A program made the position numbers and the translations under genes. 64,000 nucleotides of DNA from an uncultured Desulfobacter sp. Lineage in GTDB: Bacteria > Desulfobacterota > Desulfobacteria > Desulfobacterales > Desulfobacteraceae. The DNA lies in NCBI RefSeq assembly GCF_963665355.1, contig NZ_OY762229.1:1054001-1118000 (forward strand), written 5' to 3'. The notes beneath the pieces are model-generated. The model saw only the letters and a program-made list of their open reading frames with translations, was not told the DNA's origin and did no database searches. Of the stretch, positions 1 through 64,000 are shown in pieces (the stretch's first letter is position 1; every line of letters begins with the position of its first letter).

Positions 1-1
1 T

Positions 2-262
2 TATAACTGGCGCAGGATGATTGAGGAAGTTATTCTCAACTCCGAGGTGGATTTAAGAATTCTTCTGGGTAAAACCGAAATCACCGGCGAACGGCTTTTG
101 TATATGCAGCCCGGGGATGTCATCCAGCTGGATAACGACGCCTCTGATCCTTTGTCCTGTTTTGTGGGCGGTCTGGTCAAGCTGACGGGTTATATCGGTA
201 TCCAGCGGGGGTTTCAGGCATTTAAAATCAAAGATAAAATTATAACCGACTGTGAGGGGTAA
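2..262 (+). CDS. fliM: Flagellar motor switch protein FliM, C-terminal fragment
   Basis: The window opens inside this gene: the frame starting at base 2 is open from the first codon and stops with TAA at 260-262. The 86 visible residues form a SpoA (surface presentation of antigens) type domain, with the pattern of FliM and FliN C-termini: an acidic start, an LLG-x-T-E-I-T-G stretch, then a hydrophobic end with QAFKI. FliM is part of the cytoplasmic C-ring, where it binds phosphorylated CheY and sets rotation direction. The stop is two bases before the start of fliN, so the two are probably co-translated. The N-terminal CheY-binding peptide and the middle domain lie outside the window, so this could in principle be a FliY-like variant. 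Position before fliN-fliO-fliP makes FliM most likely. Confidence 0.85.
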   Translation, partial: YNWRRMIEEVILNSEVDLRILLGKTEITGERLLYMQPGDVIQLDNDASDPLSCFVGGLVKLTGYIGIQRGFQAFKIKDKIITDCEG

Positions 263-264
263 AC

Positions 265-609
265 ATGGTTGATGAAAACGGCACCGTAAATGATCAAAAT
301 CTGGAAGAAGAGTCCGGCCATGAGGAGGAGCGGAGTGCAAGGGAACTGGATTTTATTCTGGATATTCCCTTGGAGCTTTCCGTGGAGCTGGGTAAAACCA
401 AAATGCTGGTCAATGATCTTCTGCAACTGTCCCAGGGGTCCATTATTGAGTTGAACAAGCTTGCCGGCGAACCTTTAGAAGTCTATATCAACCGCAAGCT
501 CATTGCCCGGGGTGAAGTTGTGGTGGTCAATGAAAAATTCGGTGTTCGTCTCACCGACGTGATCACGCCCATTGACAGGGTCAAATCCCTTGCTGCGGAA
601 GATCAATGA
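265..609 (+). CDS. fliN: Flagellar motor switch protein FliN
   Basis: A 114-residue protein with an acidic, poorly conserved first 30 residues and a C-terminal SpoA domain (about residues 35-105). The domain shows the FliN signature: LDIPLELSVELGKT, then LLQLSQGSIIELNKLAGEP, then VYINRKLIARGEVVVVNEKFGVRLT. FliN forms rings with FliM at the base of the C-ring and also docks the FliH-FliI export ATPase complex. Length and domain are typical. It lies between fliM and fliO, and its stop overlaps the start of fliO by four bases (606-609), a sign of translational coupling. Confidence 0.95.
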   Translation: MVDENGTVNDQNLEEESGHEEERSARELDFILDIPLELSVELGKTKMLVNDLLQLSQGSIIELNKLAGEPLEVYINRKLIARGEVVVVNEKFGVRLTDVITPIDRVKSLAAEDQ

Positions 610-1028
610 GTTCCCAGACGGATATGTGGATGGAGTTTGCCAAAAGCTTTGGCCTGCTGTTTGCCGTTCTGGCCTTTTTTTTGATGTCACTTTATCTTAT
701 TCGCAGGTTCTCTGGTCGGCTTGGCACAAAAGGCTCTATAGAACTGATAAAGGTGTCATCTGTCTACCATTTATCACCCAAGGAAAAACTTGTGCTGGTA
801 TCTGTCCTGGGGGAATCAATACTCATCGGGGTTTCACCGGGCGGCATATCTTCTCTTGCCCGCTTTGACAAAAGCCCTGAAACGCCATTGAAACCTTCGC
901 AAACAGCCGCAGGATTTCAGAATCTTCTTAAAAAAAGTCTGAAAAAAAGCAACCGTACAGACGAAATGGCCCAGGATAGTCATTCATCCAATTTCTGTGT
1001 CGATTCCGGTAAGGAAGAGGCATCATGA
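606..1028 (+). CDS. fliO: Flagellar biosynthetic protein FliO
   Basis: A 140-residue protein with one N-terminal membrane segment (about residues 12-30, FGLLFAVLAFFLMSLYLI) and a small cytoplasmic domain containing IELIKVSSVYHLSPKEKLVLVSVLGESILIGVSPGGISSL, which matches the FliO pattern of basic and hydrophobic strands. FliO helps assemble the FliP ring of the flagellar type III export gate. The tail beyond residue 100 is polar and low in conservation. It overlaps fliN by four bases upstream and fliP by four bases downstream. FliO is a weakly conserved family, so the call rests as much on the fliN-fliO-fliP order as on sequence. Confidence 0.85.
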   Translation: MSSQTDMWMEFAKSFGLLFAVLAFFLMSLYLIRRFSGRLGTKGSIELIKVSSVYHLSPKEKLVLVSVLGESILIGVSPGGISSLARFDKSPETPLKPSQTAAGFQNLLKKSLKKSNRTDEMAQDSHSSNFCVDSGKEEAS

Positions 1029-1801
1029 TCAAGTTTACCCGGTTGACCCAATGGACAGGATGTATTCTGCTTGCAGTCATTGTAATTGCAGGCCTTGCTG
1101 GTACGGCAGGTGCCGTCACCTTCCCGATCCCGTCCCTGGAACTGAATATCGGCACAGCCCAGGAACCCGAAGAAGTGGCCGTGGTTCTTGAAATTATAGC
1201 TCTCTTAACCATCATCTCGCTGGCCCCTGCCATCTTGATCCTCATGACACCTTTCGCCCGCATAACTATGATATTTCATTTTTTGCGCCAGGCCATCGGC
1301 ACCCAGTCAAGCCCGCCCAACCAGATCATTGTTGGGCTTTCACTTTTCATGACGTTTTGTATTATCAAGCCCGTGGCATTAGAAGTGTATGATAAAGCCT
1401 TAAATCCCTATCTTGAACGTAAAATTTCCTATGAAGCGGCCTTTGACGAGGCCCAGAAGCCCATACGAAAATTTTTACTGCTCAACACCAGGGAAGCCGA
1501 CATTGCCCTGTTTGTCAAAGAGACCGGCATGAAAAAGCCTGAAACCCGGGATGATGTGTCGCTTCTGGCACTGATCCCGGCCTATGTGATTTCCGAGCTT
1601 AAAACCGCATTTATCGTGGGCTTTATTTTGTATGTACCGTTCCTTGTCATTGATATGGTGGTTGCCTCGGTTCTGCTGGCCATGGGTATGATGATGCTGC
1701 CCCCGGTCATGATTTCCCTGCCTTTCAAGCTGATGCTTTTTGTCCTTGTGGACGGCTGGAATCTGATTACCGGTTCAATCATTAAAAGTTTTGGAGTATA
1801 A
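1025..1801 (+). CDS. fliP: Flagellar export gate protein FliP
   Basis: A 258-residue inner-membrane protein with a cleavable-looking N-terminal signal (residues 1-30), as is usual for FliP. It has the family landmarks: LTIISLAPAILILMTPFARI near residues 62-82, the FLRQAIGTQSSPPNQIIVGL stretch, a polar periplasmic loop, and the C-terminal FKLMLFVLVDGWNLI. FliP forms the core of the FliP5Q4R1 export gate through which flagellar axial proteins pass. The start overlaps the end of fliO, and fliQ begins one base after the stop. Confidence 0.97.
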   Translation: MIKFTRLTQWTGCILLAVIVIAGLAGTAGAVTFPIPSLELNIGTAQEPEEVAVVLEIIALLTIISLAPAILILMTPFARITMIFHFLRQAIGTQSSPPNQIIVGLSLFMTFCIIKPVALEVYDKALNPYLERKISYEAAFDEAQKPIRKFLLLNTREADIALFVKETGMKKPETRDDVSLLALIPAYVISELKTAFIVGFILYVPFLVIDMVVASVLLAMGMMMLPPVMISLPFKLMLFVLVDGWNLITGSIIKSFGV

Positions 1802-1802
1802 A

Positions 1803-2072
1803 ATGACCCCTGAATTTGTTGTGGAATTCGCCAAACAGGCCATCACCCTGACCATCCTTTTATCCATGCCCATGCTGGGTCTGGGACTGATTGCAGGCCT
1901 TACCATCTCTGTCTTCCAGGCCGTTACCCAGATCCAGGAGATGACGCTCACCTTTGTGCCCAAGATTCTCGCTGTTTTCCTCGGGCTTTTGTTTGCTGCG
2001 CCGTGGATGATGGAAAAATTAATATCCTTCACAACCAATATTATTATCAATATTCCCATGTATATCCGGTGA
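1803..2072 (+). CDS. fliQ: Flagellar export gate protein FliQ
   Basis: An 89-residue protein, the standard FliQ length, made of two hydrophobic hairpin helices. MTPEFVVEFAKQAITLTILL and GLIAGLTISVFQAVTQIQEM are the recognisable FliQ stretches, and LTFVPKILAVFLGLLFAAPW follows. It packs around FliP and FliR in the export gate. A TTG twelve bases upstream is in frame, but the ATG at 1803 gives the family-length product and sits one base after the fliP stop, so it is preferred. Confidence 0.96.
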   Translation: MTPEFVVEFAKQAITLTILLSMPMLGLGLIAGLTISVFQAVTQIQEMTLTFVPKILAVFLGLLFAAPWMMEKLISFTTNIIINIPMYIR

Positions 2073-2090
2073 TCCAGGGAACGGACGACC

Positions 2091-2879
2091 GTGGAACTTC
2101 TTGATCTCATTGATCCCATTCGCTTCAGAACCTTTATGCTGGTTCTGGCAAGGATCTCTGTGTTTTTATTTTTGTTCCCTATTTTTTCCTCCCCTGTGTT
2201 TTCCAACCGGCTGAAAATGGGACTGGCTCTGGTTTTAACACTGTTGTTCTATACGGTGGTACCTGTGGATCCGGCACGTTTCCCAAAGGATGTCCCCACC
2301 TTTGGCCTGATGCTTGGGGCTGAAATCATGGTGGGTCTTACTCTGGGGCTTTGCCTGCGAATCTTTTTTGCAGGGATACAGATGGCCGGCCAGGTTATCG
2401 GCTTTCAGGTCGGGTTCTCCATGATCAATGTCGTGGACCCCCAAAGCGGTGAAAACGTATCCATCATGGATCAGATCGGTTACTGGGTCTGCCTGGTCGT
2501 TTTCCTTTTGCTCAACGGACACCATATAGTTATCATGTCCATGATTGACAGCTTCGAACTGGTTCCTGTGGGTGGATTTGTTTTGCATCCTGCCCTGTTC
2601 CCAAAAATTTCGGAGGTTGCGGCCGGGTTATTTGTAAATGCCATCAAGATCAGCGCCCCGGTCATTGCCGTTTTAACCTTTGTCAATACAGGCTTTGGAC
2701 TGATTGCAAAATTTTCACCCCAGACCAATGTCATGATTGTGTCCTTCCCGGTAAAGATCGCAGTGGGGCTGACCTTTTTCTCCATGACCCTGCCCATCAT
2801 TGTCATCGTTACCCGGGATTACATCGGGCCCCTAAGAAAATTGTTTCTGGCATTATTGTTTTATATGGGCGGAGGATAA
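2091..2879 (+). CDS. fliR: Flagellar export gate protein FliR
   Basis: A 262-residue, strongly hydrophobic protein with about six membrane segments and the FliR hallmarks: LARISVFLFLFPIFSSPVF near the N-terminus, and the middle stretch GQVIGFQVGFSMINVVDPQ, followed by hydrophobic helices ending in TRDYIGPLRKLF. FliR is the single-copy subunit of the FliPQR gate and contacts FlhB. The start codon is GTG at 2091, eighteen bases after the fliQ stop. The next gene, flhB, starts three bases after the stop. Confidence 0.96.
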   Translation: MELLDLIDPIRFRTFMLVLARISVFLFLFPIFSSPVFSNRLKMGLALVLTLLFYTVVPVDPARFPKDVPTFGLMLGAEIMVGLTLGLCLRIFFAGIQMAGQVIGFQVGFSMINVVDPQSGENVSIMDQIGYWVCLVVFLLLNGHHIVIMSMIDSFELVPVGGFVLHPALFPKISEVAAGLFVNAIKISAPVIAVLTFVNTGFGLIAKFSPQTNVMIVSFPVKIAVGLTFFSMTLPIIVIVTRDYIGPLRKLFLALLFYMGGG

Positions 2880-2882
2880 GAT

Positions 2883-3959
2883 ATGGCCGAAGATCCAGAG
2901 GGTGGCGGCGAGAAGACCGAAGACGCGTCGGGGCGAAAACTCACCAAGGCAAGGGAGGAAGGCCAGGTTGCCAAAAGCATGGAAATTCCTTCGGTGTTTG
3001 TCTTGTTGGGCGGCGTTATGGCATTGTATGCAACGGCTTCCTTCTTCTATCAGAACTGTGTGGAGGTGTTTCGTTACAATTTTATATTTGAGCGGATACC
3101 GGAACTGGGCGTGGCAGACCTGACAACCATGCTGATTTATCACGCCAAAAAGATGTTCTTAATGTGCCTGCCTGTATTTGCAGCAGTTTGTACTATGGCC
3201 TTTTTGTCCAACGTTGCCCAGGTTGGATTCCACATCTCCTGGAAGGTCTTTGAACCCAAATTGAGCAAGTTGAACCCTGTTAGCGGGCTCATGAATAAAT
3301 TTTCATCCCGGGCCTTGATCGACTTTCTGAAATCACTGGCAAAACTTGCCGTGATTGCATCAATTTGTTATCTGGCCACAAAGGACGAGCTTTCCAGGAT
3401 TATTACCCTTTACGATAACTCCATCGCCCAAATCCTTGTTTTTCTTTTTATCAAGTCATTTTGGATTTTCATCAAAGTTTGCATGGTGATGGTATTGGTT
3501 GCCATCCTGGATTATGCTTTCCAGAAATGGAAGTTTTTGGAAGACCAGAAAATGACCAAAAAAGAGGTCAAAGACGAGCGCAAGCAGACGGACGGTGATC
3601 CAGCTGTTAAATCCAGGATTCGGCAACTCCAGATGGCTGCCGCCAGAAAACGGATGATGGCTTCCGTGCCCAAGGCGGATGTGATTGTAACCAACCCGAC
3701 ACACCTTGCCGTGGCCTTGCAATATGACAAAACAAAAATGGATGCGCCCACGGTTGTGGCCAAGGGAGCCGGGGCCGTGGCCGAAAACATCAAAAAAATT
3801 GCCCGGGAAAATGATGTTCCCATCGTGGAAGACAAACCATTGGCCCGAAATTTGTATAGATCAGTAGATATCGGCGGGCAGGTTCCATTTGAATATTACC
3901 AGGCGGTAGCTGAACTGCTTGCCTACGTTTACGGACTTAAGAACGGCCGGAAAGGTTAA
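2883..3959 (+). CDS. flhB: Flagellar export switch protein FlhB
   Basis: A 358-residue protein with a cytoplasmic N-terminus typical of FlhB (GGEKTEDASGRKLTKAREEG), four membrane segments (about residues 30-210) and a C-terminal cytoplasmic domain. The autocleavage site NPTH is present in VIVTNPTHLAVAL (about residue 267). FlhB switches export specificity from rod/hook to filament substrates after cleaving itself between Asn and Pro. The C-terminal half is the template for the short paralogue at 13336-13617. A 61-bp gap with a good ribosome-binding site (AAGGAGG at 4011-4017) separates it from flhA. Confidence 0.97.
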   Translation: MAEDPEGGGEKTEDASGRKLTKAREEGQVAKSMEIPSVFVLLGGVMALYATASFFYQNCVEVFRYNFIFERIPELGVADLTTMLIYHAKKMFLMCLPVFAAVCTMAFLSNVAQVGFHISWKVFEPKLSKLNPVSGLMNKFSSRALIDFLKSLAKLAVIASICYLATKDELSRIITLYDNSIAQILVFLFIKSFWIFIKVCMVMVLVAILDYAFQKWKFLEDQKMTKKEVKDERKQTDGDPAVKSRIRQLQMAAARKRMMASVPKADVIVTNPTHLAVALQYDKTKMDAPTVVAKGAGAVAENIKKIARENDVPIVEDKPLARNLYRSVDIGGQVPFEYYQAVAELLAYVYGLKNGRKG

Positions 3960-4020
3960 TTTTCCTAAAAAGTCAATTTTTTGGCATCAGGTGTCAAACG
4001 CTCATCGGTAAGGAGGACAA

Positions 4021-6126
4021 ATGGCGGCAGAAAACGTCGGTATTATGGCCACAATGAAAAAGGAATCATCAGATATTCTGATGGTTCTGGCCTTTATCGG
4101 CATTCTTATGGCAATGATTCTGCCTTTACCCCCCATTATCCTTGATTTTTTTCTTGCCTTGAACATCTCCCTTGGCATAGTGGTGCTGATCACTACCATG
4201 TATACCCAGAAACCACTTGACTTTAGTATCTTCCCCTCCCTGCTTCTGATGCTCACTCTGTTCAGGCTCTCATTGAACGTTGCATCCACACGGCTGATCC
4301 TTCTGCACGGCAGCGAAGGCCCGGAGGCTGCCGGGGCGATCATCATGTCATTCGGCGCCTTTGTAGTGGGCGGCAACTATGTGGTGGGGTTGATTATTTT
4401 CATTATTCTGGTGCTCATCAATTTTATGGTCATCACCAAGGGCGCCGGCCGTATTGCAGAGGTGGCCGCCCGTTTTACCCTGGATGCCATGCCCGGCAAA
4501 CAGATGGCCATTGACGCGGATCTCAATGCCGGCATGATTGATGAGATAGAAGCCGGCGAACGAAGGGCCGCCATTGCCAGGGAGTCGGAATTTCACGGAG
4601 CCATGGACGGCGCCTCCAAATTTGTCCGCGGAGATGCCGTTGCCGGTATTGTGATCACTTTAATCAATATCGGCGCGGGCTTTATTATCGGCGTGGTGCA
4701 GCAGGGCATGCCCCTTGGCGAGGCTTTGACCAATTACACCCTGCTCACCGTGGGTGACGGGCTTGTCTCCCAGATACCAGCGCTTTTGATCTCTGCCGCC
4801 TCAGGTCTTCTGGTCTCCCGCTCTGGAGCAGACAGCAAGATGGGACAGGCCTTTGCCAAGCATTTATTTTCCAGTTCCACCCCGGTCATGGTGGGGGCTG
4901 TGATTGTTTTCCTCATGGGCGCGATCCCCGGCCTTCCCACCATTCCCTTCATGACTTTAGGAGTGACCATGGGAACCGTTGCCTGGTATTTTCTGGGCCA
5001 GGAAGAGAAAAAAACCGAAGAAAAGCAGCAGGCCATTGAAAAAGCTAAAGACCAGGCCCAGGAAGAGACGCCAGGCAAGCCCGAAGATGTTGATCATCTG
5101 CTGCGCCTGGATACCATGGAACTGGAAGTGGGATATGGCCTGATTCCCCTGGTGGACAAGCAGCAGGACGGTACGCTTTTAGGCCGGATCAAGGCCATCC
5201 GCCGGCAGTTTGCCACGGAAATGGGCATTATTGTGCCGCCCATCCATATCCGGGATAATTTAAATTTAAGCCCGGCCCAGTACCGCCTGCTGATCAAGGG
5301 CGTTGAAACGGCCGGTGCAGAACTTATGGTCAATCACTATCTGGCCATGGATCCCGGCGGGGTGGCGAAAAAAATTGACGGGATTGATACGGTTGAACCC
5401 GCCTTCAACCTGCCCGCCCTGTGGATTCCCATGTCCAGGGACGAAGAAGCCAAGTTTGCCGGGTACACCGTGGTGGACAACTCCACGGTCATTGCCACCC
5501 ACCTGACGGAAATCATCAGGAACAATGCCTACACCCTTCTCAGTCGCCAGGATGTCCAGCATCTTCTGGATAATCTGGCCAAAACCAGTCCCAAGGTGGT
5601 GGAGGAACTGGTGCCCAATATCTTAAGTGTCGGTGCCGTCCAGAAAGTCCTTCAAAATATTTTGCGGGAACGGATCTCCATCAGGGATCTGCTGACCATT
5701 GTAGAAACCCTGGCAGATTTTGCACCGGCCGGCAAGGATCCGGATCTGTTAACCGAATATGTACGCCAGCGGGTTGCCAAGGGCATGCTGGCGCCCTACC
5801 TGCAGCCTGGTAAAAAGCTGCAGGTCATGACACTGGACCGCAAACTGGAAGAAATTTTAACAAAAAACCTAAAACGTACGGATCATGGAGCCTTCCTGGC
5901 TCTGGAACCCGCCATGATCACGGAATTTGTCAATGCCGTGTCAAAACAGGTGGAAAACCTGATCACGCTGAATACCCAACCCGTACTCATGACCTCGCCC
6001 ACACTGCGCCGTCATGTCCGCCGCCTGATTGAGCCGTCGCTACCCACCGTATTTGTGGTATCCCACGCAGAGATCGTGGATGATATAAATCTGCAGGCTG
6101 TCGGAAAAGTGAGTTTAAAGCCGTGA
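4021..6126 (+). CDS. flhA: Flagellar export apparatus protein FlhA
   Basis: A 701-residue protein of normal FlhA length. The N-terminal half has about eight membrane segments and the FHIPEP-family core (LFRLSLNVASTRLIL; FTLDAMPGKQMAIDADLNAG; ERRAAIARESEFHGAMDGAS). A charged linker at about residues 325-350 (EEKKTEEKQQAIEKAKD) leads to the large cytoplasmic domain that docks export chaperones and substrates. FlhA forms the nonameric ring below the gate and takes part in proton-driven export. It starts the second half of the flagellar operon. A faint GG-N10-like match upstream was judged too weak for a promoter. Confidence 0.97.
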   Translation: MAAENVGIMATMKKESSDILMVLAFIGILMAMILPLPPIILDFFLALNISLGIVVLITTMYTQKPLDFSIFPSLLLMLTLFRLSLNVASTRLILLHGSEGPEAAGAIIMSFGAFVVGGNYVVGLIIFIILVLINFMVITKGAGRIAEVAARFTLDAMPGKQMAIDADLNAGMIDEIEAGERRAAIARESEFHGAMDGASKFVRGDAVAGIVITLINIGAGFIIGVVQQGMPLGEALTNYTLLTVGDGLVSQIPALLISAASGLLVSRSGADSKMGQAFAKHLFSSSTPVMVGAVIVFLMGAIPGLPTIPFMTLGVTMGTVAWYFLGQEEKKTEEKQQAIEKAKDQAQEETPGKPEDVDHLLRLDTMELEVGYGLIPLVDKQQDGTLLGRIKAIRRQFATEMGIIVPPIHIRDNLNLSPAQYRLLIKGVETAGAELMVNHYLAMDPGGVAKKIDGIDTVEPAFNLPALWIPMSRDEEAKFAGYTVVDNSTVIATHLTEIIRNNAYTLLSRQDVQHLLDNLAKTSPKVVEELVPNILSVGAVQKVLQNILRERISIRDLLTIVETLADFAPAGKDPDLLTEYVRQRVAKGMLAPYLQPGKKLQVMTLDRKLEEILTKNLKRTDHGAFLALEPAMITEFVNAVSKQVENLITLNTQPVLMTSPTLRRHVRRLIEPSLPTVFVVSHAEIVDDINLQAVGKVSLKP

Positions 6127-6135
6127 GAGTAAGAT

Positions 6136-7239
6136 ATGAATAAAAAAATTTTCAGGGCACCCAATATCCAGAACGCCCTTGCCAGCATCAAGGAGGAGCT
6201 GGGGCCGGAAGCCATGATTCTTTCCACCCGAAAGGTGCCGAAATCACCCAAAGACCCTTATGGAAAGACCATGTTCGAGGTTGAGGCAGCCATCCCTTCG
6301 CCAGAAGATGACAAATCTGCTCCCCCGGTCCTTCAGGATGTGGAAGCCCTTAAGGCAGATCTTGCGGAGATAAAGGATATCCTTTCCGTGGCCGGTTTCG
6401 GTTCCGGGATGCCCTCCATTCTGTGCAACCATTTTGAATCCGTGGGCGTACTTGCCTCCCTGCTGCGCAGTGGTGTCAGCGAACGACTGGCAACGGATCT
6501 TGTGCAAAAAGCGGCTGCAGATCTGGATAAGGACATGGATACGGCAATGCGGATGAAGCAGTTGAAAAAAAAGGTTATGGGCCTTTGCCTGGACCAGTTG
6601 CGCACCAAGGATTTTTTCACCCGGCGCAACTCGTCGGGTCTTCCCCAGGTGGCGGCCTTTGTGGGACCCACCGGTGTGGGTAAAACCACCACCATTGCCA
6701 AACTGGCCGCGGGCTTAAGCTTTACCCGGAAAATGAAGGTGGGGCTGATCTCCATAGATAATTATCGGATCGGAGCCTTTGAGCAGCTTAAAGCCTATGC
6801 GGGTATCATGGGCTTGCCCTGCGTTCCGGCCTTTTCACGCCAGGACCTGGCATGCGCTCTGGATCGGATGAAATCCATGGATATGGTGCTTATTGACACG
6901 GCCGGGCACAGCCATTATGACAAGAAAAAAATTGATGAAATCCTTGAGCTGATCAGAAATGATTTCCAGATCAGCGTTCATTTAACCTTGAGTGTTACTT
7001 CTGAATTGATTAATATGAAAGAAGCGGCACATGCTTTTTCCGTATTTAATCCAGACACATATGTGTTTACAAAAACAGATGAGACAAAAAGATGCGGAAA
7101 AATCCTTGACCAGGTGGCAAACCTTAACCTGCCCGTGTCATTGGTGACCAACGGCCAGAAGGTGCCCGAGGATTTGATAATTCCGGACAGCCATGAGCTT
7201 TTAAAGATAATTCTTAAAAAAGAGCCCAAAGGAGATTAA
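6136..7239 (+). CDS. flhF: Flagellar biosynthesis GTPase FlhF
   Basis: A 367-residue SRP-type GTPase. The N-terminal region contains the FlhF basic/B domain (MNKKIFRAPNIQNALASIKE), then a helical N domain, then the G domain with the P-loop VAFVGPTGVGKTTTIAKLAA (about residues 173-193), a switch region with DTAGHSHYD and a base-recognition TKTDE motif. FlhF helps place the flagellum at the cell pole and sets its assembly site with FlhG. It sits nine bases after flhA and directly abuts flhG, the usual order for polar flagellates. Confidence 0.95.
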   Translation: MNKKIFRAPNIQNALASIKEELGPEAMILSTRKVPKSPKDPYGKTMFEVEAAIPSPEDDKSAPPVLQDVEALKADLAEIKDILSVAGFGSGMPSILCNHFESVGVLASLLRSGVSERLATDLVQKAAADLDKDMDTAMRMKQLKKKVMGLCLDQLRTKDFFTRRNSSGLPQVAAFVGPTGVGKTTTIAKLAAGLSFTRKMKVGLISIDNYRIGAFEQLKAYAGIMGLPCVPAFSRQDLACALDRMKSMDMVLIDTAGHSHYDKKKIDEILELIRNDFQISVHLTLSVTSELINMKEAAHAFSVFNPDTYVFTKTDETKRCGKILDQVANLNLPVSLVTNGQKVPEDLIIPDSHELLKIILKKEPKGD

Positions 7240-8133
7240 GTGGATCAGGCAAAAGGACTGCGACAGATGGCCAGGACAAGTGCTATCCAAAAACGGGAAC
7301 AAAACGGGGCTTCCAACGGCAGTACATACCCCAGGGTCATTGCTGTGACCAGCGGCAAGGGCGGGGTGGGCAAAACCAATATTGTGGGAAACCTGGCCGT
7401 GGCCCTGACCCGACTTGGTAAAAGGGTGGTGATCATCGATGCCGATGTGGGTTTAGCCAATATTGACATCGTATTTAACCTGAGGCCCAAATACAATATT
7501 CGCCATCTGGTATCCGGGGAAAAAACATTAGCCCAGGTGCTGGTGACAACGGATCATGGCATTGGGATTCTTCCCGGAGGCTCCGGTTTTGCCGATCTGA
7601 CCCGTTTCAGTGAAGGTGAAAAACTGACATTGCTGTCGGAGTTTGAGGCTTTTTCCGACATGGCAGATATCATTCTGCTGGATACCGGGGCCGGTATTTC
7701 ATCCAATGTACTTTACTTTAATGCATCTGCGGACCAGTGCCTGGTGGTGGCCACCACGGAACCTACCTCCATCACCGATGCCTATGCCCTGATGAAGGTC
7801 ATGTCCCAGGAATACGGAACCAGGCATTTTAAACTGGTGGTGAACATGGCGGACAACCAGGCCGGGGCAAAAAAAGTATACGGATCTTTGAGCAACGCCC
7901 TGGATAAATTTTTAAAAAATGTGGTTCTGGAATACTGCGGGTATGTACCCTTTGATCCGGCCCTGCAAAAGGCGGTTCGAAACCGCAGCATACTTCTGGA
8001 TACTGTCAAGCACAGCCCTGCAGCCGATGCCATGTCCGGACTTGCAAAAACTCTTCTTAACGACGGCAGGACCAATCAGAACCAGGGGAATCTGACCTTT
8101 TTCATGAACAGGGTCTTTGCGGCCGCCCAATGA
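7240..8133 (+). CDS. flhG: Flagellum number regulator FlhG (MinD-like ATPase)
   Basis: A 297-residue ParA/MinD-family ATPase. The deviant Walker A motif is in VTSGKGGVGKTNIVGNLA (about residues 31-48), with IDADVGLANIDIVF after it and DTGAGISSNVLYF as the Walker B region. The N-terminus reads MDQAKGLRQM, matching the DQAxxLR motif with which FlhG activates FlhF GTPase. A C-terminal basic amphipathic stretch (NLTFFMNRVFAAA) fits a membrane-targeting helix. FlhG limits flagellar number. The start is GTG at 7240, immediately after the flhF stop, and the end overlaps the next start as ATGA at 8130-8133. Confidence 0.95.
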   Translation: MDQAKGLRQMARTSAIQKREQNGASNGSTYPRVIAVTSGKGGVGKTNIVGNLAVALTRLGKRVVIIDADVGLANIDIVFNLRPKYNIRHLVSGEKTLAQVLVTTDHGIGILPGGSGFADLTRFSEGEKLTLLSEFEAFSDMADIILLDTGAGISSNVLYFNASADQCLVVATTEPTSITDAYALMKVMSQEYGTRHFKLVVNMADNQAGAKKVYGSLSNALDKFLKNVVLEYCGYVPFDPALQKAVRNRSILLDTVKHSPAADAMSGLAKTLLNDGRTNQNQGNLTFFMNRVFAAAQ

Positions 8134-8921
8134 GCGGTTATGGCAATTTTAAAAAAGGAAACAATAATATTTCCATGAAATATCCCCGGAAAAACAATCA
8201 AGCGGCATGGGAAGCCTGGCGGCAGGAAAGCATTGTAAATTATGCTTATCTGGTCCGGTATATCGCTTCACGCTTTGCCATGCGTCTGCCATCCAGCGTG
8301 CTTTTTGACGAACTGATGTCAGCCGGCTCCCTGGGGCTCATTGACGCAGTGGACAAATTTGACCCGGGCAAGCATGTCAGCCTTGAAACCTATGCCCGCT
8401 ATCGTATCAAGGGAGCTATTCTGGATGAACTTCGCAGCATGGACACCTATTCAAGATCCATGCGCAAAAAAATCCAGGACATTACACGGGCTGCGAAAAC
8501 CATTGAAGATGAAAAGGGGCGGCCGGCGGATGACGATGAAATCAGCCAGGTATTGGGCGTGGATCTGGAAACGTACCAGAATATGCTCACCGACATCCAT
8601 GGGGCTGCAGTCCTCAGCCTGGATGATTTCATTAAGACCAAGAAAAATGAGGCGTATTCCCAGACCCGCTTTCAGGCCGGACTAAGCGGAGAAGAGAACC
8701 CCGAAGAGGATTTTTACCGGGCAGAATTGAAATCTGTTCTGGTGGAGGCCATCAAAAAATTGACGGAAAAAGAGCAGATTGTTATCTCCCTTTACTATTA
8801 TGACGAGCTGACCTTGAAAGAGATTGGCGAAGTATTGTCTTTGACGGAATCCCGGATCTGTCAGATCCATACGGCGGTTCTGCTGAAACTGCACGCCAGC
8901 CTGAATAGTTATGGAGAATAG
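8130..8921 (+). CDS. fliA: RNA polymerase sigma factor for flagellar operons (FliA/WhiG type)
   Basis: A 263-residue sigma-28 family protein with regions 2, 3 and 4. Region 2 has LPSSVLFDELMSAGSLGLID and KFDPGKHVSLETYARYRIKGAILDELR, both characteristic of FliA. Region 3 follows at about residues 120-165, and region 4 contains LTLKEIGEVLSLTESRICQI, a helix-turn-helix for the -35 element. It directs transcription of late flagellar and chemotaxis genes. The ATG at 8130 overlaps the flhG stop; an internal ATG at 8175 is an alternative start. No FlgM anti-sigma gene is seen in this window. Confidence 0.94.
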   Translation: MSGYGNFKKGNNNISMKYPRKNNQAAWEAWRQESIVNYAYLVRYIASRFAMRLPSSVLFDELMSAGSLGLIDAVDKFDPGKHVSLETYARYRIKGAILDELRSMDTYSRSMRKKIQDITRAAKTIEDEKGRPADDDEISQVLGVDLETYQNMLTDIHGAAVLSLDDFIKTKKNEAYSQTRFQAGLSGEENPEEDFYRAELKSVLVEAIKKLTEKEQIVISLYYYDELTLKEIGEVLSLTESRICQIHTAVLLKLHASLNSYGE

Positions 8922-8926
8922 GACTT

Positions 8927-8943
8927 CTGGCCTGAAGTTTGCA
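8927..8943 (+). promoter_or_regulatory. Sigma-54 promoter ahead of the FliL-like operon
   Basis: The 17 bases CTGGCCTGAAGTTTGCA fit the sigma-54 consensus YTGGCACGRNNNTTGCW at all but two positions, with GG (8929-8930) and GC (8941-8942) exactly ten bases apart. Transcription would start near 8953, about 70 bases before the start codon at 9024, which has its own ribosome-binding site (AGGGGGAG, 9012-9019). It lies directly after the fliA stop, so the following five genes can be transcribed separately. Flagellar control by sigma-54 is well known in related bacteria; its use here is inferred from the match. Confidence 0.75.
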
Positions 8944-9023
8944 GTTTCTAAACATTAAATATTTGTAATAGTTCATTTCAAATGAGTTCATAGAGTTTAT
9001 TTTTTTGACTACAAGGGGGAGTT

Positions 9024-10853
9024 ATGTCAGACCCGATTTTGGAAGAAGAAGATGATCTAATTTCCCAGGATGATATTGATAAAATGCTGAATATGTCCTC
9101 CGACGATGACGATGTCGGCGAGTTGTCCCAGGACGATATCGACAGCCTGCTCAGCGACCCTGAACCGGATGTGGATGACCCAGAGACAGGCGAACTGTCC
9201 CAGGATGACATTGATCGCATGATGGCTGGTGATACACCGGATAATGGTGATAGTGCAGAAGATGACGGCGAATTATCCCAGGACGATATCAACAGCCTGC
9301 TCAACGACCCTGCACCGGATACAGATGATTCTGATGACGGCGAAGAGGAGGTCGCTGAACTGTCCCAGGATGACATTGATCGTATGATGAGCGGCGATGC
9401 ACCGGACGAAGATAGTCTTGAAGATGACGGTGGTGAGTTATCCCAGGACGATATCGACAGCCTGCTCAACGGCCCCGCACCGGATGCAGATGACTCCGAT
9501 GACGGCGAAGAGGAGGCCGCTGAACTGTCCCAGGATGACATCGACCGTATGATGGCGGGAGATGCCCAGTCAGATGACACCTCCGAGGATGATGACGAGT
9601 TCATTTCACTGGAAGATATCCAGGTTGCCATGAGTGCAGACACCCAGGACAATGATGCATTCGGTTCCCAACCAGACCCCGCTCCAGTAGTGGAAACAGA
9701 ACCTGAACCTGAGGCGTTGGAAGCGCAATCAAACCAGGAAGATCTCGAGGAGCAAAACGAAACCAACGAAAACGCTGACGATGCATCAATGGCGGAAGTA
9801 TCGGATTTGGAGGAAGATCCCTTTGATGAGCCCATAGATGAAAGCCAGGCAGCAGACATGGCAGATTGTATGATTACCCAGGAAGCCATGGATGCCCTGA
9901 TTGAGGCTGGTTTTCCGGCTCCTGATATCCCACAGACAGATGCAGGAGACAGCGAAGGCAATCTGTTGGAGGAAACAGAACCAGCCGCTGCAACGGATGC
10001 TGGTGCCACGAATGATGCCGCCGCAGAAGATGAAAATGACGTCACCCAGGAAGATATTGATGCTCTTCTCCAGGAGTCAGATGAAACGGACGGGTCTCTG
10101 GATGAAGATATCCTAATATCCCAGGACGACATTAATACCCTGCTCATGGCCGCGGATCAGGAGGATGACGACGTTCTTGCAGATATTGCCGGAGAAGACA
10201 ACGCGCCTGACCTGGAAGACCATCTTGATGATCTTGAATCCGATTCGGCGGATCAGGTGGTCCTGGAAGGTATAGACGGTACCGGCGCAGAGGACTCCGC
10301 CCCTGCTAAGGCTAAAAAAGGCGGGAAAATAAAAGCCCTTCTCAAATCAAAGGTGTTTCTTGCGGCAGCTTCCATATTGCTGTTCATGGGCATATCCGTT
10401 CCTTTGAGTTATTTTCTGTTTTTTTCAGGTGGCTCTGGGCCAAAGCCACAGCCGGGAAGACAGACCGCATCCCTGACCGAGATTGATCTTATCCGGGACG
10501 GGCAGGCAAAAGGTTCCGCGGATGTACCGGCTCTGCCGCCCAGCCGCAGGCCGGGGACCATTGTATTGACGGATTTTATAATTCTGGCTTCTGATCAAAG
10601 CCAGACCATGACCTATGTGTATGCCGACGTCTCTATTGATTATTCCGATCAAAGGGCTTATGATGAAATAAACAGTAACATCGCCTTTTACCGGGATTTG
10701 ATTTACGGGGCGATTCATTCCCGGCTGATCTCGGAAAAAAACAATGAGGTGACCGAAGCTGATCTGCTCTGGGGTGTGGAAGCTTCACTGAAAAAAGTGT
10801 TGCCGCCCCAATATATCGACAAGATCAGTTTCAAATCTTTTAAGGCAACTTAA
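9024..10853 (+). CDS. FliL-like protein with a long acidic N-terminal array of SQDDID motifs
   Basis: A 609-residue protein in two parts. Residues 1-425 are very acidic and hold seven regular copies of (I/L)SQDD-I-(D/N)-x-(L/M)-(L/M) between about residues 12 and 190, a degenerate copy near 195, and looser copies near 284 (ITQEAMDALI), 340 (VTQEDIDALL) and 366 (ISQDDINTLL). A lysine-rich stop-transfer stretch precedes one membrane helix (about 443-466). The C-terminal 100 residues (PGTIVLTDFIILASD to SFKSF) resemble the periplasmic domain of FliL, which sits with the MotAB stator. The repeat resembles the N-terminal FliM peptide (SQxEIDALL) that binds phosphorylated CheY. A CheY-binding or stator-linked role is inference. 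A strong ribosome-binding site supports the start. Confidence 0.7.
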   Translation: MSDPILEEEDDLISQDDIDKMLNMSSDDDDVGELSQDDIDSLLSDPEPDVDDPETGELSQDDIDRMMAGDTPDNGDSAEDDGELSQDDINSLLNDPAPDTDDSDDGEEEVAELSQDDIDRMMSGDAPDEDSLEDDGGELSQDDIDSLLNGPAPDADDSDDGEEEAAELSQDDIDRMMAGDAQSDDTSEDDDEFISLEDIQVAMSADTQDNDAFGSQPDPAPVVETEPEPEALEAQSNQEDLEEQNETNENADDASMAEVSDLEEDPFDEPIDESQAADMADCMITQEAMDALIEAGFPAPDIPQTDAGDSEGNLLEETEPAAATDAGATNDAAAEDENDVTQEDIDALLQESDETDGSLDEDILISQDDINTLLMAADQEDDDVLADIAGEDNAPDLEDHLDDLESDSADQVVLEGIDGTGAEDSAPAKAKKGGKIKALLKSKVFLAAASILLFMGISVPLSYFLFFSGGSGPKPQPGRQTASLTEIDLIRDGQAKGSADVPALPPSRRPGTIVLTDFIILASDQSQTMTYVYADVSIDYSDQRAYDEINSNIAFYRDLIYGAIHSRLISEKNNEVTEADLLWGVEASLKKVLPPQYIDKISFKSFKAT

Positions 10854-10866
10854 TTTTAGGGAACAA

Positions 10867-11169
10867 ATGACCACAGTTCATGGACATAACCAGATTTTTC
10901 AGCAATCCGGTCTTGCCCAGGAGTTGACCCACCAGATCCATTCCCCGAAACCGGATCCTGCCCAGGCCGCAGTGCAACATCAGAATCAGCAGGTGGTGGA
11001 AAACACAACTGTTCAGGAAAGCGAAGAATCCATTGCTTTAAAACAGGAAAAAGAGAAGGAAAAACGGCAAAAAGCTCTTAGGGCCAAACGAGCAAAGAAA
11101 CAGGACCCCAAAGACGACCTGCCTCCGGATCCGGATGGACCGGGCCGGCTTTTGGACATCACTGCATGA
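10867..11169 (+). CDS. Small hydrophilic protein of unknown function in the flagellar locus
   Basis: A 100-residue hydrophilic protein without membrane segments. It is Gln/His-rich in the first half (GHNQIFQQSGLAQELTHQIH) and then has a highly charged Lys/Glu/Arg helix (about residues 57-78, LKQEKEKEKRQKALRAKR), ending in a proline-rich tail with RLLDITA. I do not recognise a family. It sits thirteen bases after the FliL-like gene and overlaps the next gene by four bases, so it is almost certainly expressed with the flagellar operon. The spacing, the codon use and the preceding GGGAACAAATG favour a real gene. Function unknown; the charged helix could be an interaction segment. Confidence 0.75.
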   Translation: MTTVHGHNQIFQQSGLAQELTHQIHSPKPDPAQAAVQHQNQQVVENTTVQESEESIALKQEKEKEKRQKALRAKRAKKQDPKDDLPPDPDGPGRLLDITA

Positions 11170-11762
11170 TGCTGCCGGTCCCCACTGAGTTTCTTGTTGT
11201 CCTGCTATTTTTCATTGATCTGTTTTTAATCTTTCTGTTGTTTCTTTTTATCCGGCGGGTCAAGCGGCTTCAACCAGGTTCGGCACCTGTACCGGGCATC
11301 GACCTTAGCGACATAGTCGCCCAGACCCGTGAAGAAGCAAAAATTGTGGCCAGGGAAATATTGGCTGAAACGTCCGAGACCATCGAACCCATTTTGGAAG
11401 CCTCAAAGGAGGCGGCCATAGAGTTTGAGCGCCTGGTGCAGGAGAAACAAGCACTGACCCGGAAACTTGACCAATCCCTGGATTCGAAAATTATCAGCAT
11501 CAACCTGCTGTTGTCCAGGGCCAACGCCCTTTACAGCCAGCTTGAAAATCAGCACAACTCCCTGCTCAATACCCAGCCCAAAGGGGGAACAGCCTTATTT
11601 CACAAAGAGACTGATGTCCTTGACCAACAGCAGCGTATTATAGATCTTTACTATCAGAAAATAGATATTGACACCATTGCAGAAAAGCTTTCCATACCCA
11701 AAGGAGAGGTTGCACTTGTCATTGATCTCAAGGAAAAGTTTATTGCAATGGAGAAATCCTGA
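11166..11762 (+). CDS. DUF2802-like membrane-anchored coiled-coil protein
   Basis: A 198-residue protein with an N-terminal membrane helix (about residues 7-28, FLVVLLFFIDLFLIFLLFLF), a long predicted coiled coil (about 50-130) and a C-terminal helix-turn-helix-like segment: IIDLYYQKIDIDTIAEKLSI followed by PKGEVALVIDLKEKF. This layout matches the small proteins annotated DUF2802 that are found beside flagellar or chemotaxis genes in Proteobacteria; the assignment is by architecture and context and was not tested by search. The start ATG overlaps the previous stop and the stop overlaps the start of the FliK-like gene. The C-terminal HTH resembles that of SwrB-type and flagellar accessory proteins, but DNA binding is doubtful for a membrane-anchored protein. 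Confidence 0.6.
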   Translation: MMLPVPTEFLVVLLFFIDLFLIFLLFLFIRRVKRLQPGSAPVPGIDLSDIVAQTREEAKIVAREILAETSETIEPILEASKEAAIEFERLVQEKQALTRKLDQSLDSKIISINLLLSRANALYSQLENQHNSLLNTQPKGGTALFHKETDVLDQQQRIIDLYYQKIDIDTIAEKLSIPKGEVALVIDLKEKFIAMEKS

Positions 11763-13339
11763 TGATTCCCAGCCAGTTTCTTACGCTTCTGAAAATTCCC
11801 GGTGGCGACCAGAAACAATCCGGGTTATCCGGCCCCATTAACCTGAAACCCGGTCGGATTATTGACGCAAAGATACTTGACGTCAAACCCGAAAATCATG
11901 TTCAACTGCTTTTATCTGGAAAATCACAAACCACGCACAGTTCCGGGGAATTTATCCGAAATCGGACTCCATTGTTGTCTGGCCAGGAAAAAGCTGCGGT
12001 TGCAGCGTCGAAAAACCTTTCAAGTGAATCAGGACAACCCCAGAGCACCGGTCAAAAAGTTCAAGCGTCAACTTTACTGCCATTGAAGCCGGGTATGTCG
12101 CTGACGCTGATCGCTGTTGCCACCCGGGAAGGCCTGGTTCTTAAGCCGGTCCCATCCTCGCCGTTTTCCTCTTCTCTGTCCCTGTCTTCCGCCAAGACCG
12201 ATGCCACACTTAAGATTCTTCCCGGAACACAAAAATATTCGGCATTACCCGCCCCGGGTATAACACCCGGCCAGACAGTGGATGCAAAAGTCCTTGATGT
12301 TACACCCCAGAACCGGGTTCAACTGCTTGTGGGCGCTCAGAAACTGACGGTTTCCACTCAACTTACTTTGACTCCCGGCACGGATATTCCCATGAAGGTT
12401 GTCCGATCCCAGGACGGTATCGCGTTAAAGCCGGTTCCTATGTCCACAGGCAGTGCTCCCCCTGCCGTGAATACTGAACGGCCAACACCTTCGCTTCCGT
12501 CCATCATTCCGGACTCACCTCCACTTTCCGGCACGGAAAAACCTTTCTCGGCCCCCTCTTTTCAATCCGTCTCCCTGGCAAATATTTTCCAGGGGTTGGA
12601 TGCACTTCGCCAGATCCGGGAACCTCTGTTGAATGATATTCTTATGGGACTTTCCCTTAAATCAGATGTCCGGGATGATCAGTTTCTGCCTAAAATTATA
12701 GAGAATATGGGCCTTTTATTTGAAAAGAAACTGGCAAGCGCCATTAAAGACACCAGGGATAAAAAAACGGTGGCGCATATGATCAATCAAATGGCCGACC
12801 AGGACGTAAAAGCAGCCTCTCTGTCTCTTTCCGGCAGGGAAAATGACCCGGGAAAGGCCTCCATATTTAAACATATTGCAGATGCATTGGAGAACTTTGC
12901 CCAGTTAAATGTCAAATCCGGGGAGAGCGAACACCCCCAGGATGGTGCACGATTTCTACTGCCATTCCCCGTCTGGACGGAAAATGGATTTAATTTTGGC
13001 CAGCTCATGGTGGACTTGGGCAAGACAGGCACTGCCAATACACAAAAAAAAATGCTCAGTATCTCCTTTCTATTGAACATGACCGCCCTTGGCCCCTTAC
13101 GCGCGGATTTTTCCACTCTGGATAAAACCATTACCGGCAGGTTTCTTCTAGAAAATCAGGAAACATGTGACTATCTTGCCCCCAAAATTTCAAATTTAAA
13201 ACAGCGTCTGTACGGGATCGGATACCAGGCCGGCAATATTGATTGCCAGGTCGCCCGGCCGGAGCAGATCGCTCCGGCCAGTTTACTGCTTTCCATGAAA
13301 GAGTCCGATGTCATTCAGGGCCTGAATATTGTGGTATGA
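11762..13339 (+). CDS. fliK: FliK-like flagellar hook-length control protein
   Basis: A 525-residue protein. The C-terminal 130 residues look like the FliK substrate-specificity domain: LPFPVWTENGFNFGQLMVDL, MLSISFLLNMTALGPLRADF and LKQRLYGIGYQAGNIDCQVA. The N-terminal half carries two related modules, LKPGRIIDAKILDVKPEN-x-VQLLL (about residues 28-55) and ITPGQTVDAKVLDVTPQN-x-VQLLV (about 163-190), each followed by a TPG/KPG-M...LKPVP segment, suggesting an internal duplication. FliK measures hook length and triggers the FlhB switch. The next gene is a short FlhB-like protein that overlaps its stop (ATGA at 13336), which fits that role. No canonical fliK is visible elsewhere in the window. 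Confidence 0.72.
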   Translation: MIPSQFLTLLKIPGGDQKQSGLSGPINLKPGRIIDAKILDVKPENHVQLLLSGKSQTTHSSGEFIRNRTPLLSGQEKAAVAASKNLSSESGQPQSTGQKVQASTLLPLKPGMSLTLIAVATREGLVLKPVPSSPFSSSLSLSSAKTDATLKILPGTQKYSALPAPGITPGQTVDAKVLDVTPQNRVQLLVGAQKLTVSTQLTLTPGTDIPMKVVRSQDGIALKPVPMSTGSAPPAVNTERPTPSLPSIIPDSPPLSGTEKPFSAPSFQSVSLANIFQGLDALRQIREPLLNDILMGLSLKSDVRDDQFLPKIIENMGLLFEKKLASAIKDTRDKKTVAHMINQMADQDVKAASLSLSGRENDPGKASIFKHIADALENFAQLNVKSGESEHPQDGARFLLPFPVWTENGFNFGQLMVDLGKTGTANTQKKMLSISFLLNMTALGPLRADFSTLDKTITGRFLLENQETCDYLAPKISNLKQRLYGIGYQAGNIDCQVARPEQIAPASLLLSMKESDVIQGLNIVV

Positions 13340-13617
13340 CCATGGCACCTAAAAATAAAATAAAAAAAGCTGTTGCCCTGAAATATGAGAGACTTAAGGA
13401 CACTGCACCGAAAGTTTCTGCCAAAGGTCAGGGAAAGGTGGCTGAAAATATAATTGCCCTGGCGCTGGCCCATGGCGTGCCGGTAAAGGACGATCCAGAC
13501 CTGGTGGAGGTCCTGACATCCCTTGATATCGACCAGGAGATTCCGGCTGAAATATACGTGGCCGTAGCCGAGCTCCTCGCGTTTGTTTATGGTGCCAATG
13601 CGGATAAAAAATCCTGA
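13336..13617 (+). CDS. Stand-alone FlhB C-terminal-domain paralogue (FhlB/YlqH type)
   Basis: A 93-residue protein homologous to the last quarter of FlhB. Compare VSAKGQGKVAENIIALALAH and IPAEIYVAVAELLAFVYG with the matching end of FlhB (VVAKGAGAVAENIKKIAREN and FEYYQAVAELLAYVYGL). The Asn-Pro-Thr-His cleavage site is absent, and the N-terminal strand reads IKKAVALKYE instead. Such short FlhB homologues (called FhlB, FlhX or YlqH) can replace the FlhB cytoplasmic domain in some species and often sit next to fliK. It overlaps the FliK-like stop by four bases and ends the flagellar operon. Confidence 0.88.
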   Translation: MTMAPKNKIKKAVALKYERLKDTAPKVSAKGQGKVAENIIALALAHGVPVKDDPDLVEVLTSLDIDQEIPAEIYVAVAELLAFVYGANADKKS

Positions 13618-13801
13618 TGTTGTCCCAAAAAAATTAATCTTCAAGAGCCCAAGGGGTAAGTCAGATTTTACTTTTCTGGTTTTTAATACTATGGTCTCAA
13701 AAACCAATTCTCAGCTCCTGACTCCCATTGATGTGATGGCACAGGATTGGGCGACACGGACAATTTTATATTTTAACCGAAAAATTGAAAGGGAAAAAAT
13801 T

Positions 13802-14311
13802 ATGAAACGCTCATGTATGGCTGCCTTGCTAATGGCCTGTATGCTTGTTTTCGGCTGCAATCAGAAAACAACCGCCCCGACAATGGCCGATGGATCGAAA
13901 AACATGATCATGGTTTTGTTCGACCGCGGAATTGAGGACTCCTTCACGCCCAAGCAGGTTGAGTGGCGCAATGAGGTCGGAACATTCATGGAGGCAGATC
14001 TTGTCAACAGGTTGAACAGGACCGGGTACAGCGCCAGATTAATTCAGGCTCGAAGCGAATATACACCCGCAAAAGGCGTCTATCTCCTGCCTGTCAAAAT
14101 AACCAGTTACAATCCCGGCAGCCAGGCAGCCCGTTATCTTGTGGGATTCGGAGCGGGAGCCTGCGGTCTTGACATACACTATGAGCTGATTGACGATTCC
14201 AATACTGTCCTCATCTCCATGGATGACGGGGCAGGATCTTCCAGAGGTTGGCGTCCCTGCGTCCAGAAGCTTGACAACAACATCGTCGCAGCCATCGGTT
14301 ACAAGCTCTGA
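13802..14311 (+). CDS. Predicted lipoprotein, DUF4410-like
   Basis: A 169-residue secreted protein. The ATG at 13802 gives a clean lipoprotein signal: MKRSC, a hydrophobic stretch and the lipobox LVFGC with Cys about residue 20, so this start is preferred over upstream in-frame starts. The mature part has a Lys/Arg-poor start, a middle stretch VEWRNEVGTFMEADLVNRL, the strand VYLLPVKITSYNPGSQAARY and a glycine-rich VGFGAGACGLDIHYELID. This resembles outer-membrane-type small lipoproteins such as DUF4410, but I cannot confirm the family. It is monocistronic, 184 bases after the flagellar operon and convergent with the next gene. Function unknown. Confidence 0.7.
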   Translation: MKRSCMAALLMACMLVFGCNQKTTAPTMADGSKNMIMVLFDRGIEDSFTPKQVEWRNEVGTFMEADLVNRLNRTGYSARLIQARSEYTPAKGVYLLPVKITSYNPGSQAARYLVGFGAGACGLDIHYELIDDSNTVLISMDDGAGSSRGWRPCVQKLDNNIVAAIGYKL

Positions 14312-14324
14312 TTGCGACAGCATT

Positions 14325-14403
14325 AAACGTATCGTCCCATCATACGTATTATGAGACTGAAGCTTGCTCTTCAAACCCAACGATACAGCCGGACGATACG
14401 TTT
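14325..14403. repeat. Long inverted repeat between convergent genes
   Basis: AAACGTATCGTCC (14325-14337) and GGACGATACGTTT (14391-14403) are perfect 13-base inverted arms with 53 bases between them. The loop holds further partial copies of the same core (CATACGTATTATG, AACGATACAG). It lies between the lipoprotein gene and the convergent CoA-transferase gene, where a bidirectional terminator would be expected, but there is no strong T tract. Confidence 0.6.
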
Positions 14404-14450
14404 CTTGAACTTCTCCAGAACGATGCCGGCAGGTGTTATGATATCCACCT

Positions 14451-16319
14451 TCAGGCATTGGGTTTTGTCAAATCGATGGTAATGGCATAAGCACCACCTT
14501 CAAGTTTGGCCATCAGCGAATATTCGCCCTTTTCAAACACTTTGATCATGGCCCGGTTGGAGGAGAGAACATCTGCTGTTACCTTTACGGCCCCGCGCTC
14601 CTTTGCCAGACGGCAGAGCATCCTGAACAGAAAGGAGGCAATGCCTAATCCCTGGTACTCCTCGTCTACAACAAAGGCGATATCCATGAACGGTTTGTCC
14701 GGATGCTTGGCAATCCTTGCCTCGGCTATGATGGTCTGGTTGCCCGGTTCGCCGATAAGACCCACCACGGACAGCACCTCCCTGTAGTCCACATTGACAT
14801 AGGCCTGCATTCTGGCATGGGGCATGGTTTTGATGGGTGCAAAGTAACGATAGTAGATGGCGTCATCGGAGAACCGGTAAAACAGCCTGCGCATCTGCTC
14901 TTCATCCGACGGCTTGATGGCCCTGAACCACACCTGCAGATCATCCTTGAACCTGTGGGTAGTTTCGATCTCCTTGGGATAAAAACGGGCGGAGTCGGCA
15001 ATAAATATCTGGTCCGGATAGAGCAGATTCTCTTTTTTGCCGCCCGCCACAAGGCCTGGGCGGTCTTCGGGATGGGCAATCTCAATGAGAGCCTGGGCGC
15101 GCTCCCGCAGGCTTCTGCCCTTGATGTGGGCCACCCCGTATTCCGTGACCACAAGATCGATGCATTCCGGAAAGCTGAGCAGGTCCGGGGTACTATCAAG
15201 AAATAGACGGATATTGGGCGCACCGTCCCGGTTCCGGCTGGGCAGGGCCACAATATTATACCCGCCCCGGGAGAGCTCGGCGCCATTGAGTATATCAGCA
15301 ATCTGGCCCGGATCTGCGGAAATATTGGAGGCGCTGGAATGAAGAGCTGCCCGGCCGGACAGGTCCACCCGCCGCACCGGCAGAATCATGACAAACTTTT
15401 TATTGCGTCCGATCTGCAGCGGGTTAAATACCTTGTCAATGCCCTGGAACTCCACCATGGGATTTTTGTCAAGCCAGGCCATCAATTTCTGGGAACCTAA
15501 AGCATAGGTTGTCAAAGACCGCCCCGTGAACATCCCCTTTTCCCGGTTGGTAACCGCCCCGCTTTCAGCAAGCTCCATGAGTGCATCCGTGAAAAACGGG
15601 GTATGAATGCCCAAATCTTTTTTCTTGGCCAGGTGCCGGGCCAGGGCCTCGTAAATGGGACCATAGGTAAAGGCCACGCAAGACCCGTCATCAATCACCG
15701 AGGCCGAATTTTCGGCAATCTTGTCAAACACCGGATCCACGGGGTACCGTGGGAAATAAAAGGGCGGAACTTGAGCTTTGACCAGCATGTCGAATTCGTC
15801 AATATGAACAAAGGTGTCCCCCAAGGTAAAGGGAATGCGTTCATTGATTTCAGCCACCACAAAACGGGCCTGCTTCATGACTTGCCTTGCCACATCCACA
15901 CCAAGCCCAAAGCTGCAATAGCCGCTGTTGTTGGGCGCAGTGATCTGGAGAAACGCCACATCAATGGGTATCAGTCCGTCCCGCATGAGCAAAGGCACCC
16001 TGGAGAACCGGGCAGGAATCAGGTCCACCAGGCCTGCGGTGATGGCCTGGGCCGACACCCATCCGGAAAAAAATGTTTTCAAGCGGTAGCGATGGGATTC
16101 CAGCGCCTTATATGACACGGCATCTCCGAAGCTGACCAGCTGTATCAGGGTCAGGTCCTCCAGGTTGTAGCCTTGGGCGCTCATGAGCGCATTCACAAGG
16201 GTTCGGGGTTCGGACGTCCCCGTGCCAATAAAAATATGCATGCCCGGCTCGATCTTGGACAACACTTTATCCGTGGACACACAGCGCGTTTTCCAGGCAG
16301 GTATTTTTTTATTGAACAT
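14451..16319 (-). CDS. Acetyl-CoA hydrolase/transferase fused to a GNAT acetyltransferase
   Basis: A 622-residue two-domain protein. Residues 1-430 form an acetyl-CoA hydrolase / 4-hydroxybutyrate CoA-transferase fold (IEPGMHIFIGTGTSEPRTLV, VDVAFLQITAPNNSGYCSFG, VVTEYGVAHIKGRSLRERAQ). Residues about 465-622 are a GNAT N-acetyltransferase domain (IKPSDEEQMRRLFYRFSDDA, then VDEEYQGLGIASFLFRMLCR, which is the acetyl-CoA-binding R/Q-x-x-G-x-G/A region). Such fusions occur in anaerobic Desulfobacterota. They probably move CoA between organic acids, but the substrate and the GNAT target cannot be read from the sequence. It is downstream of the YcaO gene by eight bases on the same strand, so the two are probably one operon. 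Confidence 0.85.
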   Translation of the reverse strand: MFNKKIPAWKTRCVSTDKVLSKIEPGMHIFIGTGTSEPRTLVNALMSAQGYNLEDLTLIQLVSFGDAVSYKALESHRYRLKTFFSGWVSAQAITAGLVDLIPARFSRVPLLMRDGLIPIDVAFLQITAPNNSGYCSFGLGVDVARQVMKQARFVVAEINERIPFTLGDTFVHIDEFDMLVKAQVPPFYFPRYPVDPVFDKIAENSASVIDDGSCVAFTYGPIYEALARHLAKKKDLGIHTPFFTDALMELAESGAVTNREKGMFTGRSLTTYALGSQKLMAWLDKNPMVEFQGIDKVFNPLQIGRNKKFVMILPVRRVDLSGRAALHSSASNISADPGQIADILNGAELSRGGYNIVALPSRNRDGAPNIRLFLDSTPDLLSFPECIDLVVTEYGVAHIKGRSLRERAQALIEIAHPEDRPGLVAGGKKENLLYPDQIFIADSARFYPKEIETTHRFKDDLQVWFRAIKPSDEEQMRRLFYRFSDDAIYYRYFAPIKTMPHARMQAYVNVDYREVLSVVGLIGEPGNQTIIAEARIAKHPDKPFMDIAFVVDEEYQGLGIASFLFRMLCRLAKERGAVKVTADVLSSNRAMIKVFEKGEYSLMAKLEGGAYAITIDLTKPNA

Positions 16320-16327
16320 ACAAGGCT

Positions 16328-18055
16328 CTAATTTTTTAGTTTTTCGATATTATCCCGTGCAAATCCTATGGTTGGATCTATGTTCAGCGCCATTTCATAA
16401 AATTTGATGGCAATTACGGGATTTTTAAGCTCCCGGTAACAGGACCCCATATTGGCATAATTGATGGCCTGGCTTGGATCCACATCAAGTGCTTTTTCAA
16501 AATAAGCAATAGCGGTATTGAAATCCTTTTTCATAAAACAGCAGGCCCCGGCGGTATTCAAAAGATCAGGGCGCTGGGGGTCGGCATCAAGTCCGGTTTG
16601 ACATGTTTCAAGGGCCTGGTCCAACAGTCCGAGATTTTTCTGGGCAGCAGCCATATGGGAACAGATATCGGGCAGGTTGCGCCTGGCACAGCCACGGTCA
16701 AGGGCGTCCTGGAACTGTTTTACGGCAGCCTGTGTCTCTTCCAGGGCGGTCAGCATCAGTCCTTTGTAAAAACTGGTGTAATATTTTCCCGGAATGAGCG
16801 TTTCCAGGTCCTCCAGCTGGCCAAGGGCAAGTATGGGGTGGCAATTTTCGGTAATCAGCCGGGCGGCAAACATGCCCACGCTTGCCTCGTCTGCCCGCTC
16901 CCTGAAATGGGCACCCGGCATGATGGTGTAATAAGCCGGGATATTCAGGCCGGGATGGGTGGTGCAAATGGAGAGCAGATGAAAGCCTTTACCGGCCAGA
17001 ATCCGGATCAGGTTTTCCACCTCCACCTTCATATTGTCGGCAGACAAGTCCGGCAGGTCCGCGGCATCCACCATGGTTTGGGGATGGGTGATATATCCGG
17101 CGGCTTCGATATCCGTAAATTTGGGCAGGCCGGATGCCACGTAATTGGACCCGGTGTTAAAATCCCCTGCAAGCTGGGCCACTTCGGTCAGTGCCCGGCC
17201 CATGGCCTTTTCCGGAGACGGGGCCGTACCGGCGGTCCATACAATCTCACTTGTGTCCGGAAAGGTGGACGGATCCCAGGCCAGTACCGCGATGGTGGGA
17301 ATCCCTGTATCAAGGCTGAGGTCGCTTGCATGGACCCTGATGCCCTGGGCGTCATATTTGGCAAGAAGCTCCCGAACAAGGGGATCTTTAAAGGAATCCA
17401 GGCGGATACCGGGCACCTTCAGTTTCTCCCGGGATACCCGGGAGCTGACGTGGCGCTCCACAAGCTCACAGATGCCCTGGGTCAGCGCCTCTTCCGTGCA
17501 GTTGCCCGCACTTGGCCCGTTAAACTCATTGATCATATAAAACCAGTTAAAGGGGATATTCACCTCTTTGTTATCGGTCAGATCATAACCCCTGGTCCAT
17601 TGCAGGGACAAAGAATCAAATATGGGTTTAACTTTTAACGCTTCTGTCTCATCGTCATGAACAGACTGGGTGATCAGGGCATAATCCAGGGCTTCTTCCC
17701 CAAGCTGTTCAGGCGTGGCATGAACAAAGTTGTTTTCATCTTCGGCAAAGGTGAAAAAGCTGAACCGCTCCACCAGCTCCATGACAGCACTGGCCTCGGA
17801 CTGCTCCGGGGTCCCGCCTTTGCCCATCTGTTTATTTGTGCCGGTCACCCGTTTGGCATCGGCACCACACTCGCTGTAAAACACCGGGATATCCAGGCGC
17901 CCGTTGTCGATGCGCCGGGTCCGGCTCAGGATATCAAGATCCAGGGCCGCCGCCCTTTCCCGGAACCGCTGGACGGTTTCGGAGGGTGAAATGATTTTAT
18001 CCTGGTCAAAGGTATAGTTTTTGGGGGCATCCTGGAGAATTATTTTATAACCCAT
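16328..18055 (-). CDS. YcaO-family ATP-dependent protein with C-terminal TPR repeats
   Basis: A 575-residue protein. Residues about 65-400 are a YcaO domain with the ATP/Mg-binding acidic motifs SEASAVMELVERFS, EEALTQGICELVERH and KAMGRALTEVAQLAG. Residues about 430-575 are three to four TPR units (CSHMAAAQKNLGLLDQALET, TAGACCFMKKDFNTAIAYFE, YANMGSCYRELKNPVIAIKF). YcaO enzymes activate peptide amides with ATP to make azolines, amidines or thioamides. No precursor peptide, dehydrogenase or TfuA partner is visible beside it, so it is not an obvious RiPP cluster. The neighbouring CoA-transferase/GNAT gene, eight bases downstream, is the only clear operon partner. The target is unknown. Confidence 0.88.
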   Translation of the reverse strand: MGYKIILQDAPKNYTFDQDKIISPSETVQRFRERAAALDLDILSRTRRIDNGRLDIPVFYSECGADAKRVTGTNKQMGKGGTPEQSEASAVMELVERFSFFTFAEDENNFVHATPEQLGEEALDYALITQSVHDDETEALKVKPIFDSLSLQWTRGYDLTDNKEVNIPFNWFYMINEFNGPSAGNCTEEALTQGICELVERHVSSRVSREKLKVPGIRLDSFKDPLVRELLAKYDAQGIRVHASDLSLDTGIPTIAVLAWDPSTFPDTSEIVWTAGTAPSPEKAMGRALTEVAQLAGDFNTGSNYVASGLPKFTDIEAAGYITHPQTMVDAADLPDLSADNMKVEVENLIRILAGKGFHLLSICTTHPGLNIPAYYTIMPGAHFRERADEASVGMFAARLITENCHPILALGQLEDLETLIPGKYYTSFYKGLMLTALEETQAAVKQFQDALDRGCARRNLPDICSHMAAAQKNLGLLDQALETCQTGLDADPQRPDLLNTAGACCFMKKDFNTAIAYFEKALDVDPSQAINYANMGSCYRELKNPVIAIKFYEMALNIDPTIGFARDNIEKLKN

Positions 18056-18118
18056 GGGGTTTAAAGCCTTTCATATCTGTTTACTGGTCTCTATCCACTC
18101 GTTTTTATTTACTTATTT

Positions 18119-19186
18119 TTATTTATTGATTAAGCCCATGAACTTCAGATTGGCCCGGGGAAAAGGAAACTGGCTAAGCTGATCCACCCGGACCCATTTA
18201 TGGTCAATGGGGCCGTTGAGAATAACCCGGCCTGAAATATAATCGCAGAAGAACACATCCATTTCAATTTTAAAATGGGTATAGGCGTGGAAAACGGTTG
18301 TTAAAAATTGCAGATTCCCGGCCTGAATACCTGTTTCTTCCCGGATCTCACGGATGCAGGCCTGTTCAGCAGACTCATGGGGTTCCACCTTGCCGCCGGG
18401 AAATTCCCACAATCCGCCCAAAAGCCCGTCAAGCTTTCTTCTGGTGATCAGAACCTTTCCGTTTTTTTTGACAATGCCTGCTGCAATATGAACAGTGGGA
18501 ACCTTTTTTCTCTCCATGCGCCGGGGGAAAAGCGCTGTGGCCTGTTTTTCAAAGGCGCAGCATTCCCGGACCAGGGGACATGAAGCGCAGTCCGGTGTTT
18601 TAGGCGTACAGACCAGAGCCCCAAGTTCCATGACCGCCTGGTTGTATGTGCCGGGATCCTTTTCATATAAAAGCGTTTCGGCTATGGACTTATATGCCTT
18701 ATGGGCACCACTATGGTTTACAGGGGTATCTTCGCAGAAAAGCCTTGCCAGAACGCGCTTGACGTTTCCGTCCACCACGGCATGGGGCTGTGCCCCGGCA
18801 ATGGAGAGCACAGCCGAGGCAATATAGTCCCCCACCCCCGGCAGATTTTTAAAATCTTTATAATTATCAGGAATAATACCATGGAAATCACGGACCACAA
18901 TACCAGCCGCCTTGTGCAGATTTCTGGCTCTGGCATAATAGCCAAGGCCCTCCCAGGCCTTAAGCACGGTTTCAAGGTCTGCGGCGGCAAGATCCGAAAG
19001 ATCGGGCCAGGTTTCCATGAACTTGAGATAATAGGGAATCACTGTTTTAACGACAGTCTGCTGGAGCATAACCTCGGAAACCCATACCCGGTAAAAGGAT
19101 GTATCCCTGCGCCAGGGAAGCTGTCGGCAATTATCCCGGTACCAGGTCATTAAGGCGGTTTGGACTGTTTTTATTTTTTGGCTCAT
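18119..19186 (-). CDS. mutY: A/G-specific adenine DNA glycosylase MutY
   Basis: A 355-residue base-excision repair enzyme that removes adenine opposite 8-oxoguanine. It has the helix-hairpin-helix with LPGVGDYIASAVLSIA and the catalytic Asp region AVVDGNVKRVLARL. The 4Fe-4S cluster ligands are in CTPKTPDCASCPLVRECC (C-x6-C-x2-C-x5-C), and the C-terminal NUDIX-like domain has LLGGLWEFPGGKVEPHE and ACIREIREETGI. A longer start at 19255 is open, but MSQKIK at 19186 matches the family N-terminus (ALMTWYRDNCRQLPWR follows) and avoids coding through the repeat at 19208-19304. Confidence 0.96.
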   Translation of the reverse strand: MSQKIKTVQTALMTWYRDNCRQLPWRRDTSFYRVWVSEVMLQQTVVKTVIPYYLKFMETWPDLSDLAAADLETVLKAWEGLGYYARARNLHKAAGIVVRDFHGIIPDNYKDFKNLPGVGDYIASAVLSIAGAQPHAVVDGNVKRVLARLFCEDTPVNHSGAHKAYKSIAETLLYEKDPGTYNQAVMELGALVCTPKTPDCASCPLVRECCAFEKQATALFPRRMERKKVPTVHIAAGIVKKNGKVLITRRKLDGLLGGLWEFPGGKVEPHESAEQACIREIREETGIQAGNLQFLTTVFHAYTHFKIEMDVFFCDYISGRVILNGPIDHKWVRVDQLSQFPFPRANLKFMGLINK

Positions 19187-19207
19187 GTTGCGTTTCAAGG
19201 TTATATA

Positions 19208-19304
19208 ACGGCCATGGGCCGAGCCAGACATATCATCTGTCAGGCTTCGACCCACAACAAAGGTTGTAAGATCTTAGTAACTTACCCAGTCTTTCATATA
19301 AAAT
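19208..19304. repeat. Dispersed intergenic repeat, family 2, copy 1
   Basis: The stretch begins AACGGCCATGGGCCGA and contains CCCACAACAAAGGTTGTAAG, a TTAGTAACTT core and the end CTTTCATATAAAA. A second copy with the same blocks in the same order lies at 50677-50772. The blocks ACAAC-AAAG-GTTGT form a small stem. It sits between the mutY start and the nuclease gene and codes for nothing evident. Confidence 0.65.
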
Positions 19305-19399
19305 AGTAAAAGGTGATCTACTTTTGGTTGTGATAACGTTTCTAACCTGATGTCATTTTTGCCACGGGCAGCAGGCAAAATATAGAATCACTGAAAAAA

Positions 19400-20443
19400 C
19401 TACTTAACTTTAAATTCTTTCAGTCGGGTACAGTCAATAAGACGATCCAACGTTTTAGCTGTGAATACTTTTCCCCTGGTTGCCTGAATCATTTTTTTCA
19501 TATCTTCCCTGCGCACCCCAAAACCACGGCCGCCTATACAGGCAATCACTTCATACCGGGGATCATCCTCGGAACGACCGGCAAGGCTCAATTCCCCAAG
19601 ATGCTGTATGCGCGTCACTTTATCTCGGGCTGTTCCGTCATCCTCGGTAATTTTTGCTTCAATAATAACTGCGGGATTGAATTCACTTGGAATAATAAAG
19701 TCCGGGGCTTGATCAAATCCCTCAATTCGCTCTGCTCTTTTCGTTTTCCTAAAACTGATGCCTGCGTTGGCAAGCACATTCTCAATTGCAGATTCAAGGC
19801 TATCTCCGATTAGGTCACTTACCGAATCCCTGTGTCCGGCAAATGGTCTGCCAAGAAACCTTTCATAAAGCAGCATTGCATAAGGAACACCCATCCCTGA
19901 AAGATTCCGAATTCCTTCAAGACCATATTTTGTATCAGCCTTATCCAGGCGATGCAATTGATCTGTATTCACTTTCGAAACCCCAGAAGCAAGCAATTGA
20001 CAAACCGTATCAATCATTGCCTTAAGTCGTTCCCCTGTAACGCCATTGGTATTTAGTTTTGTTTCGGGTTCCATTCTCACTTTTCTGTCCAAAGAACGGA
20101 CAAATCCCTGAGTGACTAAAACACCGGTCTTTTGTGTTGCAACATATCCCCATTCAGGCGGAGTGAACCCTAACATCGAACGGAGAACTATGATGACTAT
20201 GGGTTCAGTGACTGTCACAGATAAAATTTTATCCGGGTCCAATTGCAAAAATCCCTTAGTTGCCATTTTCAATGCCTCGTATCCACGCTCAAAAATAGGA
20301 TATTCTACAAATCCGGCCCCTTTTGGCATAACCAAAAATTCTGATTCCAGACAAGAAAACACACTGTCAACGTAAGGTTCCGGGTTTTTAAGAATGGCAT
20401 CCAAAGATACTTCAAAAGGAAACATCGGCGTACTCGGCTCCAT
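19400..20443 (-). CDS. Predicted restriction endonuclease with PD-(D/E)xK-like motif
   Basis: About 347 residues; I do not recognise a named family. Residues near 250-280 read APDFIIPSEFNPAVIIEAKI, which fits the PD...(D/E)xK nuclease signature with Asp in PDF and EAK on the next strand. TRIQHLGELS follows. The N-terminal 200 residues are mixed helices without a clear motif. The coding region overlaps the end of the methyltransferase gene upstream by some 30 bases, so the pair is translationally linked, the usual arrangement of a type II restriction-modification system. Possible starts are 20461, 20443 and 20425; none has a clear advantage. Specificity unknown. Confidence 0.65.
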   Translation of the reverse strand: MEPSTPMFPFEVSLDAILKNPEPYVDSVFSCLESEFLVMPKGAGFVEYPIFERGYEALKMATKGFLQLDPDKILSVTVTEPIVIIVLRSMLGFTPPEWGYVATQKTGVLVTQGFVRSLDRKVRMEPETKLNTNGVTGERLKAMIDTVCQLLASGVSKVNTDQLHRLDKADTKYGLEGIRNLSGMGVPYAMLLYERFLGRPFAGHRDSVSDLIGDSLESAIENVLANAGISFRKTKRAERIEGFDQAPDFIIPSEFNPAVIIEAKITEDDGTARDKVTRIQHLGELSLAGRSEDDPRYEVIACIGGRGFGVRREDMKKMIQATRGKVFTAKTLDRLIDCTRLKEFKVK

Positions 20444-22628
20444 ATTTGATTTCACTTTCATTAACGGCAAACGACAAAGGTAAATTTTTCTGCAGAGCTA
20501 CTCTTTGGCCGGTCAGACAATTATATACCTGTTCCCAACTTCCAAACTGGTGAAGCCAATCAGCTACTTTTGATATACGTGAATTTGTCGGTTCTGTTTT
20601 TTGCCACCCAAGACGTAATGACCAGATTGCCAGACGAATGAAATGCCCGTAGATAACACATCTGGTATCTCCTAAGGTTGGTTTGACATTTCCGGCTTTA
20701 AGCAGGTCAAGATCATTTTCAACAATTTGCACGACGCCTTCTGGTGAATCGGCTATCCATTTTCGGAGCATGGTTCCGGTTTGCCGGCATACAAAAACTG
20801 TGTCAATGATTGATGAAGAGGTCCCCTTTATATGAATGGAGGCTCCCATTTCAGCAGGACAGGAAAACGATGCTGAGCATGCCAATCCTGCATCAAGGAT
20901 TGCCACGGCTATCGGGTAATAGGCCTCAAGCTGGTTATGATGATAGGTGAATACAAGAGGAGCCCCTGGCTTTAATGCGTTTGCCATGCGTTGAAAAACC
21001 GCTGAAAGTCCATCCGTAAAATGTTCAATCCCGCGCCCCATGTCTGTATTCCCGGTCAATTCACCTTGTGTTCGGGTGGAGTCGGCACTGAATGTACTTA
21101 AATTTTTGCCAATCAGTTTTCTAAGCCAGACATAACAAAAATCCATAAGTTCGGCATACTGAACGTTTCCGAAATACGGCGGATCAGTAAAAACAGCATC
21201 CAGCGAATCGTCGAGAACGTCACAAGATGCGGCATCTCGGCATGAAATATTGACAAGTCGCTTTTGTGCAGCCTCGTTACCGTTTAAATGATCACCGATC
21301 CATTCTCCGTTAAGAGGAATAATTTTTTTTGTCCGACCGTGATACCTGACCTCGAAGGGCTCTTTGCAATAAACCTTGGCTTTTTTAAATTTTTCAATGA
21401 TATTGGCCCACCCTCCACTGCCAATACACACATTGCGCCCGGTCTCCTGAATACCAAGAAAATTTGATTCACATTGAATTAAGCCTACCGGAAAACCATG
21501 GACAGAAAAAATATCAAGGGATTTTAGTGCTCTGGTGTCATATCGGCACAGCATATTCTGATATCGAAGCAGATCAGAAAAATTTGTTGCCAACGCGTTT
21601 CTTACCCGTTCATCCGGTATTTTTGCAATAAAACGGGCTGATAGTTCCATTCCTAACAGCTGCCGGTTATTAAACATCTGTTGATAGTGTGTATATCCCC
21701 AGCGGTGAAGACGGTCCGTTTCATCCCCGCTGGGAATGTGATCGCCGGGAACATATTCAGGCTGCATTCTGGCCCAAAAATTTTCTACCTGGTGAAGCCG
21801 AATCAAATCGTTTTCATCGGGAACTTTAAAAAAACGACCGGTATGAAATGGTTTGCACTCCGGGCAATGATATTCCATTGCAAAGAGTCTGTGACGAGGC
21901 GCACCATGGCTGGCATTAGGATAAATGTTAATTGTTCCACAAGCCGAACATTTGCAGCGCCCTCGGCTTGCCGGGCCATTCATCTGTAGTTTTGCGGCAC
22001 AATAGGTGCAGGAACCGTCTTTTTTTCTGTCACTGGTTTCAGTCAGATTCCCACAGGATGGACAGAGAAAAACATTTTTAGGGTGCCTGGCATCGGAAGA
22101 CAGAAGATAGCCTGGAAATAGATCTATACTCGCTCCACATTGGTGGCATGATATGATTTTAACCCATAAAAAATATTTTACATGGGCTTTCTGTGAGCCG
22201 CAACATGAACAGCTGGTTCTGTAAAATGCCCCAATCTTATGTTCCAGTGTTGCCCTGAGAGCCTGGGCAGTATTTAAATAGGATTCAAGGTCAAGGTGGT
22301 CAATCTCCTGTTTGACTATCCAGAAAGACATGGGATTGATATCAAATCCCGTAACATCGCATCCGACACGATTGGCTTCTATAATGGGAGTTCCACCTCC
22401 CATAAAAGGATCGCAGATATGAAGTCCTGAAAGGTTATTGGACTTGTAAAACGTCTCCTGAAGTTGTCCTTCTAAAAATTCGGACAGAAGAAGACCTCTG
22501 AATAATGTGCCGGGCCGCCTTGCAAACCATTTGTGTACCCCGATAATCGGGCGGTAGTTCTGTTGAATCTGCTTTTCCCGAAGCGCAATACTGGAAATAA
22601 AAGACATATCAAATTTTTTTTCTATCAT
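20412..22628 (-). CDS. DNA methyltransferase with zinc-ribbon insert (COG1743/DUF1156-like)
   Basis: A 738-residue protein. The N-terminus (ALREKQIQQNYRPIIGVHKW FARRPG) resembles the DUF1156 entry motif, and DPFMGGGTPIIEANRVGCDV (about residues 73-92) is the SAM-binding motif I of DNA methylases. The middle (about 150-270) has many CxxC pairs (CSCCGS, CHQCGA, CPSCGN, CTYCAA, CSACGT, CPECKP), a zinc-ribbon set. The catalytic motif is VFTDPPYFGNVQYAELMDF (about 475-495), the DPPY form expected for N6-adenine or N4-cytosine methylation. FTYHHNQLEAYYPIA follows as a later motif. It probably protects host DNA against the overlapping nuclease gene. The target sequence cannot be read. Confidence 0.85.
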   Translation of the reverse strand: MIEKKFDMSFISSIALREKQIQQNYRPIIGVHKWFARRPGTLFRGLLLSEFLEGQLQETFYKSNNLSGLHICDPFMGGGTPIIEANRVGCDVTGFDINPMSFWIVKQEIDHLDLESYLNTAQALRATLEHKIGAFYRTSCSCCGSQKAHVKYFLWVKIISCHQCGASIDLFPGYLLSSDARHPKNVFLCPSCGNLTETSDRKKDGSCTYCAAKLQMNGPASRGRCKCSACGTINIYPNASHGAPRHRLFAMEYHCPECKPFHTGRFFKVPDENDLIRLHQVENFWARMQPEYVPGDHIPSGDETDRLHRWGYTHYQQMFNNRQLLGMELSARFIAKIPDERVRNALATNFSDLLRYQNMLCRYDTRALKSLDIFSVHGFPVGLIQCESNFLGIQETGRNVCIGSGGWANIIEKFKKAKVYCKEPFEVRYHGRTKKIIPLNGEWIGDHLNGNEAAQKRLVNISCRDAASCDVLDDSLDAVFTDPPYFGNVQYAELMDFCYVWLRKLIGKNLSTFSADSTRTQGELTGNTDMGRGIEHFTDGLSAVFQRMANALKPGAPLVFTYHHNQLEAYYPIAVAILDAGLACSASFSCPAEMGASIHIKGTSSSIIDTVFVCRQTGTMLRKWIADSPEGVVQIVENDLDLLKAGNVKPTLGDTRCVIYGHFIRLAIWSLRLGWQKTEPTNSRISKVADWLHQFGSWEQVYNCLTGQRVALQKNLPLSFAVNESEIKYGAEYADVSF

Positions 22629-22688
22629 TAGATGATGATTATCCGTAACCGGTTATAGTGTCAAGACTGTTTGGGACTCACGAAGCTT

Positions 22689-22753
22689 GAACAATAGGCA
22701 AATCTGGCATCGAGACTCAATGCCGAAGGTGAACCCAGACAGCTCTATTGTTC
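22689..22753. terminator. Inverted repeat between the ABC transporter end and the methyltransferase start
   Basis: GAACAATAG (22689-22697) and CTATTGTTC (22745-22753) are perfect inverted arms. They enclose a second small hairpin, GGCAT-N9-ATGCC (about 22707-22725). The right arm covers the stop of the ABC transporter gene. It may terminate the upstream minus-strand operon before the restriction-modification genes or mark the border of that insertion. There is no T tract. Confidence 0.45.
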
Positions 22754-24739
22754 CGACGTCTCCCGCATTTCCCAGCCGCCGTCACCCTGGATGAACAAAA
22801 TTTTGTCATGATACGCTTTCAAAGTGGGACGGTGGCCCACGCTGATGTAGGCAATATCGAGTTTCGACAGGGTGTTGTACAGTGCCTTTTCATTGTCCAC
22901 GTCCAAAGCGGAGGTGGCCTCGTCCAGGACCGCAAACCGAGGCTTTGTGATCAAAAGTCTGGCAAAGGCCAGGCGCTGCTGTTCTCCCTGGGAGAGAATC
23001 TCTTCCCAGTTGTTTTCCACGTCCATGAAAGAGTTGTCCCCGGCTGCGCGCTGCATTTTCTGGTACAGGTCTGTGAGATTGACCATCTCCATGACTGCTT
23101 TGATCTGGTTGTCGTCGAGAGGATTTCCGCTGGGGTACTGGAGCTGTTCGCGCAGACTGCCCAATACCATATACGGTTTCTGGGGCAGAAACATGACCTT
23201 GTCCGCCGGCGGGTGTTCAATGGTGCCGGAACCCGAAGCCCAGAGCCCTGCAATGCCGCGTAGCAGGGAACTTTTCCCGGCACCGGAATGACCCATGATC
23301 AGGATGCTTTTCCCTTTACCAAAGTCAAGACTCAAATTCTGGATCAGGGTGCGTTTATAGTCAGGGGTTTTCAGGGTAAGGTCTTGTACCCGGATGGTCT
23401 CTTTGGTAATGCGTTGAATCCGGGTTTGGTTTGTATCATTCTCCGATGTTTTTGATCCGGATGCCGTAAAGAGTTTATCCTTAAACGTAGATACACGGTT
23501 GATACCGGCGGCAAAGGCGCTGATACTGTCAAAATACTGGACAATAATGGAAAAGGCACCCAATACCTGACCAAAAGCGAATGAGGCCTGGGAAATTTCG
23601 CCGAACTCCACCTTGCCTGCAAAATACATGGGCGCCACAATCATGGCGGGCAGGATAATGACCAGGTAATTGTAGCCGGTGGTAAAAAATTCAAGGTTCC
23701 GTTGCCAGCCGATGAGAAAATTAAAATTTCTCAGCACTGCTTTGAATCGCTTGAAGATCTGCTCCTTCTCCCCTTTTTCGCCCTGGTAAAAGGCAATGGA
23801 TTCGGCATTGTCCCGGATATGAATCAGGCCGTACCTGAAATCGGCCTCCTTGCGCAACTGGTTGTAGTTGAGCCCCACCAGGCGTTTGCCGATGAATATG
23901 GTGATCAGAGTGCCGCAGAAAGCATAGACGAAAAGGATGCCGGACAACAGCCTGGAAATGGACCATAAAATTCCGGTAAAGGCCACAAGGTCAATAATGG
24001 CGCCCAGGATGACAAGAAGAAAACTTAAACTGGTGACAGTAAACTGCCTTAAATCTTCGGCCAGACGCTGGTCCGGGTTGTCAATGTCCTTGCTGGTGGT
24101 CAGGGCATAGTAGGCCCGGTTCTTAAGATAATGGTCAATGAAACTGGTGGTGACCCACTCCCGCCAGATCAGCCCCAGTTTTTTTCTGATATATGAATAG
24201 ATCACCACAATGGGGGTGCCGATTACAAACACCGAGGCATACACATAGAGAAACCGCCAGAATGTGGGCTGGTCCTTCTGGGCAAGGGCTGTCTGGAAAA
24301 AACGGCCCACATAGCTTAGAACCACGTTCAGCCCTGAAACCGTAAATGAGAGCAGAAGAAGAACCCCAAGAATGCTCCAGGGCAGAAAGAATCCCTTGAG
24401 CTTTTTTGAGTACAGGGAAAAAACCAGGGCCGGAACAAGAAAGCCTGCGCCCAGAGCCCAGATCAGACCGGAGTGCACAATGCCCTTGATCCAGTCCATC
24501 AGGCCCGGAGCGGTTTTGGTGACAAATTCAGGGGCAAAAGCGTGGGTGGCGGTGGTGACCACGGCAATGAACAGGAAAAGCAGAGACGCCACAAAAGCCA
24601 TTAAAAGGCACAGCATCACAATAAAACGTGTTCTGCTTTTAAGGCTTTGGGGCAGCCAGAACTCCTGGGCAATGTCCAGGTATTCCTTCCATAGGTTGAG
24701 ATCCAGCCTTGAAAGGCCGGAGATGTCGCTGGGGTTCAT
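22745..24739 (-). CDS. ABC transporter, fused membrane and ATP-binding domains (YddA/SbmA-like, COG4178)
   Basis: A 664-residue half-transporter with six membrane segments (about residues 35-390, ABC_membrane_2 type), then an ATPase domain: Walker A MGHSGAGKSSLLRGIAGLW (about 477-495), Q-loop VMFLPQKPYMVLGSLREQLQ, signature LSQGEQQRLAFARLL and Walker B FAVLDEATSALD. This is the YddA/SbmA/ABCD-like group. It starts eighteen bases after the glycoside phosphorylase gene, in one run with three glucosylglycerate genes, so it may move a metabolite of that pathway. The substrate is not known; homologues take up vitamins or peptides or export lipids. Confidence 0.85.
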   Translation of the reverse strand: MNPSDISGLSRLDLNLWKEYLDIAQEFWLPQSLKSRTRFIVMLCLLMAFVASLLFLFIAVVTTATHAFAPEFVTKTAPGLMDWIKGIVHSGLIWALGAGFLVPALVFSLYSKKLKGFFLPWSILGVLLLLSFTVSGLNVVLSYVGRFFQTALAQKDQPTFWRFLYVYASVFVIGTPIVVIYSYIRKKLGLIWREWVTTSFIDHYLKNRAYYALTTSKDIDNPDQRLAEDLRQFTVTSLSFLLVILGAIIDLVAFTGILWSISRLLSGILFVYAFCGTLITIFIGKRLVGLNYNQLRKEADFRYGLIHIRDNAESIAFYQGEKGEKEQIFKRFKAVLRNFNFLIGWQRNLEFFTTGYNYLVIILPAMIVAPMYFAGKVEFGEISQASFAFGQVLGAFSIIVQYFDSISAFAAGINRVSTFKDKLFTASGSKTSENDTNQTRIQRITKETIRVQDLTLKTPDYKRTLIQNLSLDFGKGKSILIMGHSGAGKSSLLRGIAGLWASGSGTIEHPPADKVMFLPQKPYMVLGSLREQLQYPSGNPLDDNQIKAVMEMVNLTDLYQKMQRAAGDNSFMDVENNWEEILSQGEQQRLAFARLLITKPRFAVLDEATSALDVDNEKALYNTLSKLDIAYISVGHRPTLKAYHDKILFIQGDGGWEMRETSEQ

Positions 24740-24757
24740 TCAATTATCCTGTTATAA

Positions 24758-26524
24758 TTATGAAATTTTTTCTCTTTTTATCCACATGGCCTGGTATGGG
24801 GCAAGATCCAGTCCCTTGTCAAGCTGCACGCTTTTTTCCGAGATCAGATCCTCCCCTGCCTGCCGCCACTTGGCGGGCAGATCTTCCGGGGGAATGAAGA
24901 CAGCCTGGTCCGTGATGTTGTGAATGCACAAAAGGGCTGAAGTGGTGCCGGTTTCATCTGGCCTGCGCTGGAAAGCCACTACTTTCCTGTTTATATTAAA
25001 AATGGTTTGCCCGGCATCGGGATAAAAGGCAGGCTGCAGCTTCCTTTTGTCAATGAGGGAACAAAGGGCAAAGAATACCTGATGGTGATGGTTGTCGGGA
25101 TCGGCCAGCTTTGCGCACAGATCCGGGTAGTTCCAGATATGGCGGTTGACGGCCCGGTTGGACTGCAGATTTTCCCTGCGTTCATAATCATTTTCCGTGC
25201 CCAGCAGGCTGTGGATGTAGATGGCCGGAATGCCCTTGAGACCCAGCATAATGGTGTGGGCACAGATAAACCGCTGGGCCTGGAAATTATCCTCCCCGCC
25301 GTGAACCGTTCCCTTCATGGCATCCCACAGGCTGATATTGATTTCGTAAGGATTGTCCTTGTGGTTATTGAGCGCCCTGGTGGAAATCCTACCGCCAAAT
25401 GCCTTCATCAGATTAATGAGCTGTGTCCTCTCCTGTTGGGAAAAATAGTCTTCCACGGGACGTAACCCAATGCCGTCGTGGGAGGCAATAAAATTCAGGA
25501 AAGTGGTATTTTCCATGTTGTCGGGCACGGCTTTCAGCCAGTCCGTAATCCCTTTACTGTTGCCTGTGACCATGGTGTTGAGCAGAAACGGAGGCAAAGG
25601 GAAATTGTAAATCACCTGGGCTTCATCGCCTATGCCGAAATAGGAGAGATTTTCCCGGGCCGGCACATTGGTTTCCGTAATGATGATGGCCCGGGGGTTG
25701 TGGGCCTGGATCAGGGTACGCATGAGTTTGACGATTTTATGGGTCTGGCCCAGGTGCAGACAGGTGGTGCAGACCTCTTTCCACAGAAATGCCACGGCAT
25801 CCAGTCTGAATACCTGCACCCCGTTATCCAGGTAGTGGCGGATAATGGTTAAGAATTCCATGAGGACATCCGGGTTTTTAAAATCCAGATCCACCTGGTC
25901 ATGGCTGAAGGTGCACCAGACATGCCGTGGGCCGTCAGGTGTGGCCACCTCCCGCAGCAAGGGCGTTGTCCTGGGCCGGATCACTTTGGACAGGTCACTT
26001 TCCGGGTCCACGGTCACATAATAGTCCTTCCCCGGGTGGATCCCTTTTTTGAAATTCTCAAACCACCAGCTCCTCGATGAGGTATGATTGACCACAAGAT
26101 CAGCCATAAGCCGGCAGCGCCCGGCGATCTTGCGTATATCCTCCCAGTTTCCAAGGCTGGGGTTCACTGTGTAATAATCCATGACTGCAAATCCGTCATC
26201 CGACGAATATGGGAAAAAGGGCAGGATGTGGACGATGGAAAACCGGTCAAGGGTATAGTCTTTGAGAAACCGGTCAAGGGTTCTTAGAGGCCGGACATTT
26301 TCTTCCTCAAGGGAGTTGCCGTAGGTGAGCAGGGCAATGTCCTTTTCAGACCACAGGGGTCTTGCTGACGCACAGCTGTCGCCCAGGGAATCATGAATGG
26401 GTTGGAAAACAGCAATGGCCTTTCGGGCCAGTGTATCCGTATCCTTTCCGGGGTAAATGATTTCAAGATAGGCCCTGACCCTGTCAAACAGACAGGCCGG
26501 CGCTTCAAGGACGGTATTGTTCAT
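24758..26524 (-). CDS. GH13_18 sucrose-phosphorylase-like enzyme, probable glucosylglycerate phosphorylase
   Basis: A 588-residue TIM-barrel glycoside phosphorylase. The family catalytic sites are visible: nucleophile Asp in FRLDAVAFLW (about residue 242), acid/base Glu in IIITETNVP (about 284) and the transition-state Asp in FIASHDGIGLR (about 350). GH13_18 includes sucrose phosphorylase and the related glucosylglycerate phosphorylase; the adjacent GT81 glucosyltransferase and HAD phosphatase favour the second, which would break or form glucosylglycerate with phosphate. A TTG at 26536 is in frame, but the ATG at 26524 is preferred. It overlaps the GpgS end by about 20 bases. Substrate is inferred from neighbours. 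Confidence 0.78.
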   Translation of the reverse strand: MNNTVLEAPACLFDRVRAYLEIIYPGKDTDTLARKAIAVFQPIHDSLGDSCASARPLWSEKDIALLTYGNSLEEENVRPLRTLDRFLKDYTLDRFSIVHILPFFPYSSDDGFAVMDYYTVNPSLGNWEDIRKIAGRCRLMADLVVNHTSSRSWWFENFKKGIHPGKDYYVTVDPESDLSKVIRPRTTPLLREVATPDGPRHVWCTFSHDQVDLDFKNPDVLMEFLTIIRHYLDNGVQVFRLDAVAFLWKEVCTTCLHLGQTHKIVKLMRTLIQAHNPRAIIITETNVPARENLSYFGIGDEAQVIYNFPLPPFLLNTMVTGNSKGITDWLKAVPDNMENTTFLNFIASHDGIGLRPVEDYFSQQERTQLINLMKAFGGRISTRALNNHKDNPYEINISLWDAMKGTVHGGEDNFQAQRFICAHTIMLGLKGIPAIYIHSLLGTENDYERRENLQSNRAVNRHIWNYPDLCAKLADPDNHHHQVFFALCSLIDKRKLQPAFYPDAGQTIFNINRKVVAFQRRPDETGTTSALLCIHNITDQAVFIPPEDLPAKWRQAGEDLISEKSVQLDKGLDLAPYQAMWIKREKIS

Positions 26525-27728
26525 AGTCTTTTTCAACCGCGTCTTTTATTTCATTCATAACATCGGGAAAAGCGGATTTTACCCGGTTCCAGGCCGGAAT
26601 AAAAGGCATCAGGTGGGGCTCTTCAAGAAATGCATTTCCGGCAGCCAGTATATTCTCTGCAAACAGCTCCACGGCCTGTTCTTCCCTGTGACGGTCCAGA
26701 TTCAAGCCGTTCATTACTGCGTCATTGTGGTAGATTTCCACAAAATCCAGAGCCTGGCGGTAGTAGGTGGCCTTAATGGTTCGAAAGGTTTCCGGGGTAA
26801 ATACCTCACCTTCCGTGGCCAGTTTCTTAAAAATAGCCTTGGCAATGTCAATGCTCATCTTGGAGAGGCCTGTATCTGCATCTTTAAAACTCATTGGCTG
26901 ATGCTTGTGATCATAGGTGTCGGCAATGTCCACCTGGCAGATCCGGTTAAGACTGTAATTTCGTTTCATCTCGTACAAGATACCCACCTCAAGCCCCCAG
27001 TCCGTGGGCATGCGTAAATCTTCAAGAACATCGGTCCGCATGGAGAATTCTCCGGCCAGGGGGTACCTGAAGCTCTCCAGATAATCCAGGGATTCCGTTG
27101 ATGAGCAGATTTTTTTCAATGCGGACAGCAGAGGAGATACCAGAAGCCGGCTCACCCGGCCGTTGACCTTGGACTCGGTAAACCGTGCATAATAACCTTT
27201 GCAGAATTTGTAGGCAAAGTCGGGATGGGCCACAGGATAGATCAGCCGGGCCAGCAGGGAGCGTTCATAGGTTAAAATGTCGCAGTCATGCAACGCCACG
27301 GCATCCACCAGCCCGGTGGCCAGGATATATCCGAAACAATACCAGACGTTTCGGCCCTTGCCCGGTTCCGTGGGTGCCAGCCCCATTTGTGCAAGTTTAT
27401 TGTCAATGGCCCGTAGTCTCGGCCCGTCGTTCCAGAGGATGCGGTGGTGCTGGGGCAGGCGGGAAAAAAATTTCAGTGCGTGCCGGAACTGATCTTCACT
27501 GGCCCGGTCCAGACCGATGACAACCTGGTCCAGATAGGTGACACTGGCCAGTTCTTCCACAATATGGGATAAAGCAGGCCCTTCAAGTTCGGAAAAAAGA
27601 GAGGGCAGCACCAAACCCAGGGGCTGTTTTTCTGAAAATTGATTGAGCTGGGACTCCAGAATTTCTACCGGCTGCCGGGAGAGGTTGTGCAATATGGTGA
27701 TAATACCGTTCTGATGAAAATCTCCCAT
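26505..27728 (-). CDS. gpgS: Glucosyl-3-phosphoglycerate synthase, GT81 family
   Basis: A 407-residue GT-A type glycosyltransferase. The N-terminal half has LVLPSLFSELEGPALSHIVE (about residues 37-57), DQVVIGLDRASEDQF, a GRNVWYCFGYILA segment and the DxD-like metal site in AVALHDCDILTYE, as in GpgS/MpgS-related GT81 enzymes. It transfers glucose from a nucleotide sugar to 3-phosphoglycerate, giving glucosyl-3-phosphoglycerate, the precursor of the compatible solute glucosylglycerate. It has a good ribosome-binding site (AAGGAGG upstream of 27728) and follows the phosphatase gene by three bases. Mannosyl- rather than glucosyl-transfer is possible; the phosphorylase downstream supports glucose. 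Confidence 0.8.
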   Translation of the reverse strand: MGDFHQNGIITILHNLSRQPVEILESQLNQFSEKQPLGLVLPSLFSELEGPALSHIVEELASVTYLDQVVIGLDRASEDQFRHALKFFSRLPQHHRILWNDGPRLRAIDNKLAQMGLAPTEPGKGRNVWYCFGYILATGLVDAVALHDCDILTYERSLLARLIYPVAHPDFAYKFCKGYYARFTESKVNGRVSRLLVSPLLSALKKICSSTESLDYLESFRYPLAGEFSMRTDVLEDLRMPTDWGLEVGILYEMKRNYSLNRICQVDIADTYDHKHQPMSFKDADTGLSKMSIDIAKAIFKKLATEGEVFTPETFRTIKATYYRQALDFVEIYHNDAVMNGLNLDRHREEQAVELFAENILAAGNAFLEEPHLMPFIPAWNRVKSAFPDVMNEIKDAVEKDYEQYRP

Positions 27729-27731
27729 GTT

Positions 27732-28583
27732 TCAATTCCTCCTTGATGTGTCGAAAATGGTATTCATGGCCTCCTGCCACCCCTGGGGACCGCGGGCCGT
27801 GGTGCGGATAACGGTTTTGGCCCGGCTCAGTGTAATCTGATCACTGCGGGCTGAACAAATCACAACAGCAATGTCCATCATATCCAGCATGGCCTGGTCA
27901 TTGGGACTGTCCCCAAGACCAATGGTAAAGGGGGCACTACCCATGTCTGCAGTATAAAGGGCCAGCAGGCAGGCCACCCCGTCCTTTTTATCAAAGGGAC
28001 GGGATATGGAAATAAATCGCCCCCCCTGGACCCAGCCAAGGCCTGCACCGGCAAGATGTCCGGCAAACGCCTGCCACTGCCCGGGGGTGTCCTGCCAGAG
28101 AATGGGTTCGGTACACAGGCGCTGTCCGGCCTCAATGGCCTGACCTTCCGTCAGCCCTGTCACCTGGGAAAGCCGGCCTGGATCCATATCGGCAAAACCT
28201 TCAAAGGCAAAACCATGTATCCGGCGCAACTTGTTTAATATATTCAAAATCTCTTCCCTGTCGCCTCCGAGACGCTTGACCATCAGTCCGGATTGGGATT
28301 GAAATAAAGAATCGTTATCAACAAGGTCGGCAAAGGTAGGTTCAGGCACCGCCACCACAGATCCGTTCTCCGCAATAAATGGGTGGCCATTGCCAAGGGC
28401 ACTGCGGATTTTCAGTATCTCAACCAGGGTTTTGCTGGAATTAAGAATGACAGGGATCTTTTTTTGACCAAGCATGGCCAGAGCCGGTCGGGCCGGATCA
28501 AAACCATAGGTGTCATGGTCCAGAAGTGTGCCGTCAAGATCCGTGAATACTATTGTTTGGCTGCTATGTGGCATTTCAGTCAT
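27732..28583 (-). CDS. Mannosyl/glucosyl-3-phosphoglycerate phosphatase (HAD-IIB)
   Basis: A 283-residue HAD-IIB phosphatase of the MpgP/YedP group. Motif I is VFTDLDGTLLDHDTYGF (about residues 12-28), motif II is VILNSSKT, and motif IV is GLGDSPNDQAMLDMMD near residue 225. HPFIAENGSVVAVPEP is the family stretch that follows. In this operon it would remove the phosphate from glucosyl-3-phosphoglycerate made by the next gene. It begins the four-gene minus-strand run and faces away from the COG1433 gene. An in-frame ATG nine bases downstream is an alternative start; neither has a strong ribosome-binding site. Confidence 0.83.
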   Translation of the reverse strand: MTEMPHSSQTIVFTDLDGTLLDHDTYGFDPARPALAMLGQKKIPVILNSSKTLVEILKIRSALGNGHPFIAENGSVVAVPEPTFADLVDNDSLFQSQSGLMVKRLGGDREEILNILNKLRRIHGFAFEGFADMDPGRLSQVTGLTEGQAIEAGQRLCTEPILWQDTPGQWQAFAGHLAGAGLGWVQGGRFISISRPFDKKDGVACLLALYTADMGSAPFTIGLGDSPNDQAMLDMMDIAVVICSARSDQITLSRAKTVIRTTARGPQGWQEAMNTIFDTSRRN

Positions 28584-28648
28584 TGGGGCATTATAGAGGG
28601 CAAATTGGAAAAACGGAAGTTACGGATAAATTAATTTGATAGATATCT

Positions 28649-28664
28649 GTCGCAATTATGCGAC
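28649..28664. promoter_or_regulatory. Perfect palindrome, candidate activator site upstream of a sigma-54 promoter
   Basis: GTCGCA-ATTA-TGCGAC is a perfect 6-4-6 dyad. It lies about 75-90 bases upstream of the sigma-54 promoter at 28738-28754, the distance at which enhancer-binding activators usually bind. A half site (TGTCGAAG) recurs near 28686. No activator gene is in the window. Confidence 0.5.
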
Positions 28665-28737
28665 CCATGGTGTTTGTTTTACTTCTGTCGAAGAAAACTG
28701 CCAAAGGATAACATCCTGAAAATAAGGAGCATAAAAT

Positions 28738-28754
28738 TTGGTATGGGTTTTGCT
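28738..28754 (+). promoter_or_regulatory. Sigma-54 promoter of the COG1433 gene
   Basis: TTGGTATGGGTTTTGCT matches YTGGCACGRNNNTTGCW at all but two positions, with GG (28740-28741) and GC (28752-28753) separated by ten bases. Predicted transcription start is near 28764, 42 bases before the ATG at 28806, which has TAAGGAG at 28794-28800. COG1433 genes of sulfate reducers, such as the orange-protein operon, are known to use sigma-54. Confidence 0.75.
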
Positions 28755-28805
28755 AATATTTTCTGGTGGAGCAATCTTTTAACCCTTTAAGTTTAAGGAG
28801 CATTC

Positions 28806-29303
28806 ATGAAAGTTGCAATCAGTGCATATGGGCAGAATCTGGACGCTGAGATCAATCCCAGGTTTGGCAGATGTGAATATTTATTGATCGTTGATACAGA
28901 CAGCATGGCTTGTGAAAGCTTTGCCAATGAAAGCATGGACCTGACAGGAGGGGCCGGTATCCAGACCGCCGCCTTTGTGATTTCCAAAGGCGTTCAGGCG
29001 GTTTTAACGGGCAGTTGCGGCCCCAATGCCATGGAGGTCTTTAATTCTGCCGGCGTGTCTGTTTATCCGGGCCAGGCCGGTTCCGTGATCCAGGCCGTGA
29101 ACCGGTTGAAAAATAATGAATTGACAAATGTAACCCAGGCCACGACCACAGAAAAAGCAGGCATGAATCAGGATAACGCCACCCGGGGCCCCGGCATGGG
29201 TATGGGCGGCGGCAGAGGCATGGGAGGAGGCGGTGGCAGAGGTATGGGCGGCGGTGGAGGCAAAGGTATGGGCGGCGGATGCGGTATGGGCAGGCGGCGT
29301 TAA
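28806..29303 (+). CDS. COG1433 dinitrogenase iron-molybdenum cofactor-type protein with Gly/Met-rich tail
   Basis: A 165-residue protein. Residues 1-105 are the NifX/NifB-C-terminal-like domain (DiNase family): MKVAISAYGQNLDAEINPRF, QTAAFVISKGVQAVLTGSCG, VFNSAGVSVYPGQAGSVIQA. This domain binds Fe-Mo or other metal-sulfur clusters. Residues about 128-165 are a low-complexity tail of GMGGG(G)(R/K) units with Met and a Cys near the end, common in Desulfobacterota homologues, and may bind metal. It is under the sigma-54 promoter at 28738 and is followed by the CGGC gene, 45 bases downstream. Confidence 0.85.
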   Translation: MKVAISAYGQNLDAEINPRFGRCEYLLIVDTDSMACESFANESMDLTGGAGIQTAAFVISKGVQAVLTGSCGPNAMEVFNSAGVSVYPGQAGSVIQAVNRLKNNELTNVTQATTTEKAGMNQDNATRGPGMGMGGGRGMGGGGGRGMGGGGGKGMGGGCGMGRRR

Positions 29304-29348
29304 AATCAGTCGATTTGATTTCTTATTGAGGGATAATTGGAGGTGCGT

Positions 29349-29729
29349 ATGACAAAAGTTGGACTTATCCGGTGCGAAAAAAATGAAACCAGGTGTCCTC
29401 TGACCAATTGTTTTAAAACAATGATTGAAACCACCCAGGGGTTTGCAGGATATGAGGCCTGCACACCGGCCGGCGTGTTTACCTGCCGGTGCCCCGGGGA
29501 CAATGTGGGGGACATGGCAAAAATTCTTAAATCAAAAGGCGCCCAGGCTATTCATTTGTGCACCTGTTCATTTGCGTCCAAGACCGAAGAAGGATGGGAT
29601 AAAACCAGGGGAGGATTCTGCCCGGATATTGAAAAAATCGCGACCAATATTTCCCGGGCCTCGGGACTGCCCTGCACCCTGGGAACGGCTCACCTGCCCA
29701 AAGGGTACACCCCGCAGATCTTTGAGTAA
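29349..29729 (+). CDS. CGGC-domain protein
   Basis: A 126-residue protein of the CGGC family (conserved Cys residues, predicted metal binding). Visible features are VGLIRCEKNETRCPLTNCF with three Cys in the first 22 residues, GYEACTPAGVFTCRCPGDNV, and AIHLCTCSFASKTEEGW. The family is frequent in anaerobes, with no settled function. The ATG at 29349 is preferred over TTG at 29337 because GGAGG (29339-29343) would then be its ribosome-binding site. It lies 45 bases after the COG1433 gene and is followed by a strong terminator (29757), so the two form a short operon. Confidence 0.85.
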   Translation: MTKVGLIRCEKNETRCPLTNCFKTMIETTQGFAGYEACTPAGVFTCRCPGDNVGDMAKILKSKGAQAIHLCTCSFASKTEEGWDKTRGGFCPDIEKIATNISRASGLPCTLGTAHLPKGYTPQIFE

Positions 29730-29756
29730 CAAGATAGAATAAAAATATCTTTGTCC

Positions 29757-29790
29757 AAAAATCCAGTTTCATTTTTAAAACTGGATTTTT
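29757..29790 (+). terminator. Rho-independent terminator after the CGGC gene
   Basis: AAAAATCCAGTTT and AAACTGGATTTTT are 13-base inverted arms with an 8-base loop, ending in a T run (TTTTTGTATTT). It closes the COG1433-CGGC unit 28 bases after the stop, and being A- and T-flanked could work on either strand. Confidence 0.88.
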
Positions 29791-29848
29791 GTATTTAGGA
29801 TGAATATATTAATGGGCCAATTTGATACAAAGGAGACTTGATCGCAAA

Positions 29849-30334
29849 ATGCAGATAAGAGTGGGCACAGGAACCGATGTCCATGGGTTGGTGGAAGGAC
29901 CCAGGCTGATCATCGGCGGGGTGGAAATCGACCATCCCATGGGGCTGAAAGGACATTCCGACGCGGATGTACTCCTTCATGCCGTTTGTGACGCCCTTTT
30001 AGGGGCTGCGGGCCTGGGAGACATCGGCGAACACTTTCCGGACACGGATCCGGCATTTAAAGGCATGGATTCCACCCGGTTTCTGCAAATCTGCAAAGAA
30101 AAAGTCCGGGCTAAAGGCTTTATGGTGGGAAATCTGGACTGCACCATTTTTGCCCAGGCCCCCAGGATGAGTCCTCACAAAAAGGCCATGGCCGCCTGCA
30201 TTGCCCGGGTTTTGGAATTATCCCCGGACTGTGTGAACATCAAGGCCACCACCACCGAGCATCTGGGATTTATCGGCAGAAAAGAGGGAATTGCAGCCCA
30301 GGCCACGGTACTGCTGTATAAAAATGAAAGTTAA
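29849..30334 (+). CDS. ispF: 2-C-methyl-D-erythritol 2,4-cyclodiphosphate synthase
   Basis: A 161-residue enzyme of the non-mevalonate isoprenoid pathway. It turns CDP-methylerythritol phosphate into the cyclic diphosphate. The metal-binding residues are in GTDVHGL (Asp and His near residues 9-11) and [20 protein letters not shown] (His and Asp near 34-44), and [20 protein letters not shown] is the conserved C-terminal stretch. The ATG at 29849 gives the standard length; the longer reading from 29822 adds nine unlike residues. cysS follows by 18 bases, so the two are probably cotranscribed. ispD is not adjacent. Confidence 0.97.
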
Positions 30335-30352
30335 GTTACAGGATCACAAGCA

Positions 30353-31792
30353 ATGAGTTTACGGATTTATAATACCCTGAGCGGGAAAAAAGAGGAGTTT
30401 GTTCCAATCACACCCCATAAGGCGGGCATGTACGTGTGCGGCCCCACCGTGTATGACACCAGTCATATCGGACATGCCAGGTCCGTAGTGGTGTTTGACC
30501 TGGTGTACCGGTGGCTGATGCAGCTCGGGTATGAGGTAACCTACGTGCGCAATTTCACGGATGTGGATGATAAGATTATCAAAAAATCCAATGAAACCGG
30601 ACACTCCTGCGCGGCCATCACCACAAAATATATTGACGAATTTCACAATGAAATGGACGCCCTCAATGTGCTTCGGCCCACCATCGCACCCAAAGCCACC
30701 GAGCACATTGATCATATTATCCGTTTTGTCCAACATCTCATTGACCGGGGAAAGGCCTACCATGTGGAGGGCGGGGATGTCTATTTTTCCATCTCATCCT
30801 TCAATGACTATGGAAAACTGTCCCACCGCAACCCCGATGACATGCAGGCAGGTGCCCGGATCGCCGTGGACGAGAAAAAGAGGAGCCCCATGGATTTCAC
30901 CCTGTGGAAACCGGCCAAGCCCGGAGAACCGTCCTGGGACAGCCCATGGGGAAAGGGCCGGCCCGGCTGGCACATTGAGTGTTCCGCCATGAGTTACGAG
31001 TACCTTGGTGAAAGCTTTGATATCCACGGCGGAGGCAAGGATCTGATTTTTCCCCACCATGAAAACGAAATCGCCCAGAGCGAGGCAGCCTTTGGCGTAC
31101 CCTTTGTCAAATACTGGATCCATAACGGATTTGTGGACATCAACAATGAAAAAATGTCAAAATCCTTAGGGAACTTCACCATGATCAAGGAGGTTCTCGC
31201 CAATTACAGTGCCGAAGTGATCCGCATGTTCCTCTTGTCCAAGCATTACCGCTCTCCCATTGATTACAGCGAAAACAGCATGCGTGAGGTATCCGCAGGC
31301 CTTGACCGTATTTATGCATTTTTGGAGCGCCTTGATAAAGCGGGCGTTCAACCGGAAGCTGCCGGAGAAGAACATGGCCCTTTGTGGGCGAATATTGTTG
31401 GGGCATTGAACGATGATTTCAATTCCGCAAAAGCCATGGCCGAAATCTTTGATGCGGTTAAAAAAGGCAATAAACTGCTGGATGATGCCGATGATGCTCC
31501 CGGGGAAAGTGACAGAAAAATGCTGGCCGGTATTTATGCAGATATCAGGTCCGCTTCAAAAATCCTGGGTATTTTCATGATGTCCGCTTCTGACTATTTT
31601 GCGGCCAAAAAGGACAGGGCCATGGCAGACCAGGATGTGGATCCTGCCATGATTGACGGACTTATCGCCGAACGGGCTGCGGCCCGCAAGTCCAAAAATT
31701 TCGCCCGGGCCGACGAGATCCGGGACCAGCTCCAGGCCATGAAAATTGTTTTGGAGGATGGGCCCCAGGGCACAACCTGGCGAATCGAATAA
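30353..31792 (+). CDS. cysS: Cysteinyl-tRNA synthetase
   Basis: A 479-residue class I aminoacyl-tRNA synthetase of normal length that charges tRNA-Cys. It has the zinc-site N-terminus (YVCGPTVYDTSHIGHARSVV, where the last part contains the HIGH motif), WHIECSAMSYEYLG with zinc ligands, HHENEIAQSEA, and the KMSKS loop in NEKMSKSLGNFTMI (about residue 267). The C-terminal anticodon-binding domain is intact. It follows ispF. The TAA at 31790-31792 is inside a perfect 15-bp tandem duplication (31784-31813), and the gene ends just before a family 1 repeat that acts as terminator. Confidence 0.98.
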   Translation: MSLRIYNTLSGKKEEFVPITPHKAGMYVCGPTVYDTSHIGHARSVVVFDLVYRWLMQLGYEVTYVRNFTDVDDKIIKKSNETGHSCAAITTKYIDEFHNEMDALNVLRPTIAPKATEHIDHIIRFVQHLIDRGKAYHVEGGDVYFSISSFNDYGKLSHRNPDDMQAGARIAVDEKKRSPMDFTLWKPAKPGEPSWDSPWGKGRPGWHIECSAMSYEYLGESFDIHGGGKDLIFPHHENEIAQSEAAFGVPFVKYWIHNGFVDINNEKMSKSLGNFTMIKEVLANYSAEVIRMFLLSKHYRSPIDYSENSMREVSAGLDRIYAFLERLDKAGVQPEAAGEEHGPLWANIVGALNDDFNSAKAMAEIFDAVKKGNKLLDDADDAPGESDRKMLAGIYADIRSASKILGIFMMSASDYFAAKKDRAMADQDVDPAMIDGLIAERAAARKSKNFARADEIRDQLQAMKIVLEDGPQGTTWRIE

Positions 31793-31813
31793 GTAGTGAT
31801 CGAATAAGTAGTG
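31784..31813 (+). repeat. 15-bp perfect tandem duplication at the end of cysS
   Basis: ATCGAATAAGTAGTG occurs twice in immediate tandem (31784-31798 and 31799-31813). The first copy carries the cysS stop codon; the second copy runs into the TAGTGTTTG end of the family 1 repeat at 31809. It may be a duplication made when that element arrived or a replication slip. Confidence 0.85.
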
Positions 31814-31864
31814 TTTGAACGAAAAAGTCACCCATTTGCAAGGCGCAGATGGGTGACTTTTTTT
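31809..31864 (+). terminator. Hairpin terminator of cysS, short form of dispersed repeat family 1
   Basis: AAAAAGTCACCCAT (31822-31835) and ATGGGTGACTTTTTTT (31849-31864) form a 14-base stem ending in a T run. The sequence TAGTGTTTG-A-AC...AAAGTCACCCATTTGC also matches the end of the family 1 element at 33651-33779 in reverse orientation, where it reads TAGTGTTTGGACTACAAGTC then ACCCATCTGC. The terminator of this operon therefore appears to derive from an element end. Confidence 0.8.
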
Positions 31865-31925
31865 GCCCGAATACGGATTCGTTACCGTTCAGACTCTATG
31901 TAAACCTGTTTAATCAGCCTGGTTG

Positions 31926-33599
31926 TTACTTGTTTACTACCTTTGCCCAGGTATCCTTAAGGGTCACTGTACGATTGAAAACCGGTTTTTCAGGTGTGCT
32001 GTCCTTGGAATCCAGACAAAAGTAACCCAGGCGCTCAAACTGGTACACCACTTCAGGTTGGGCGTTCTCAAGGCTTTTTTCCAGTTTGGCGTGTTCCAGA
32101 ATTTCAAGGGAGTCGGGATTGAGGTTTTCCACAAAATCCTGGCCGTCTTTTTCCGGGTTCTCATCCTTAAAAAGCCTGTCATAGAGCCGAACCTGGGCAT
32201 CTATGCACTCTTCCGCATTTACCCAGTGGATGGTTCCCTTGACCTTTCTATTGTCCGGGGCATTGCCGCCCCGGGTTTCAGGATCATAGGTACAGATCAG
32301 TTCAACCACTTCTCCAGCCTCATTTTTAATGGCCTCTTTGCAGGTGATCAGGTAAGCGGCCCGCAGACGCACTTCCCGGCCAGGTCCCAGTCGGAAGAAT
32401 TTTTTGGGGGGATCTTCCATGAAGTCGTCCTGCTCAACATAAATATGCTTGGAGAAACTGACCTCCCGTTTACCTGCTTCGGGTTTCTGGGGATGGTTCA
32501 TGGCCTCCAGGGTTTCGGTCTGTCCGTCGGGATAGTTTTCAAGGGTGATTTTCAAGGGCCGGATAACGCCCATCACCCGGAGAGCATTTTCGTTGAGATC
32601 GTCTCTGAGGCAGGATTCGAGAAGGCCCATGTCAATGCGGCTCTCTTTTTTGGATACCCCGATGAGATCGCAGAAATTACGGATGGCGGCCGGGGTGTAT
32701 CCCCTGCGGCGCATGCCTTCCAGGGTAGGCAGTCTGGGATCATCCCATCCGGAAACCACGCCTTCGTTGATCAGCCGCTGCAGTTTTCTCTTGCTCAACA
32801 CCGTATAGTTGATATTCATCCGGGCAAACTCAATCTGCTGGGGATGGCAGGGTACGGTTATATTGTCCAGAGTCCAGTCGTACAGGGGCCGGTGATCTTC
32901 GAATTCCAGGCTGCACAGGGAATGGGTGATCCCTTCCAGGGCATCGGAAATGCAGTGGGTGAAGTCATACATGGGGTAGATGCACCATTTGTCTCCGGTG
33001 CGGGGGTGGAGTGCTCTTTTGACCCTGTAGATAACCGGATCCCGCATGTTGATGTTAGGGGAAGACATGTCGATCTTGGCCCGCAGGGTATGCTCGCCCT
33101 CTCCGAATTCCCCCTCCTTCATGCGCCGGAACAGATCCAGATTTTCCTCAACACTTCTGTCCCTGTACGGGGAGTTTTTTCCCGGCTCGGTGAGGGTGCC
33201 CCGGTACTCTTTCATCTCTTCGGCGGAGAGACTGCACACATAGGCTTTACCTGCTTTAATCAGTTCAACGGCATAGTCATGAAGGGCGTCAAAGTAATTT
33301 GATGCATAAAACGGGGTATTGTAGTCGAATCCCAGCCATTTGACGGTGGACTTGATGGAGTCGATGTAAATCTGTTTTTCCTTGGCCGGGTTGGAATCAT
33401 CAAACCGCAGATTGCACTTGCCGTTAAACTGCTGGGCCATTTTAAAATTCAGGCAGATGGATTTGGCATGGCCGATGTGCAGGAATCCGTTGGGTTCCGG
33501 CGGAAAACGTGTGACCACACGACCATTGTTTTTATTGCTGGCAAGATCTTCCCTGATTATGTTTTCAATAAAATGCCCTTTGGCGGCTTGTGTTTCCAT
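31926..33599 (-). CDS. glnS: Glutaminyl-tRNA synthetase
   Basis: A 557-residue class I synthetase of normal GlnS length, which charges tRNA-Gln directly. The N-terminal catalytic domain has [20 protein letters not shown] (the HIGH motif) and [11 protein letters not shown]. The second signature is [11 protein letters not shown] (KMSKS equivalent), and [20 protein letters not shown] follows, specific to GlnS/GltX of the GlnRS group. The C-terminal beta-barrel anticodon domain is complete. It lies alone on the minus strand, with repeat family 1 (33651-33779) directly upstream of its start and the convergent cysS terminator downstream. Confidence 0.97.
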
Positions 33600-33650
33600 T
33601 TATTCTTCTTTCCAGATGGGTTGCATACATAAATTTTAAATACAGAAATC

Positions 33651-33779
33651 CTGTGTTTGGCCTAAAAGTTGCCCAGATGCACGGCGCAGAAAAATTTAAA
33701 ACCGGAGCAACCTCATGGTTGTGAGGATTTTAAGTTTTTCTGCAACGCGGCAGATGGGTGACTTGTAGTCCAAACACTA
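33651..33779. repeat. Dispersed palindromic repeat, family 1, full-length copy
   Basis: A 129-bp element with inverted ends: CTGTGTTTGG (33651-33660) and CCAAACACTA (33770-33779). It is palindromic over most of its length. GCAGAAAAATTTAAAACC (33686 on) pairs with the GGATTTTAAGTTTTTCTGC that ends at 33743, around a central CCTCA-TGGTTG-TGAGG hairpin. CCAGATGC on the left mirrors GCAGATGGG on the right. It has no coding capacity, so it would fit a small non-autonomous element or REP-like structure. Related pieces are at 31809, 34218 and 50775. Confidence 0.8.
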
Positions 33780-33794
33780 AATATCATATTCGTA

Positions 33795-34187
33795 TTAATC
33801 ATTAAAGGATTTCGTGTACTGTCCGGTTCTCAAAAGAACAAGGGTGCAGGCCTCCTGGGCCTTTATTCCGACGGATTTGAGTTTTTCATAGGCTGCTGGA
33901 TTTTCCGTGCCGGGATTGAAAATCACCCGTTGGGGTTTGAGGGCCAGAATCTGGTCAATAACCTTGTCCTGCCGGGCCGGACCCAGATACATGGTCACCG
34001 TGTCAATGGGCTGGGGAATGTCTGAAAGTTCATGATAGACGGTTTTGCCTTCAATGGTTTCATGTTTGGGAGCCACAGGCACCGGGGTGTGTCCGTACTC
34101 TTCCAGCATATTCTGGGCCTTGTTTGAATATCTGTCCTTCAAGGGGCTTGCACCGACCACGGCAACGGTCTCTTTTTTTTCTTCCAT
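33795..34187 (-). CDS. CoA-binding domain protein (YccU-like)
   Basis: A 130-residue Rossmann-fold protein of the CoA-binding family. Visible features are TVAVVGASPLKDRYSNKAQN (dinucleotide/CoA-binding loop) followed by YGHTPVPVAPKHETIEGKTV and VIFNPGTENPAAYEKLKSVG, with QEACTLVLLRTGQY at the end. Small YccU-type proteins of this kind bind CoA or related ligands; their physiological role is unsettled. The ATG at 34187 has AGGAGAT eight bases upstream and is preferred over a start at 34229 that would give a poor N-terminus. It is divergent from uvrB, with 87 bases between. Confidence 0.88.
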   Translation of the reverse strand: MEEKKETVAVVGASPLKDRYSNKAQNMLEEYGHTPVPVAPKHETIEGKTVYHELSDIPQPIDTVTMYLGPARQDKVIDQILALKPQRVIFNPGTENPAAYEKLKSVGIKAQEACTLVLLRTGQYTKSFND

Positions 34188-34217
34188 GGGCTTTGTATCT
34201 CCTCTGTGATATAAAAA

Positions 34218-34235
34218 TGTTTGGTTCAAACACTA
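34218..34235. repeat. Short palindrome resembling both ends of repeat family 1
   Basis: TGTTTG-GTT-CAAACACTA. The two halves match the inverted ends of the full-length element at 33651-33779, with nothing between them. CAAACACTAAGTATC here also continues like CAAACACTAAATATC at 33771. It could be the footprint left when an element was lost. It lies in the shared region upstream of uvrB and the CoA-binding gene. Confidence 0.45.
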
Positions 34236-34274
34236 AGTATCTGTCCAGAATAACGGAAAGTACAGGAAAAATAT

Positions 34275-36275
34275 ATGGGACTGTTCAATCTGGTATCTCC
34301 ATACGGCCCGGCCGGGGACCAGCCCGGGGCCATTGAATACCTGGTCCGGGGAATAAAGGATGATGAAAAATACCAGGTGCTTCTGGGGGTAACCGGATCA
34401 GGCAAGACCTTTACCATGGCCAATATCATCAGCCAGGTGGAAAAACCGAGTCTGGTTATTGCACCCAACAAAACCCTGGCGGCACAACTCTACAACGAGT
34501 TCAAGATGCTGTTTCCGGACAATTGCGTGGAGTATTTTGTCTCCTATTATGACTATTATCAGCCCGAAGCCTATGTCCCGTCCTCGGACACCTATATCCA
34601 GAAGGACTCCTCCATCAATGAGCTGATAGATAAAATGCGTCATTCGGCCACCCGGAGCGTTCTGGCCCGAAAGGATGTCATCGTTGTGGCCTCGGTCTCC
34701 TGTATTTACGGTCTGGGGGCCCCCGAAGAGTACCTTGATCTGCGAATCACCCTGGACAGGGACATGGAAATTTCACGGGAGGAGGTGATCCGCAAATTTG
34801 TGGATATCCAGTACACTCGCAATGACGTGGATTTCCACCGGGGCACCTTCAGGGTCCGGGGGGACAGGCTGGAGATTTTTCCGGCATACGAGGAGGACAA
34901 GGCCGTCCGAATCGATTTTTTCGGAGACACCATTGAAGAGATCAGTGAGATTGACGCCCTGAAAGGTCAGGTAATCAAACGTTTTGACCAGATGACCATC
35001 TATCCGGCCTCCCATTACGTGACCAATAAAAAGACCCGGAAACAGGCCGTGGAAAGTATTGTGGCCGAACTTAAGGAGCGCCTGGCCTTTTTGAATGACC
35101 AGAACCTCCTGGTGGAGGCCCAGCGCCTGGAAGAACGTACCCGGTACGATCTTGAGATGCTGGAGGAGATCGGATATTGCAACGGCATTGAAAACTACTC
35201 CCGGCATCTCACGGGCCGGGCTCCGGGCCAGCCGCCGCCCACGCTTCTGGATTATATTGACCAGGATTTTCTGCTCTTTTTTGATGAGAGCCATATTTCG
35301 GTCAGCCAGCTTGGGGGGATGTACAAGGCCGACCGCTCCAGGAAGGAGACCCTGGTCAAGTACGGGTTTCGCCTGCCCTCTGCCGTGGACAACCGGCCTT
35401 TGAAATTCGAGGAGTTCAAGGACCGGGTTCCCCGGACTATTTTCGTATCCGCCACCCCCGGGGACTATGAACTGGAAAAGGCAGGTGTCCGGGTGGCCCA
35501 GCAGATTGTCAGACCCACGGGTCTGCTGGATCCCGAAGTGGAAATCCGGGATGCCAGAACACAGGTTGACGACCTGTACCAGGAGATTATCAAACGGGTG
35601 GAGGCCCGGGAGCGGGTTCTGGTGACAACCCTGACCAAACGCATGGCAGAGGACCTTACCGACTATTATACCGATCTGGGGCTCAAGGTAAAATATCTGC
35701 ATTCGGACATCGGCACGGTGGAGCGTATTGATATTATCCAGGACCTGCGAAGGGGACTCTTTGACGTTCTCATCGGGATCAATCTGCTGCGCGAAGGCCT
35801 GGATATCCCGGAAGTGTCGCTTGTGGCGATTCTTGATGCGGACAAGGAGGGTTTTTTGCGCTCCTTTCGCTCCTTTATACAGATCTTCGGCCGGGCCGCC
35901 CGCAATGCCTATGGCCGGGTTATCATGTATGCGGAAAAAGAGACCGGATCCATGAAACAGGCCCTGGCAGAAACCAGCCGCCGCCGCAAGATCCAGAGGG
36001 CATATAACCAGGCCCACGGCATTACACCGGCCACCATCAGGAAAAAGATCAACGCCTTTGATTATACCATGGCCGACATCAACACCAATACCGTTGAAGC
36101 GGCTGTAAACGAGGAACTCAAAGCCTACGAGGCGGATGAACTGAACCTGGACGACGTGATCCAAGACCTTGAGTCCAAAATGAACGAAGCCGCTGAAAAG
36201 CTTGAGTTTGAACAGGCAGCACAGTACCGGGACAAGATCCGGGAGTTGAAAAAGATCAAAACTGCCCAGCCATGA
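34275..36275 (+). CDS. uvrB: Excinuclease ABC subunit B
   Basis: A 666-residue nucleotide-excision-repair helicase of standard length. Walker A is [16 protein letters not shown] (about residues 38-53), the beta-hairpin region is [20 protein letters not shown], and the DEAD-like box is [16 protein letters not shown]. Motif VI has [17 protein letters not shown], and the C-terminal UVR domain ([20 protein letters not shown]) binds UvrC. UvrB verifies the lesion and loads UvrC. It starts with ATG 34275 after a weak CAGGAAAA ribosome-binding site. uvrC lies 2.5 kb downstream on the same strand, separated by an opposite-strand TPR gene; uvrA is not in the window. Confidence 0.98.
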
Positions 36276-36312
36276 TCAGTGGCCCCTCTTAAATTTCCTT
36301 TCTGAGCTGAGC

Positions 36313-38586
36313 CTAAAGGTCCCCTAATATTTTCCTGGCATTATCAGCTCCTTCAAATGAGCTGTTCAGCTCCAAAGCTTTGGATAAATACTTCTTTGCA
36401 TTGGCATCATCCCATTTCTTCTGATATGCCAGCCCCAGATGGTAATTAAAAACAGGATTTTGGGGCTCTTTTTCCACGCAAAGCTTGAATTCTTCCATTG
36501 CCGAATCGTATAGTCCCTTCTTAAAATAGACCCATCCCAGGGTATCCATGATCGGTGCCACTTCGCCTGCCAGGCTTTTAGCCTTTCGGGCATACTCCAG
36601 AGCCTTGTCCGTCTCTTTGTCGCTTTCGGCATAGAGATAGGCTATATTATTAAGAGCTGGAATATATTGCGGATTTGTTTTCAGAGCAGCCAAATAGCAC
36701 TCTTCAGCAAGGCCGGGTTCTCCTGTTTTTTCGTAGAGTGTCCCAAGCTGGGTGTGAGCAATGGGTTGATCCGGTCTGTTGGCAATCAGTTTTTTATACA
36801 CCGCCATCACCTCGGAATCGTTTTTTTCCATGGCGTAGATCTTGGCTAAATCAAGATACGGATGGGGGAATTTGGGGTTATTCTCAATGGCCAGACTCAA
36901 GCTTTTCTTGGCTCCGCTGAAATCCTTGGTTACGGCTTGAATTTTTCCTTTTAATGAGAGAACTACGGCAAGGGGAACAGGCTGATCAGAAAACAACTTA
37001 ATTTTGTCATCACATTTGGAAAGCGCAGTTTTAAACTCTTTGCGATGCATGTGAATGTTGATGACATTGGTGAATACATCCAGAAGAGAGGGATTAATGT
37101 CCAGGGCCTGGTTGTAATATTTCAAAGCTGACGCCTCGTCTCCCTGACCTAGAGTGAGGGAGCCCATGGCAAAATAGGCGGCCGGTATGTCGGGGTGTTT
37201 CTGAATAAGGTCTTTATATTCAGCGGCAGCTTTTTCCTGTTCTTTTTGCGCACCCAGGATATTGCCTTTGAGCATGTGGGCCCCGTAGTCATCAGGCTTG
37301 ATTTTCAATGCCGTGTTGATTTCTGATTCCGCAAGGAAAAAATCTTGGTTTTGGAAATAGAGATCCGCCATAATCATGTGCGCTTTGAAGTGTCGCGGAT
37401 TATAATCAAGGGTTCGCATAATATAGGCCTTGGCCTGTGCCGGATCTTTTTTCCCCAGAAATACAGACCCTAACAGAAAATTGTATTCAGGTGAATCCGG
37501 TTCGTCCGTCAGAAGAGCAGAAAATATAGCCTGGGCCTCATCCCACTTTTTATTTACCATAAGCAGCTTGCCCTTAAGGGCCTTTCCCTGGGGATAATCA
37601 GGCCGCCTGACCAGGATCTCGTCCACAATTTTTTCAGAGTTATCAAATTTTTTGTGAAGGAAAAAAAATTCTCCATACGCAATTTTAACCCCGTCATTTT
37701 CCGGGTCCAGTTCCAGAGCTTTTTTAATATAGCCTTCTGCCCTGTCAGGCTCTTCATTGGCGTTATAAAAGCGGGCTGCCAGCAGATAGACAACACTTTT
37801 TTTCGGAGCAATTTCAATGAGTTTTAAAAACTGGGTTTCAGCCTTTTCGGTCTCTCCCCTGGCTGCAAGAAAATTCCCCAGCATTGCCCGGGACTCAACT
37901 TTGTCAGGGTGTTGTTCCACCATTTTTTCAAGCACGCTCTGGGCCTGGTCCATCTTTTTATTTTTCAGGTATAAAGAGAAAAGGCTGGCCTGAAAGCTCA
38001 TCTCATCAGGATCTGCCGCGATGGCTTTTTTCAGCATATCCTCAGCTCTGGACATCTGGCCGGTTTGCACATAGAGCCTGGAAAGCAAGGCCATGGCTTT
38101 TGTGTTCGCCGGATCAAGCACCAGAATGCGGTTTAAAATCGCTTCTGCCTGGGGGACATCTTTTTTACCCGCAGCCAAAAGCCCGGCTTTGACCAGAAGG
38201 GCCTTGGTATTGTCAGGTTCTGCTCCGAGAACCTGGTCGATGCGTTTTTCCGCTTCGGTGGTGTTTTTCCCCAGCATAAACAGGGTGGCAAGAGTCAGCT
38301 TGGTCTCCATATCTTCGGGGTCCAGCTGTTCCAGGCGCAGATATGCGTTAAAAGCCTCCTTGACCTTTGACAGTTTCATATAGGTCTGGCAGAGCAATTT
38401 GTAGGTTTCAATTGAATCCGGCTCAATTTTTAAGGCGTTTTTAAGCTGGATTTCCGCTTGGGAAAATTCCTGGTTTTCAATATATTTTTTTGCGTCCTTG
38501 ATATAATATTCCGCACTCTGCTTTGCAGATGCGACTCCGGCTGCCATAAAAAAAATCAGAAAAAAAAGAATATAAATACGCTTCAT
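36313..38586 (-). CDS. Long TPR-repeat protein, secreted (PrsT/PEP-CTERM-TPR-like)
   Basis: A 757-residue protein with an N-terminal signal (MKRIYILFFLIFFMAAGVAS, residues 1-20) and then about 18-20 TPR units over nearly the whole length, such as YYIKDAKKYIENQEFSQAEI, AETQFLKLIEIAPKKSVVYL and EEFKLCVEKEPQNPVFNYHL. The layout resembles PrsT-type TPR proteins of extracellular-polymer and PEP-CTERM/exosortase systems, but no exosortase or export genes are seen here. It probably serves as a periplasmic scaffold. It stands between uvrB and uvrC on the opposite strand and is convergent with uvrB. Confidence 0.75.
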   Translation of the reverse strand: MKRIYILFFLIFFMAAGVASAKQSAEYYIKDAKKYIENQEFSQAEIQLKNALKIEPDSIETYKLLCQTYMKLSKVKEAFNAYLRLEQLDPEDMETKLTLATLFMLGKNTTEAEKRIDQVLGAEPDNTKALLVKAGLLAAGKKDVPQAEAILNRILVLDPANTKAMALLSRLYVQTGQMSRAEDMLKKAIAADPDEMSFQASLFSLYLKNKKMDQAQSVLEKMVEQHPDKVESRAMLGNFLAARGETEKAETQFLKLIEIAPKKSVVYLLAARFYNANEEPDRAEGYIKKALELDPENDGVKIAYGEFFFLHKKFDNSEKIVDEILVRRPDYPQGKALKGKLLMVNKKWDEAQAIFSALLTDEPDSPEYNFLLGSVFLGKKDPAQAKAYIMRTLDYNPRHFKAHMIMADLYFQNQDFFLAESEINTALKIKPDDYGAHMLKGNILGAQKEQEKAAAEYKDLIQKHPDIPAAYFAMGSLTLGQGDEASALKYYNQALDINPSLLDVFTNVINIHMHRKEFKTALSKCDDKIKLFSDQPVPLAVVLSLKGKIQAVTKDFSGAKKSLSLAIENNPKFPHPYLDLAKIYAMEKNDSEVMAVYKKLIANRPDQPIAHTQLGTLYEKTGEPGLAEECYLAALKTNPQYIPALNNIAYLYAESDKETDKALEYARKAKSLAGEVAPIMDTLGWVYFKKGLYDSAMEEFKLCVEKEPQNPVFNYHLGLAYQKKWDDANAKKYLSKALELNSSFEGADNARKILGDL

Positions 38587-38819
38587 ACAGAACTCCAGAT
38601 TAAAATGAATAAATTAAGAAAACAAATATGTCTTTATTTACCATTACATAATCAAAAGGCAAGGGGAAATATGGAGACGATAAATCTTCTTCCATGTGGT
38701 GGGGGTCTTAAGATATATTAACTTTTAAAGTAAGAACGCAGCAGAGAATCCCTGATTTGAGCCGTTTTCCAGTACAGGGATACAATCCGGGAATTGAGAA
38801 AGACCCAAGCAGTCCAGAT

Positions 38820-40640
38820 ATGATTTCTGAAAAAATAAAAGAAAAATACGACCAGGCTCCCCATGCCCCCGGGGTTTATCTCATGCGGGACAAAAAGGGA
38901 AACATCCTTTATGTGGGCAAGGCCAAGGATCTGAAAAAACGGCTGGCCTCATATTTTGTGAGAAAGGATCAGCCCGAGCCCAAGACTGCAGCCCTTCTGG
39001 CCCTAATAGATGATTTTTATCTGGTGGTCACCCAATCCGACCAGGAGGCCTTTATCCTGGAGTCCAACCTGATCAAGGAACATTGCCCCAAGTATAACGT
39101 ACTTCTCAAAGATGGTAAAAACTATCCTCTGCTGCGCATTGACATGAATGAGCCCTATCCGTCCATCCAGCGGGTGCGGCGGATTGAAAAGGACAACGCC
39201 CTGTATTTCGGGCCGTACTCTTCCTCCAAGAGCGTGAACCAGACCCTAAAACAGATCCAGCGGATTTTTAAACTTAGAAAATGCCGGGACGCCCAGTTTA
39301 AAAACAGGTCCAGGCCATGTTTGAATTACCAGATCAAGGCATGCCTTGGGCTGTGCTGTAATGAGGTGGAGCCCGGGGAATACCAGGACAGAGTTAAGGA
39401 TGCCATATTGTTTCTCCGGGGACGGACCAGGGAGGTGATCAAAAAGCTCCGTCTTGAAATGGCGGACTTTGCCGGTGCTCAGGAATTTGAAAAGGCGGCC
39501 CAGATCCGGGATACTATTTTTGCCGTTGAACGGATCATGGAGCGTCAGGTGGTGGTTTGTCCGGACGGTGCGGACCGGGATGTGCTCGGACTTGCCTGGG
39601 ACCGTGACAGGGCCGTGGTCACGGTGATGCAGGTGAGAACAGGACATTTGATAAACACGGCTTATTATCCTTTGGATCTGGGATTCAAGGAACCCGATGA
39701 AGTTCTGGCCGCCTTTGTGACCCAGTATTACGAGAAGGCGGCCCAGATTCCCGGAGACATCCTGTTCAGCCATACGTCCGAAGACCTAATCCGGGCCGAA
39801 GTCCGGATCAATGAGATGGCGGATCATCGTGTGTATTTCCACTATCCGGTCCGGGGAGAAAAGAAACGGCTGGCTGACATGGCCCACCTCAATGCTAAAG
39901 CAGAGCTTGAAAAAATTCTGGCCCGGGAGGAAGAGGCCCGGGCAGGACTTACCATGCTCCAGCATCTTCTGGGCATGGACCGGGTGCCCGAACGTATGGA
40001 GTGCTTCGACAACTCCAATCTCCAGGGGAAAGATCCTGTGGCGGCCATGGTGGTGTTCACCGGCGGCAGGCCGGATAAAAATGCCTACCGTAAATTTATT
40101 ATCAAGGACATTGAACACCAGGACGACTATGCCTATATGACCCATGTGCTCTCCCGTCGATTCCGGCACGACCGGGAAAACATGCCCCTGCCGGACCTGC
40201 TGGTGGTGGATGGCGGTAAGGGACAGTTGTCCATGGCCGTGAGTGTGGTCAGGGAGCTGGGTCTGGAAGGCCAGTTTACCCTGGCAGGCCTTGCGAAAAA
40301 GGATGCGGACAAGGGAGAAAAGACAGATAAGATTTATTTGCCGGGGCGGTCCAACCCCTTGAATACGGCACAGTCTGCCAAGGCGCTCTTTCTTCTGGAG
40401 CAGATCCGGGACGAGGCCCACAGGTCTGCTGTTACTTTTCAGCGTTCCCGCAGGGAAAAACGGGGAAAACTGTCTCTCCTTGACGGGATCCCCGGCATTG
40501 GGCCGAAAAAAAAGAAGCTGCTGCTCACCACCTTCAGGGGCATAGATAATATCCGAAGCCAGTCTCCCGAAGCTCTTGCCGCACTTCCAGGAATTACGCC
40601 GGAAATGGCAGAAAGACTGCTTCAGGTACTGTCTGAATAA
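38820..40640 (+). CDS. uvrC: Excinuclease ABC subunit C
   Basis: A 606-residue nuclease with the GIY-YIG domain at the N-terminus (APGVYLMRDKKGNILYVGKA), the UVR domain (LEMADFAGAQEFEKAAQIRD), the RNase H-like catalytic region (ECFDNSNLQGKDPVAAMVVF; DLLVVDGGKGQLS) and two C-terminal helix-hairpin-helix motifs (LLDGIPGIGPKKKKLLLTTF; ALAALPGITPEMAERLLQVL). It cuts both sides of the lesion with UvrB. A TTG at 38757 would add 21 residues, but the family N-terminus begins near the ATG at 38820; neither start has a good ribosome-binding site. Confidence 0.96.
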   Translation: MISEKIKEKYDQAPHAPGVYLMRDKKGNILYVGKAKDLKKRLASYFVRKDQPEPKTAALLALIDDFYLVVTQSDQEAFILESNLIKEHCPKYNVLLKDGKNYPLLRIDMNEPYPSIQRVRRIEKDNALYFGPYSSSKSVNQTLKQIQRIFKLRKCRDAQFKNRSRPCLNYQIKACLGLCCNEVEPGEYQDRVKDAILFLRGRTREVIKKLRLEMADFAGAQEFEKAAQIRDTIFAVERIMERQVVVCPDGADRDVLGLAWDRDRAVVTVMQVRTGHLINTAYYPLDLGFKEPDEVLAAFVTQYYEKAAQIPGDILFSHTSEDLIRAEVRINEMADHRVYFHYPVRGEKKRLADMAHLNAKAELEKILAREEEARAGLTMLQHLLGMDRVPERMECFDNSNLQGKDPVAAMVVFTGGRPDKNAYRKFIIKDIEHQDDYAYMTHVLSRRFRHDRENMPLPDLLVVDGGKGQLSMAVSVVRELGLEGQFTLAGLAKKDADKGEKTDKIYLPGRSNPLNTAQSAKALFLLEQIRDEAHRSAVTFQRSRREKRGKLSLLDGIPGIGPKKKKLLLTTFRGIDNIRSQSPEALAALPGITPEMAERLLQVLSE

Positions 40641-40689
40641 CAGCCGCCATGGGGCTGTGATCTGGTATATGATTGCAAGACTCAACCGG

Positions 40690-40732
40690 GACAACGAAGT
40701 TTGAGAGATCTACGTAAGTTACACAGATGTTA
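40690..40732 (+). repeat. Possible degenerate copy of repeat family 2
   Basis: GACAACGAAGTTTGAGAGAT and the following CTACGTAAGTTACACAGAT align without gaps with the CACAACAAAGGTTGTAAGAT region of the copy at 19208-19304, with about 30 of 43 bases equal by eye. It lacks the outer blocks, so it is a weak call. It lies between uvrC and the left border of the integrated element. Confidence 0.35.
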
Positions 40733-40787
40733 ACAAAAGAAAGATAAAGAGAGTTGTGAGGGAATAACACCTAAATATTTTGTGTCA

Positions 40788-40878
40788 CAATACAAAAGGC
40801 TCCCAGCAAAACGCTGAAAGCCTTTATTTTCAGTGGCGTCCCCAAGGGGATTCGAACCCCTGTCGCAGGCGTGAAAGG
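40788..40878. repeat. Left attachment repeat (attL-like) with a partial tRNA-Glu 3' end
   Basis: A 91-bp sequence here recurs base for base at 42858-42948. It holds the 3' half of tRNA-Glu (the T arm, variable loop and anticodon stem), plus 45 bases beyond its CCA end. From 40879 on it diverges from the tRNA gene, so this copy is not a functional tRNA. The direct repeat marks the left border of an element integrated into tRNA-Glu. Just left of it (about 40735-40765) are bases that resemble the end of the integrase gene at the right border. Confidence 0.9.
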
Positions 40879-40927
40879 ACTTCGATACTACCCCATAAAC
40901 ACTGAAACACGCGGTTTTTCGTTGCAA

Positions 40928-40982
40928 CGGACACAAAAAAACTCATCAAATACATGGCATTTTGTGTCCGCTTTTGTGTCCG
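40928..40982. promoter_or_regulatory. TTTTGTGTCCG repeats next to the left border, candidate integrase arm sites
   Basis: TTTTGTGTCCG occurs at 40960-40970 and 40972-40982, and inverted (CGGACACAAAA) from 40928. The same word flanks the right border at 42834-42844 and 42847-42857. Repeated short words near both att sites are typical of tyrosine-recombinase arm sites, but binding is inferred only. Confidence 0.5.
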
Positions 40983-41084
40983 GACTATATCATCGCCAGA
41001 ACCTAAAATCAAAAGAGGCTGTTTATTTTTCACGTTTGGAATTTTTCTTTCATACCAACCCCAAAGCCGGGGATACACTTTTCC

Positions 41085-41100
41085 TTGACAAGGTTGTCAA
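41085..41100. promoter_or_regulatory. Palindrome upstream of the toxin-antitoxin pair, candidate operator
   Basis: TTGACA-AGGT-TGTCAA is a perfect 6-4-6 dyad ending 50 bases before the first gene of the pair; its left arm also matches a -35 hexamer. A second perfect palindrome, TGGATATCCA, lies at 41130-41139. Either could bind the HTH antitoxin, which normally represses its own operon. Confidence 0.5.
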
Positions 41101-41150
41101 AAATGATAACTTATATTAAAACTATTGACTGGATATCCAAATACTAAATT

Positions 41151-41477
41151 ATGACGTGGACAGTTACTTTTTATAATACCAACGTTGAGAACCAAACCCT
41201 GTCGTTTCCAGCCGGAATTTTGGCAAATCTAATTCACATTTTGGAATTGATAGAAGAATTCGGGCCGAACCTGGGCAAGCCCCACACCTCACCCATGGGT
41301 AAAGGGTTATTTGAAATCAGGGCAAAAGGCAAAGAGGGAATTGGCAGATCTTTTTTTTGTACAATTAAGAATAATGAAGTCGTCATTCTTCATTCAATTA
41401 TTAAAAAGACTCAGAAAACACCGAAAAAGGATTTGGATCTGGCGATAAAAAGAATGAAATACGTTAAAGGAGATTAG
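41151..41477 (+). CDS. HigB/RelE-type toxin (Gp49-like)
   Basis: A 108-residue protein of the phage-derived Gp49/HigB toxin group. Features are a beta-rich N-terminus, LANLIHILELIEEFGPNLGK, the family segment MGKGLFEIRAKGKEGIGRSFFC and the C-terminal VVILHSIIKKTQKTPKKDLD with basic residues typical of ribosome-dependent mRNA interferases. It is followed after five bases by an HTH antitoxin. Order is toxin first, as in higBA. It lies inside the tRNA-Glu-integrated element. No ribosome-binding site is visible before the ATG at 41151. Confidence 0.85.
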   Translation: MTWTVTFYNTNVENQTLSFPAGILANLIHILELIEEFGPNLGKPHTSPMGKGLFEIRAKGKEGIGRSFFCTIKNNEVVILHSIIKKTQKTPKKDLDLAIKRMKYVKGD

Positions 41478-41482
41478 AAACA

Positions 41483-41776
41483 ATGAACAGACCAACCTTT
41501 GAAAATTTCAAAGAAAAGGCATTGAAAGGCCATAACGTCAAAAAAGAGTATGACGCTCTTGTCCCTGTTTATGAACTCAGAAAAAAACTAATTGAGATGA
41601 GGATAAACAAAGGCCTAACTCAAGCTGAAATTGCCAAAAAAATGGGGACCAATAAAAGTAACATTTCCCGGCTTGAGTGCGGGGAAAATGTTTCTTTTCC
41701 GACTCTGGCAACTATTTCCAAGTACGCAAATGCCCTTGGCTATAAAGTAAATGTTGAGTTTGAGCCTATTTCCTAA
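41483..41776 (+). CDS. HigA-type XRE-family antitoxin
   Basis: A 97-residue protein with a Cro/C1-type helix-turn-helix at about residues 38-90 (LRKKLIEMRINKGLTQAEIA, KKMGTNKSNISRLECGENVS, FPTLATISKYANALGYKVNV). The N-terminal 35 residues probably contact the toxin. It has a good ribosome-binding site (AAAGGAG, 41466-41472) and starts five bases after the toxin stop. It would neutralise the toxin and repress the pair. It is the only intact cargo of the element. Confidence 0.88.
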   Translation: MNRPTFENFKEKALKGHNVKKEYDALVPVYELRKKLIEMRINKGLTQAEIAKKMGTNKSNISRLECGENVSFPTLATISKYANALGYKVNVEFEPIS

Positions 41777-42120
41777 TATTTGACTGGCATTACCCTACAA
41801 TACTTTTGGCATTCATTGCCTTTTTAAGCCGGGGGATTTTATGAATAATAATCATATTCAACAGTAGATTACAGTTTATAATAAATTATAACTCTTCATC
41901 TGAAGTTTCCTGAAAATTAAAATCGGGCGGAAGAAGATTTAAAATTCAATTGGCATAGAAATTGAGTTTCATTTTTCATGCCAAGCGCAGATGTTATTCA
42001 AGATAACATACTGAATTTATTTGAATTAAGCACTAAATAAACCTTGGAAGGCAGATGCTCCTATGGTATATTTTAATTGGCTAATCAATTGAAATTATAC
42101 CAAAAAAGGAGCGACCTACC
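41777..42120. other. Gene-free, AT-rich stretch between higA and the transposase remnant
   Basis: No ORF of note, no tRNA and no clear hairpin is seen. The left end of the insertion sequence that carries the truncated transposase should be in the last hundred bases, but no inverted repeat is identifiable because the right end is lost. Confidence 0.6.
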
Positions 42121-42607
42121 ATGTTTATATTACGTGATTTGCTATTACCTCTGCAAGCGGTATTTTCTAATACTGCCCAGGGACAGAAACGTAAAGCCTG
42201 GTTTGTATACACGCTATTGGCTGTGGTGGTTCCATTTACATCCTCAATCACCTCCAACCTGTTACGTGCCTTGCAAACGCTATTTGGTTTAAAGCTGAAA
42301 AGTCAGCGCTTTTATGCCTTCATGGCGAGCCCTACATTGCCATGGAAAAAGCTATGGCATGCCATGTGGGGAATGATTCCTTCACCGGCTGAAGAAGAAC
42401 GACTGATGTTAGCTCTGGACGATTCGATGAACCCAAAGAGTGGGAAAAAAATTTTGGGTTGCGCACATTTTTACGACCATGCCGCAAAGGTCAACCAAAG
42501 TTCGTATCCATGGTCACAGTGTATTCTGGTAGTAGGGTTATTGAAAAAAATAAAATCCCGATGGGCCTGCCTGCCTCTTGATTTTCGGTTTTATATGATG
42601 AAAAAGG
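42121..42607 (+). pseudogene. Truncated DDE-type transposase
   Basis: About 162 codons of a transposase N-terminal part. Landmarks are LMLALDDSMNPKSGKKILGC (with the first catalytic Asp residues), HFYDHAAKVNQSSYPWSQCI and SRWACLPLDFRFYMMKKDI. It has its own ribosome-binding site (AAAAAGGAG, 42104-42111). The frame carries on to 42660 only as unrelated residues, since homology stops near 42607, where integrase sequence begins in another frame. The catalytic C-terminal part is missing, so it is not functional. The IS family was not assigned. Confidence 0.75.
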
Positions 42608-42610
42608 ATA

Positions 42611-42823
42611 TTGATGCCGAATCGGCTGACCGCCAGCATCCTTTATCACAAAGGATATGACGTGTCTGTAATCCAGGCGATATTAAGGCATAAAAGCCCG
42701 ACAACGACAAACAGGTATTTAAAAAAACTTGGTCTTGAATCGACCAGGGAGGCCCTTGAAAAAGGGTTGGCAGGACCGGGAACCCTTGTTCCCTTTAAGA
42801 CAAAGAAAGCTGCGAGAGGATAA
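42611..42823 (+). pseudogene. C-terminal remnant of a tyrosine-recombinase integrase
   Basis: About 70 codons that match the end of a tyrosine integrase: LTASILYHKGYDVSVIQAIL, RHKSPTTTNRYLKKLGLEST, with the active-site Tyr in NRYLKKL and the box II His in ILRHKSP. The upstream catalytic Arg and most of the protein are gone, replaced by the transposase fragment. Its stop (TAA at 42821-42823) is 80 bases from the end of tRNA-Glu, the usual place for the integrase of a tRNA-targeted element. It cannot be active. Confidence 0.85.
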
Positions 42824-42833
42824 CGCCGAAATT

Positions 42834-42857
42834 TTTTGTGTCCGGATTTTGTGTCCG
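42834..42857. promoter_or_regulatory. TTTTGTGTCCG pair at the right border, candidate integrase arm sites
   Basis: TTTTGTGTCCG at 42834-42844 and 42847-42857, in the same orientation as two of the copies near the left border. They sit between the integrase stop and the attachment repeat. Confidence 0.5.
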
Positions 42858-42948
42858 CAATACAAAAGGCTCCCAGCAAAACGCTGAAAGCCTTTATTTT
42901 CAGTGGCGTCCCCAAGGGGATTCGAACCCCTGTCGCAGGCGTGAAAGG
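42858..42948. repeat. Right attachment repeat (attR-like) covering the tRNA-Glu 3' part
   Basis: The 91-bp match of 40788-40878. Here it runs on into the complete tRNA-Glu gene. The distance between the two repeats is about 2.0 kb, the present size of the element. Confidence 0.9.
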
Positions 42949-42981
42949 CCTGTGTCCTGGACCGGGCTAGACGATGGGGAC
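42904..42981 (-). tRNA. tRNA-Glu (anticodon TTC)
   Basis: Reading the minus strand gives a GTCCCCA acceptor arm pairing with TGGGGAC, an encoded CCA end (42904-42906), and an anticodon arm CAGGC-CTTTCAC-GCCTG with the anticodon TTC. The T arm is AGGGG-TTCGAAT-CCCCT. This is the intact copy used as integration target by the element to the left. Confidence 0.97.
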
Positions 42982-42999
42982 GTACTTGTATTTCATAAA

Positions 43000-43075
43000 T
43001 GGTGCCCAGGAACAGAATTGAACTGCTGACACGGGGATTTTCAGTCCCCTGCTCTACCGACTGAGCTACCTGGGC
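43000..43075 (-). tRNA. tRNA-Phe (anticodon GAA)
   Basis: The minus strand reads GCCCAGG (acceptor), a D arm with AGCTCAGTCGGTAGAGC, the anticodon arm GGGGA-CTGAAAA-TCCCC with GAA, a T arm with GTTCAATTC and a CCTGGGC-A-CCA end. It lies 18 bases upstream of tRNA-Glu on the same strand, so both are probably one transcript. Confidence 0.97.
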
Positions 43076-43141
43076 CCATGAGCCACAGAAACTAATCAAA
43101 TTTTATGTTTCTGTCAATATTTTTTTAACTTGTGTGTAATT

Positions 43142-44437
43142 TTATTCAATTTCAAAACCGCGTTCACCGTGGATAGCACTGTCAAGACCGGTTCGTTCTT
43201 CTTCCGGGTTCACTCTGATTCCGCCGGTGAGCATTTTGGTTATATATATGACGATTAATGTGGCAACAGCTGCAAAGGCTGCTGTGCCGATGACCGAAAG
43301 AAGCTGGATACCAAATTGTTTTGTATTGCCGTAAAAAAGGCCAACAGCTCCCTGTGTAACTGTCGGTGTGGCAAAAAGGCCAGTGGACAGAGCACCCCAG
43401 ATGCCGCAAAGGCCATGGATGCCAAAGGCGTCAAGGGAGTCGTCGTATCCGATTTTATGCTTGATTATGGCTACACCCACATACCCTAAAACGCCGGCAA
43501 CTGCGCCGATGGCAAATCCACCGCCAAGGGAGACAAATCCTGCTGCCGGTGTGATACCCACTAAACCTGCGACCGCACCGGAGGCAAGTCCGAGAACCGT
43601 AGGTTTTCCTGAGATTTTCCACTCAACAAACATCCAGGCAAGCCCTGCGATAGATGCTGCCGTGTTGGTGACCATAAATGCGGATGCCGCCACGCCGTCG
43701 GCGGCCAGCTCGCTGCCTGCGTTGAAGCCAAACCAGCCAAACCACAGAAGCCCGGCTCCCAGGGCGGTAAACGTAACAGAAGAAGGGATCATAGCCTCCT
43801 TTCCATAGCCTTTCCGCTTGCCCAAGACCAGGGCCAGTACCAGGCCTGATACGCCAGCATTGATGTGAACCACATTGCCGCCGGCAAAATCAAGAGCACC
43901 GATGTGATGCATCCATCCTCCTCCCCATGCCCAGTTGCATACGGGAGCATATACAAATGTAATCCACAGGAGGGTGAACAGTATCCAGGAGGAAAATTTC
44001 ATTCTGTCCACGACTGATCCCAGGACAATGGCAACGGAAATGCAAGCAAAGGTCATCTGAAACAGGACAAAAATCAAGGTGGGGATAGTTCCGGATACCG
44101 AATTGATGTCAATTCCGGATAAAAACAGATGATTTAAATTGCCGATAAAAAGAGAGTTGCTCTCTCCAAAGGCCAGCGAATACCCCCAGGCTACCCAGAC
44201 CACAGATGTAAGACAGTAGGCCACAAGTATCATGGCAATAGTGTTCAACAAATTTTTGTACCGAGACAAACCGCCATAGAACAGAGCCAGGCCGGCCGGC
44301 GTCATCATCATGACAAGGGCCGTGGACATGGTTACCCATGCAGTGTCTCCGGTATCAATAGTACCTTCTCCGGCCAGGGCCGGGCATACGGTCAACAGGA
44401 TCAAGCCAATAGTAAGTACACATTGTCTGAGCATCAT
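43142..44437 (-). CDS. amt: Ammonium transporter Amt
   Basis: A 431-residue Amt/AmtB/Rh-family channel with a cleavable N-terminal signal (residues about 1-22) and eleven membrane helices. Family stretches are TPAGLALFYGGLSRYKN, WAWGGGWMHHIGALDFAGGN with VHINAGVSGLVLALVLG, and the twin-His segment FGIHGLCGIWGALSTGLFAT. It takes up ammonium in the cytoplasmic membrane. The start was placed at the ATG 44437, just after GAGGAAG; a longer reading to 44467 has no family support. No glnK lies beside it. A long dyad is found 34-70 bases upstream of the start. Confidence 0.95.
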   Translation of the reverse strand: MMLRQCVLTIGLILLTVCPALAGEGTIDTGDTAWVTMSTALVMMMTPAGLALFYGGLSRYKNLLNTIAMILVAYCLTSVVWVAWGYSLAFGESNSLFIGNLNHLFLSGIDINSVSGTIPTLIFVLFQMTFACISVAIVLGSVVDRMKFSSWILFTLLWITFVYAPVCNWAWGGGWMHHIGALDFAGGNVVHINAGVSGLVLALVLGKRKGYGKEAMIPSSVTFTALGAGLLWFGWFGFNAGSELAADGVAASAFMVTNTAASIAGLAWMFVEWKISGKPTVLGLASGAVAGLVGITPAAGFVSLGGGFAIGAVAGVLGYVGVAIIKHKIGYDDSLDAFGIHGLCGIWGALSTGLFATPTVTQGAVGLFYGNTKQFGIQLLSVIGTAAFAAVATLIVIYITKMLTGGIRVNPEEERTGLDSAIHGERGFEIE

Positions 44438-44470
44438 TTCTTCCTCTTCTCGTGTTAATAACGGCAACAG

Positions 44471-44507
44471 TGAATCTGCAAAAAAAATTTAATTTTTTGC
44501 AGATTCA
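44471..44507. promoter_or_regulatory. Long perfect dyad upstream of amt; rest of the 44438-44828 gap is featureless
   Basis: TGAATCTGCAAAAAA (44471-44485) and TTTTTTGCAGATTCA (44493-44507) are 15-base inverted arms with a 7-base centre. It lies in the leader of amt (minus strand) and may be an operator, an attenuator or a bidirectional terminator. The remaining gap to 44828 is AT-rich and holds no gene, tRNA or good promoter that I can defend. Confidence 0.6.
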
Positions 44508-44828
44508 TATTCATAAACAAATTGTGTTTTACGAACAGCAAATACTATACCATGACATACTGGACGAGATGTAAAGTGTAATCAATACACTGAATTTGAA
44601 GCTAAAAAATAGCTTAAACCCTTGCCCAAAATTATCTCATGAAGTATATTATTTTTTTTATTACACAAAAATGTATGTTTTTCAATTAAAATATGAAGCA
44701 AAAATGTAATTTCATTCCATTTGTATTTTGAGTGTTGCTGTTTATCTCTATGCTCAGGTAGGGTGTAAGGGTAATAAAAATACCAGAAACATAAACCCTG
44801 AAACAAACTACATAATTGTTATTTTGTA

Positions 44829-47819
44829 TCAGATTCGACACGCCTGGAAGACCGTTAATGTGATCGCGCCCCAGTCATTTTCCACCCGACCGGAAAGCAA
44901 ATATGGGTATCCATTGTTAAGGATATGGGAAAATCTGGCATAGGTTGTAGGGAAGAATACGGTTTCCACTAAACCTGTATCATCTTCAAAGGTAACAAAT
45001 TTCATGGGATCACCCTGCCTGGTCTTAACAAGTTTGTCTGTAATCAGCCAACCTGCAAAACAGACTTTCCGACCAACCATACTGGGCAGCTCCACTGCCT
45101 TAATCGACTTGATATCTTTGCGTTTTTCCCTGATCAGAGTTATGGGGTGTCCGGCAGGAAGAAAGCCGAGTACAGCAAATTCTCGGCGAAGCCGTTGCAG
45201 CGGAGGGTCCGGGGGTAAGGCCGGGATTTTATGGATCTGGGCTCCAAATAGATCTATCCGACCTGCCATGGACCGTCTACTATCCTGCCAGCTATAATAT
45301 GCCCAAACCAAGGCAGCACGGCTTTTGTCCGGCGAAAATTCGTCAAGGCTGCCGCTGTCCGTAAGAACCAGGGCCTCGTCTTCTTTTGGGGTGATTCGGT
45401 TAAAAAAATCAAAACCATCTGAAAATACACACTTTTCCCGTTCCAGCACAATCTTGTTCATGGTTGCCCGACTTAAGTTTTTGATGGCCATTAAGCCAAC
45501 CCTAATTTCGTTTTTTAATCCGCTCCAGTGCACCTGGCTGAACCGGACATCCGGACCCAGAATCGTCACACCCATACGCCGGGCTTCGGACACGTAGGCA
45601 AAGGTGGAGTAAAAGCCGCCCTGGTTGGATATCACAGCTGCCATGAATTGAGCCGGGTAATGGGTTTTAAGGTAGGCCGCCTGGAATGATACCCGGGCAT
45701 AGGATGCTGAATGGGGCTTACAGAAACTATAGCCTGAAAATGAGATGATCATATCCCAGATACGTTCAATAGCGTCCAGGGAAACGCCTTTACCGAGGGC
45801 TCCTTCAAAGAATTCGGACCTGAAGACCCCAAGTTTTCTATGCCTGTCCTTTTTAGACATGACCTTGCGCAGCTCATCTGCCCTGGCATGGGTGAAGCCG
45901 GCCAGCCGGACTGCTGCCTTTGACACGTCTTCCTGGTACACCATGATGCCGAAGGTATCATCCAAAAGCCCATCCATTAAAGGGTGAAGCGGCTCCCAGA
46001 CGCCTGAATGCAACCGCTTGAGATACGCATTTATGAATTCATTGGCAGCCGGACGGATAATGCTGGAATGGATGACCAGATGCCGGAAATCACCCTGACC
46101 GGATTTTTTTTGAAGCAGACACATGGCAGGGCTTTCAATATAAAAACAGCCCATGGTCTGTCCCTGGGCCACCTGCTGCTGGGTGGCAGGATCATCTTCC
46201 GGATCCATGTCCTGAAAATCCGTAAATCCCCCCCGGGTCTCCCGGATTGAGGCAATGCAGTCTCGGATGACCCCAAGGCTGCGGTTGCCCAAAAGGTCAA
46301 TTTTAACAAGCCCTGCCGCTTCTGTACTCTCTTTTTCCCACTGGATGACAGCCATGCCCTTGGAGGCATTTTCCACGGGCACATAGGCGTCAATGGGGTC
46401 CGGTGTGATAACAACGCCTCCAGGATGAACCGACAGATGTCTGGGCGTTTCGATAAGTCTGTCTGCAAGACGGATAATTTTTGACCATGGATCAGCCGGC
46501 CAGCCTGATTTTCCTGGATGTCCGGACTTCCAAATATTGGCGCCTTTTAAAAACGGAGCATCGCTGTATAGACGTGAAATTCCCTGCTTGATCTCTGATT
46601 CGGGCAAACCAAAGACCCTGGCTGTTTCCCGCACCGCCATCCGGGGCTGGAACAGGATATGGCTTGCCACCATGGCAGATCGGTCGTTAAACCGGGTCAG
46701 CACATGGTTGAGCACTGTATCCCGTTCATCCCATGCAAAATCCACATCAATGTCCGGTGGATCCCGACGTTCAGGGTTGAGAAACCGTTCAAAATAAAGG
46801 TTGTGTTTGATGGGGCATACATTGGTAATTCCCAGACAGTATGCCACGATGGAGGCTGCACCCGACCCCCTGCCGCAGGTGCGCGATGCCTGCTTTACGA
46901 TGTCTGCCACAACCAGGAAATAAGCGGAAAAACGTGTTTGTTCAATAATGGATAGCTCGTGGTCAATCCTCGCCAGCATCTGTCCGGAAAGATTGGGTCC
47001 ATACCGTTTCAATGCCCCTGCCATGGTTTTTTCTCTTAGCAGTCCCTCGCATGTCTGATTTAAAGGCGGTGTGTATGGGGGCATGACAATACCAAAGTCA
47101 GGGCCTTTGAATTCAAGGCGTTCTGCCAGAATCCGGGTGGCTGTCACTGCGTTGGGCATTGCGGAAAATTTTTGGGAATAGTATGCCGGGCTTCCCAGAA
47201 ACGCCCAGGCCGATACCAACTGGTCAAAAGGGAGCCGGTGCAGGCTGGTGTTTGTGTCAATGGCCCGCAACAGGGTATGGATTTCATGATCCCCGGGGGA
47301 TAGAAAATAACTGTCCGGAGCAGCCACTAAAGGCAGCTCTGCTGCCCGGGCTGCCCGGCACAGGGGGTGGTTGCGGGAAAGCGGAGCGCGTCCGATAAAG
47401 GCTGCGATATCCAGATCCATGCCCTGGTGGGCAAGTTTGTACCATTGGTTCAGACACCGGACAGATGGAGTCAAAAGGATCAGCCCATCCCCAAGGGGTG
47501 GTACGGCTTGTTCCAGATTAAAATTTGAATCCCTGTGACGCCGGGTCAGAAGCCTGCACAGATTGGCGTAGCCTGCGTCGGTTTTAACCAGGGCGATCAC
47601 CTTTGCATCAGAGATTCGGTCTGTAATCTCAGCACCAACAACAGGTCTCAGGCCAAACTCCGCACAGGCGCCGAGGAAGGGCCACAAGCCGTAGAGATTA
47701 TTGGTGTCCGTCAGGGCAAGGGTCTTATAGCCCAGCTCCTTTGCCCGGCCGCACAATTCCCGGACCCCCGGAACACCCCGCATTAGCGAATAGTGGGAGT
47801 GAACTGCCAGCGGAATCAT
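44829..47819 (-). CDS. dnaE2: Error-prone DNA polymerase DnaE2-like (ImuC)
   Basis: A 996-residue C-family DNA polymerase. The N-terminal PHP domain starts LAVHSHYSLMRGVPGVRELC and TLALTDTNNLYGLWPFLGA. The polymerase core has DIDVDFAWDERDTVLNHVLT (catalytic Asp residues) and GRGSGAASIVAYCLGITNVC. An OB-fold near the C-terminus contains RKVCFAGWLITDKLVKTRQG. At about 1000 residues without a tau-binding C-terminus it is the DnaE2/ImuC type, used in damage-induced mutagenesis, not the replicative DnaE. It overlaps imuB by four bases and is the last gene of a lexA-DUF72-imuB-dnaE2 operon. Confidence 0.92.
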   Translation of the reverse strand: MIPLAVHSHYSLMRGVPGVRELCGRAKELGYKTLALTDTNNLYGLWPFLGACAEFGLRPVVGAEITDRISDAKVIALVKTDAGYANLCRLLTRRHRDSNFNLEQAVPPLGDGLILLTPSVRCLNQWYKLAHQGMDLDIAAFIGRAPLSRNHPLCRAARAAELPLVAAPDSYFLSPGDHEIHTLLRAIDTNTSLHRLPFDQLVSAWAFLGSPAYYSQKFSAMPNAVTATRILAERLEFKGPDFGIVMPPYTPPLNQTCEGLLREKTMAGALKRYGPNLSGQMLARIDHELSIIEQTRFSAYFLVVADIVKQASRTCGRGSGAASIVAYCLGITNVCPIKHNLYFERFLNPERRDPPDIDVDFAWDERDTVLNHVLTRFNDRSAMVASHILFQPRMAVRETARVFGLPESEIKQGISRLYSDAPFLKGANIWKSGHPGKSGWPADPWSKIIRLADRLIETPRHLSVHPGGVVITPDPIDAYVPVENASKGMAVIQWEKESTEAAGLVKIDLLGNRSLGVIRDCIASIRETRGGFTDFQDMDPEDDPATQQQVAQGQTMGCFYIESPAMCLLQKKSGQGDFRHLVIHSSIIRPAANEFINAYLKRLHSGVWEPLHPLMDGLLDDTFGIMVYQEDVSKAAVRLAGFTHARADELRKVMSKKDRHRKLGVFRSEFFEGALGKGVSLDAIERIWDMIISFSGYSFCKPHSASYARVSFQAAYLKTHYPAQFMAAVISNQGGFYSTFAYVSEARRMGVTILGPDVRFSQVHWSGLKNEIRVGLMAIKNLSRATMNKIVLEREKCVFSDGFDFFNRITPKEDEALVLTDSGSLDEFSPDKSRAALVWAYYSWQDSRRSMAGRIDLFGAQIHKIPALPPDPPLQRLRREFAVLGFLPAGHPITLIREKRKDIKSIKAVELPSMVGRKVCFAGWLITDKLVKTRQGDPMKFVTFEDDTGLVETVFFPTTYARFSHILNNGYPYLLSGRVENDWGAITLTVFQACRI

Positions 47820-49024
47820 GGTACAGCATGCTTGGCGGGCATTTTCAAGGCTGCCCCAAGGGTCACTGCCCCGGACCCGAACCGTTCCATGACCTGGGTG
47901 GCGACCCTTTGAACCATGTCGATTTTTAACATTTTTTCATCCCTGTCCAGCGCCTGGAACAGGTCGGCCTGAATCGGCCGAAAGGGCTGTGCCGCCCGGA
48001 CAGGAACACAGCTGCAGGCAAGGCTGATGTGCCGGATACGGGTTCTGCGTTTCCACGTGCGTACAAACAGCTCCCATGCCTGGCTGAATATGAAAAGACT
48101 ATCGTTTCGTATCCGGGTGAGTTTTCCGTGATGCTGAATTCCGTCGGTGTAGGACAGGTCCAGATCTAAGCCCCTGGGGTATGCCCGTCTGCGCGCCAGT
48201 TCCCGAGTGATTCGCCGGCTTAAAAGAGCAATGCAGGCTTTGAGCTCATCTGCGTTATTTGTGTCTGTGGTAAATTCATGGTCAACGGTCAGATCCGGAG
48301 ACGGACCCGGCCTGACCGGATTGGTGTCTATGCCCTGGATAATTTGATGAATGGCATAGGCCCTGTCTGCAAAAGGGATGGTCAGTTGGGCCGGAGTGAG
48401 CTGCCTCAGATGAGATACCGTTTCAAGATTAAAACGGGCGGCAGTGTGTACTTCATGAGGGTTTATTCCGGGCAGCAGTTTAAGGGGAAAGGGGGCGAGA
48501 AAATCAGACTCCTCACCAGGACCAACAATATATTCCCCCAGGGGTTTGACCAGCCGGGTGGCGGCTTTGGCCACCAGTTTGTTGGCGGCAAGGGACCATA
48601 CGGAGTCCAGGTCCATCTGTTTTTTGATTGCCTTTTTCAGCCGGAAGGCCACATCCGGACCCGGACCATAAAGCCTTGTGGTGCCGGTGATATCCAGGAA
48701 AATATGGCCGTCTGCGATGCCGGATTCCACTGCCGGGGTAAATGTCAACCCCTGTTTTGCGATCTCTTTCATGGCTTTTGCGTACCGATTGAAACGGGGC
48801 GGCAAAACCCGGATGTGTTTGTAATGTGACAGTACCTGGGACAGGGGCATGCATTTGCGGACACCTTCCCGGAACGCCGCTTCATTCATGTCGTAAACCA
48901 TAGCCCTGGGGGCTCCCATGGGCGCAATGACCACGGGTCTGTCTTTTAAAACCGCAGATGCCATGGTTTCCAGCTGTGCGGCAAAATCGGCAATGTTTAA
49001 ATGGATGATGGACCGGGGTCTCAT
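47816..49024 (-). CDS. imuB: ImuB-like Y-family polymerase homologue, apparently inactive
   Basis: A 402-residue protein with the palm/finger layout of DinB-type polymerases, but the metal-binding residues are missing. The first motif, usually DMDAFFASVE, reads LNIADFAAQLE, and the SxDE motif region reads GIADGHIFLDITG. That is the known state of ImuB, which works as an adaptor for DnaE2 rather than as a polymerase. A C-terminal QADLF (in FRPIQADLFQALD) fits a beta-clamp-binding motif. It overlaps both neighbours by four bases. The lack of a nearby imuA gene is unusual. Confidence 0.8.
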   Translation of the reverse strand: MRPRSIIHLNIADFAAQLETMASAVLKDRPVVIAPMGAPRAMVYDMNEAAFREGVRKCMPLSQVLSHYKHIRVLPPRFNRYAKAMKEIAKQGLTFTPAVESGIADGHIFLDITGTTRLYGPGPDVAFRLKKAIKKQMDLDSVWSLAANKLVAKAATRLVKPLGEYIVGPGEESDFLAPFPLKLLPGINPHEVHTAARFNLETVSHLRQLTPAQLTIPFADRAYAIHQIIQGIDTNPVRPGPSPDLTVDHEFTTDTNNADELKACIALLSRRITRELARRRAYPRGLDLDLSYTDGIQHHGKLTRIRNDSLFIFSQAWELFVRTWKRRTRIRHISLACSCVPVRAAQPFRPIQADLFQALDRDEKMLKIDMVQRVATQVMERFGSGAVTLGAALKMPAKHAVP

Positions 49025-49815
49025 GACTGAACGCTTATCATGTCGATCAGCCGCCGGCAGTTGTTGGGCGCCTGCCCCCTGACATGGTTGTTGAAAAATA
49101 CGACACCTGTATCTGCGGCAGGGCCAAGGGTGTTGGAAATGGTGTCGGCAAGGATCCTTAGCTCGGTTTCGCTGTAATTGTAGTCAAATTGCTTTTGCAT
49201 GTTGCCGGACCGCCATCCCTGGCTGTTTCTGCCGTGCAGTCGCAGATAGAAAAATTGATGATTGGTTACGATGTCCAGCCTCGGGAACAGGTTGGGCAGA
49301 TCCGGACCGTCCACGGTCACCAGGGTGATTGCCCGCCGTTCAAATTCATAAAACACCTTGTCATGCACCCAGGAGGGGTGCCGGAACTCAACGGCCACAG
49401 GCAGGCCAGAGAGCTCATCCAGCAAGGCGGCCAGATAGGTACGCCGTTCCGGAGTCCGCGTAAAATAGGGCGGCAACTGAACCAGTATGCACAAAAGGCG
49501 GTTCGTGGTGTTAAGGGGGGCAATGCCCTGGCGGAACATCAGCACATCCCGGATCCATCCTGTTTTGTCCACTTCGTGGGTCATGGTGCGGGTGAGCTTG
49601 GCGCTGAATTTGAACCCTTCGGGGACCTGGGCTATCATCCTCTCCAGGGACCGGGCCTTGGGCATTTGATACCAGGTGTAGTTAAGCTCCGTGGCCTTAA
49701 ACATCTGGGCATAGGCCGACAGCATGCCGGCTGCGTGGGTACCGGACGGATAAACCCCGGCATCCACCCATTCCGCATAGGAGTAGCCGCTGGTGCCCGC
49801 ATACAGTCGGTCCAT
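49021..49815 (-). CDS. DUF72 (YecE-like) protein in the SOS mutagenesis operon
   Basis: A 264-residue TIM-barrel-like DUF72 protein. Family features are LYAGTSGYSYAEWVDAGVYP, a FKFSAKLTRTMTHEV stretch and LPVAVEFRHPSWVHDKVFYE, then YLRLHGRNSQGWRSG. Members have no established biochemical role. It overlaps imuB by four bases and follows lexA by four bases, so it is co-translated with the mutagenesis genes and takes the place where imuA would normally be. A part in SOS mutagenesis is inferred from position. Confidence 0.88.
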   Translation of the reverse strand: MDRLYAGTSGYSYAEWVDAGVYPSGTHAAGMLSAYAQMFKATELNYTWYQMPKARSLERMIAQVPEGFKFSAKLTRTMTHEVDKTGWIRDVLMFRQGIAPLNTTNRLLCILVQLPPYFTRTPERRTYLAALLDELSGLPVAVEFRHPSWVHDKVFYEFERRAITLVTVDGPDLPNLFPRLDIVTNHQFFYLRLHGRNSQGWRSGNMQKQFDYNYSETELRILADTISNTLGPAADTGVVFFNNHVRGQAPNNCRRLIDMISVQS

Positions 49816-49819
49816 CAGT

Positions 49820-50458
49820 CTATTCTCCTTCCATGGCCTGGGCGGAGCGAATAATACCGATCACCTTTCCCTGGATCATGACATCGTCAAAACCATAGGT
49901 CTGGGGGCTGAAATCAGGGTTTTCCGGGCGCAGTTCAATGTGATCAGCATACAGAAAAAAGCGTTTGACCGTGGCTTCCTCTCCGTTGATCAGAGCCACC
50001 ACAATTTCCCTGTTCCGGGCATACTGCCGGGGGGTGCAGATGGCAAGATCCCGGTCAAGGATGCCCGCATTTTTCATGGACTGGCCCTGGACTTTCAGGG
50101 CAAACAGATTGTCTTGGGGGTACAGGGCTGCATCCACCACCAGACTGCCGTCCCACTCCTGGCCTGCGTATATGGGAAGCCCGGCTGTGATCCGTCCCAC
50201 AATGGGGACAATTTTTTTGCGCACCTCCGTATCCGGGTCTCCCATATCATCCAGAATGACAAGGTCCCGGCTGTACCGTCCCTGTCTGCGGATATAGCCT
50301 TTTGTTTCAAGCAGTTTCAGGGTCTGTGCCACGGCTGCATGGCTGACGGAAAGACTTTTGGCCAGATCCCTAAGGCTTGGGGCCTGGCCGGATTGTCCAA
50401 GCTTGGACTTCAGAATCACCAAAAATTTTTTTTGTTTTTCTGTAAGCGCTGGTCTCAT
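49820..50458 (-). CDS. lexA: LexA repressor
   Basis: A 212-residue SOS repressor. The N-terminal winged helix (LTEKQKKFLVILKSKLGQSG; SLRDLAKSLSVSHAAVAQTL) binds DNA. The C-terminal protease domain has the self-cleavage Ala-Gly in IVGRITAGLPIYAG, the catalytic Ser in VQGQSMKNAGILDRDLA and the Lys in EEATVKRFFLYADH. It leads the DUF72-imuB-dnaE2 operon and presumably represses it. The ATG at 50458 (MRPALTEKQKKF) matches the family N-terminus; the longer reading to 50518 is less likely. A dyad at 50534-50558 is the candidate operator. Confidence 0.93.
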   Translation of the reverse strand: MRPALTEKQKKFLVILKSKLGQSGQAPSLRDLAKSLSVSHAAVAQTLKLLETKGYIRRQGRYSRDLVILDDMGDPDTEVRKKIVPIVGRITAGLPIYAGQEWDGSLVVDAALYPQDNLFALKVQGQSMKNAGILDRDLAICTPRQYARNREIVVALINGEEATVKRFFLYADHIELRPENPDFSPQTYGFDDVMIQGKVIGIIRSAQAMEGE

Positions 50459-50533
50459 TTTTACCTGCAACCTTTTTAATATTTTTGACAGTGTGGCAAA
50501 AGCCATGCTCAATGTCAATTATAATGTTAATGT

Positions 50534-50558
50534 TTTTACAAGAAATGTATATGTAAAA
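50534..50558. promoter_or_regulatory. Candidate LexA operator (TTTTACA-N11-TGTAAAA)
   Basis: TTTTACA (50534-50540) and TGTAAAA (50552-50558) form an inverted repeat 76-100 bases upstream of the lexA start in an AT-rich, promoter-like region. LexA binding sequences differ widely among Desulfobacterota, so the assignment rests on position and symmetry. No second copy was found upstream of uvrB or uvrC. Confidence 0.45.
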
Positions 50559-50629
50559 GTTAAGCAAATACTGTCAGGATAGGATTCAATGGGACAACCG
50601 TATCAGAAAAATGGGTTTAAAAACAAAAC

Positions 50630-50663
50630 AGCCCAAGTGATAACGCATTTTATCACTTGGGCT
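50630..50663 (-). terminator. Hairpin with T-rich tail on the minus strand
   Basis: AGCCCAAGTGATAA (50630-50643) and TTATCACTTGGGCT (50650-50663) make a 14-base stem with a 6-base loop. Read on the minus strand it is followed by TGTTTTGTTTTT, so it would end transcripts coming from the SYLF gene. It lies next to the family 2 repeat copy. Confidence 0.75.
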
Positions 50664-50676
50664 ATTTGTTGAAACG

Positions 50677-50772
50677 AACGGCCATGGGCCGACCTGGCCT
50701 ATTAGCACCCAGACTCGCCCCACAACAAAGAATGAAAGAACATTAGCAACTTTTGGAACTTTCATATAAAAA
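50677..50772. repeat. Dispersed intergenic repeat, family 2, copy 2
   Basis: Starts AACGGCCATGGGCCGACC, then AGACTCGCCCCACAACAAAG, GAACATTAGCAACTT and CTTTCATATAAAA, the same blocks in the same order as 19208-19304. It is joined directly to a family 1 copy. Confidence 0.65.
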
Positions 50773-50774
50773 GA

Positions 50775-50869
50775 GTGGGTAAGTCACTCAGGTTTTTCAA
50801 GCGTTGTTGCAACGCCTCAGATGGGTGATTTTGTGGGCATTTGCCCCTCTTCGAGCCGATCAAACACTA
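50775..50869. repeat. Dispersed repeat, family 1, variant copy ending at the SYLF stop codon
   Basis: It contains GTTGCAACGCCTCAGATGGGTGA and ends ATCAAACACTA, matching the right half and end of 33651-33779 (TGCAACGCGGCAGATGGGTG; CCAAACACTA), with an extra 20-odd bases inserted before the end. Its last three bases provide the stop codon of the SYLF gene (TAG on the minus strand). It is adjacent to family 2 copy 2. Confidence 0.6.
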
Positions 50870-51445
50870 TTTAAGAAGGGTGACGTCGAATTTCTGCCCC
50901 CCTATGGCTGCCTCATACATCAGTCCGCCTTTGACCTGGATAAAAACAGCCATACCTTTGAAATACCCCGTTTGCGCCTGTACGCACGTCGCCGGTCCGG
51001 CGCTGGCTGCGGCGGTTCCGCCGTCACTGCCGGCCTTGGCCTGGACCCCTGCCGTGATCACTATGGCTGAAACCGCGGCATCAAACTCAAAGGAGCCTTT
51101 AGTAAAGTCATCATAGGCCCGCTTGTCCTGGAAAAAGATAATTTCTGAAAAAGCCTGTCCTCCCAGCTGGAAACCAACGGTAAGCTTTGCAATGGTGGCC
51201 GTACCGGTGATCAGATCGTTCTGATAAACCCGGCCCTGGCCAAAGGCGCCTCCCACAACAAAGCCACCCTTGCCCACTATGGGAAATACCGCATACCCAT
51301 AGCAGCTGTTGAAAAAGGGCTGTACCGCCTTAGACTTCTTAAATTCATTAATCACGTTGGTGCATGAATCGGCAAACACTGGAGCGGTAAAAAAAAGAGA
51401 GAGAAGACCTGTCAGCACAATTATAAGAAGTTTTACGGATTTCAT
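50867..51445 (-). CDS. SYLF-domain (Ysc84-like) secreted lipid-binding protein
   Basis: A 192-residue protein with a cleavable signal peptide (residues 1-26, ending VFADSC) and a SYLF/Ysc84 domain: FFNSCYGYAVFPIVGKGGFV, VGGAFGQGRVYQNDLITGTA, IAKLTVGFQLGGQAFSEIIF and FDAAVSAIVITAGVQAKAGS. In this family the domain binds phospholipids, and bacterial members are often secreted or outer-membrane linked. The stop codon is shared with the end of a family 1 repeat. The ATG at 51445 is preceded by AAAGGAGGAT, a strong ribosome-binding site. Confidence 0.9.
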   Translation of the reverse strand: MKSVKLLIIVLTGLLSLFFTAPVFADSCTNVINEFKKSKAVQPFFNSCYGYAVFPIVGKGGFVVGGAFGQGRVYQNDLITGTATIAKLTVGFQLGGQAFSEIIFFQDKRAYDDFTKGSFEFDAAVSAIVITAGVQAKAGSDGGTAAASAGPATCVQAQTGYFKGMAVFIQVKGGLMYEAAIGGQKFDVTLLK

Positions 51446-51488
51446 GGAATCCTCCTTTAGAGCTGAAATGGTATGTCTGAAAGGGTTG

Positions 51489-51845
51489 TCAGGAATGACA
51501 GGCGTTGCAATTGGTTGGCCCTGATTTTTTTCCGGCCTTCTTTGTCTCTTTATGACAGGCGATACAGGTTTTAGTCATCACCTGTTTTGCTTTAAGAAGA
51601 CCGGCTTTTTTTGCTTCATCCAGGGCACCCGGTTTTTTTTCAAAATCTTTGTGACAGACCGCACAGTCTTGTATCACTGCCTGGTGGAGCTGGTGTTTTA
51701 AGAGGACCGGTCCTTTGCTGCCGCCGTTCAGTGTCAGTTCAGGCCGCCCCTTATCCTGGGCCATTACGCCGGATACCGGGATCAAAGACAGTCCAGTAAC
51801 AGTAATGCAGACGGCAAGGCTGATTGTGATCGCTTTTTTGTTCAT
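51489..51845 (-). CDS. Small periplasmic three-haem c-type cytochrome (cytochrome c3/c7-like)
   Basis: A 118-residue protein with a signal peptide (residues 1-29, cleaved near VMAQDKG) and three haem-attachment motifs CxxCH: CAVCH, CIACH and CNACH, plus other His residues (LLKHQLHQAV) that could be axial ligands. Class III cytochromes of sulfate reducers carry four haems and c7 proteins three, so this is closer to the c7 count. It shuttles electrons in the periplasm. It is 43 bases upstream of the SYLF gene on the same strand, so the two may share a transcript. Confidence 0.9.
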   Translation of the reverse strand: MNKKAITISLAVCITVTGLSLIPVSGVMAQDKGRPELTLNGGSKGPVLLKHQLHQAVIQDCAVCHKDFEKKPGALDEAKKAGLLKAKQVMTKTCIACHKETKKAGKKSGPTNCNACHS

Positions 51846-51880
51846 TTTTTTTCCTTTTTTAATGTTAGCGAATTAAAAAT

Positions 51881-51898
51881 CCTGGCTCAATGCCCAGG
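51881..51898 (-). terminator. Short hairpin after serB
   Basis: On the minus strand CCTGG and CCAGG pair around an 8-base loop and are followed by ATTTTTAATT. It lies 28-45 bases after the serB stop, so it could end that transcript. The stem is short, hence modest confidence. Confidence 0.5.
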
Positions 51899-51925
51899 TG
51901 TTTCAGTAATTTTTATATATGACTT

Positions 51926-53155
51926 TCAATTAATGTTTTTCGGATCAGGAATCTCGCGCTCATGAATTCCCAGCAGGAACAAAAGTCCATCCAGGCCCAT
52001 GGTGGAAATGGTATTGGCCGCTTTTTCCCGGACAATAGGCTTGGCGTTAAAGGCCACACCGAGTCCGGCAATGGTGATCATGGGAAGATCATTGGCTCCG
52101 TCACCCACGGCAATGGTCTGCTGTATGGATAGATTTTCTTTTTTTGCAAGCTCGCGTAAAAGATCCGCCTTTTTCTGGCCATCCACAATTTCTCCGGTAA
52201 CCTGCCCTGTGACTTCCCCATTCTCTATTTCAAGGGTATTGGCAAATACATAATCAAAACCCAGGGTTTCTTTAAGATAATTACCCACAAAGGTAAAACC
52301 GCCGGAAAGGATAGCAAGCTTATAACCCAGCCTCTTCAGGGTCCGGGTAACAAGATCGGCCCCATCGGTGAGAGGCAGGGTCCGGGCAAGGCCCTGGATA
52401 TCCTTTTCCTTTAAACCCTTCAGCAAGGCCACACGCCGTCTGAAACTCTCCTTAAAATCAATTTCTCCGCGCATGGCGGATTCCGTGATCCGGGCCACCT
52501 GATCGCCTACACCCGCCAATTTTGCCAATTCATCAATCACCTCTCTTTGGATCAGTGTGGAATCCATGTCAAATACAACCAGCTTGCGGTTTTTACGGTA
52601 AATATTGTCCTCATGAAAGGATATATCAATACCCAGATCCCGGGATATGTGAATGAATCTGCCCTTCATTTCAGGGATACTTTTGGGTGTTCCGGATACG
52701 GCGAACTGGATACAGGCCATGGGGGGTACCTGCGGTCTTTTCAGGGATCTGCGGCCGGACATACGGGTAATGGAGTCAATGTTAAGATCATGATCGGTAA
52801 TCACGGAGGAGACAGCCGAAATCTGGGCAGTGGTAATGGCCCGGCCCATGACCGTAATAATTCTTCTCTCTTTGCCCTGGGTCTGGACCCAGGTTTCGTA
52901 TTCACCAGGATCCACGGGCACAACATCCACGGCCAGACCCATTTTGTGTCCCTCAAAAATCAGATCCTTGAACATCAGAGAAAAATCCTGGGGAGAGGGA
53001 ATATCCACCAGCATGCCCAAAGAGATATGTTCATGGATAACAGCCTGCCCAATATCCAGAATGCTCACCCGATACTGGGCAAGGATGGTTGAAATCCGGG
53101 CGGTAAGACCTTTTCTGTCCTTGCCCGTAATGCTGATAAGAACAATATCCCCCAT
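51926..53155 (-). CDS. serB: Phosphoserine phosphatase with two N-terminal ACT domains
   Basis: A 409-residue protein. Two ACT regulatory domains occupy about residues 1-175 (ISITGKDRKGLTARISTILA; ITVMGRAITTAQISAVSSVI). The HAD-type phosphatase domain follows, with the catalytic motif VVFDMDSTLIQREVIDELAK (DxDxT near residue 191), ILSGGFTFVGNYLKE and VGDGANDLPMITIAG. It makes the last step of serine synthesis, and the ACT part suggests amino-acid feedback. This two-ACT form is known in several Proteobacteria and mycobacteria. It is transcribed alone or with the CCA gene 73 bases upstream. Confidence 0.95.
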   Translation of the reverse strand: MGDIVLISITGKDRKGLTARISTILAQYRVSILDIGQAVIHEHISLGMLVDIPSPQDFSLMFKDLIFEGHKMGLAVDVVPVDPGEYETWVQTQGKERRIITVMGRAITTAQISAVSSVITDHDLNIDSITRMSGRRSLKRPQVPPMACIQFAVSGTPKSIPEMKGRFIHISRDLGIDISFHEDNIYRKNRKLVVFDMDSTLIQREVIDELAKLAGVGDQVARITESAMRGEIDFKESFRRRVALLKGLKEKDIQGLARTLPLTDGADLVTRTLKRLGYKLAILSGGFTFVGNYLKETLGFDYVFANTLEIENGEVTGQVTGEIVDGQKKADLLRELAKKENLSIQQTIAVGDGANDLPMITIAGLGVAFNAKPIVREKAANTISTMGLDGLLFLLGIHEREIPDPKNIN

Positions 53156-53228
53156 AATATATCCCCTGTCGTAAATAATCTTTAAACGTGTCGTCTATTC
53201 AGTATTGTCACCATGGCTGCTGCCGGGT

Positions 53229-54617
53229 CTAGTTTATAGCCTTGCCATCTGAATCTGTAAAGTTGTTTCGGGCCATTTGCCGGACCAGGTCTTCCAGGGT
53301 CGGCCTTTGATTCAGGGACGGGTCATCCAGTACCTGCTCAAATAAAAAATCCTTCACCTTTCCAATGGCCGGCCCCTGGGGCAGGCCCAGAATCTCCTGG
53401 ATCTCCTTACCTGAAATGTCAAGGGCATTAACATTAAACGGGGGGTGCTCATCAAGGGCATCCAGGATTTTACCCAGGCGCAGACGGATGTCCCCAAGGG
53501 TATACGGCTTTTTGACCGGATTCATATTGCCTTTTTTATCGGCAATGCGCATGCGTAAAAAATCCTGATAGGAGAGATTGAGATCATTCAGCATGACCAG
53601 AAGCCTGCGTACCGCTTTGAGGGAAGTGTCTGCTTTCAATGGACGCATGTGTCCCCGAACCAGGGCGTAGATACGGTCCATCTCCTTTCCGGAAAACCGA
53701 AGACGCTCAAGGTCGGCCATCAGGGCCTGGGTGAATTTCTGATGCCCGGGGAAAGTGTTTCGCCCCTCCTTGATTTCCAGTGCATCCGCTTTCCCTGTGT
53801 CATGGAGAAAACCGGCCAGCCGGAGTATGGGCATGGATGCCGGCAGGGCATCTCCCACCATAAGGTTATGCTCAAATACGGTTTCGCCGTGGTGGGGGCC
53901 GCCATCCAGATCGTAGCAACGGTCAAGGCTTGGCAGAATCAGGGCAAGAAGTCCGGTATCATGAAGCAAGTTGAAAAAGCCGGAAGGCTTGTCCATGTCC
54001 ATGGCTTTTATAATTTCCCTTTGAATCCGGTCAGCGGCCCCTTCGGCAGTAATTTTATGGGCATGGGCACGGATGGCATTAAAGGCGTCCGGCGCCATTT
54101 TGAACCCGAAACGGGCCGCAAACCGGCAGGCCCTGACCATACGCACGGGATCTTCCTCAATTCGGTCAACGGGATCCCGGGTGAACCGGATCACTTTATG
54201 TTCAATATCTTTTTGTCCGCCAAAGGGATCGGCCAGGGTTCGGGTGTCAGGGTCCCAGGCCATGCTGTTGATGGTGAGGTCCCGACGACCGAGATCTGTG
54301 GCCGGAAAGGTATGGCCGGCCCCCTTTGCCTTTTGATCTGCCGGCCTGCAGGTTGCCACCTCAACTCTGTTGACCAGGGTTACGGCAAAGGATTTTCCTA
54401 CATATTTAGGTTGCTGGTCGGCAAACAGGCGGGTCAGATCTTCAGGCAGGGCATTGGTCAGGATATCCACATCTGCGGGGTCTGTGCCCAGAAGGGCGTC
54501 CCGAACTGCCCCACCGGCCAGAAAGGCTTGAAATCCCTCGGCCCAAAGTGTGTCGAGGATATGGGAAATGGGATGGCGTACCTGGATGGTATCCAGAATG
54601 TCGGCTGCTGAACGCAT
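53229..54617 (-). CDS. CCA tRNA nucleotidyltransferase / poly(A) polymerase with HD domain
   Basis: A 462-residue class II nucleotidyltransferase. The head domain has FLAGGAVRDALLGTDPADVD with the catalytic Asp pair, and RRDLTINSMAWDPDTRTLAD. RMVRACRFAARFGFKMAPDA is the neck. An HD phosphohydrolase domain is in FEHNLMVGD and GFLHDTGKADAL. Proteins with this domain set either add CCA to tRNA ends or act as poly(A) polymerase; the sequence does not decide. Both tRNAs in this window have encoded CCA. It is twelve bases downstream of the radical SAM gene and probably in one operon with it. Confidence 0.88.
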   Translation of the reverse strand: MRSAADILDTIQVRHPISHILDTLWAEGFQAFLAGGAVRDALLGTDPADVDILTNALPEDLTRLFADQQPKYVGKSFAVTLVNRVEVATCRPADQKAKGAGHTFPATDLGRRDLTINSMAWDPDTRTLADPFGGQKDIEHKVIRFTRDPVDRIEEDPVRMVRACRFAARFGFKMAPDAFNAIRAHAHKITAEGAADRIQREIIKAMDMDKPSGFFNLLHDTGLLALILPSLDRCYDLDGGPHHGETVFEHNLMVGDALPASMPILRLAGFLHDTGKADALEIKEGRNTFPGHQKFTQALMADLERLRFSGKEMDRIYALVRGHMRPLKADTSLKAVRRLLVMLNDLNLSYQDFLRMRIADKKGNMNPVKKPYTLGDIRLRLGKILDALDEHPPFNVNALDISGKEIQEILGLPQGPAIGKVKDFLFEQVLDDPSLNQRPTLEDLVRQMARNNFTDSDGKAIN

Positions 54618-54629
54618 ACAAAATATTTT

Positions 54630-55652
54630 TCAATATATCCCGAACACAGGCGCTGCGCACCCGGGACATTTGTTGGTCTGGGTTAAAAGATTTTCCACTG
54701 TATAGCCAAATCGTTTGACAACAGTCCTTCCGCAGGCTGGGCAACAGGTATTTTCCCTGGCTCCGGGCACATTGCCGGTGTACACATGAACAAGTCCGGT
54801 TGAAAGTGCGATGTCGCAGGCTGTTTCAAGGGTTTCCACAGGTGTGGAACCGATCTGCGTCAACTGGTACGCGGGATGAAACCGGGACAGGTGCCAGGGG
54901 GTGGAAGACCCCAACTCCCCGGCTATAAAGGACGCCATCTGCTCAAGTTCGCCTGGGTCGTCATTGAGCCCCGGGATCACCAGGGTGGTGACTTCCACCA
55001 GAAGACCCAAATCCACCATGGTCTTCAGTGTCTGCTTGACCGGTTCCAGGCGACCGTTGCAATATTTGATGTAAAATGCATCGCTGAAGGATTTAAGATC
55101 CACATTGGCGACATCGAGCACAGCAGCGGAGGCCTGCAGAAGTTTTGGGCTCATAAATCCGTTGGTCACAAGGATATTGGCCAGTCCTGCATCCTTTGCC
55201 AGCATTGCTGTGTCCAGAACCAGTTCAAAAAAAACTGTGGGTTCGGTATAGGTATAGGAAATACTCTGGCACCCGAGTTCCACCGCCTTTGCGACAATCG
55301 CCTCGGGCGTCATTGCCTGGCCTGCAAGGCGGCCGGAGAAAGGATCTGCACCCTGGTCACGGACCTGGGAAATATCAGCATTCTGGCAGAACCGGCAATT
55401 AAAATTACATCCGGGCGCGGCAATGGAAAAAGAACGCGAGCCGGGTTTAAAATGAAAAATGGGCTTTTTCTCAATGGGATCCACACTGGCTGCCACCACC
55501 CGGTCATACACCAGGGAAAAAAGCTGACCATTCCTGTTTTCCCGGACACCACACACGCCGGTTTGCCCCGGTTTAATCTTGCAGTAATGGTTGCAGGCCA
55601 GACATTTGACCCCACCCCCGGACAAGGTTTCATAAAGGCGGGCACGTATCAT
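54630..55652 (-). CDS. amrS: AmmeMemoRadiSam-system radical SAM protein (AmrS-like)
   Basis: A 340-residue radical SAM enzyme. The cluster-binding motif is in APGCNFNCRFCQNADIS (CxxxCxxC near residue 80). An N-terminal Cys-rich patch (KCLACNHYCKIKPGQTGVCG) and a C-terminal zinc-ribbon-like end (CCPACGRTVV; CPGCAAPVFGIY) match the AmrS group, formerly annotated as pyruvate formate-lyase activating enzyme homologue. The system usually includes Memo-like and AMMECR1 partners; neither lies in the window. The start overlaps the end of a methyltransferase gene by four bases. Biological product unknown. Confidence 0.88.
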   Translation of the reverse strand: MIRARLYETLSGGGVKCLACNHYCKIKPGQTGVCGVRENRNGQLFSLVYDRVVAASVDPIEKKPIFHFKPGSRSFSIAAPGCNFNCRFCQNADISQVRDQGADPFSGRLAGQAMTPEAIVAKAVELGCQSISYTYTEPTVFFELVLDTAMLAKDAGLANILVTNGFMSPKLLQASAAVLDVANVDLKSFSDAFYIKYCNGRLEPVKQTLKTMVDLGLLVEVTTLVIPGLNDDPGELEQMASFIAGELGSSTPWHLSRFHPAYQLTQIGSTPVETLETACDIALSTGLVHVYTGNVPGARENTCCPACGRTVVKRFGYTVENLLTQTNKCPGCAAPVFGIY

Positions 55653-56422
55653 TTTTTTCCCTTGAATCCTAACGCCAGGCCTGTGGCCGGCTTATATGAT
55701 TTGCTGTTTCGAATTTTCAGAACCAGGGGCCGGGTGCGAAAGGTGGGCACAGGCTTTATGCGTATACCAATGAAACTGCCCCAGTAAGACCACTGGAGAA
55801 GGTGCCAACTTTCCACCCTGGAGACCAGGCGCCCCGACATAAACGGAAATTGTACGGTTGTCCGCCACTTCATGGGAACTTTTCCCAATATTGATGTCAT
55901 CATGACTTTCAACTCCCATACACTGAAGAAACGGGCCTGGCTGTACATATCCGGAAAAAAGAAACCTTTGGCCCGCCGGACCATATTCTGGGGGGCATAT
56001 CGATTGTGAACACCTATCACGACCTGTTCCCGGGCCACCCGGCATGCCTCTTCAATAACCTTGGCCGGCCGGTCTGAAAATTCAAGGCTGAAAAACAGTA
56101 ACGCCGTATCAAAGGCGTTATCGTCAAAAGGCAAATCCTCGGCCGTACCCCGGTGCAGCTCAACACGATGTCCGAGCCGGGCAGCAGCCTTATCCAGCAT
56201 ATACGCAGATGGGTCAACTCCGGTCAGGTTCATGCCCAGATCCATAAAGGGTTCAAGGCTTAACCCCGTACCACAGCCAATGTCCAGGAGGCGTTTGTCG
56301 GGCGTGGGGTCGATCAGGGAGGTGATCAGTTTGATCTCAAGGTCAAGGCAGTGCCTGGCCCGGCCCTTTTCAAAAAAGGCATCATATTCCTGGGCCGCTT
56401 TGAAATCAAATTCATACACCAT
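55649..56422 (-). CDS. Class I SAM-dependent methyltransferase
   Basis: A 257-residue methyltransferase with the motif I KRLLDIGCGTGLSLEPFMDL (about residues 40-60) followed by LTGVDPSAYMLDKAAARL and the later DTALLFFSLEFSDRPAKVI. It resembles ubiquinone/tocopherol-type small-molecule methyltransferases, but the substrate is unknown. GGAGAG 12 bases upstream favours the ATG at 56422 over two longer starts (56452 and 56467). The stop overlaps the AmrS start as ATGA, so the methyltransferase and the radical SAM enzyme are made together. Confidence 0.85.
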   Translation of the reverse strand: MVYEFDFKAAQEYDAFFEKGRARHCLDLEIKLITSLIDPTPDKRLLDIGCGTGLSLEPFMDLGMNLTGVDPSAYMLDKAAARLGHRVELHRGTAEDLPFDDNAFDTALLFFSLEFSDRPAKVIEEACRVAREQVVIGVHNRYAPQNMVRRAKGFFFPDMYSQARFFSVWELKVMMTSILGKVPMKWRTTVQFPFMSGRLVSRVESWHLLQWSYWGSFIGIRIKPVPTFRTRPLVLKIRNSKSYKPATGLALGFKGKK

Positions 56423-56650
56423 GTTCAGGCCATACTCTCCAAACTGCTCCATATTAAATAACCACATTAAACATAACGTAATTCAGGAAAAAAGCAATCA
56501 AACCCTTAAAAAAACAGCCGGGCTAATGGAGAGCAAGGATTTCTTCAGGCAAACTCTTTGAAAAGATCTCACATGCTTTTTTGTGCTTTACCGCCTATAG
56601 ACTGAGTGGGCAATTGGGGAGATAGGTGTCCAGGCTTCTTTTTTTACGGA

Positions 56651-57061
56651 CTACCATGAAGCCGGTTTGTCTTTTGGAATTTGCCTTTTTTTATGATCAT
56701 CATCAATGGCAACGTACACGAATCTGGCTTCGGTAACTTTATAACGCTCCACACCACCGGGGTGCAGTATGGGTTTGACCCATACTTCGAGCTTCAATGT
56801 AATGGAGGTATTTCCTATTTTTTCCACTTCACCATAGCAGCAAAAGATATCTCCCACCTGAATAGGTTCGATAAATTTCATTCCTTCCACAGCAATGGTC
56901 ACGACGCGTCCACCCGAGATCTCCTTGGCCAGGATGCCCCCTGCGATATCCATCTGGGACATGACCCATCCGCCAAAAATATCTCCGTTGGCGTTGGTAT
57001 CTGCCGGCATTGTCTGGGTTCTAAGGAGCAGGTTTCCTTTTGGCTGGTTTATATATTCCAT
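56651..57061 (-). CDS. yciA: Acyl-CoA thioesterase YciA
   Basis: A 136-residue hotdog-fold thioesterase. It has the family stretches TMPADTNANGDIFGGWVMSQ (with the catalytic region of GDIFGGWV), FIEPIQVGDIFCCYGEV and ARFVYVAIDDDHKKRQIP. It hydrolyses acyl-CoA in the cytoplasm. It lies seven bases after the small membrane protein gene on the same strand, so they may share a transcript. Confidence 0.95.
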   Translation of the reverse strand: MEYINQPKGNLLLRTQTMPADTNANGDIFGGWVMSQMDIAGGILAKEISGGRVVTIAVEGMKFIEPIQVGDIFCCYGEVEKIGNTSITLKLEVWVKPILHPGGVERYKVTEARFVYVAIDDDHKKRQIPKDKPASW

Positions 57062-57068
57062 GGATATC

Positions 57069-57347
57069 CTATCTTTCGTCTGTTGTTGTACATCCCCGGG
57101 TATCCGTGGCGCGGTTATTGTTTTTTTTAGATTTTTTGACTTTAAAAAAATCCCATATGCCCCAGGGAATCAACACTGCGCTCAACACCTGGTTGAAAAG
57201 CGCATGTTCGGCCATTTCAGGGTCCGTCGTCAGCCACCCGTCCCAAAAGCACCACAAACCGAATCCTAACAGTAAAAAAGTAAACACATAGGGACTCATC
57301 TGAGGCGGAGAAGGTGTTTGCTTTTTTTGCGTTTTTTTATCTTCCAT
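57069..57347 (-). CDS. Small two-helix membrane protein of unknown function
   Basis: A 92-residue protein with two hydrophobic segments: YVFTFLLLGFGLWCFWDGWL (about residues 20-40) and LFNQVLSAVLIPWGIWDFFK (about 50-68), between polar Lys/Gln-rich ends. I do not recognise a family. An AAGGAGAAC sequence upstream of the ATG fits a ribosome-binding site. It precedes yciA by seven bases. The function is unknown and the small size makes homology weak. Confidence 0.7.
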   Translation of the reverse strand: MEDKKTQKKQTPSPPQMSPYVFTFLLLGFGLWCFWDGWLTTDPEMAEHALFNQVLSAVLIPWGIWDFFKVKKSKKNNNRATDTRGCTTTDER

Positions 57348-57700
57348 GAGACGATTGTTCTCCTTGTAAAGGTATTTGACAAAATATTTATCATAGAATT
57401 TTTTGATTGAGAAGAAATAAGAAGCAAATATTTTTTAAAAAAAGAATCATTTCGATGGGTTTGAAAATAATAATGGCGATTAATCCCGGATATCTCAGCA
57501 TAAACCGGTAAAATTGACATCGGGCTGCCGGCTGTCAATTTCGATTTCCCATCGTCCTGCATCTCGGAGTAGACATTTATGCTCAACTGTTTTATTAGAC
57601 ATTGTTTTGTTTCGACAAAATTTAATGATTGTATTATGACCCAAATTTTTTTGGCGAAAACCCAATTAACAACGGACCCATCAGTGGCCGGGAGAGCAAA
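57348..57700. other. Divergent intergenic region between the small membrane protein and the S1 gene
   Basis: 353 bases, AT-rich. A TTGACA (57376-57381) is present but has no -10 box at proper spacing; a TATTAT near 57633 lies ahead of the S1 gene without a good -35. No gene, hairpin or riboswitch is recognised. Confidence 0.5.
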
Positions 57701-59170
57701 ATGAACGACAGGTTTGAGGACGATAACACCCAGAACACTGACCAAGGCATCAATGAAATGAGCTTTGAACAGATGCTTGATGCCTATGATTCAAAAATCG
57801 GCCGGGAATTCAGACCCGGAGATATGGTGGAAGGCCAGATCATTTCCATTGGAGAAAATTCAGTTTACCTGGACACAGGGACAAAGTCCGACGGTGTGGT
57901 GGATAAGTCCGAACTTTTGGATGAAAATGGTGAATTTCAGTATTCCGTGGGTGACATGCTCAAACTGTACGTGGTTTCACTGAGCGAAAGCGAAGTGATT
58001 CTGTCCAAGGCGGTTTCCGGGGCTGGGATGGCTGCCATGATTGAAGATGCCTATCACGGTCATACCCCTGTTGAAGGCCGGGTGACCGGTGTTGTCAAGG
58101 GCGGTTTTTCCGTGGATGTTCTGGGTAAAAGAGCATTTTGTCCGGTGAGCCAGATTGATGTCAAATATGTGGAAACCCCTGAGGATTTTAAGGGGCAGAC
58201 CCTTCATTTTCTGATTACCAGGTATGAAGAAAAGGGCAAGAATATTGTTGTCTCCCGCAGGGAACTTCTCAACGAACAGATCAGAGAGGAGCGTACCGCG
58301 TTCATGAAAGAACTGTCCGAAGGCGATACGGTTCAGGGCAAGGTGACCAAACTGATGTCCTACGGCGCATTTATTGAGCTTGCGCCCGGCGTGGAGGGCA
58401 TGGCCCACATTTCCGAATTAAGCTGGTCCCGGGTGGAAAAGCCTGAAGAGGTGGTCCGGGTGGATGATATTCTGCCTGTCAAGGTGTTAAAAATTGAAAA
58501 ACCCCTTTCCGATTCCCCTAAAATTTCCCTTTCCGTTAAACAAACTTCGGGTAACCCCTGGGATAACATCGGCATCACCTTCAGTGTCGGAGACCAGGTG
58601 AGCGGGAAAGTGGTCCGTTTGACCTCTTTCGGAGCGTTTGTGGAAATTTCTCCGGGCATTGACGGGCTGGTCCATGTATCTGAAATGAGCCATATAAAAA
58701 GGGTCCTGCGCCCCGATGATGAGGTTGGCGTGGGGGATACCGTTCAGGTGATGATCAAGGCCATTGACATGGACAGTAAACGCATCTCTCTGAGCATGAA
58801 AGATGCGGCAGGCGATCCCTGGACAGGTGTTCTTGCCAAATATCCCATGGGCAGTGTTGTGGAAGGCACCCTGGAAAAAAAGGAAGGTTTTGGGCTGTTT
58901 ATCCGTCTGGAGCCCGGCATTACAGGCTTGATGCCCATGTCAAACCTGCGCCAGTCCCCTGATGCAGGAAAACTTGAATCATTGAAACCCGGAGATACGA
59001 CTCAAGTTCTGATTCAGGAGGTGGATGAGGATAATCGGCGCATGACCCTGGCACCTCCTGACCAGAAATCCTCAGACAACTGGAAACAGTTTGCAAAAAG
59101 CGCCAAGGGCAGTTCCTCATTTGGATCCATGGAGAGCATTTTACGCAAAGCTCTGGAGAAAAAAAAATAA
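57701..59170 (+). CDS. S1 RNA-binding-domain protein (ribosomal protein S1-like, five domains)
   Basis: A 489-residue protein with five S1 domains: about residues 35-100, 115-185, 205-280, 290-370 and 375-450, for example GDTVQGKVTKLMSYGAFIEL, GDQVSGKVVRLTSFGAFVEI and GSVVEGTLEKKEGFGLFIRL. Domains three and four are the best conserved, with the FGAF core. Bacterial S1 usually has six; this is shorter, so it may be a second S1-like protein rather than the main rpsA. The ATG at 57701 follows GGAG and leads an acidic start (MNDRFEDDNTQ). An ORF upstream of it to 57629 is not used. Role in translation is inferred. Confidence 0.88.
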   Translation: MNDRFEDDNTQNTDQGINEMSFEQMLDAYDSKIGREFRPGDMVEGQIISIGENSVYLDTGTKSDGVVDKSELLDENGEFQYSVGDMLKLYVVSLSESEVILSKAVSGAGMAAMIEDAYHGHTPVEGRVTGVVKGGFSVDVLGKRAFCPVSQIDVKYVETPEDFKGQTLHFLITRYEEKGKNIVVSRRELLNEQIREERTAFMKELSEGDTVQGKVTKLMSYGAFIELAPGVEGMAHISELSWSRVEKPEEVVRVDDILPVKVLKIEKPLSDSPKISLSVKQTSGNPWDNIGITFSVGDQVSGKVVRLTSFGAFVEISPGIDGLVHVSEMSHIKRVLRPDDEVGVGDTVQVMIKAIDMDSKRISLSMKDAAGDPWTGVLAKYPMGSVVEGTLEKKEGFGLFIRLEPGITGLMPMSNLRQSPDAGKLESLKPGDTTQVLIQEVDEDNRRMTLAPPDQKSSDNWKQFAKSAKGSSSFGSMESILRKALEKKK

Positions 59171-59191
59171 GGGTGGCTTCCTTGCATTAAA

Positions 59192-60034
59192 ATGCCGGCA
59201 ATGTTTATCACCGATTTTGACGGCACTCTGCTTACAGATGACAGGCGTATTCGTAGCCGGGACCTGGATACCCTGGTCCAATTAAGATCTGCCGGTGTCA
59301 TAACGGTTATTGCCACGGGGCGCAGCCTTTATTCCTTCAGGCGCGCCCTTAGACATATGAATCTTGAACCGGAAGATCTGCCCCTGGATTATCTGATTTT
59401 TTCCACAGGTGCCGGTATCATGGCTTGGCCCGGAGATCAGCTGATCCGGGCCTGTGCCATTCCTAAAGATGGGGTCCTGGAAATTGCATCCTGCTTTGAT
59501 CGTCTGGGCTTTGATTATATGATCCACAAGGCCATTCCCGACACATCATATTTTCTGTTTAAATTTATATCCGGAGACAATCCGGATTTTATCCGGCGAA
59601 TGGCCATGTATCCGGATTTCGCTACACCCTTTGGGACGGAAAATATGATCTATGACCAGTCCACGGAAGTCCTGGCCATTGTGCCCGACGAACTGACCCG
59701 GGAACAACTTAATGCCCTTCGTGCTGAACTGTCCGGATTCAGCGTGATTCAAGCCACATCTCCTCTGGATCACAAGTCTTCATGGATAGAGGTGTTTCCA
59801 TTGGGTGTCAGTAAAAGTGACTCTGCAAAGTGGCTGGCCCGGCATCTTGGTGTTGACCGGGAAATGGTGGCTGCCGTGGGTAATGATTACAATGACGAAG
59901 ACCTTCTGGTGTGGGCAGGACAGGGTTTTTTGATGGATAAGAGTCCGGATGCGTTGAAAAATAGGTTTTTATCTTCAGGTTCTAACAATGAATGTGGCGT
60001 GAGTCACGCCGCAAAGGCGGCAGGGTTCCTCTAA
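59192..60034 (+). CDS. HAD-IIB (Cof-like) phosphatase
   Basis: A 280-residue HAD phosphatase. Motif I is FITDFDGTLLTDDRRIRSRD (DxDGT near residue 8), motif II is TVIATGRSLYSFRRAL, and motif IV is AAVGNDYNDEDLLVWAGQGF near residue 230. The cap domain is type IIB, typical of sugar or cofactor phosphatases of the Cof group; the substrate is unknown. It starts 21 bases after the S1 gene on the same strand and converges with the response regulator, overlapping it by four bases. Confidence 0.85.
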   Translation: MPAMFITDFDGTLLTDDRRIRSRDLDTLVQLRSAGVITVIATGRSLYSFRRALRHMNLEPEDLPLDYLIFSTGAGIMAWPGDQLIRACAIPKDGVLEIASCFDRLGFDYMIHKAIPDTSYFLFKFISGDNPDFIRRMAMYPDFATPFGTENMIYDQSTEVLAIVPDELTREQLNALRAELSGFSVIQATSPLDHKSSWIEVFPLGVSKSDSAKWLARHLGVDREMVAAVGNDYNDEDLLVWAGQGFLMDKSPDALKNRFLSSGSNNECGVSHAAKAAGFL

Positions 60035-61053
60035 ACTGAGACATTGCCCGTATCGTCGTCTGTGTCTTCAAAGTTGATGCCCGGATACAGTTGTTCGCAG
60101 CAATTCGGGCAGATGCCGTGGGAAAAGACCAGGTGGCTAAACGCTTTTTCAATGTCCCGCCATAGGCGGTCCTTTCCTCTTATTTTCTTGCAGTTGGCAC
60201 AGATGGCAATGGCATGCTCGGGCATGCTCGAAGGATGTTTGATAAATTTCTCGTATTGGTTCTTCAGCGCAATGCGTCGGGATATGTCCCGGGCCATGAC
60301 AATGGCACCGGCGTAAGACCGGCCCTGACCCAGGTTCATGGGGCTACAGGTTAGTTCCACATGTACGGGGTCTCCGTTTGCATGTACCAGCTGTATTTCA
60401 TACCTGCTTGTTTCACCTTTTTTTTGGATCTGGGTCTGTTCCAGCACGACCAGAAAACTGTCCGGGGTGGAGATTTGTTCAAGATTCATTGCTAAAAGTC
60501 TGTCTGCCGGATAGCCCATCATTTTGCAGAATGCCGGATTGACAAAGGTGATATTCTCCCGGGCATCTATGGTGAGTACACCTTCGGCAATTTGTTCGGT
60601 AATGGTCCTGTACTGTTCCTCTCTTTTTTCCAGTTGATTTTTATATCTCTGGTTTTCGTAAGCCAACCGTCGGTTTTCCAGGACCTTTCTGACGACATGA
60701 ACAATGATGTCAAGATCAAGTATGGGTTTGGAAATATAATCCTTGGCGCCCATTTTAAGGGATTGGATTATATCTTGTTTTTTTCCGACCCCCGAGATTA
60801 CGACCATGGGAAAATCGGGGTCTGATTTATGGATGGTCCGCATGACCTCAAGGCCATCCATGACCGGCATTCGCAGATCCGTAATGACCACATCCACGTT
60901 TTCCCGAAAAAACAGATCCAGGCCTGCCTGGCCGTTTTCTGCCGTCAACACCCGGTACCCCTTGCTCTCGAACAGAATGGACAGGCATTGCCTGATGGAA
61001 CTCTCATCATCTATAATGAGAAGCGTTTCCTGATGAATTTTGATCTGGTGCAT
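60031..61053 (-). CDS. Response regulator with receiver and PAS domains and a Cys-rich C-terminal tail
   Basis: A 340-residue signalling protein. The receiver domain (about residues 10-120) has IIDDESS, the phosphorylated Asp in VVITDLRMPVMDGLEVM and the Lys in KDYISKPILD. A coiled coil (about 125-150) leads to a PAS domain (about 145-265: RTITEQIAEGVLTIDARENI; FVNPAFCKMMGYPADRLLAM). The tail has CANCKKIRGKDRLW and FSHGICPNCCEQLYPGINF, a CxxC-x30-CPxC pattern common in Desulfobacterota PAS proteins. There is no kinase, GGDEF or DNA-binding output domain. Partner kinase is not in the window. Confidence 0.88.
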   Translation of the reverse strand: MHQIKIHQETLLIIDDESSIRQCLSILFESKGYRVLTAENGQAGLDLFFRENVDVVITDLRMPVMDGLEVMRTIHKSDPDFPMVVISGVGKKQDIIQSLKMGAKDYISKPILDLDIIVHVVRKVLENRRLAYENQRYKNQLEKREEQYRTITEQIAEGVLTIDARENITFVNPAFCKMMGYPADRLLAMNLEQISTPDSFLVVLEQTQIQKKGETSRYEIQLVHANGDPVHVELTCSPMNLGQGRSYAGAIVMARDISRRIALKNQYEKFIKHPSSMPEHAIAICANCKKIRGKDRLWRDIEKAFSHLVFSHGICPNCCEQLYPGINFEDTDDDTGNVSV

Positions 61054-61068
61054 TATGATAATTATTCA

Positions 61069-61087
61069 CCGGGGCATGGTGCCCCGG
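61069..61087 (-). terminator. Strong GC hairpin between pdxJ and the response regulator
   Basis: CCGGGGCA-TGG-TGCCCCGG, a perfect 8-base stem with a 3-base loop, 16 bases upstream of the response-regulator start (minus strand) and about 70 bases after the pdxJ stop. No T tract follows, so it could be a weak terminator of pdxJ or a leader structure that lowers translation of the regulator. Confidence 0.6.
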
Positions 61088-61154
61088 TATTGGAATTATT
61101 TTGTAAATGATTTTGATTAGAAAAACTATACCAGGCCTCTGGAGCAAATGTAAA

Positions 61155-61874
61155 TTAAATATCTTTAATTAATTGCGCCATATCCCTGACAGCTGTGTCC
61201 ATACCTACCATGATGGCTTTGGAGATGATGGCATGTCCGATGCTGTATTCAGTAATCTCTGACAACCCTTTGAATGCTTTGATTGAGTGGTAGCAGATTC
61301 CGTGCCCGGCATGGACGCCTATGTTCAGGCGGGTACCGATCTTTGCCGCATCCACAATTCTTGCAAATTCCCTTTCCCGGTCGTACGAGGTTGCGGCATC
61401 GCAAAATGCGCCTGTATGTATTTCAATGGAGTCGGCATCAATTTTATGGGCCATTTTGATCTGGTCCAGGTCAGGATCAATGAAAATACAGGCTTTAATT
61501 CCAGCATTTTTCAAAGTAGTTACGGCCTGACGAATATGTTCTGAGTGGGTAATTAAATCAAGTCCGCCTTCGGTGGTAAGCTCTTCTCTTTTTTCCGGCA
61601 CCAGGGTAACGGTCTGGGGTTTAATATCCAGGGCAATGCCCAGCATTTCACTGGTGGCTGCCATTTCAAGTATCAATCGGGTTTTTATTGTCTGGGAGAG
61701 CAGTCGAACATCTCGTTCCTGGATGTGGCGACGGTCTTCCCTGAGGTGGACCACAATGGCATCTGCCCCGGCGGTTTCTGCGGCCAGAGCCGCCTGAACC
61801 GGCTCAGGATATTTGACGCCCCTGACCTGACGCAGGGTTGCCACATGGTCTACATTTACTGCTAATTCAGCCAT
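61155..61874 (-). CDS. pdxJ: Pyridoxine 5'-phosphate synthase PdxJ
   Basis: A 239-residue TIM-barrel enzyme of the DXP-dependent vitamin B6 pathway. It joins 1-deoxy-D-xylulose 5-phosphate and 3-amino-2-oxopropyl phosphate. Family stretches are LAVNVDHVATLRQVRGVKYP, IVVHLREDRRHIQERDVRLL, ALDIKPQTVTLVPEKREELT and GVHAGHGICYHSIKAF. It sits 21 bases downstream of ybeY and is probably transcribed with it. acpS, often found beside pdxJ, is not seen. Confidence 0.97.
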   Translation of the reverse strand: MAELAVNVDHVATLRQVRGVKYPEPVQAALAAETAGADAIVVHLREDRRHIQERDVRLLSQTIKTRLILEMAATSEMLGIALDIKPQTVTLVPEKREELTTEGGLDLITHSEHIRQAVTTLKNAGIKACIFIDPDLDQIKMAHKIDADSIEIHTGAFCDAATSYDREREFARIVDAAKIGTRLNIGVHAGHGICYHSIKAFKGLSEITEYSIGHAIISKAIMVGMDTAVRDMAQLIKDI

Positions 61875-61895
61875 TTTGATATCCTTTCATCTTTT

Positions 61896-62360
61896 TTAGA
61901 ATGCGGGCAGGTCGGGATTTTTTTCAATACGTCTGAGCAGCTCCAGACTTTTTTCTTCCATTTCCCGGGCCTGCTCCTCACCCAGTTCATGATCAAAGCC
62001 CATCAGATGAAGGATTCCGTGTATCAATAGTTGAGAGATCCGCTCATCGGTGGAAATCCCTGCCTCCTGGGCCTCTGCCCGGGCCGTATCAAGGGAGATG
62101 ACCACGTCCCCGAGAAGTCCCGGGGTAATGTCTGAAAATTCACCCTCCTGCATGGGAAAAGAGAGCACATTGGTGGATGTATCTTTGCCCCGATATGTCC
62201 GGTTCAGATCCCTGACCTGGGCATCATCAGTGATAACAATGGAGAGTTCATGGTCATTACAGCCCAAGGCGTTTAAGATCTGTTCGATCTTTTTGTGCAG
62301 GAGCGCTGTGGGGAGCCTCTCCTCTTGGTGGTTGTCTATCAGTATCCTTAGATTTTCCAT
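61896..62360 (-). CDS. ybeY: Endoribonuclease YbeY
   Basis: A 154-residue metal-dependent endoribonuclease of 16S rRNA maturation and ribosome quality control. The zinc-binding signature HGILHLMGFDHELGEEQA (HxxxHxxGxDH) is near residue 115, and DLNRTYRGKDTSTNVLSFPM is the conserved core. The reading frame from 62360 starts 104 bases inside the end of the pgpH gene. pgpH and ybeY are usual neighbours, and the overlap is unusually long. pdxJ follows. Confidence 0.95.
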   Translation of the reverse strand: MENLRILIDNHQEERLPTALLHKKIEQILNALGCNDHELSIVITDDAQVRDLNRTYRGKDTSTNVLSFPMQEGEFSDITPGLLGDVVISLDTARAEAQEAGISTDERISQLLIHGILHLMGFDHELGEEQAREMEEKSLELLRRIEKNPDLPAF

Positions 62361-64000
62361 TCTTCTTGTCCTGGGGTTTGTCCGTGTACTCGATGCGGCT
62401 GTGATAAATAGAGGTTAAAATCGTATTAAAACTTTTAGCGATCTGATGCAGATCTTTCAGGGTCATTTCGCACTCTTCAAGCTGACCATCTGCAAAAATA
62501 TCATTAATCAGCTCTTTTACACGGCCCTGAATTCTGGATGGAGTGGGGCGCTCAAGTGCCCTGGTCGCGGCCTCTGCCACATCCGCAAGCATGACGATGC
62601 CTGCTTCCCTTGTCTGGGGTTTGGGTCCCGGGTATCTGAAATCGTCTTCATTGATGTTTTCATTTCCGGCTTTGCGGCTTTTGTTATAAAAATATTTTAT
62701 CAGGGATGTGCCGTGGTGCTGGATAATGCCTTCCACAATTTCATTTCCCAGTTTATATTTTTTGGCCATTTCCACGCCTTTTTTCACATGCCCGATGAGG
62801 ATCAGGGCAGACATGGACGGGGAGAGCTTATCATGACGGTTTCGGCCATCGGACTGATTTTCAATGAAATACATGGTTTTGTCCAGTTTGCCGATGTCAT
62901 GGTAATATGCCATGACCTTGGCCTTTAAACTGTCTGCATGGATGGCAGATGCCGCTGCTTCGGCAAGGGTTGCAACGATGACGCTGTGATTGTAAGTGCC
63001 CGGGGCCTCAATCATCAGTTTTTTAATCAGAGGCTGGTCCAGATTGGAAAATTCCATCAGTTTTGCAGCCGTGGTGTAATTGAACAGCACTTCGATTAAA
63101 GGCGTAAAACCCACTGTAAGAATGGCCGCAAATACACCCCCGCCCACCGCCATTGTCACCTGCTTAAACAAGATGCCCAGCGGGACCTGGGAGGGCATGA
63201 AAAACCCCAAAGCAATGGCAAGGCAAGCATTGAACAACGCCAGTTTAAACCCGGCAACAATGAAATGGTAGCGCTCATTTCGTTCCTTGATCCAGTAGGT
63301 GGCTGAAATACTGGACAGAAAAAAGAACAAAAAGACCTGGAATCCGCAGCCAAATGAGATTGTGCATAAACTGCAAAGCACCACAGAAAAATACAGGGCA
63401 ATGTCGAACCCCAGAAAAATGCAGGTGATCATGGCCGCAGCCGGCAAGGGCACTACCATATAAAAAGCTCTTGAGGCCATTTCCCCGGACATCTCCGGCT
63501 TTGAGGCATGGGCAATGTACACGGCAAGTTCGGTAAATCCGATATAAAGCAGAAGGCCCAGGGTCAGAAAGGTCATATGTTTGTTCATGTCCCGTCTGAG
63601 TTTTGGATGATCTTTGAGGTAAAGAAAATAGATCACAAAAAGTAATAAACTGGTAAACATGCAGATACCAGTGATGGTCGTGATTAAATTTTTCTCCTTG
63701 ACCTGTTCGTTTAACGCATTGAGTTTGGCCAGTTTGAATTCATCAACCCGCTCCCCTTCCCGAATGATCATTTCGCCGGCCTTGATCTGGTAAAGGGTGG
63801 GTTTGATACGTGCCTGGGCGTCTCTGATGCGTTTTTCCGTCTCATTTTTATTCAGGGTGATATTGGGCCGCAAAAGCCGTTGGCATATATCCACAACAAG
63901 ATTGGCCAGGCTGTAGTTGACGCCTTTCAGGATGGGCTGGCCCACGATTCTTACCATGGTTTTGGCCTGGTCCGGTCCGTAAAACACCTTCAGGTTGGTA
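62257..64000 (-). CDS. pgpH: 7TMR-HD family protein PgpH, 5' end outside the window
   Basis: The frame is open from 64000 to the stop at 62257, so about 580 C-terminal residues are visible. The visible part has the end of an extracellular domain (KPTLYQIKAGEMIIREGERV), seven membrane helices (about residues 90-290) and a cytoplasmic HD domain with AYYHDIGKLDKTMYF, DRHDKLSP-like RNRHDKLSPSMSALIL and GIIQHHGTSLIKYFYNKSRK. Family members with this layout are cyclic di-AMP phosphodiesterases. It is followed by ybeY with a 104-base overlap; the proline-rich tail (QPPRGEAPHSAPAQKD) is the overlapping part. Confidence 0.93.
   Translation of the reverse strand, partial: TNLKVFYGPDQAKTMVRIVGQPILKGVNYSLANLVVDICQRLLRPNITLNKNETEKRIRDAQARIKPTLYQIKAGEMIIREGERVDEFKLAKLNALNEQVKEKNLITTITGICMFTSLLLFVIYFLYLKDHPKLRRDMNKHMTFLTLGLLLYIGFTELAVYIAHASKPEMSGEMASRAFYMVVPLPAAAMITCIFLGFDIALYFSVVLCSLCTISFGCGFQVFLFFFLSSISATYWIKERNERYHFIVAGFKLALFNACLAIALGFFMPSQVPLGILFKQVTMAVGGGVFAAILTVGFTPLIEVLFNYTTAAKLMEFSNLDQPLIKKLMIEAPGTYNHSVIVATLAEAAASAIHADSLKAKVMAYYHDIGKLDKTMYFIENQSDGRNRHDKLSPSMSALILIGHVKKGVEMAKKYKLGNEIVEGIIQHHGTSLIKYFYNKSRKAGNENINEDDFRYPGPKPQTREAGIVMLADVAEAATRALERPTPSRIQGRVKELINDIFADGQLEECEMTLKDLHQIAKSFNTILTSIYHSRIEYTDKPQDKKNGKSKDTDRQPPRGEAPHSAPAQKDRTDLKRLGL

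Follow-up and report, generated by a model that had tools for sequence, protein, structure and literature searches.

The window, by which we mean the whole 64,000-nucleotide stretch of DNA analysed here, comes from an uncultured Desulfobacter sp. and contains a flagellar gene run in which a single plus-strand open reading frame combines an N-terminal array of FliM_N-type motifs with a C-terminal FliL domain. The genes considered below are the following.

1 to 262, plus strand: 3' end of fliM (PF02154 match; the whole gene is at L047:9264-10262)
7240 to 8133, plus strand: MinD-type ATPase, which we take to be flhG from its place after flhF and its sequence; two genes upstream of the array gene, and a possible partner
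8130 to 8921, plus strand: fliA (Pfam and NCBIfam scans)
9024 to 10853, plus strand: the array gene, encoding a FliL-domain protein of 609 aa with an N-terminal FliM_N-type motif array (open reading frame and translation)
10867 to 11169, plus strand: orf100, a 100-aa open reading frame directly 3' of the array gene (conserved across loci)
11166 to 11762, plus strand: DUF6115-like protein (Pfam, 24.7 bits, below the 27-bit cut-off), presumably SwrB-like
11762 to 13339, plus strand: FliK-like protein (Pfam)

An earlier, sequence-only reading had placed the feature at 9055-10147, which covers the array but not the gene, which runs from 9024 to 10853. The order flhB-flhA-flhF-flhG-fliA-array gene-orf100-DUF6115-like gene-fliK is kept in 25 named records (Desulfobacter vibrioformis, D. 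latus, Desulfospira joergensenii, Desulfobacula and others) as far as each contig extends. Two loci depart from it: L112 shows no flhB match ahead of flhA, and L115 is without matches for flhB, most of flhA, fliA, orf100 and fliK. The flhG gene lies upstream of the array gene in 21 of the 25 loci, with fliA between them in 20 and no fliA match in L115; in the remaining four, the contig starts too near the array gene to include flhG. Present in 24 of the 25 loci (missing from L115), orf100 matched no family at E ≤ 1e-4 in a Pfam scan. In Bacillus, SwrB is encoded soon after fliA, and the DUF6115-like protein at 11166-11762 is likewise placed. In the stretches that were read, che genes do not adjoin the array gene, whose neighbours are flhF-flhG-fliA. 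The flagellar run ends with a small protein (13294-13614, plus strand) consisting of the FlhB C-terminal part only (PF01312 positions 261-335), and an acetyl-CoA hydrolase/transferase fused to a GNAT acetyltransferase domain lies at 14454-16319 on the minus strand. We note that L115, a 66,531-base contig equal in length to contig C124 of genome G034, holds a contracted flagellar locus around the array gene, in which only the last flhA residues (644-699) remain.

The array protein contains nine strict matches to the pattern [ST]Q.[DE][ILVM][DNE].[LMIF][LMFI], starting at aa 14, 35, 59, 85, 114, 140, 169, 341 and 366 (window positions 9063, 9126, 9198, 9276, 9363, 9441, 9528, 10044 and 10119). 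The copies, with the preceding residue included, and the repeat that spans several of them are listed here, all on the plus strand.

9060 to 9089, plus strand: motif 1, ISQDDIDKML (pattern; modelled helix 15-22)
9123 to 9152, plus strand: motif 2, LSQDDIDSLL (pattern; modelled helix)
9195 to 9224, plus strand: motif 3, LSQDDIDRMM (pattern; modelled helix)
9273 to 9302, plus strand: motif 4, LSQDDINSLL (pattern; modelled helix)
9360 to 9389, plus strand: motif 5, LSQDDIDRMM (pattern; modelled helix)
9438 to 9467, plus strand: motif 6, LSQDDIDSLL (pattern; modelled helix)
9525 to 9554, plus strand: motif 7, LSQDDIDRMM (pattern; modelled helix)
9603 to 9632, plus strand: degenerate copy, ISLEDIQVAM (sequence; non-helical in the model)
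9873 to 9902, plus strand: degenerate copy, ITQEAMDALI (sequence)
10041 to 10070, plus strand: motif 8, VTQEDIDALL (pattern)
10116 to 10145, plus strand: motif 9, ISQDDINTLL (pattern)
9192 to 9563, plus strand: tandem repeat, 165-bp unit, 2.3 copies, two motifs per unit (repeat analysis of the DNA)

Eight of the nine strict motifs are of the type SQDDI(D/N) and one is TQEDIDALL; the looser copies begin at aa 194 and aa 284. The regular array that the sequence-only reading had described is thus real, but its regular copies number eight rather than seven, with about 11 motifs overall. The first seven copies are spaced 21-29 residues apart. When residues 1-430 were shuffled 20,000 times, the mean number of matches was 0.00135 and the maximum 1, as against the nine observed. 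A degenerate DNA version of the motif pattern has 14 matches in the whole 5.64-Mb genome, of which nine fall in the array gene, one marks the FliM N-terminus and the other four lie outside both, and the same pattern run backward as a control has three. The 165-bp tandem repeat is a likely source of changes in copy number. An open reading frame on the opposite strand (8978-10147, minus) was set aside as an antisense shadow of the repeat. In an AlphaFold2 model of residues 1-210 made without an alignment, seven short helices appear, one for each of the seven strict motifs in that stretch and each starting at the Q, while the rest is coil; this single-sequence model is of low confidence (mean pLDDT 59.5, pTM 0.14), and it gives no helix for the degenerate copy at aa 194.

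The remaining architecture of the protein is as follows.

9024 to 10328, plus strand: acidic region, predicted cytoplasmic, aa 1-435 (composition; residues 1-210 modelled as coil and short helices)
10353 to 10424, plus strand: transmembrane helix, aa 444-467, with a K-rich stretch before it (sequence; helix 2-31 of the C-terminal model)
10554 to 10850, plus strand: periplasmic FliL domain, aa 511-609 (profile-profile alignment, PDB hmmsearch and fold match)

Residues 1-435 are 36% D+E and 1.8% K+R, in keeping with the acidic linkers of the sequence-only reading. Its placement of the array in the cytoplasm agrees with the positive-inside rule: the single transmembrane helix, starting at aa 444, has lysines just N-terminal to it, and K/R is higher on the N side of the helix in 85 of 89 orthologues, with two tied and two reversed.

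Scanned directly against Pfam and NCBIfam, the array protein has no match to FliL (PF03748) at E up to 1. At the profile level, however, which the sequence-only reading had named as a test, the C-terminus does match FliL. A profile built from the C-termini of 23 orthologues (A1), aligned by hhalign to one made from 16 ordinary FliLs (A2), gave a probability of 95.2 and an E of 2.4e-8, and a search of the PDB with A1 by hmmsearch returned three matches in all up to E 10, the best two of which are FliL (7sgn, E 0.0042; 9hmf, E 0.016). In a wider alignment, A4, 24 of 31 domains match PF03748 at E ≤ 0.01. The AlphaFold2 model of the C-terminus (mean pLDDT 75, pTM 0.57) has ten-residue block means of 75-97 from residue 71 onward and below 50 at residues 32-63; its best eleven Foldseek matches are FliL (7sgn, 9hmf, 6ahq, 6ahp), with stomatin SPFH domains next. 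The array protein thus has a FliL/SPFH-like periplasmic fold after one transmembrane helix, as FliL (PF03748) does, and the FliL-like character of the C-terminus is borne out by profile and fold even though the family scans miss it. It is a paralogue rather than the FliL of the cell, since the same genome encodes an ordinary FliL just before fliM (L047:8648-9256). The array protein differs from known FliL, which has a short cytoplasmic tail, in its cytoplasmic motif array of about 435 residues, and from the ordinary FliL in being encoded as a second copy after fliA, away from the fliL beside fliM. As a separate observation, this genome has one more frame with a FliL domain, its third, which is 330 aa long (G000:C2:2314332-2314622), and a match of this kind, in a frame of 278-364 aa, occurs in 31 of 36 genomes of the genus and family.

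The sequence-only reading had assigned the motif to the FliM N-terminal type, and a PDB profile search puts the FliM N-terminus first. A profile of 40 22-mers from the arrays was run against 177,635 distinct PDB sequences and gave eight matches up to E 10; because the 22-mers were drawn from 78 (one per protein) that had been picked by a FliM-like pattern, this test is not blind. The best match is the Salmonella FliM N-terminus (8umd, residues 3-22, E 0.0042), and the third is a 20-residue FliM chain, 4iga_B (E 0.018), from what we take to be the Thermotoga CheY-FliM peptide complex. The second, GON7 (E 0.012), we take to be a chance match, and those below third place to be unrelated; little else in the PDB besides FliM resembles the array 22-mers. 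In sequence, the array motifs fit the pattern of FliM's N-terminal helix. They share with its CheY-binding motif (EIDAL/EIDALL) the form [IL]SQx[DE]IDxLL, predicted to be an amphipathic helix in the array too, and differ from it in being present in up to 16 copies on one membrane protein, with D-I at positions 4 and 5 against the E-V of the local FliM. The comparison with that FliM, which the sequence-only reading had proposed, showed the same motif type but a consistent difference at these positions. The N-terminus of the genome's own FliM, which lies outside the window, is MSEILSQDEVDSLLDGL; FliM N-termini read [ST]Q[DEN]EVDSLL in 21 of 21 cases (20 fetched, chosen from 218 genomes with FliM, plus the own one). 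Among 530 array motifs, position 4 is D in 503, and position 5 is I in 492 and V in two. The array therefore holds its own consensus, SQDDIDxLL, distinct from the local FliM at positions 4-5, and because of this difference the idea that it is a plain copy of that FliM was dropped. When copies within a protein were compared, pN/pS was 0.11 in the motif core (positions 1-6, biased low by the selection of copies by pattern), 0.21 at positions 8-9 and 0.70-0.79 at position 7 and in the flanks, with pS at 0.69-0.80 throughout. FliY/FliN, a C-ring protein, carries its EIDAL motif in one copy, unlike the array. In the parts of the papers available to us, this N-terminal EIDAL is a motif of the same sort, borne by a different flagellar protein (PMC6946799, PMC12826062).

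The C-terminal domain was found in 39 of 59 genomes of a close set (E ≤ 0.01) and in 96 of 389 genomes of a class sample (E ≤ 0.001). Proteins were read from 89 genomes, namely 88 of those 96 and G012 from the close set. Left out were G014 (split frame), G013 (contig end; the remainder holds six strict motifs) and G202, G362, G364, G072, G361 and G373 (partial matches, short frames or contig edge), and the reads L129 (G051) and L131/L034 (G014), of only 43 and 81 aa, were dropped. The 89 orthologues hold the 530 motifs in total, with a range of 0-16 and at least one motif in 78, the counts for eight proteins cut at the N-terminus being lower bounds. The motif array itself is confirmed as real and as clade-wide in one order of sulfate-reducing bacteria, with up to sixteen copies per protein of the short tag that the motor normally uses to catch its steering signal. 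The 11 motif-free orthologues come from two families (f49, f56); in all 11 genomes the distance from flhG to the FliL match downstream of it is 1.0-2.0 kb, which suggests that these orthologues sit at the same locus as the array gene. A search of the phylum with A4, in a sample where this order is thinly represented, gave matches in 215 of 395 genomes; among the matches listed, frames above 400 aa were confined to this order (G000, G055), the others being 123-330 aa. As a check on ancestry, 20 FliL-like stretches chosen from these matches, in 19 genomes (G059 being of the same order), were scanned with a similar pattern and held no motif. The parts are of known kinds; their combination, a FliL with a FliM-type motif array, was not seen described in a search of the open-licence PubMed Central literature.

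CheA was not found at E ≤ 1e-5 in five of 88 genomes that carry the paralogue (G034, G023, G235, G176 and G037), whose motif counts are 4, 2, 2, 0 and 2, respectively. The same five are those missing CheW at E ≤ 0.01, which is present in 17 of 22 genomes checked. All five have fliM, and the FliM_N motif is kept in the three that were read (G034, G023, G037). Two of the five are only 80-84% complete. G113, of the same genus as G235, has six motifs against two. G176 is uninformative, since its entire family is motif-free. G034 may be losing the flagellum altogether, because its flagellar locus is contracted, with fliM about 2 kb before flhG and only the end of flhA left. Genomes richer in CheA tend to have more motifs (Spearman 0.54, p 2e-7, n = 80, the set of 89 minus the eight cut proteins and G012, for which there is no CheA count), and the correlation is 0.32 (p 0.004) with genome size removed. 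The motif numbers of the five CheA-less genomes gave p 0.009 in a Mann-Whitney test. With independent contrasts (FastTree built on 120 residues), r was 0.22 (p 0.049), and p was 0.17 once genome size was also removed; this last value led us to give up the strong claim that array size tracks the chemotaxis genes. Permutation within families gave p 5e-5, with nine single-family genomes pooled, and within family f1 alone rho was 0.42 (p 0.003, n = 48). Array size does not follow FlhG, since FlhG is present in all 20 genomes tested, including all 11 that are motif-free and four of the CheA-less ones (G235 was outside the test). CheA is likewise present in 10 of the 11 motif-free genomes, and neither gene's presence alone was retained as the cause of the array. 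Taken together, these gene-content data lean toward CheY as the partner, short of proof.

These findings suggest to us that the array may be a built-in reservoir for the steering signal, or else a dock for a protein that counts flagella. We put at about even odds (roughly 0.5) that the protein acts at the motor as a second FliL and that its cytoplasmic tail binds CheY-P multivalently. Its FliL domain would put the protein in the periplasm beside the stator and basal body, and the single transmembrane helix would leave a long flexible acidic tail in the cytoplasm. The predicted amphipathic SQDDIDxLL helices resemble the FliM N-terminal helix, and an activated CheY could bind at each of them. 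Around the motor, a large number of such sites, each of low affinity, would then raise or buffer CheY-P locally and either feed FliM or compete with it. FliL forms rings around stators; should the array protein do the same, each motor could have hundreds of sites. According to the portion available of one paper, FliM_N enriches CheY-P close to the core of FliM ahead of the productive contact (PMC9126983, citing Afanzar 2021); the same paper puts the FliM_N binding site in the alpha4/alpha5 groove of CheY. Carried on a FliL-type protein, the array would concentrate CheY-P in a FliM_N-like manner from the membrane side. The motif array, the FliL domain, the topology by sequence rule, the conservation and the gene order are observed; from them we infer that the array binds CheY-P, that the protein sits at the motor and which way the effect goes, a local reservoir seeming to us likelier than a simple decoy. 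It is a more tentative proposal, and one that may well fail, that this is a clade-wide motor part in which a brush of FliM-type sites forms an evolvable CheY-P reservoir, tuned by motif number and shrinking as chemotaxis is lost.

The binding of CheY-P is favoured by the PDB motif match, the modelled helices, the FliL domain, the topology, the low core pN/pS, the few motifs of CheA-less genomes, the uncorrected correlation of motif and CheA numbers and the role described for FliM_N. Against it count the fading of the motif-CheA correlation after correction for phylogeny and genome size, the 11 of 89 motif-free orthologues (ten of them in CheA-bearing genomes), the 2-4 motifs kept in four of the five CheA-less genomes, the possible flagellum loss in G034, the lack of che genes beside the locus in the stretches read and the departure of the array consensus from FliM at positions 4 and 5.

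The sequence-only reading, which had the FliL domain, the cytoplasmic array and the motif type right, overlooked the second known partner of FliM_N. In the parts of two papers available to us, the FliM N-terminus binds CheY-P and, in monotrichous bacteria, FlhG, whereas the FlhG of B. subtilis binds FliY instead of FliM (PMC12826062, PMC11236974). The array could accordingly bring the MinD-type ATPase FlhG to the flagellar site on the membrane and thereby set flagellar number or place, which we regard as possible but rather unlikely. The flhG gene upstream of the array gene in 21 of 25 loci and the FliM_N kept in the three CheA-less genomes read argue for such a dock, and so does C. jejuni, in which, according to the part seen of one paper, the C ring affects the polar placement of FlhG, although a stable contact was not detected there (PMC6946799). 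The presence of FlhG in 20 of 20 genomes whatever the array size argues against it. The dock would work like the polar landmark HubP, which is likewise anchored in the membrane and whose cytoplasmic part is long, acidic and rich in repeats. From the sections available of PMC12918733, HubP/FimV shares with the array protein that it is a membrane protein with a long acidic cytoplasmic region; in HubP this region bears imperfect acidic repeats, which also vary in number among related species, and its clients are FlhF and FlhG. The array protein has such a region (36% D+E, tandem repeat), but its orientation is reversed, with the N-terminus in the cytoplasm, and its repeats are FliM_N-type motifs. 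A Pfam scan of the array protein found neither the periplasmic LysM-like domain nor the C-terminal FimV TPR domain, which also counts against the dock, and matched no family at all; the periplasmic part has the FliL fold, and the C-terminus is the FliL domain.

Competition of CheY-P and FlhG for the array, which would couple the control of flagellar number to the signalling state, seems to us improbable. Both are known partners of FliM_N (again from the parts seen of PMC12826062 and PMC11236974), and the retention of FliM_N in CheA-less G034, G023 and G037 indicates that the motif is useful apart from CheY-P, but this is the more complex reading. Quite improbable, too, is that the motifs bind another response regulator or C-ring protein, or self-associate, with neither CheY-P nor FlhG as the partner. 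The D at position 4 in 503 of 530 motifs and the V at position 5 in only two, where all 21 FliMs have E and V, would fit such a partner; however, Salmonella FliM, SQAEIDALL, has I at position 5 and binds CheY-P, so an I there is compatible with CheY. Functionless, neutral expansion of a low-complexity acidic tail would account for the variable copy number, the tandemly repeated DNA and the 11 of 89 motif-free orthologues, but is very improbable given a pS of about 0.7 between copies and a protein motif nevertheless kept in 530 copies across 89 genomes, a comparison biased by pattern selection.

In models of switching, CheY-P meets the motor at FliM and FliN. Were the array to bind CheY-P, up to sixteen sites per chain would alter local CheY-P, response time and noise, and the orthologues would supply natural variants of differing valency. 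Were FlhG bound instead, the protein would be a new type of scaffold for flagellar number. With either partner, experiments could tell apart the two roles known for the FliM N-terminus.

Another short-motif array was seen in the same genome (L050; G000:C2:4290700-4294700, minus strand), where a 569-aa frame holds a run of DDLSxLV-type motifs that follows a possible DNA-binding N-terminus.
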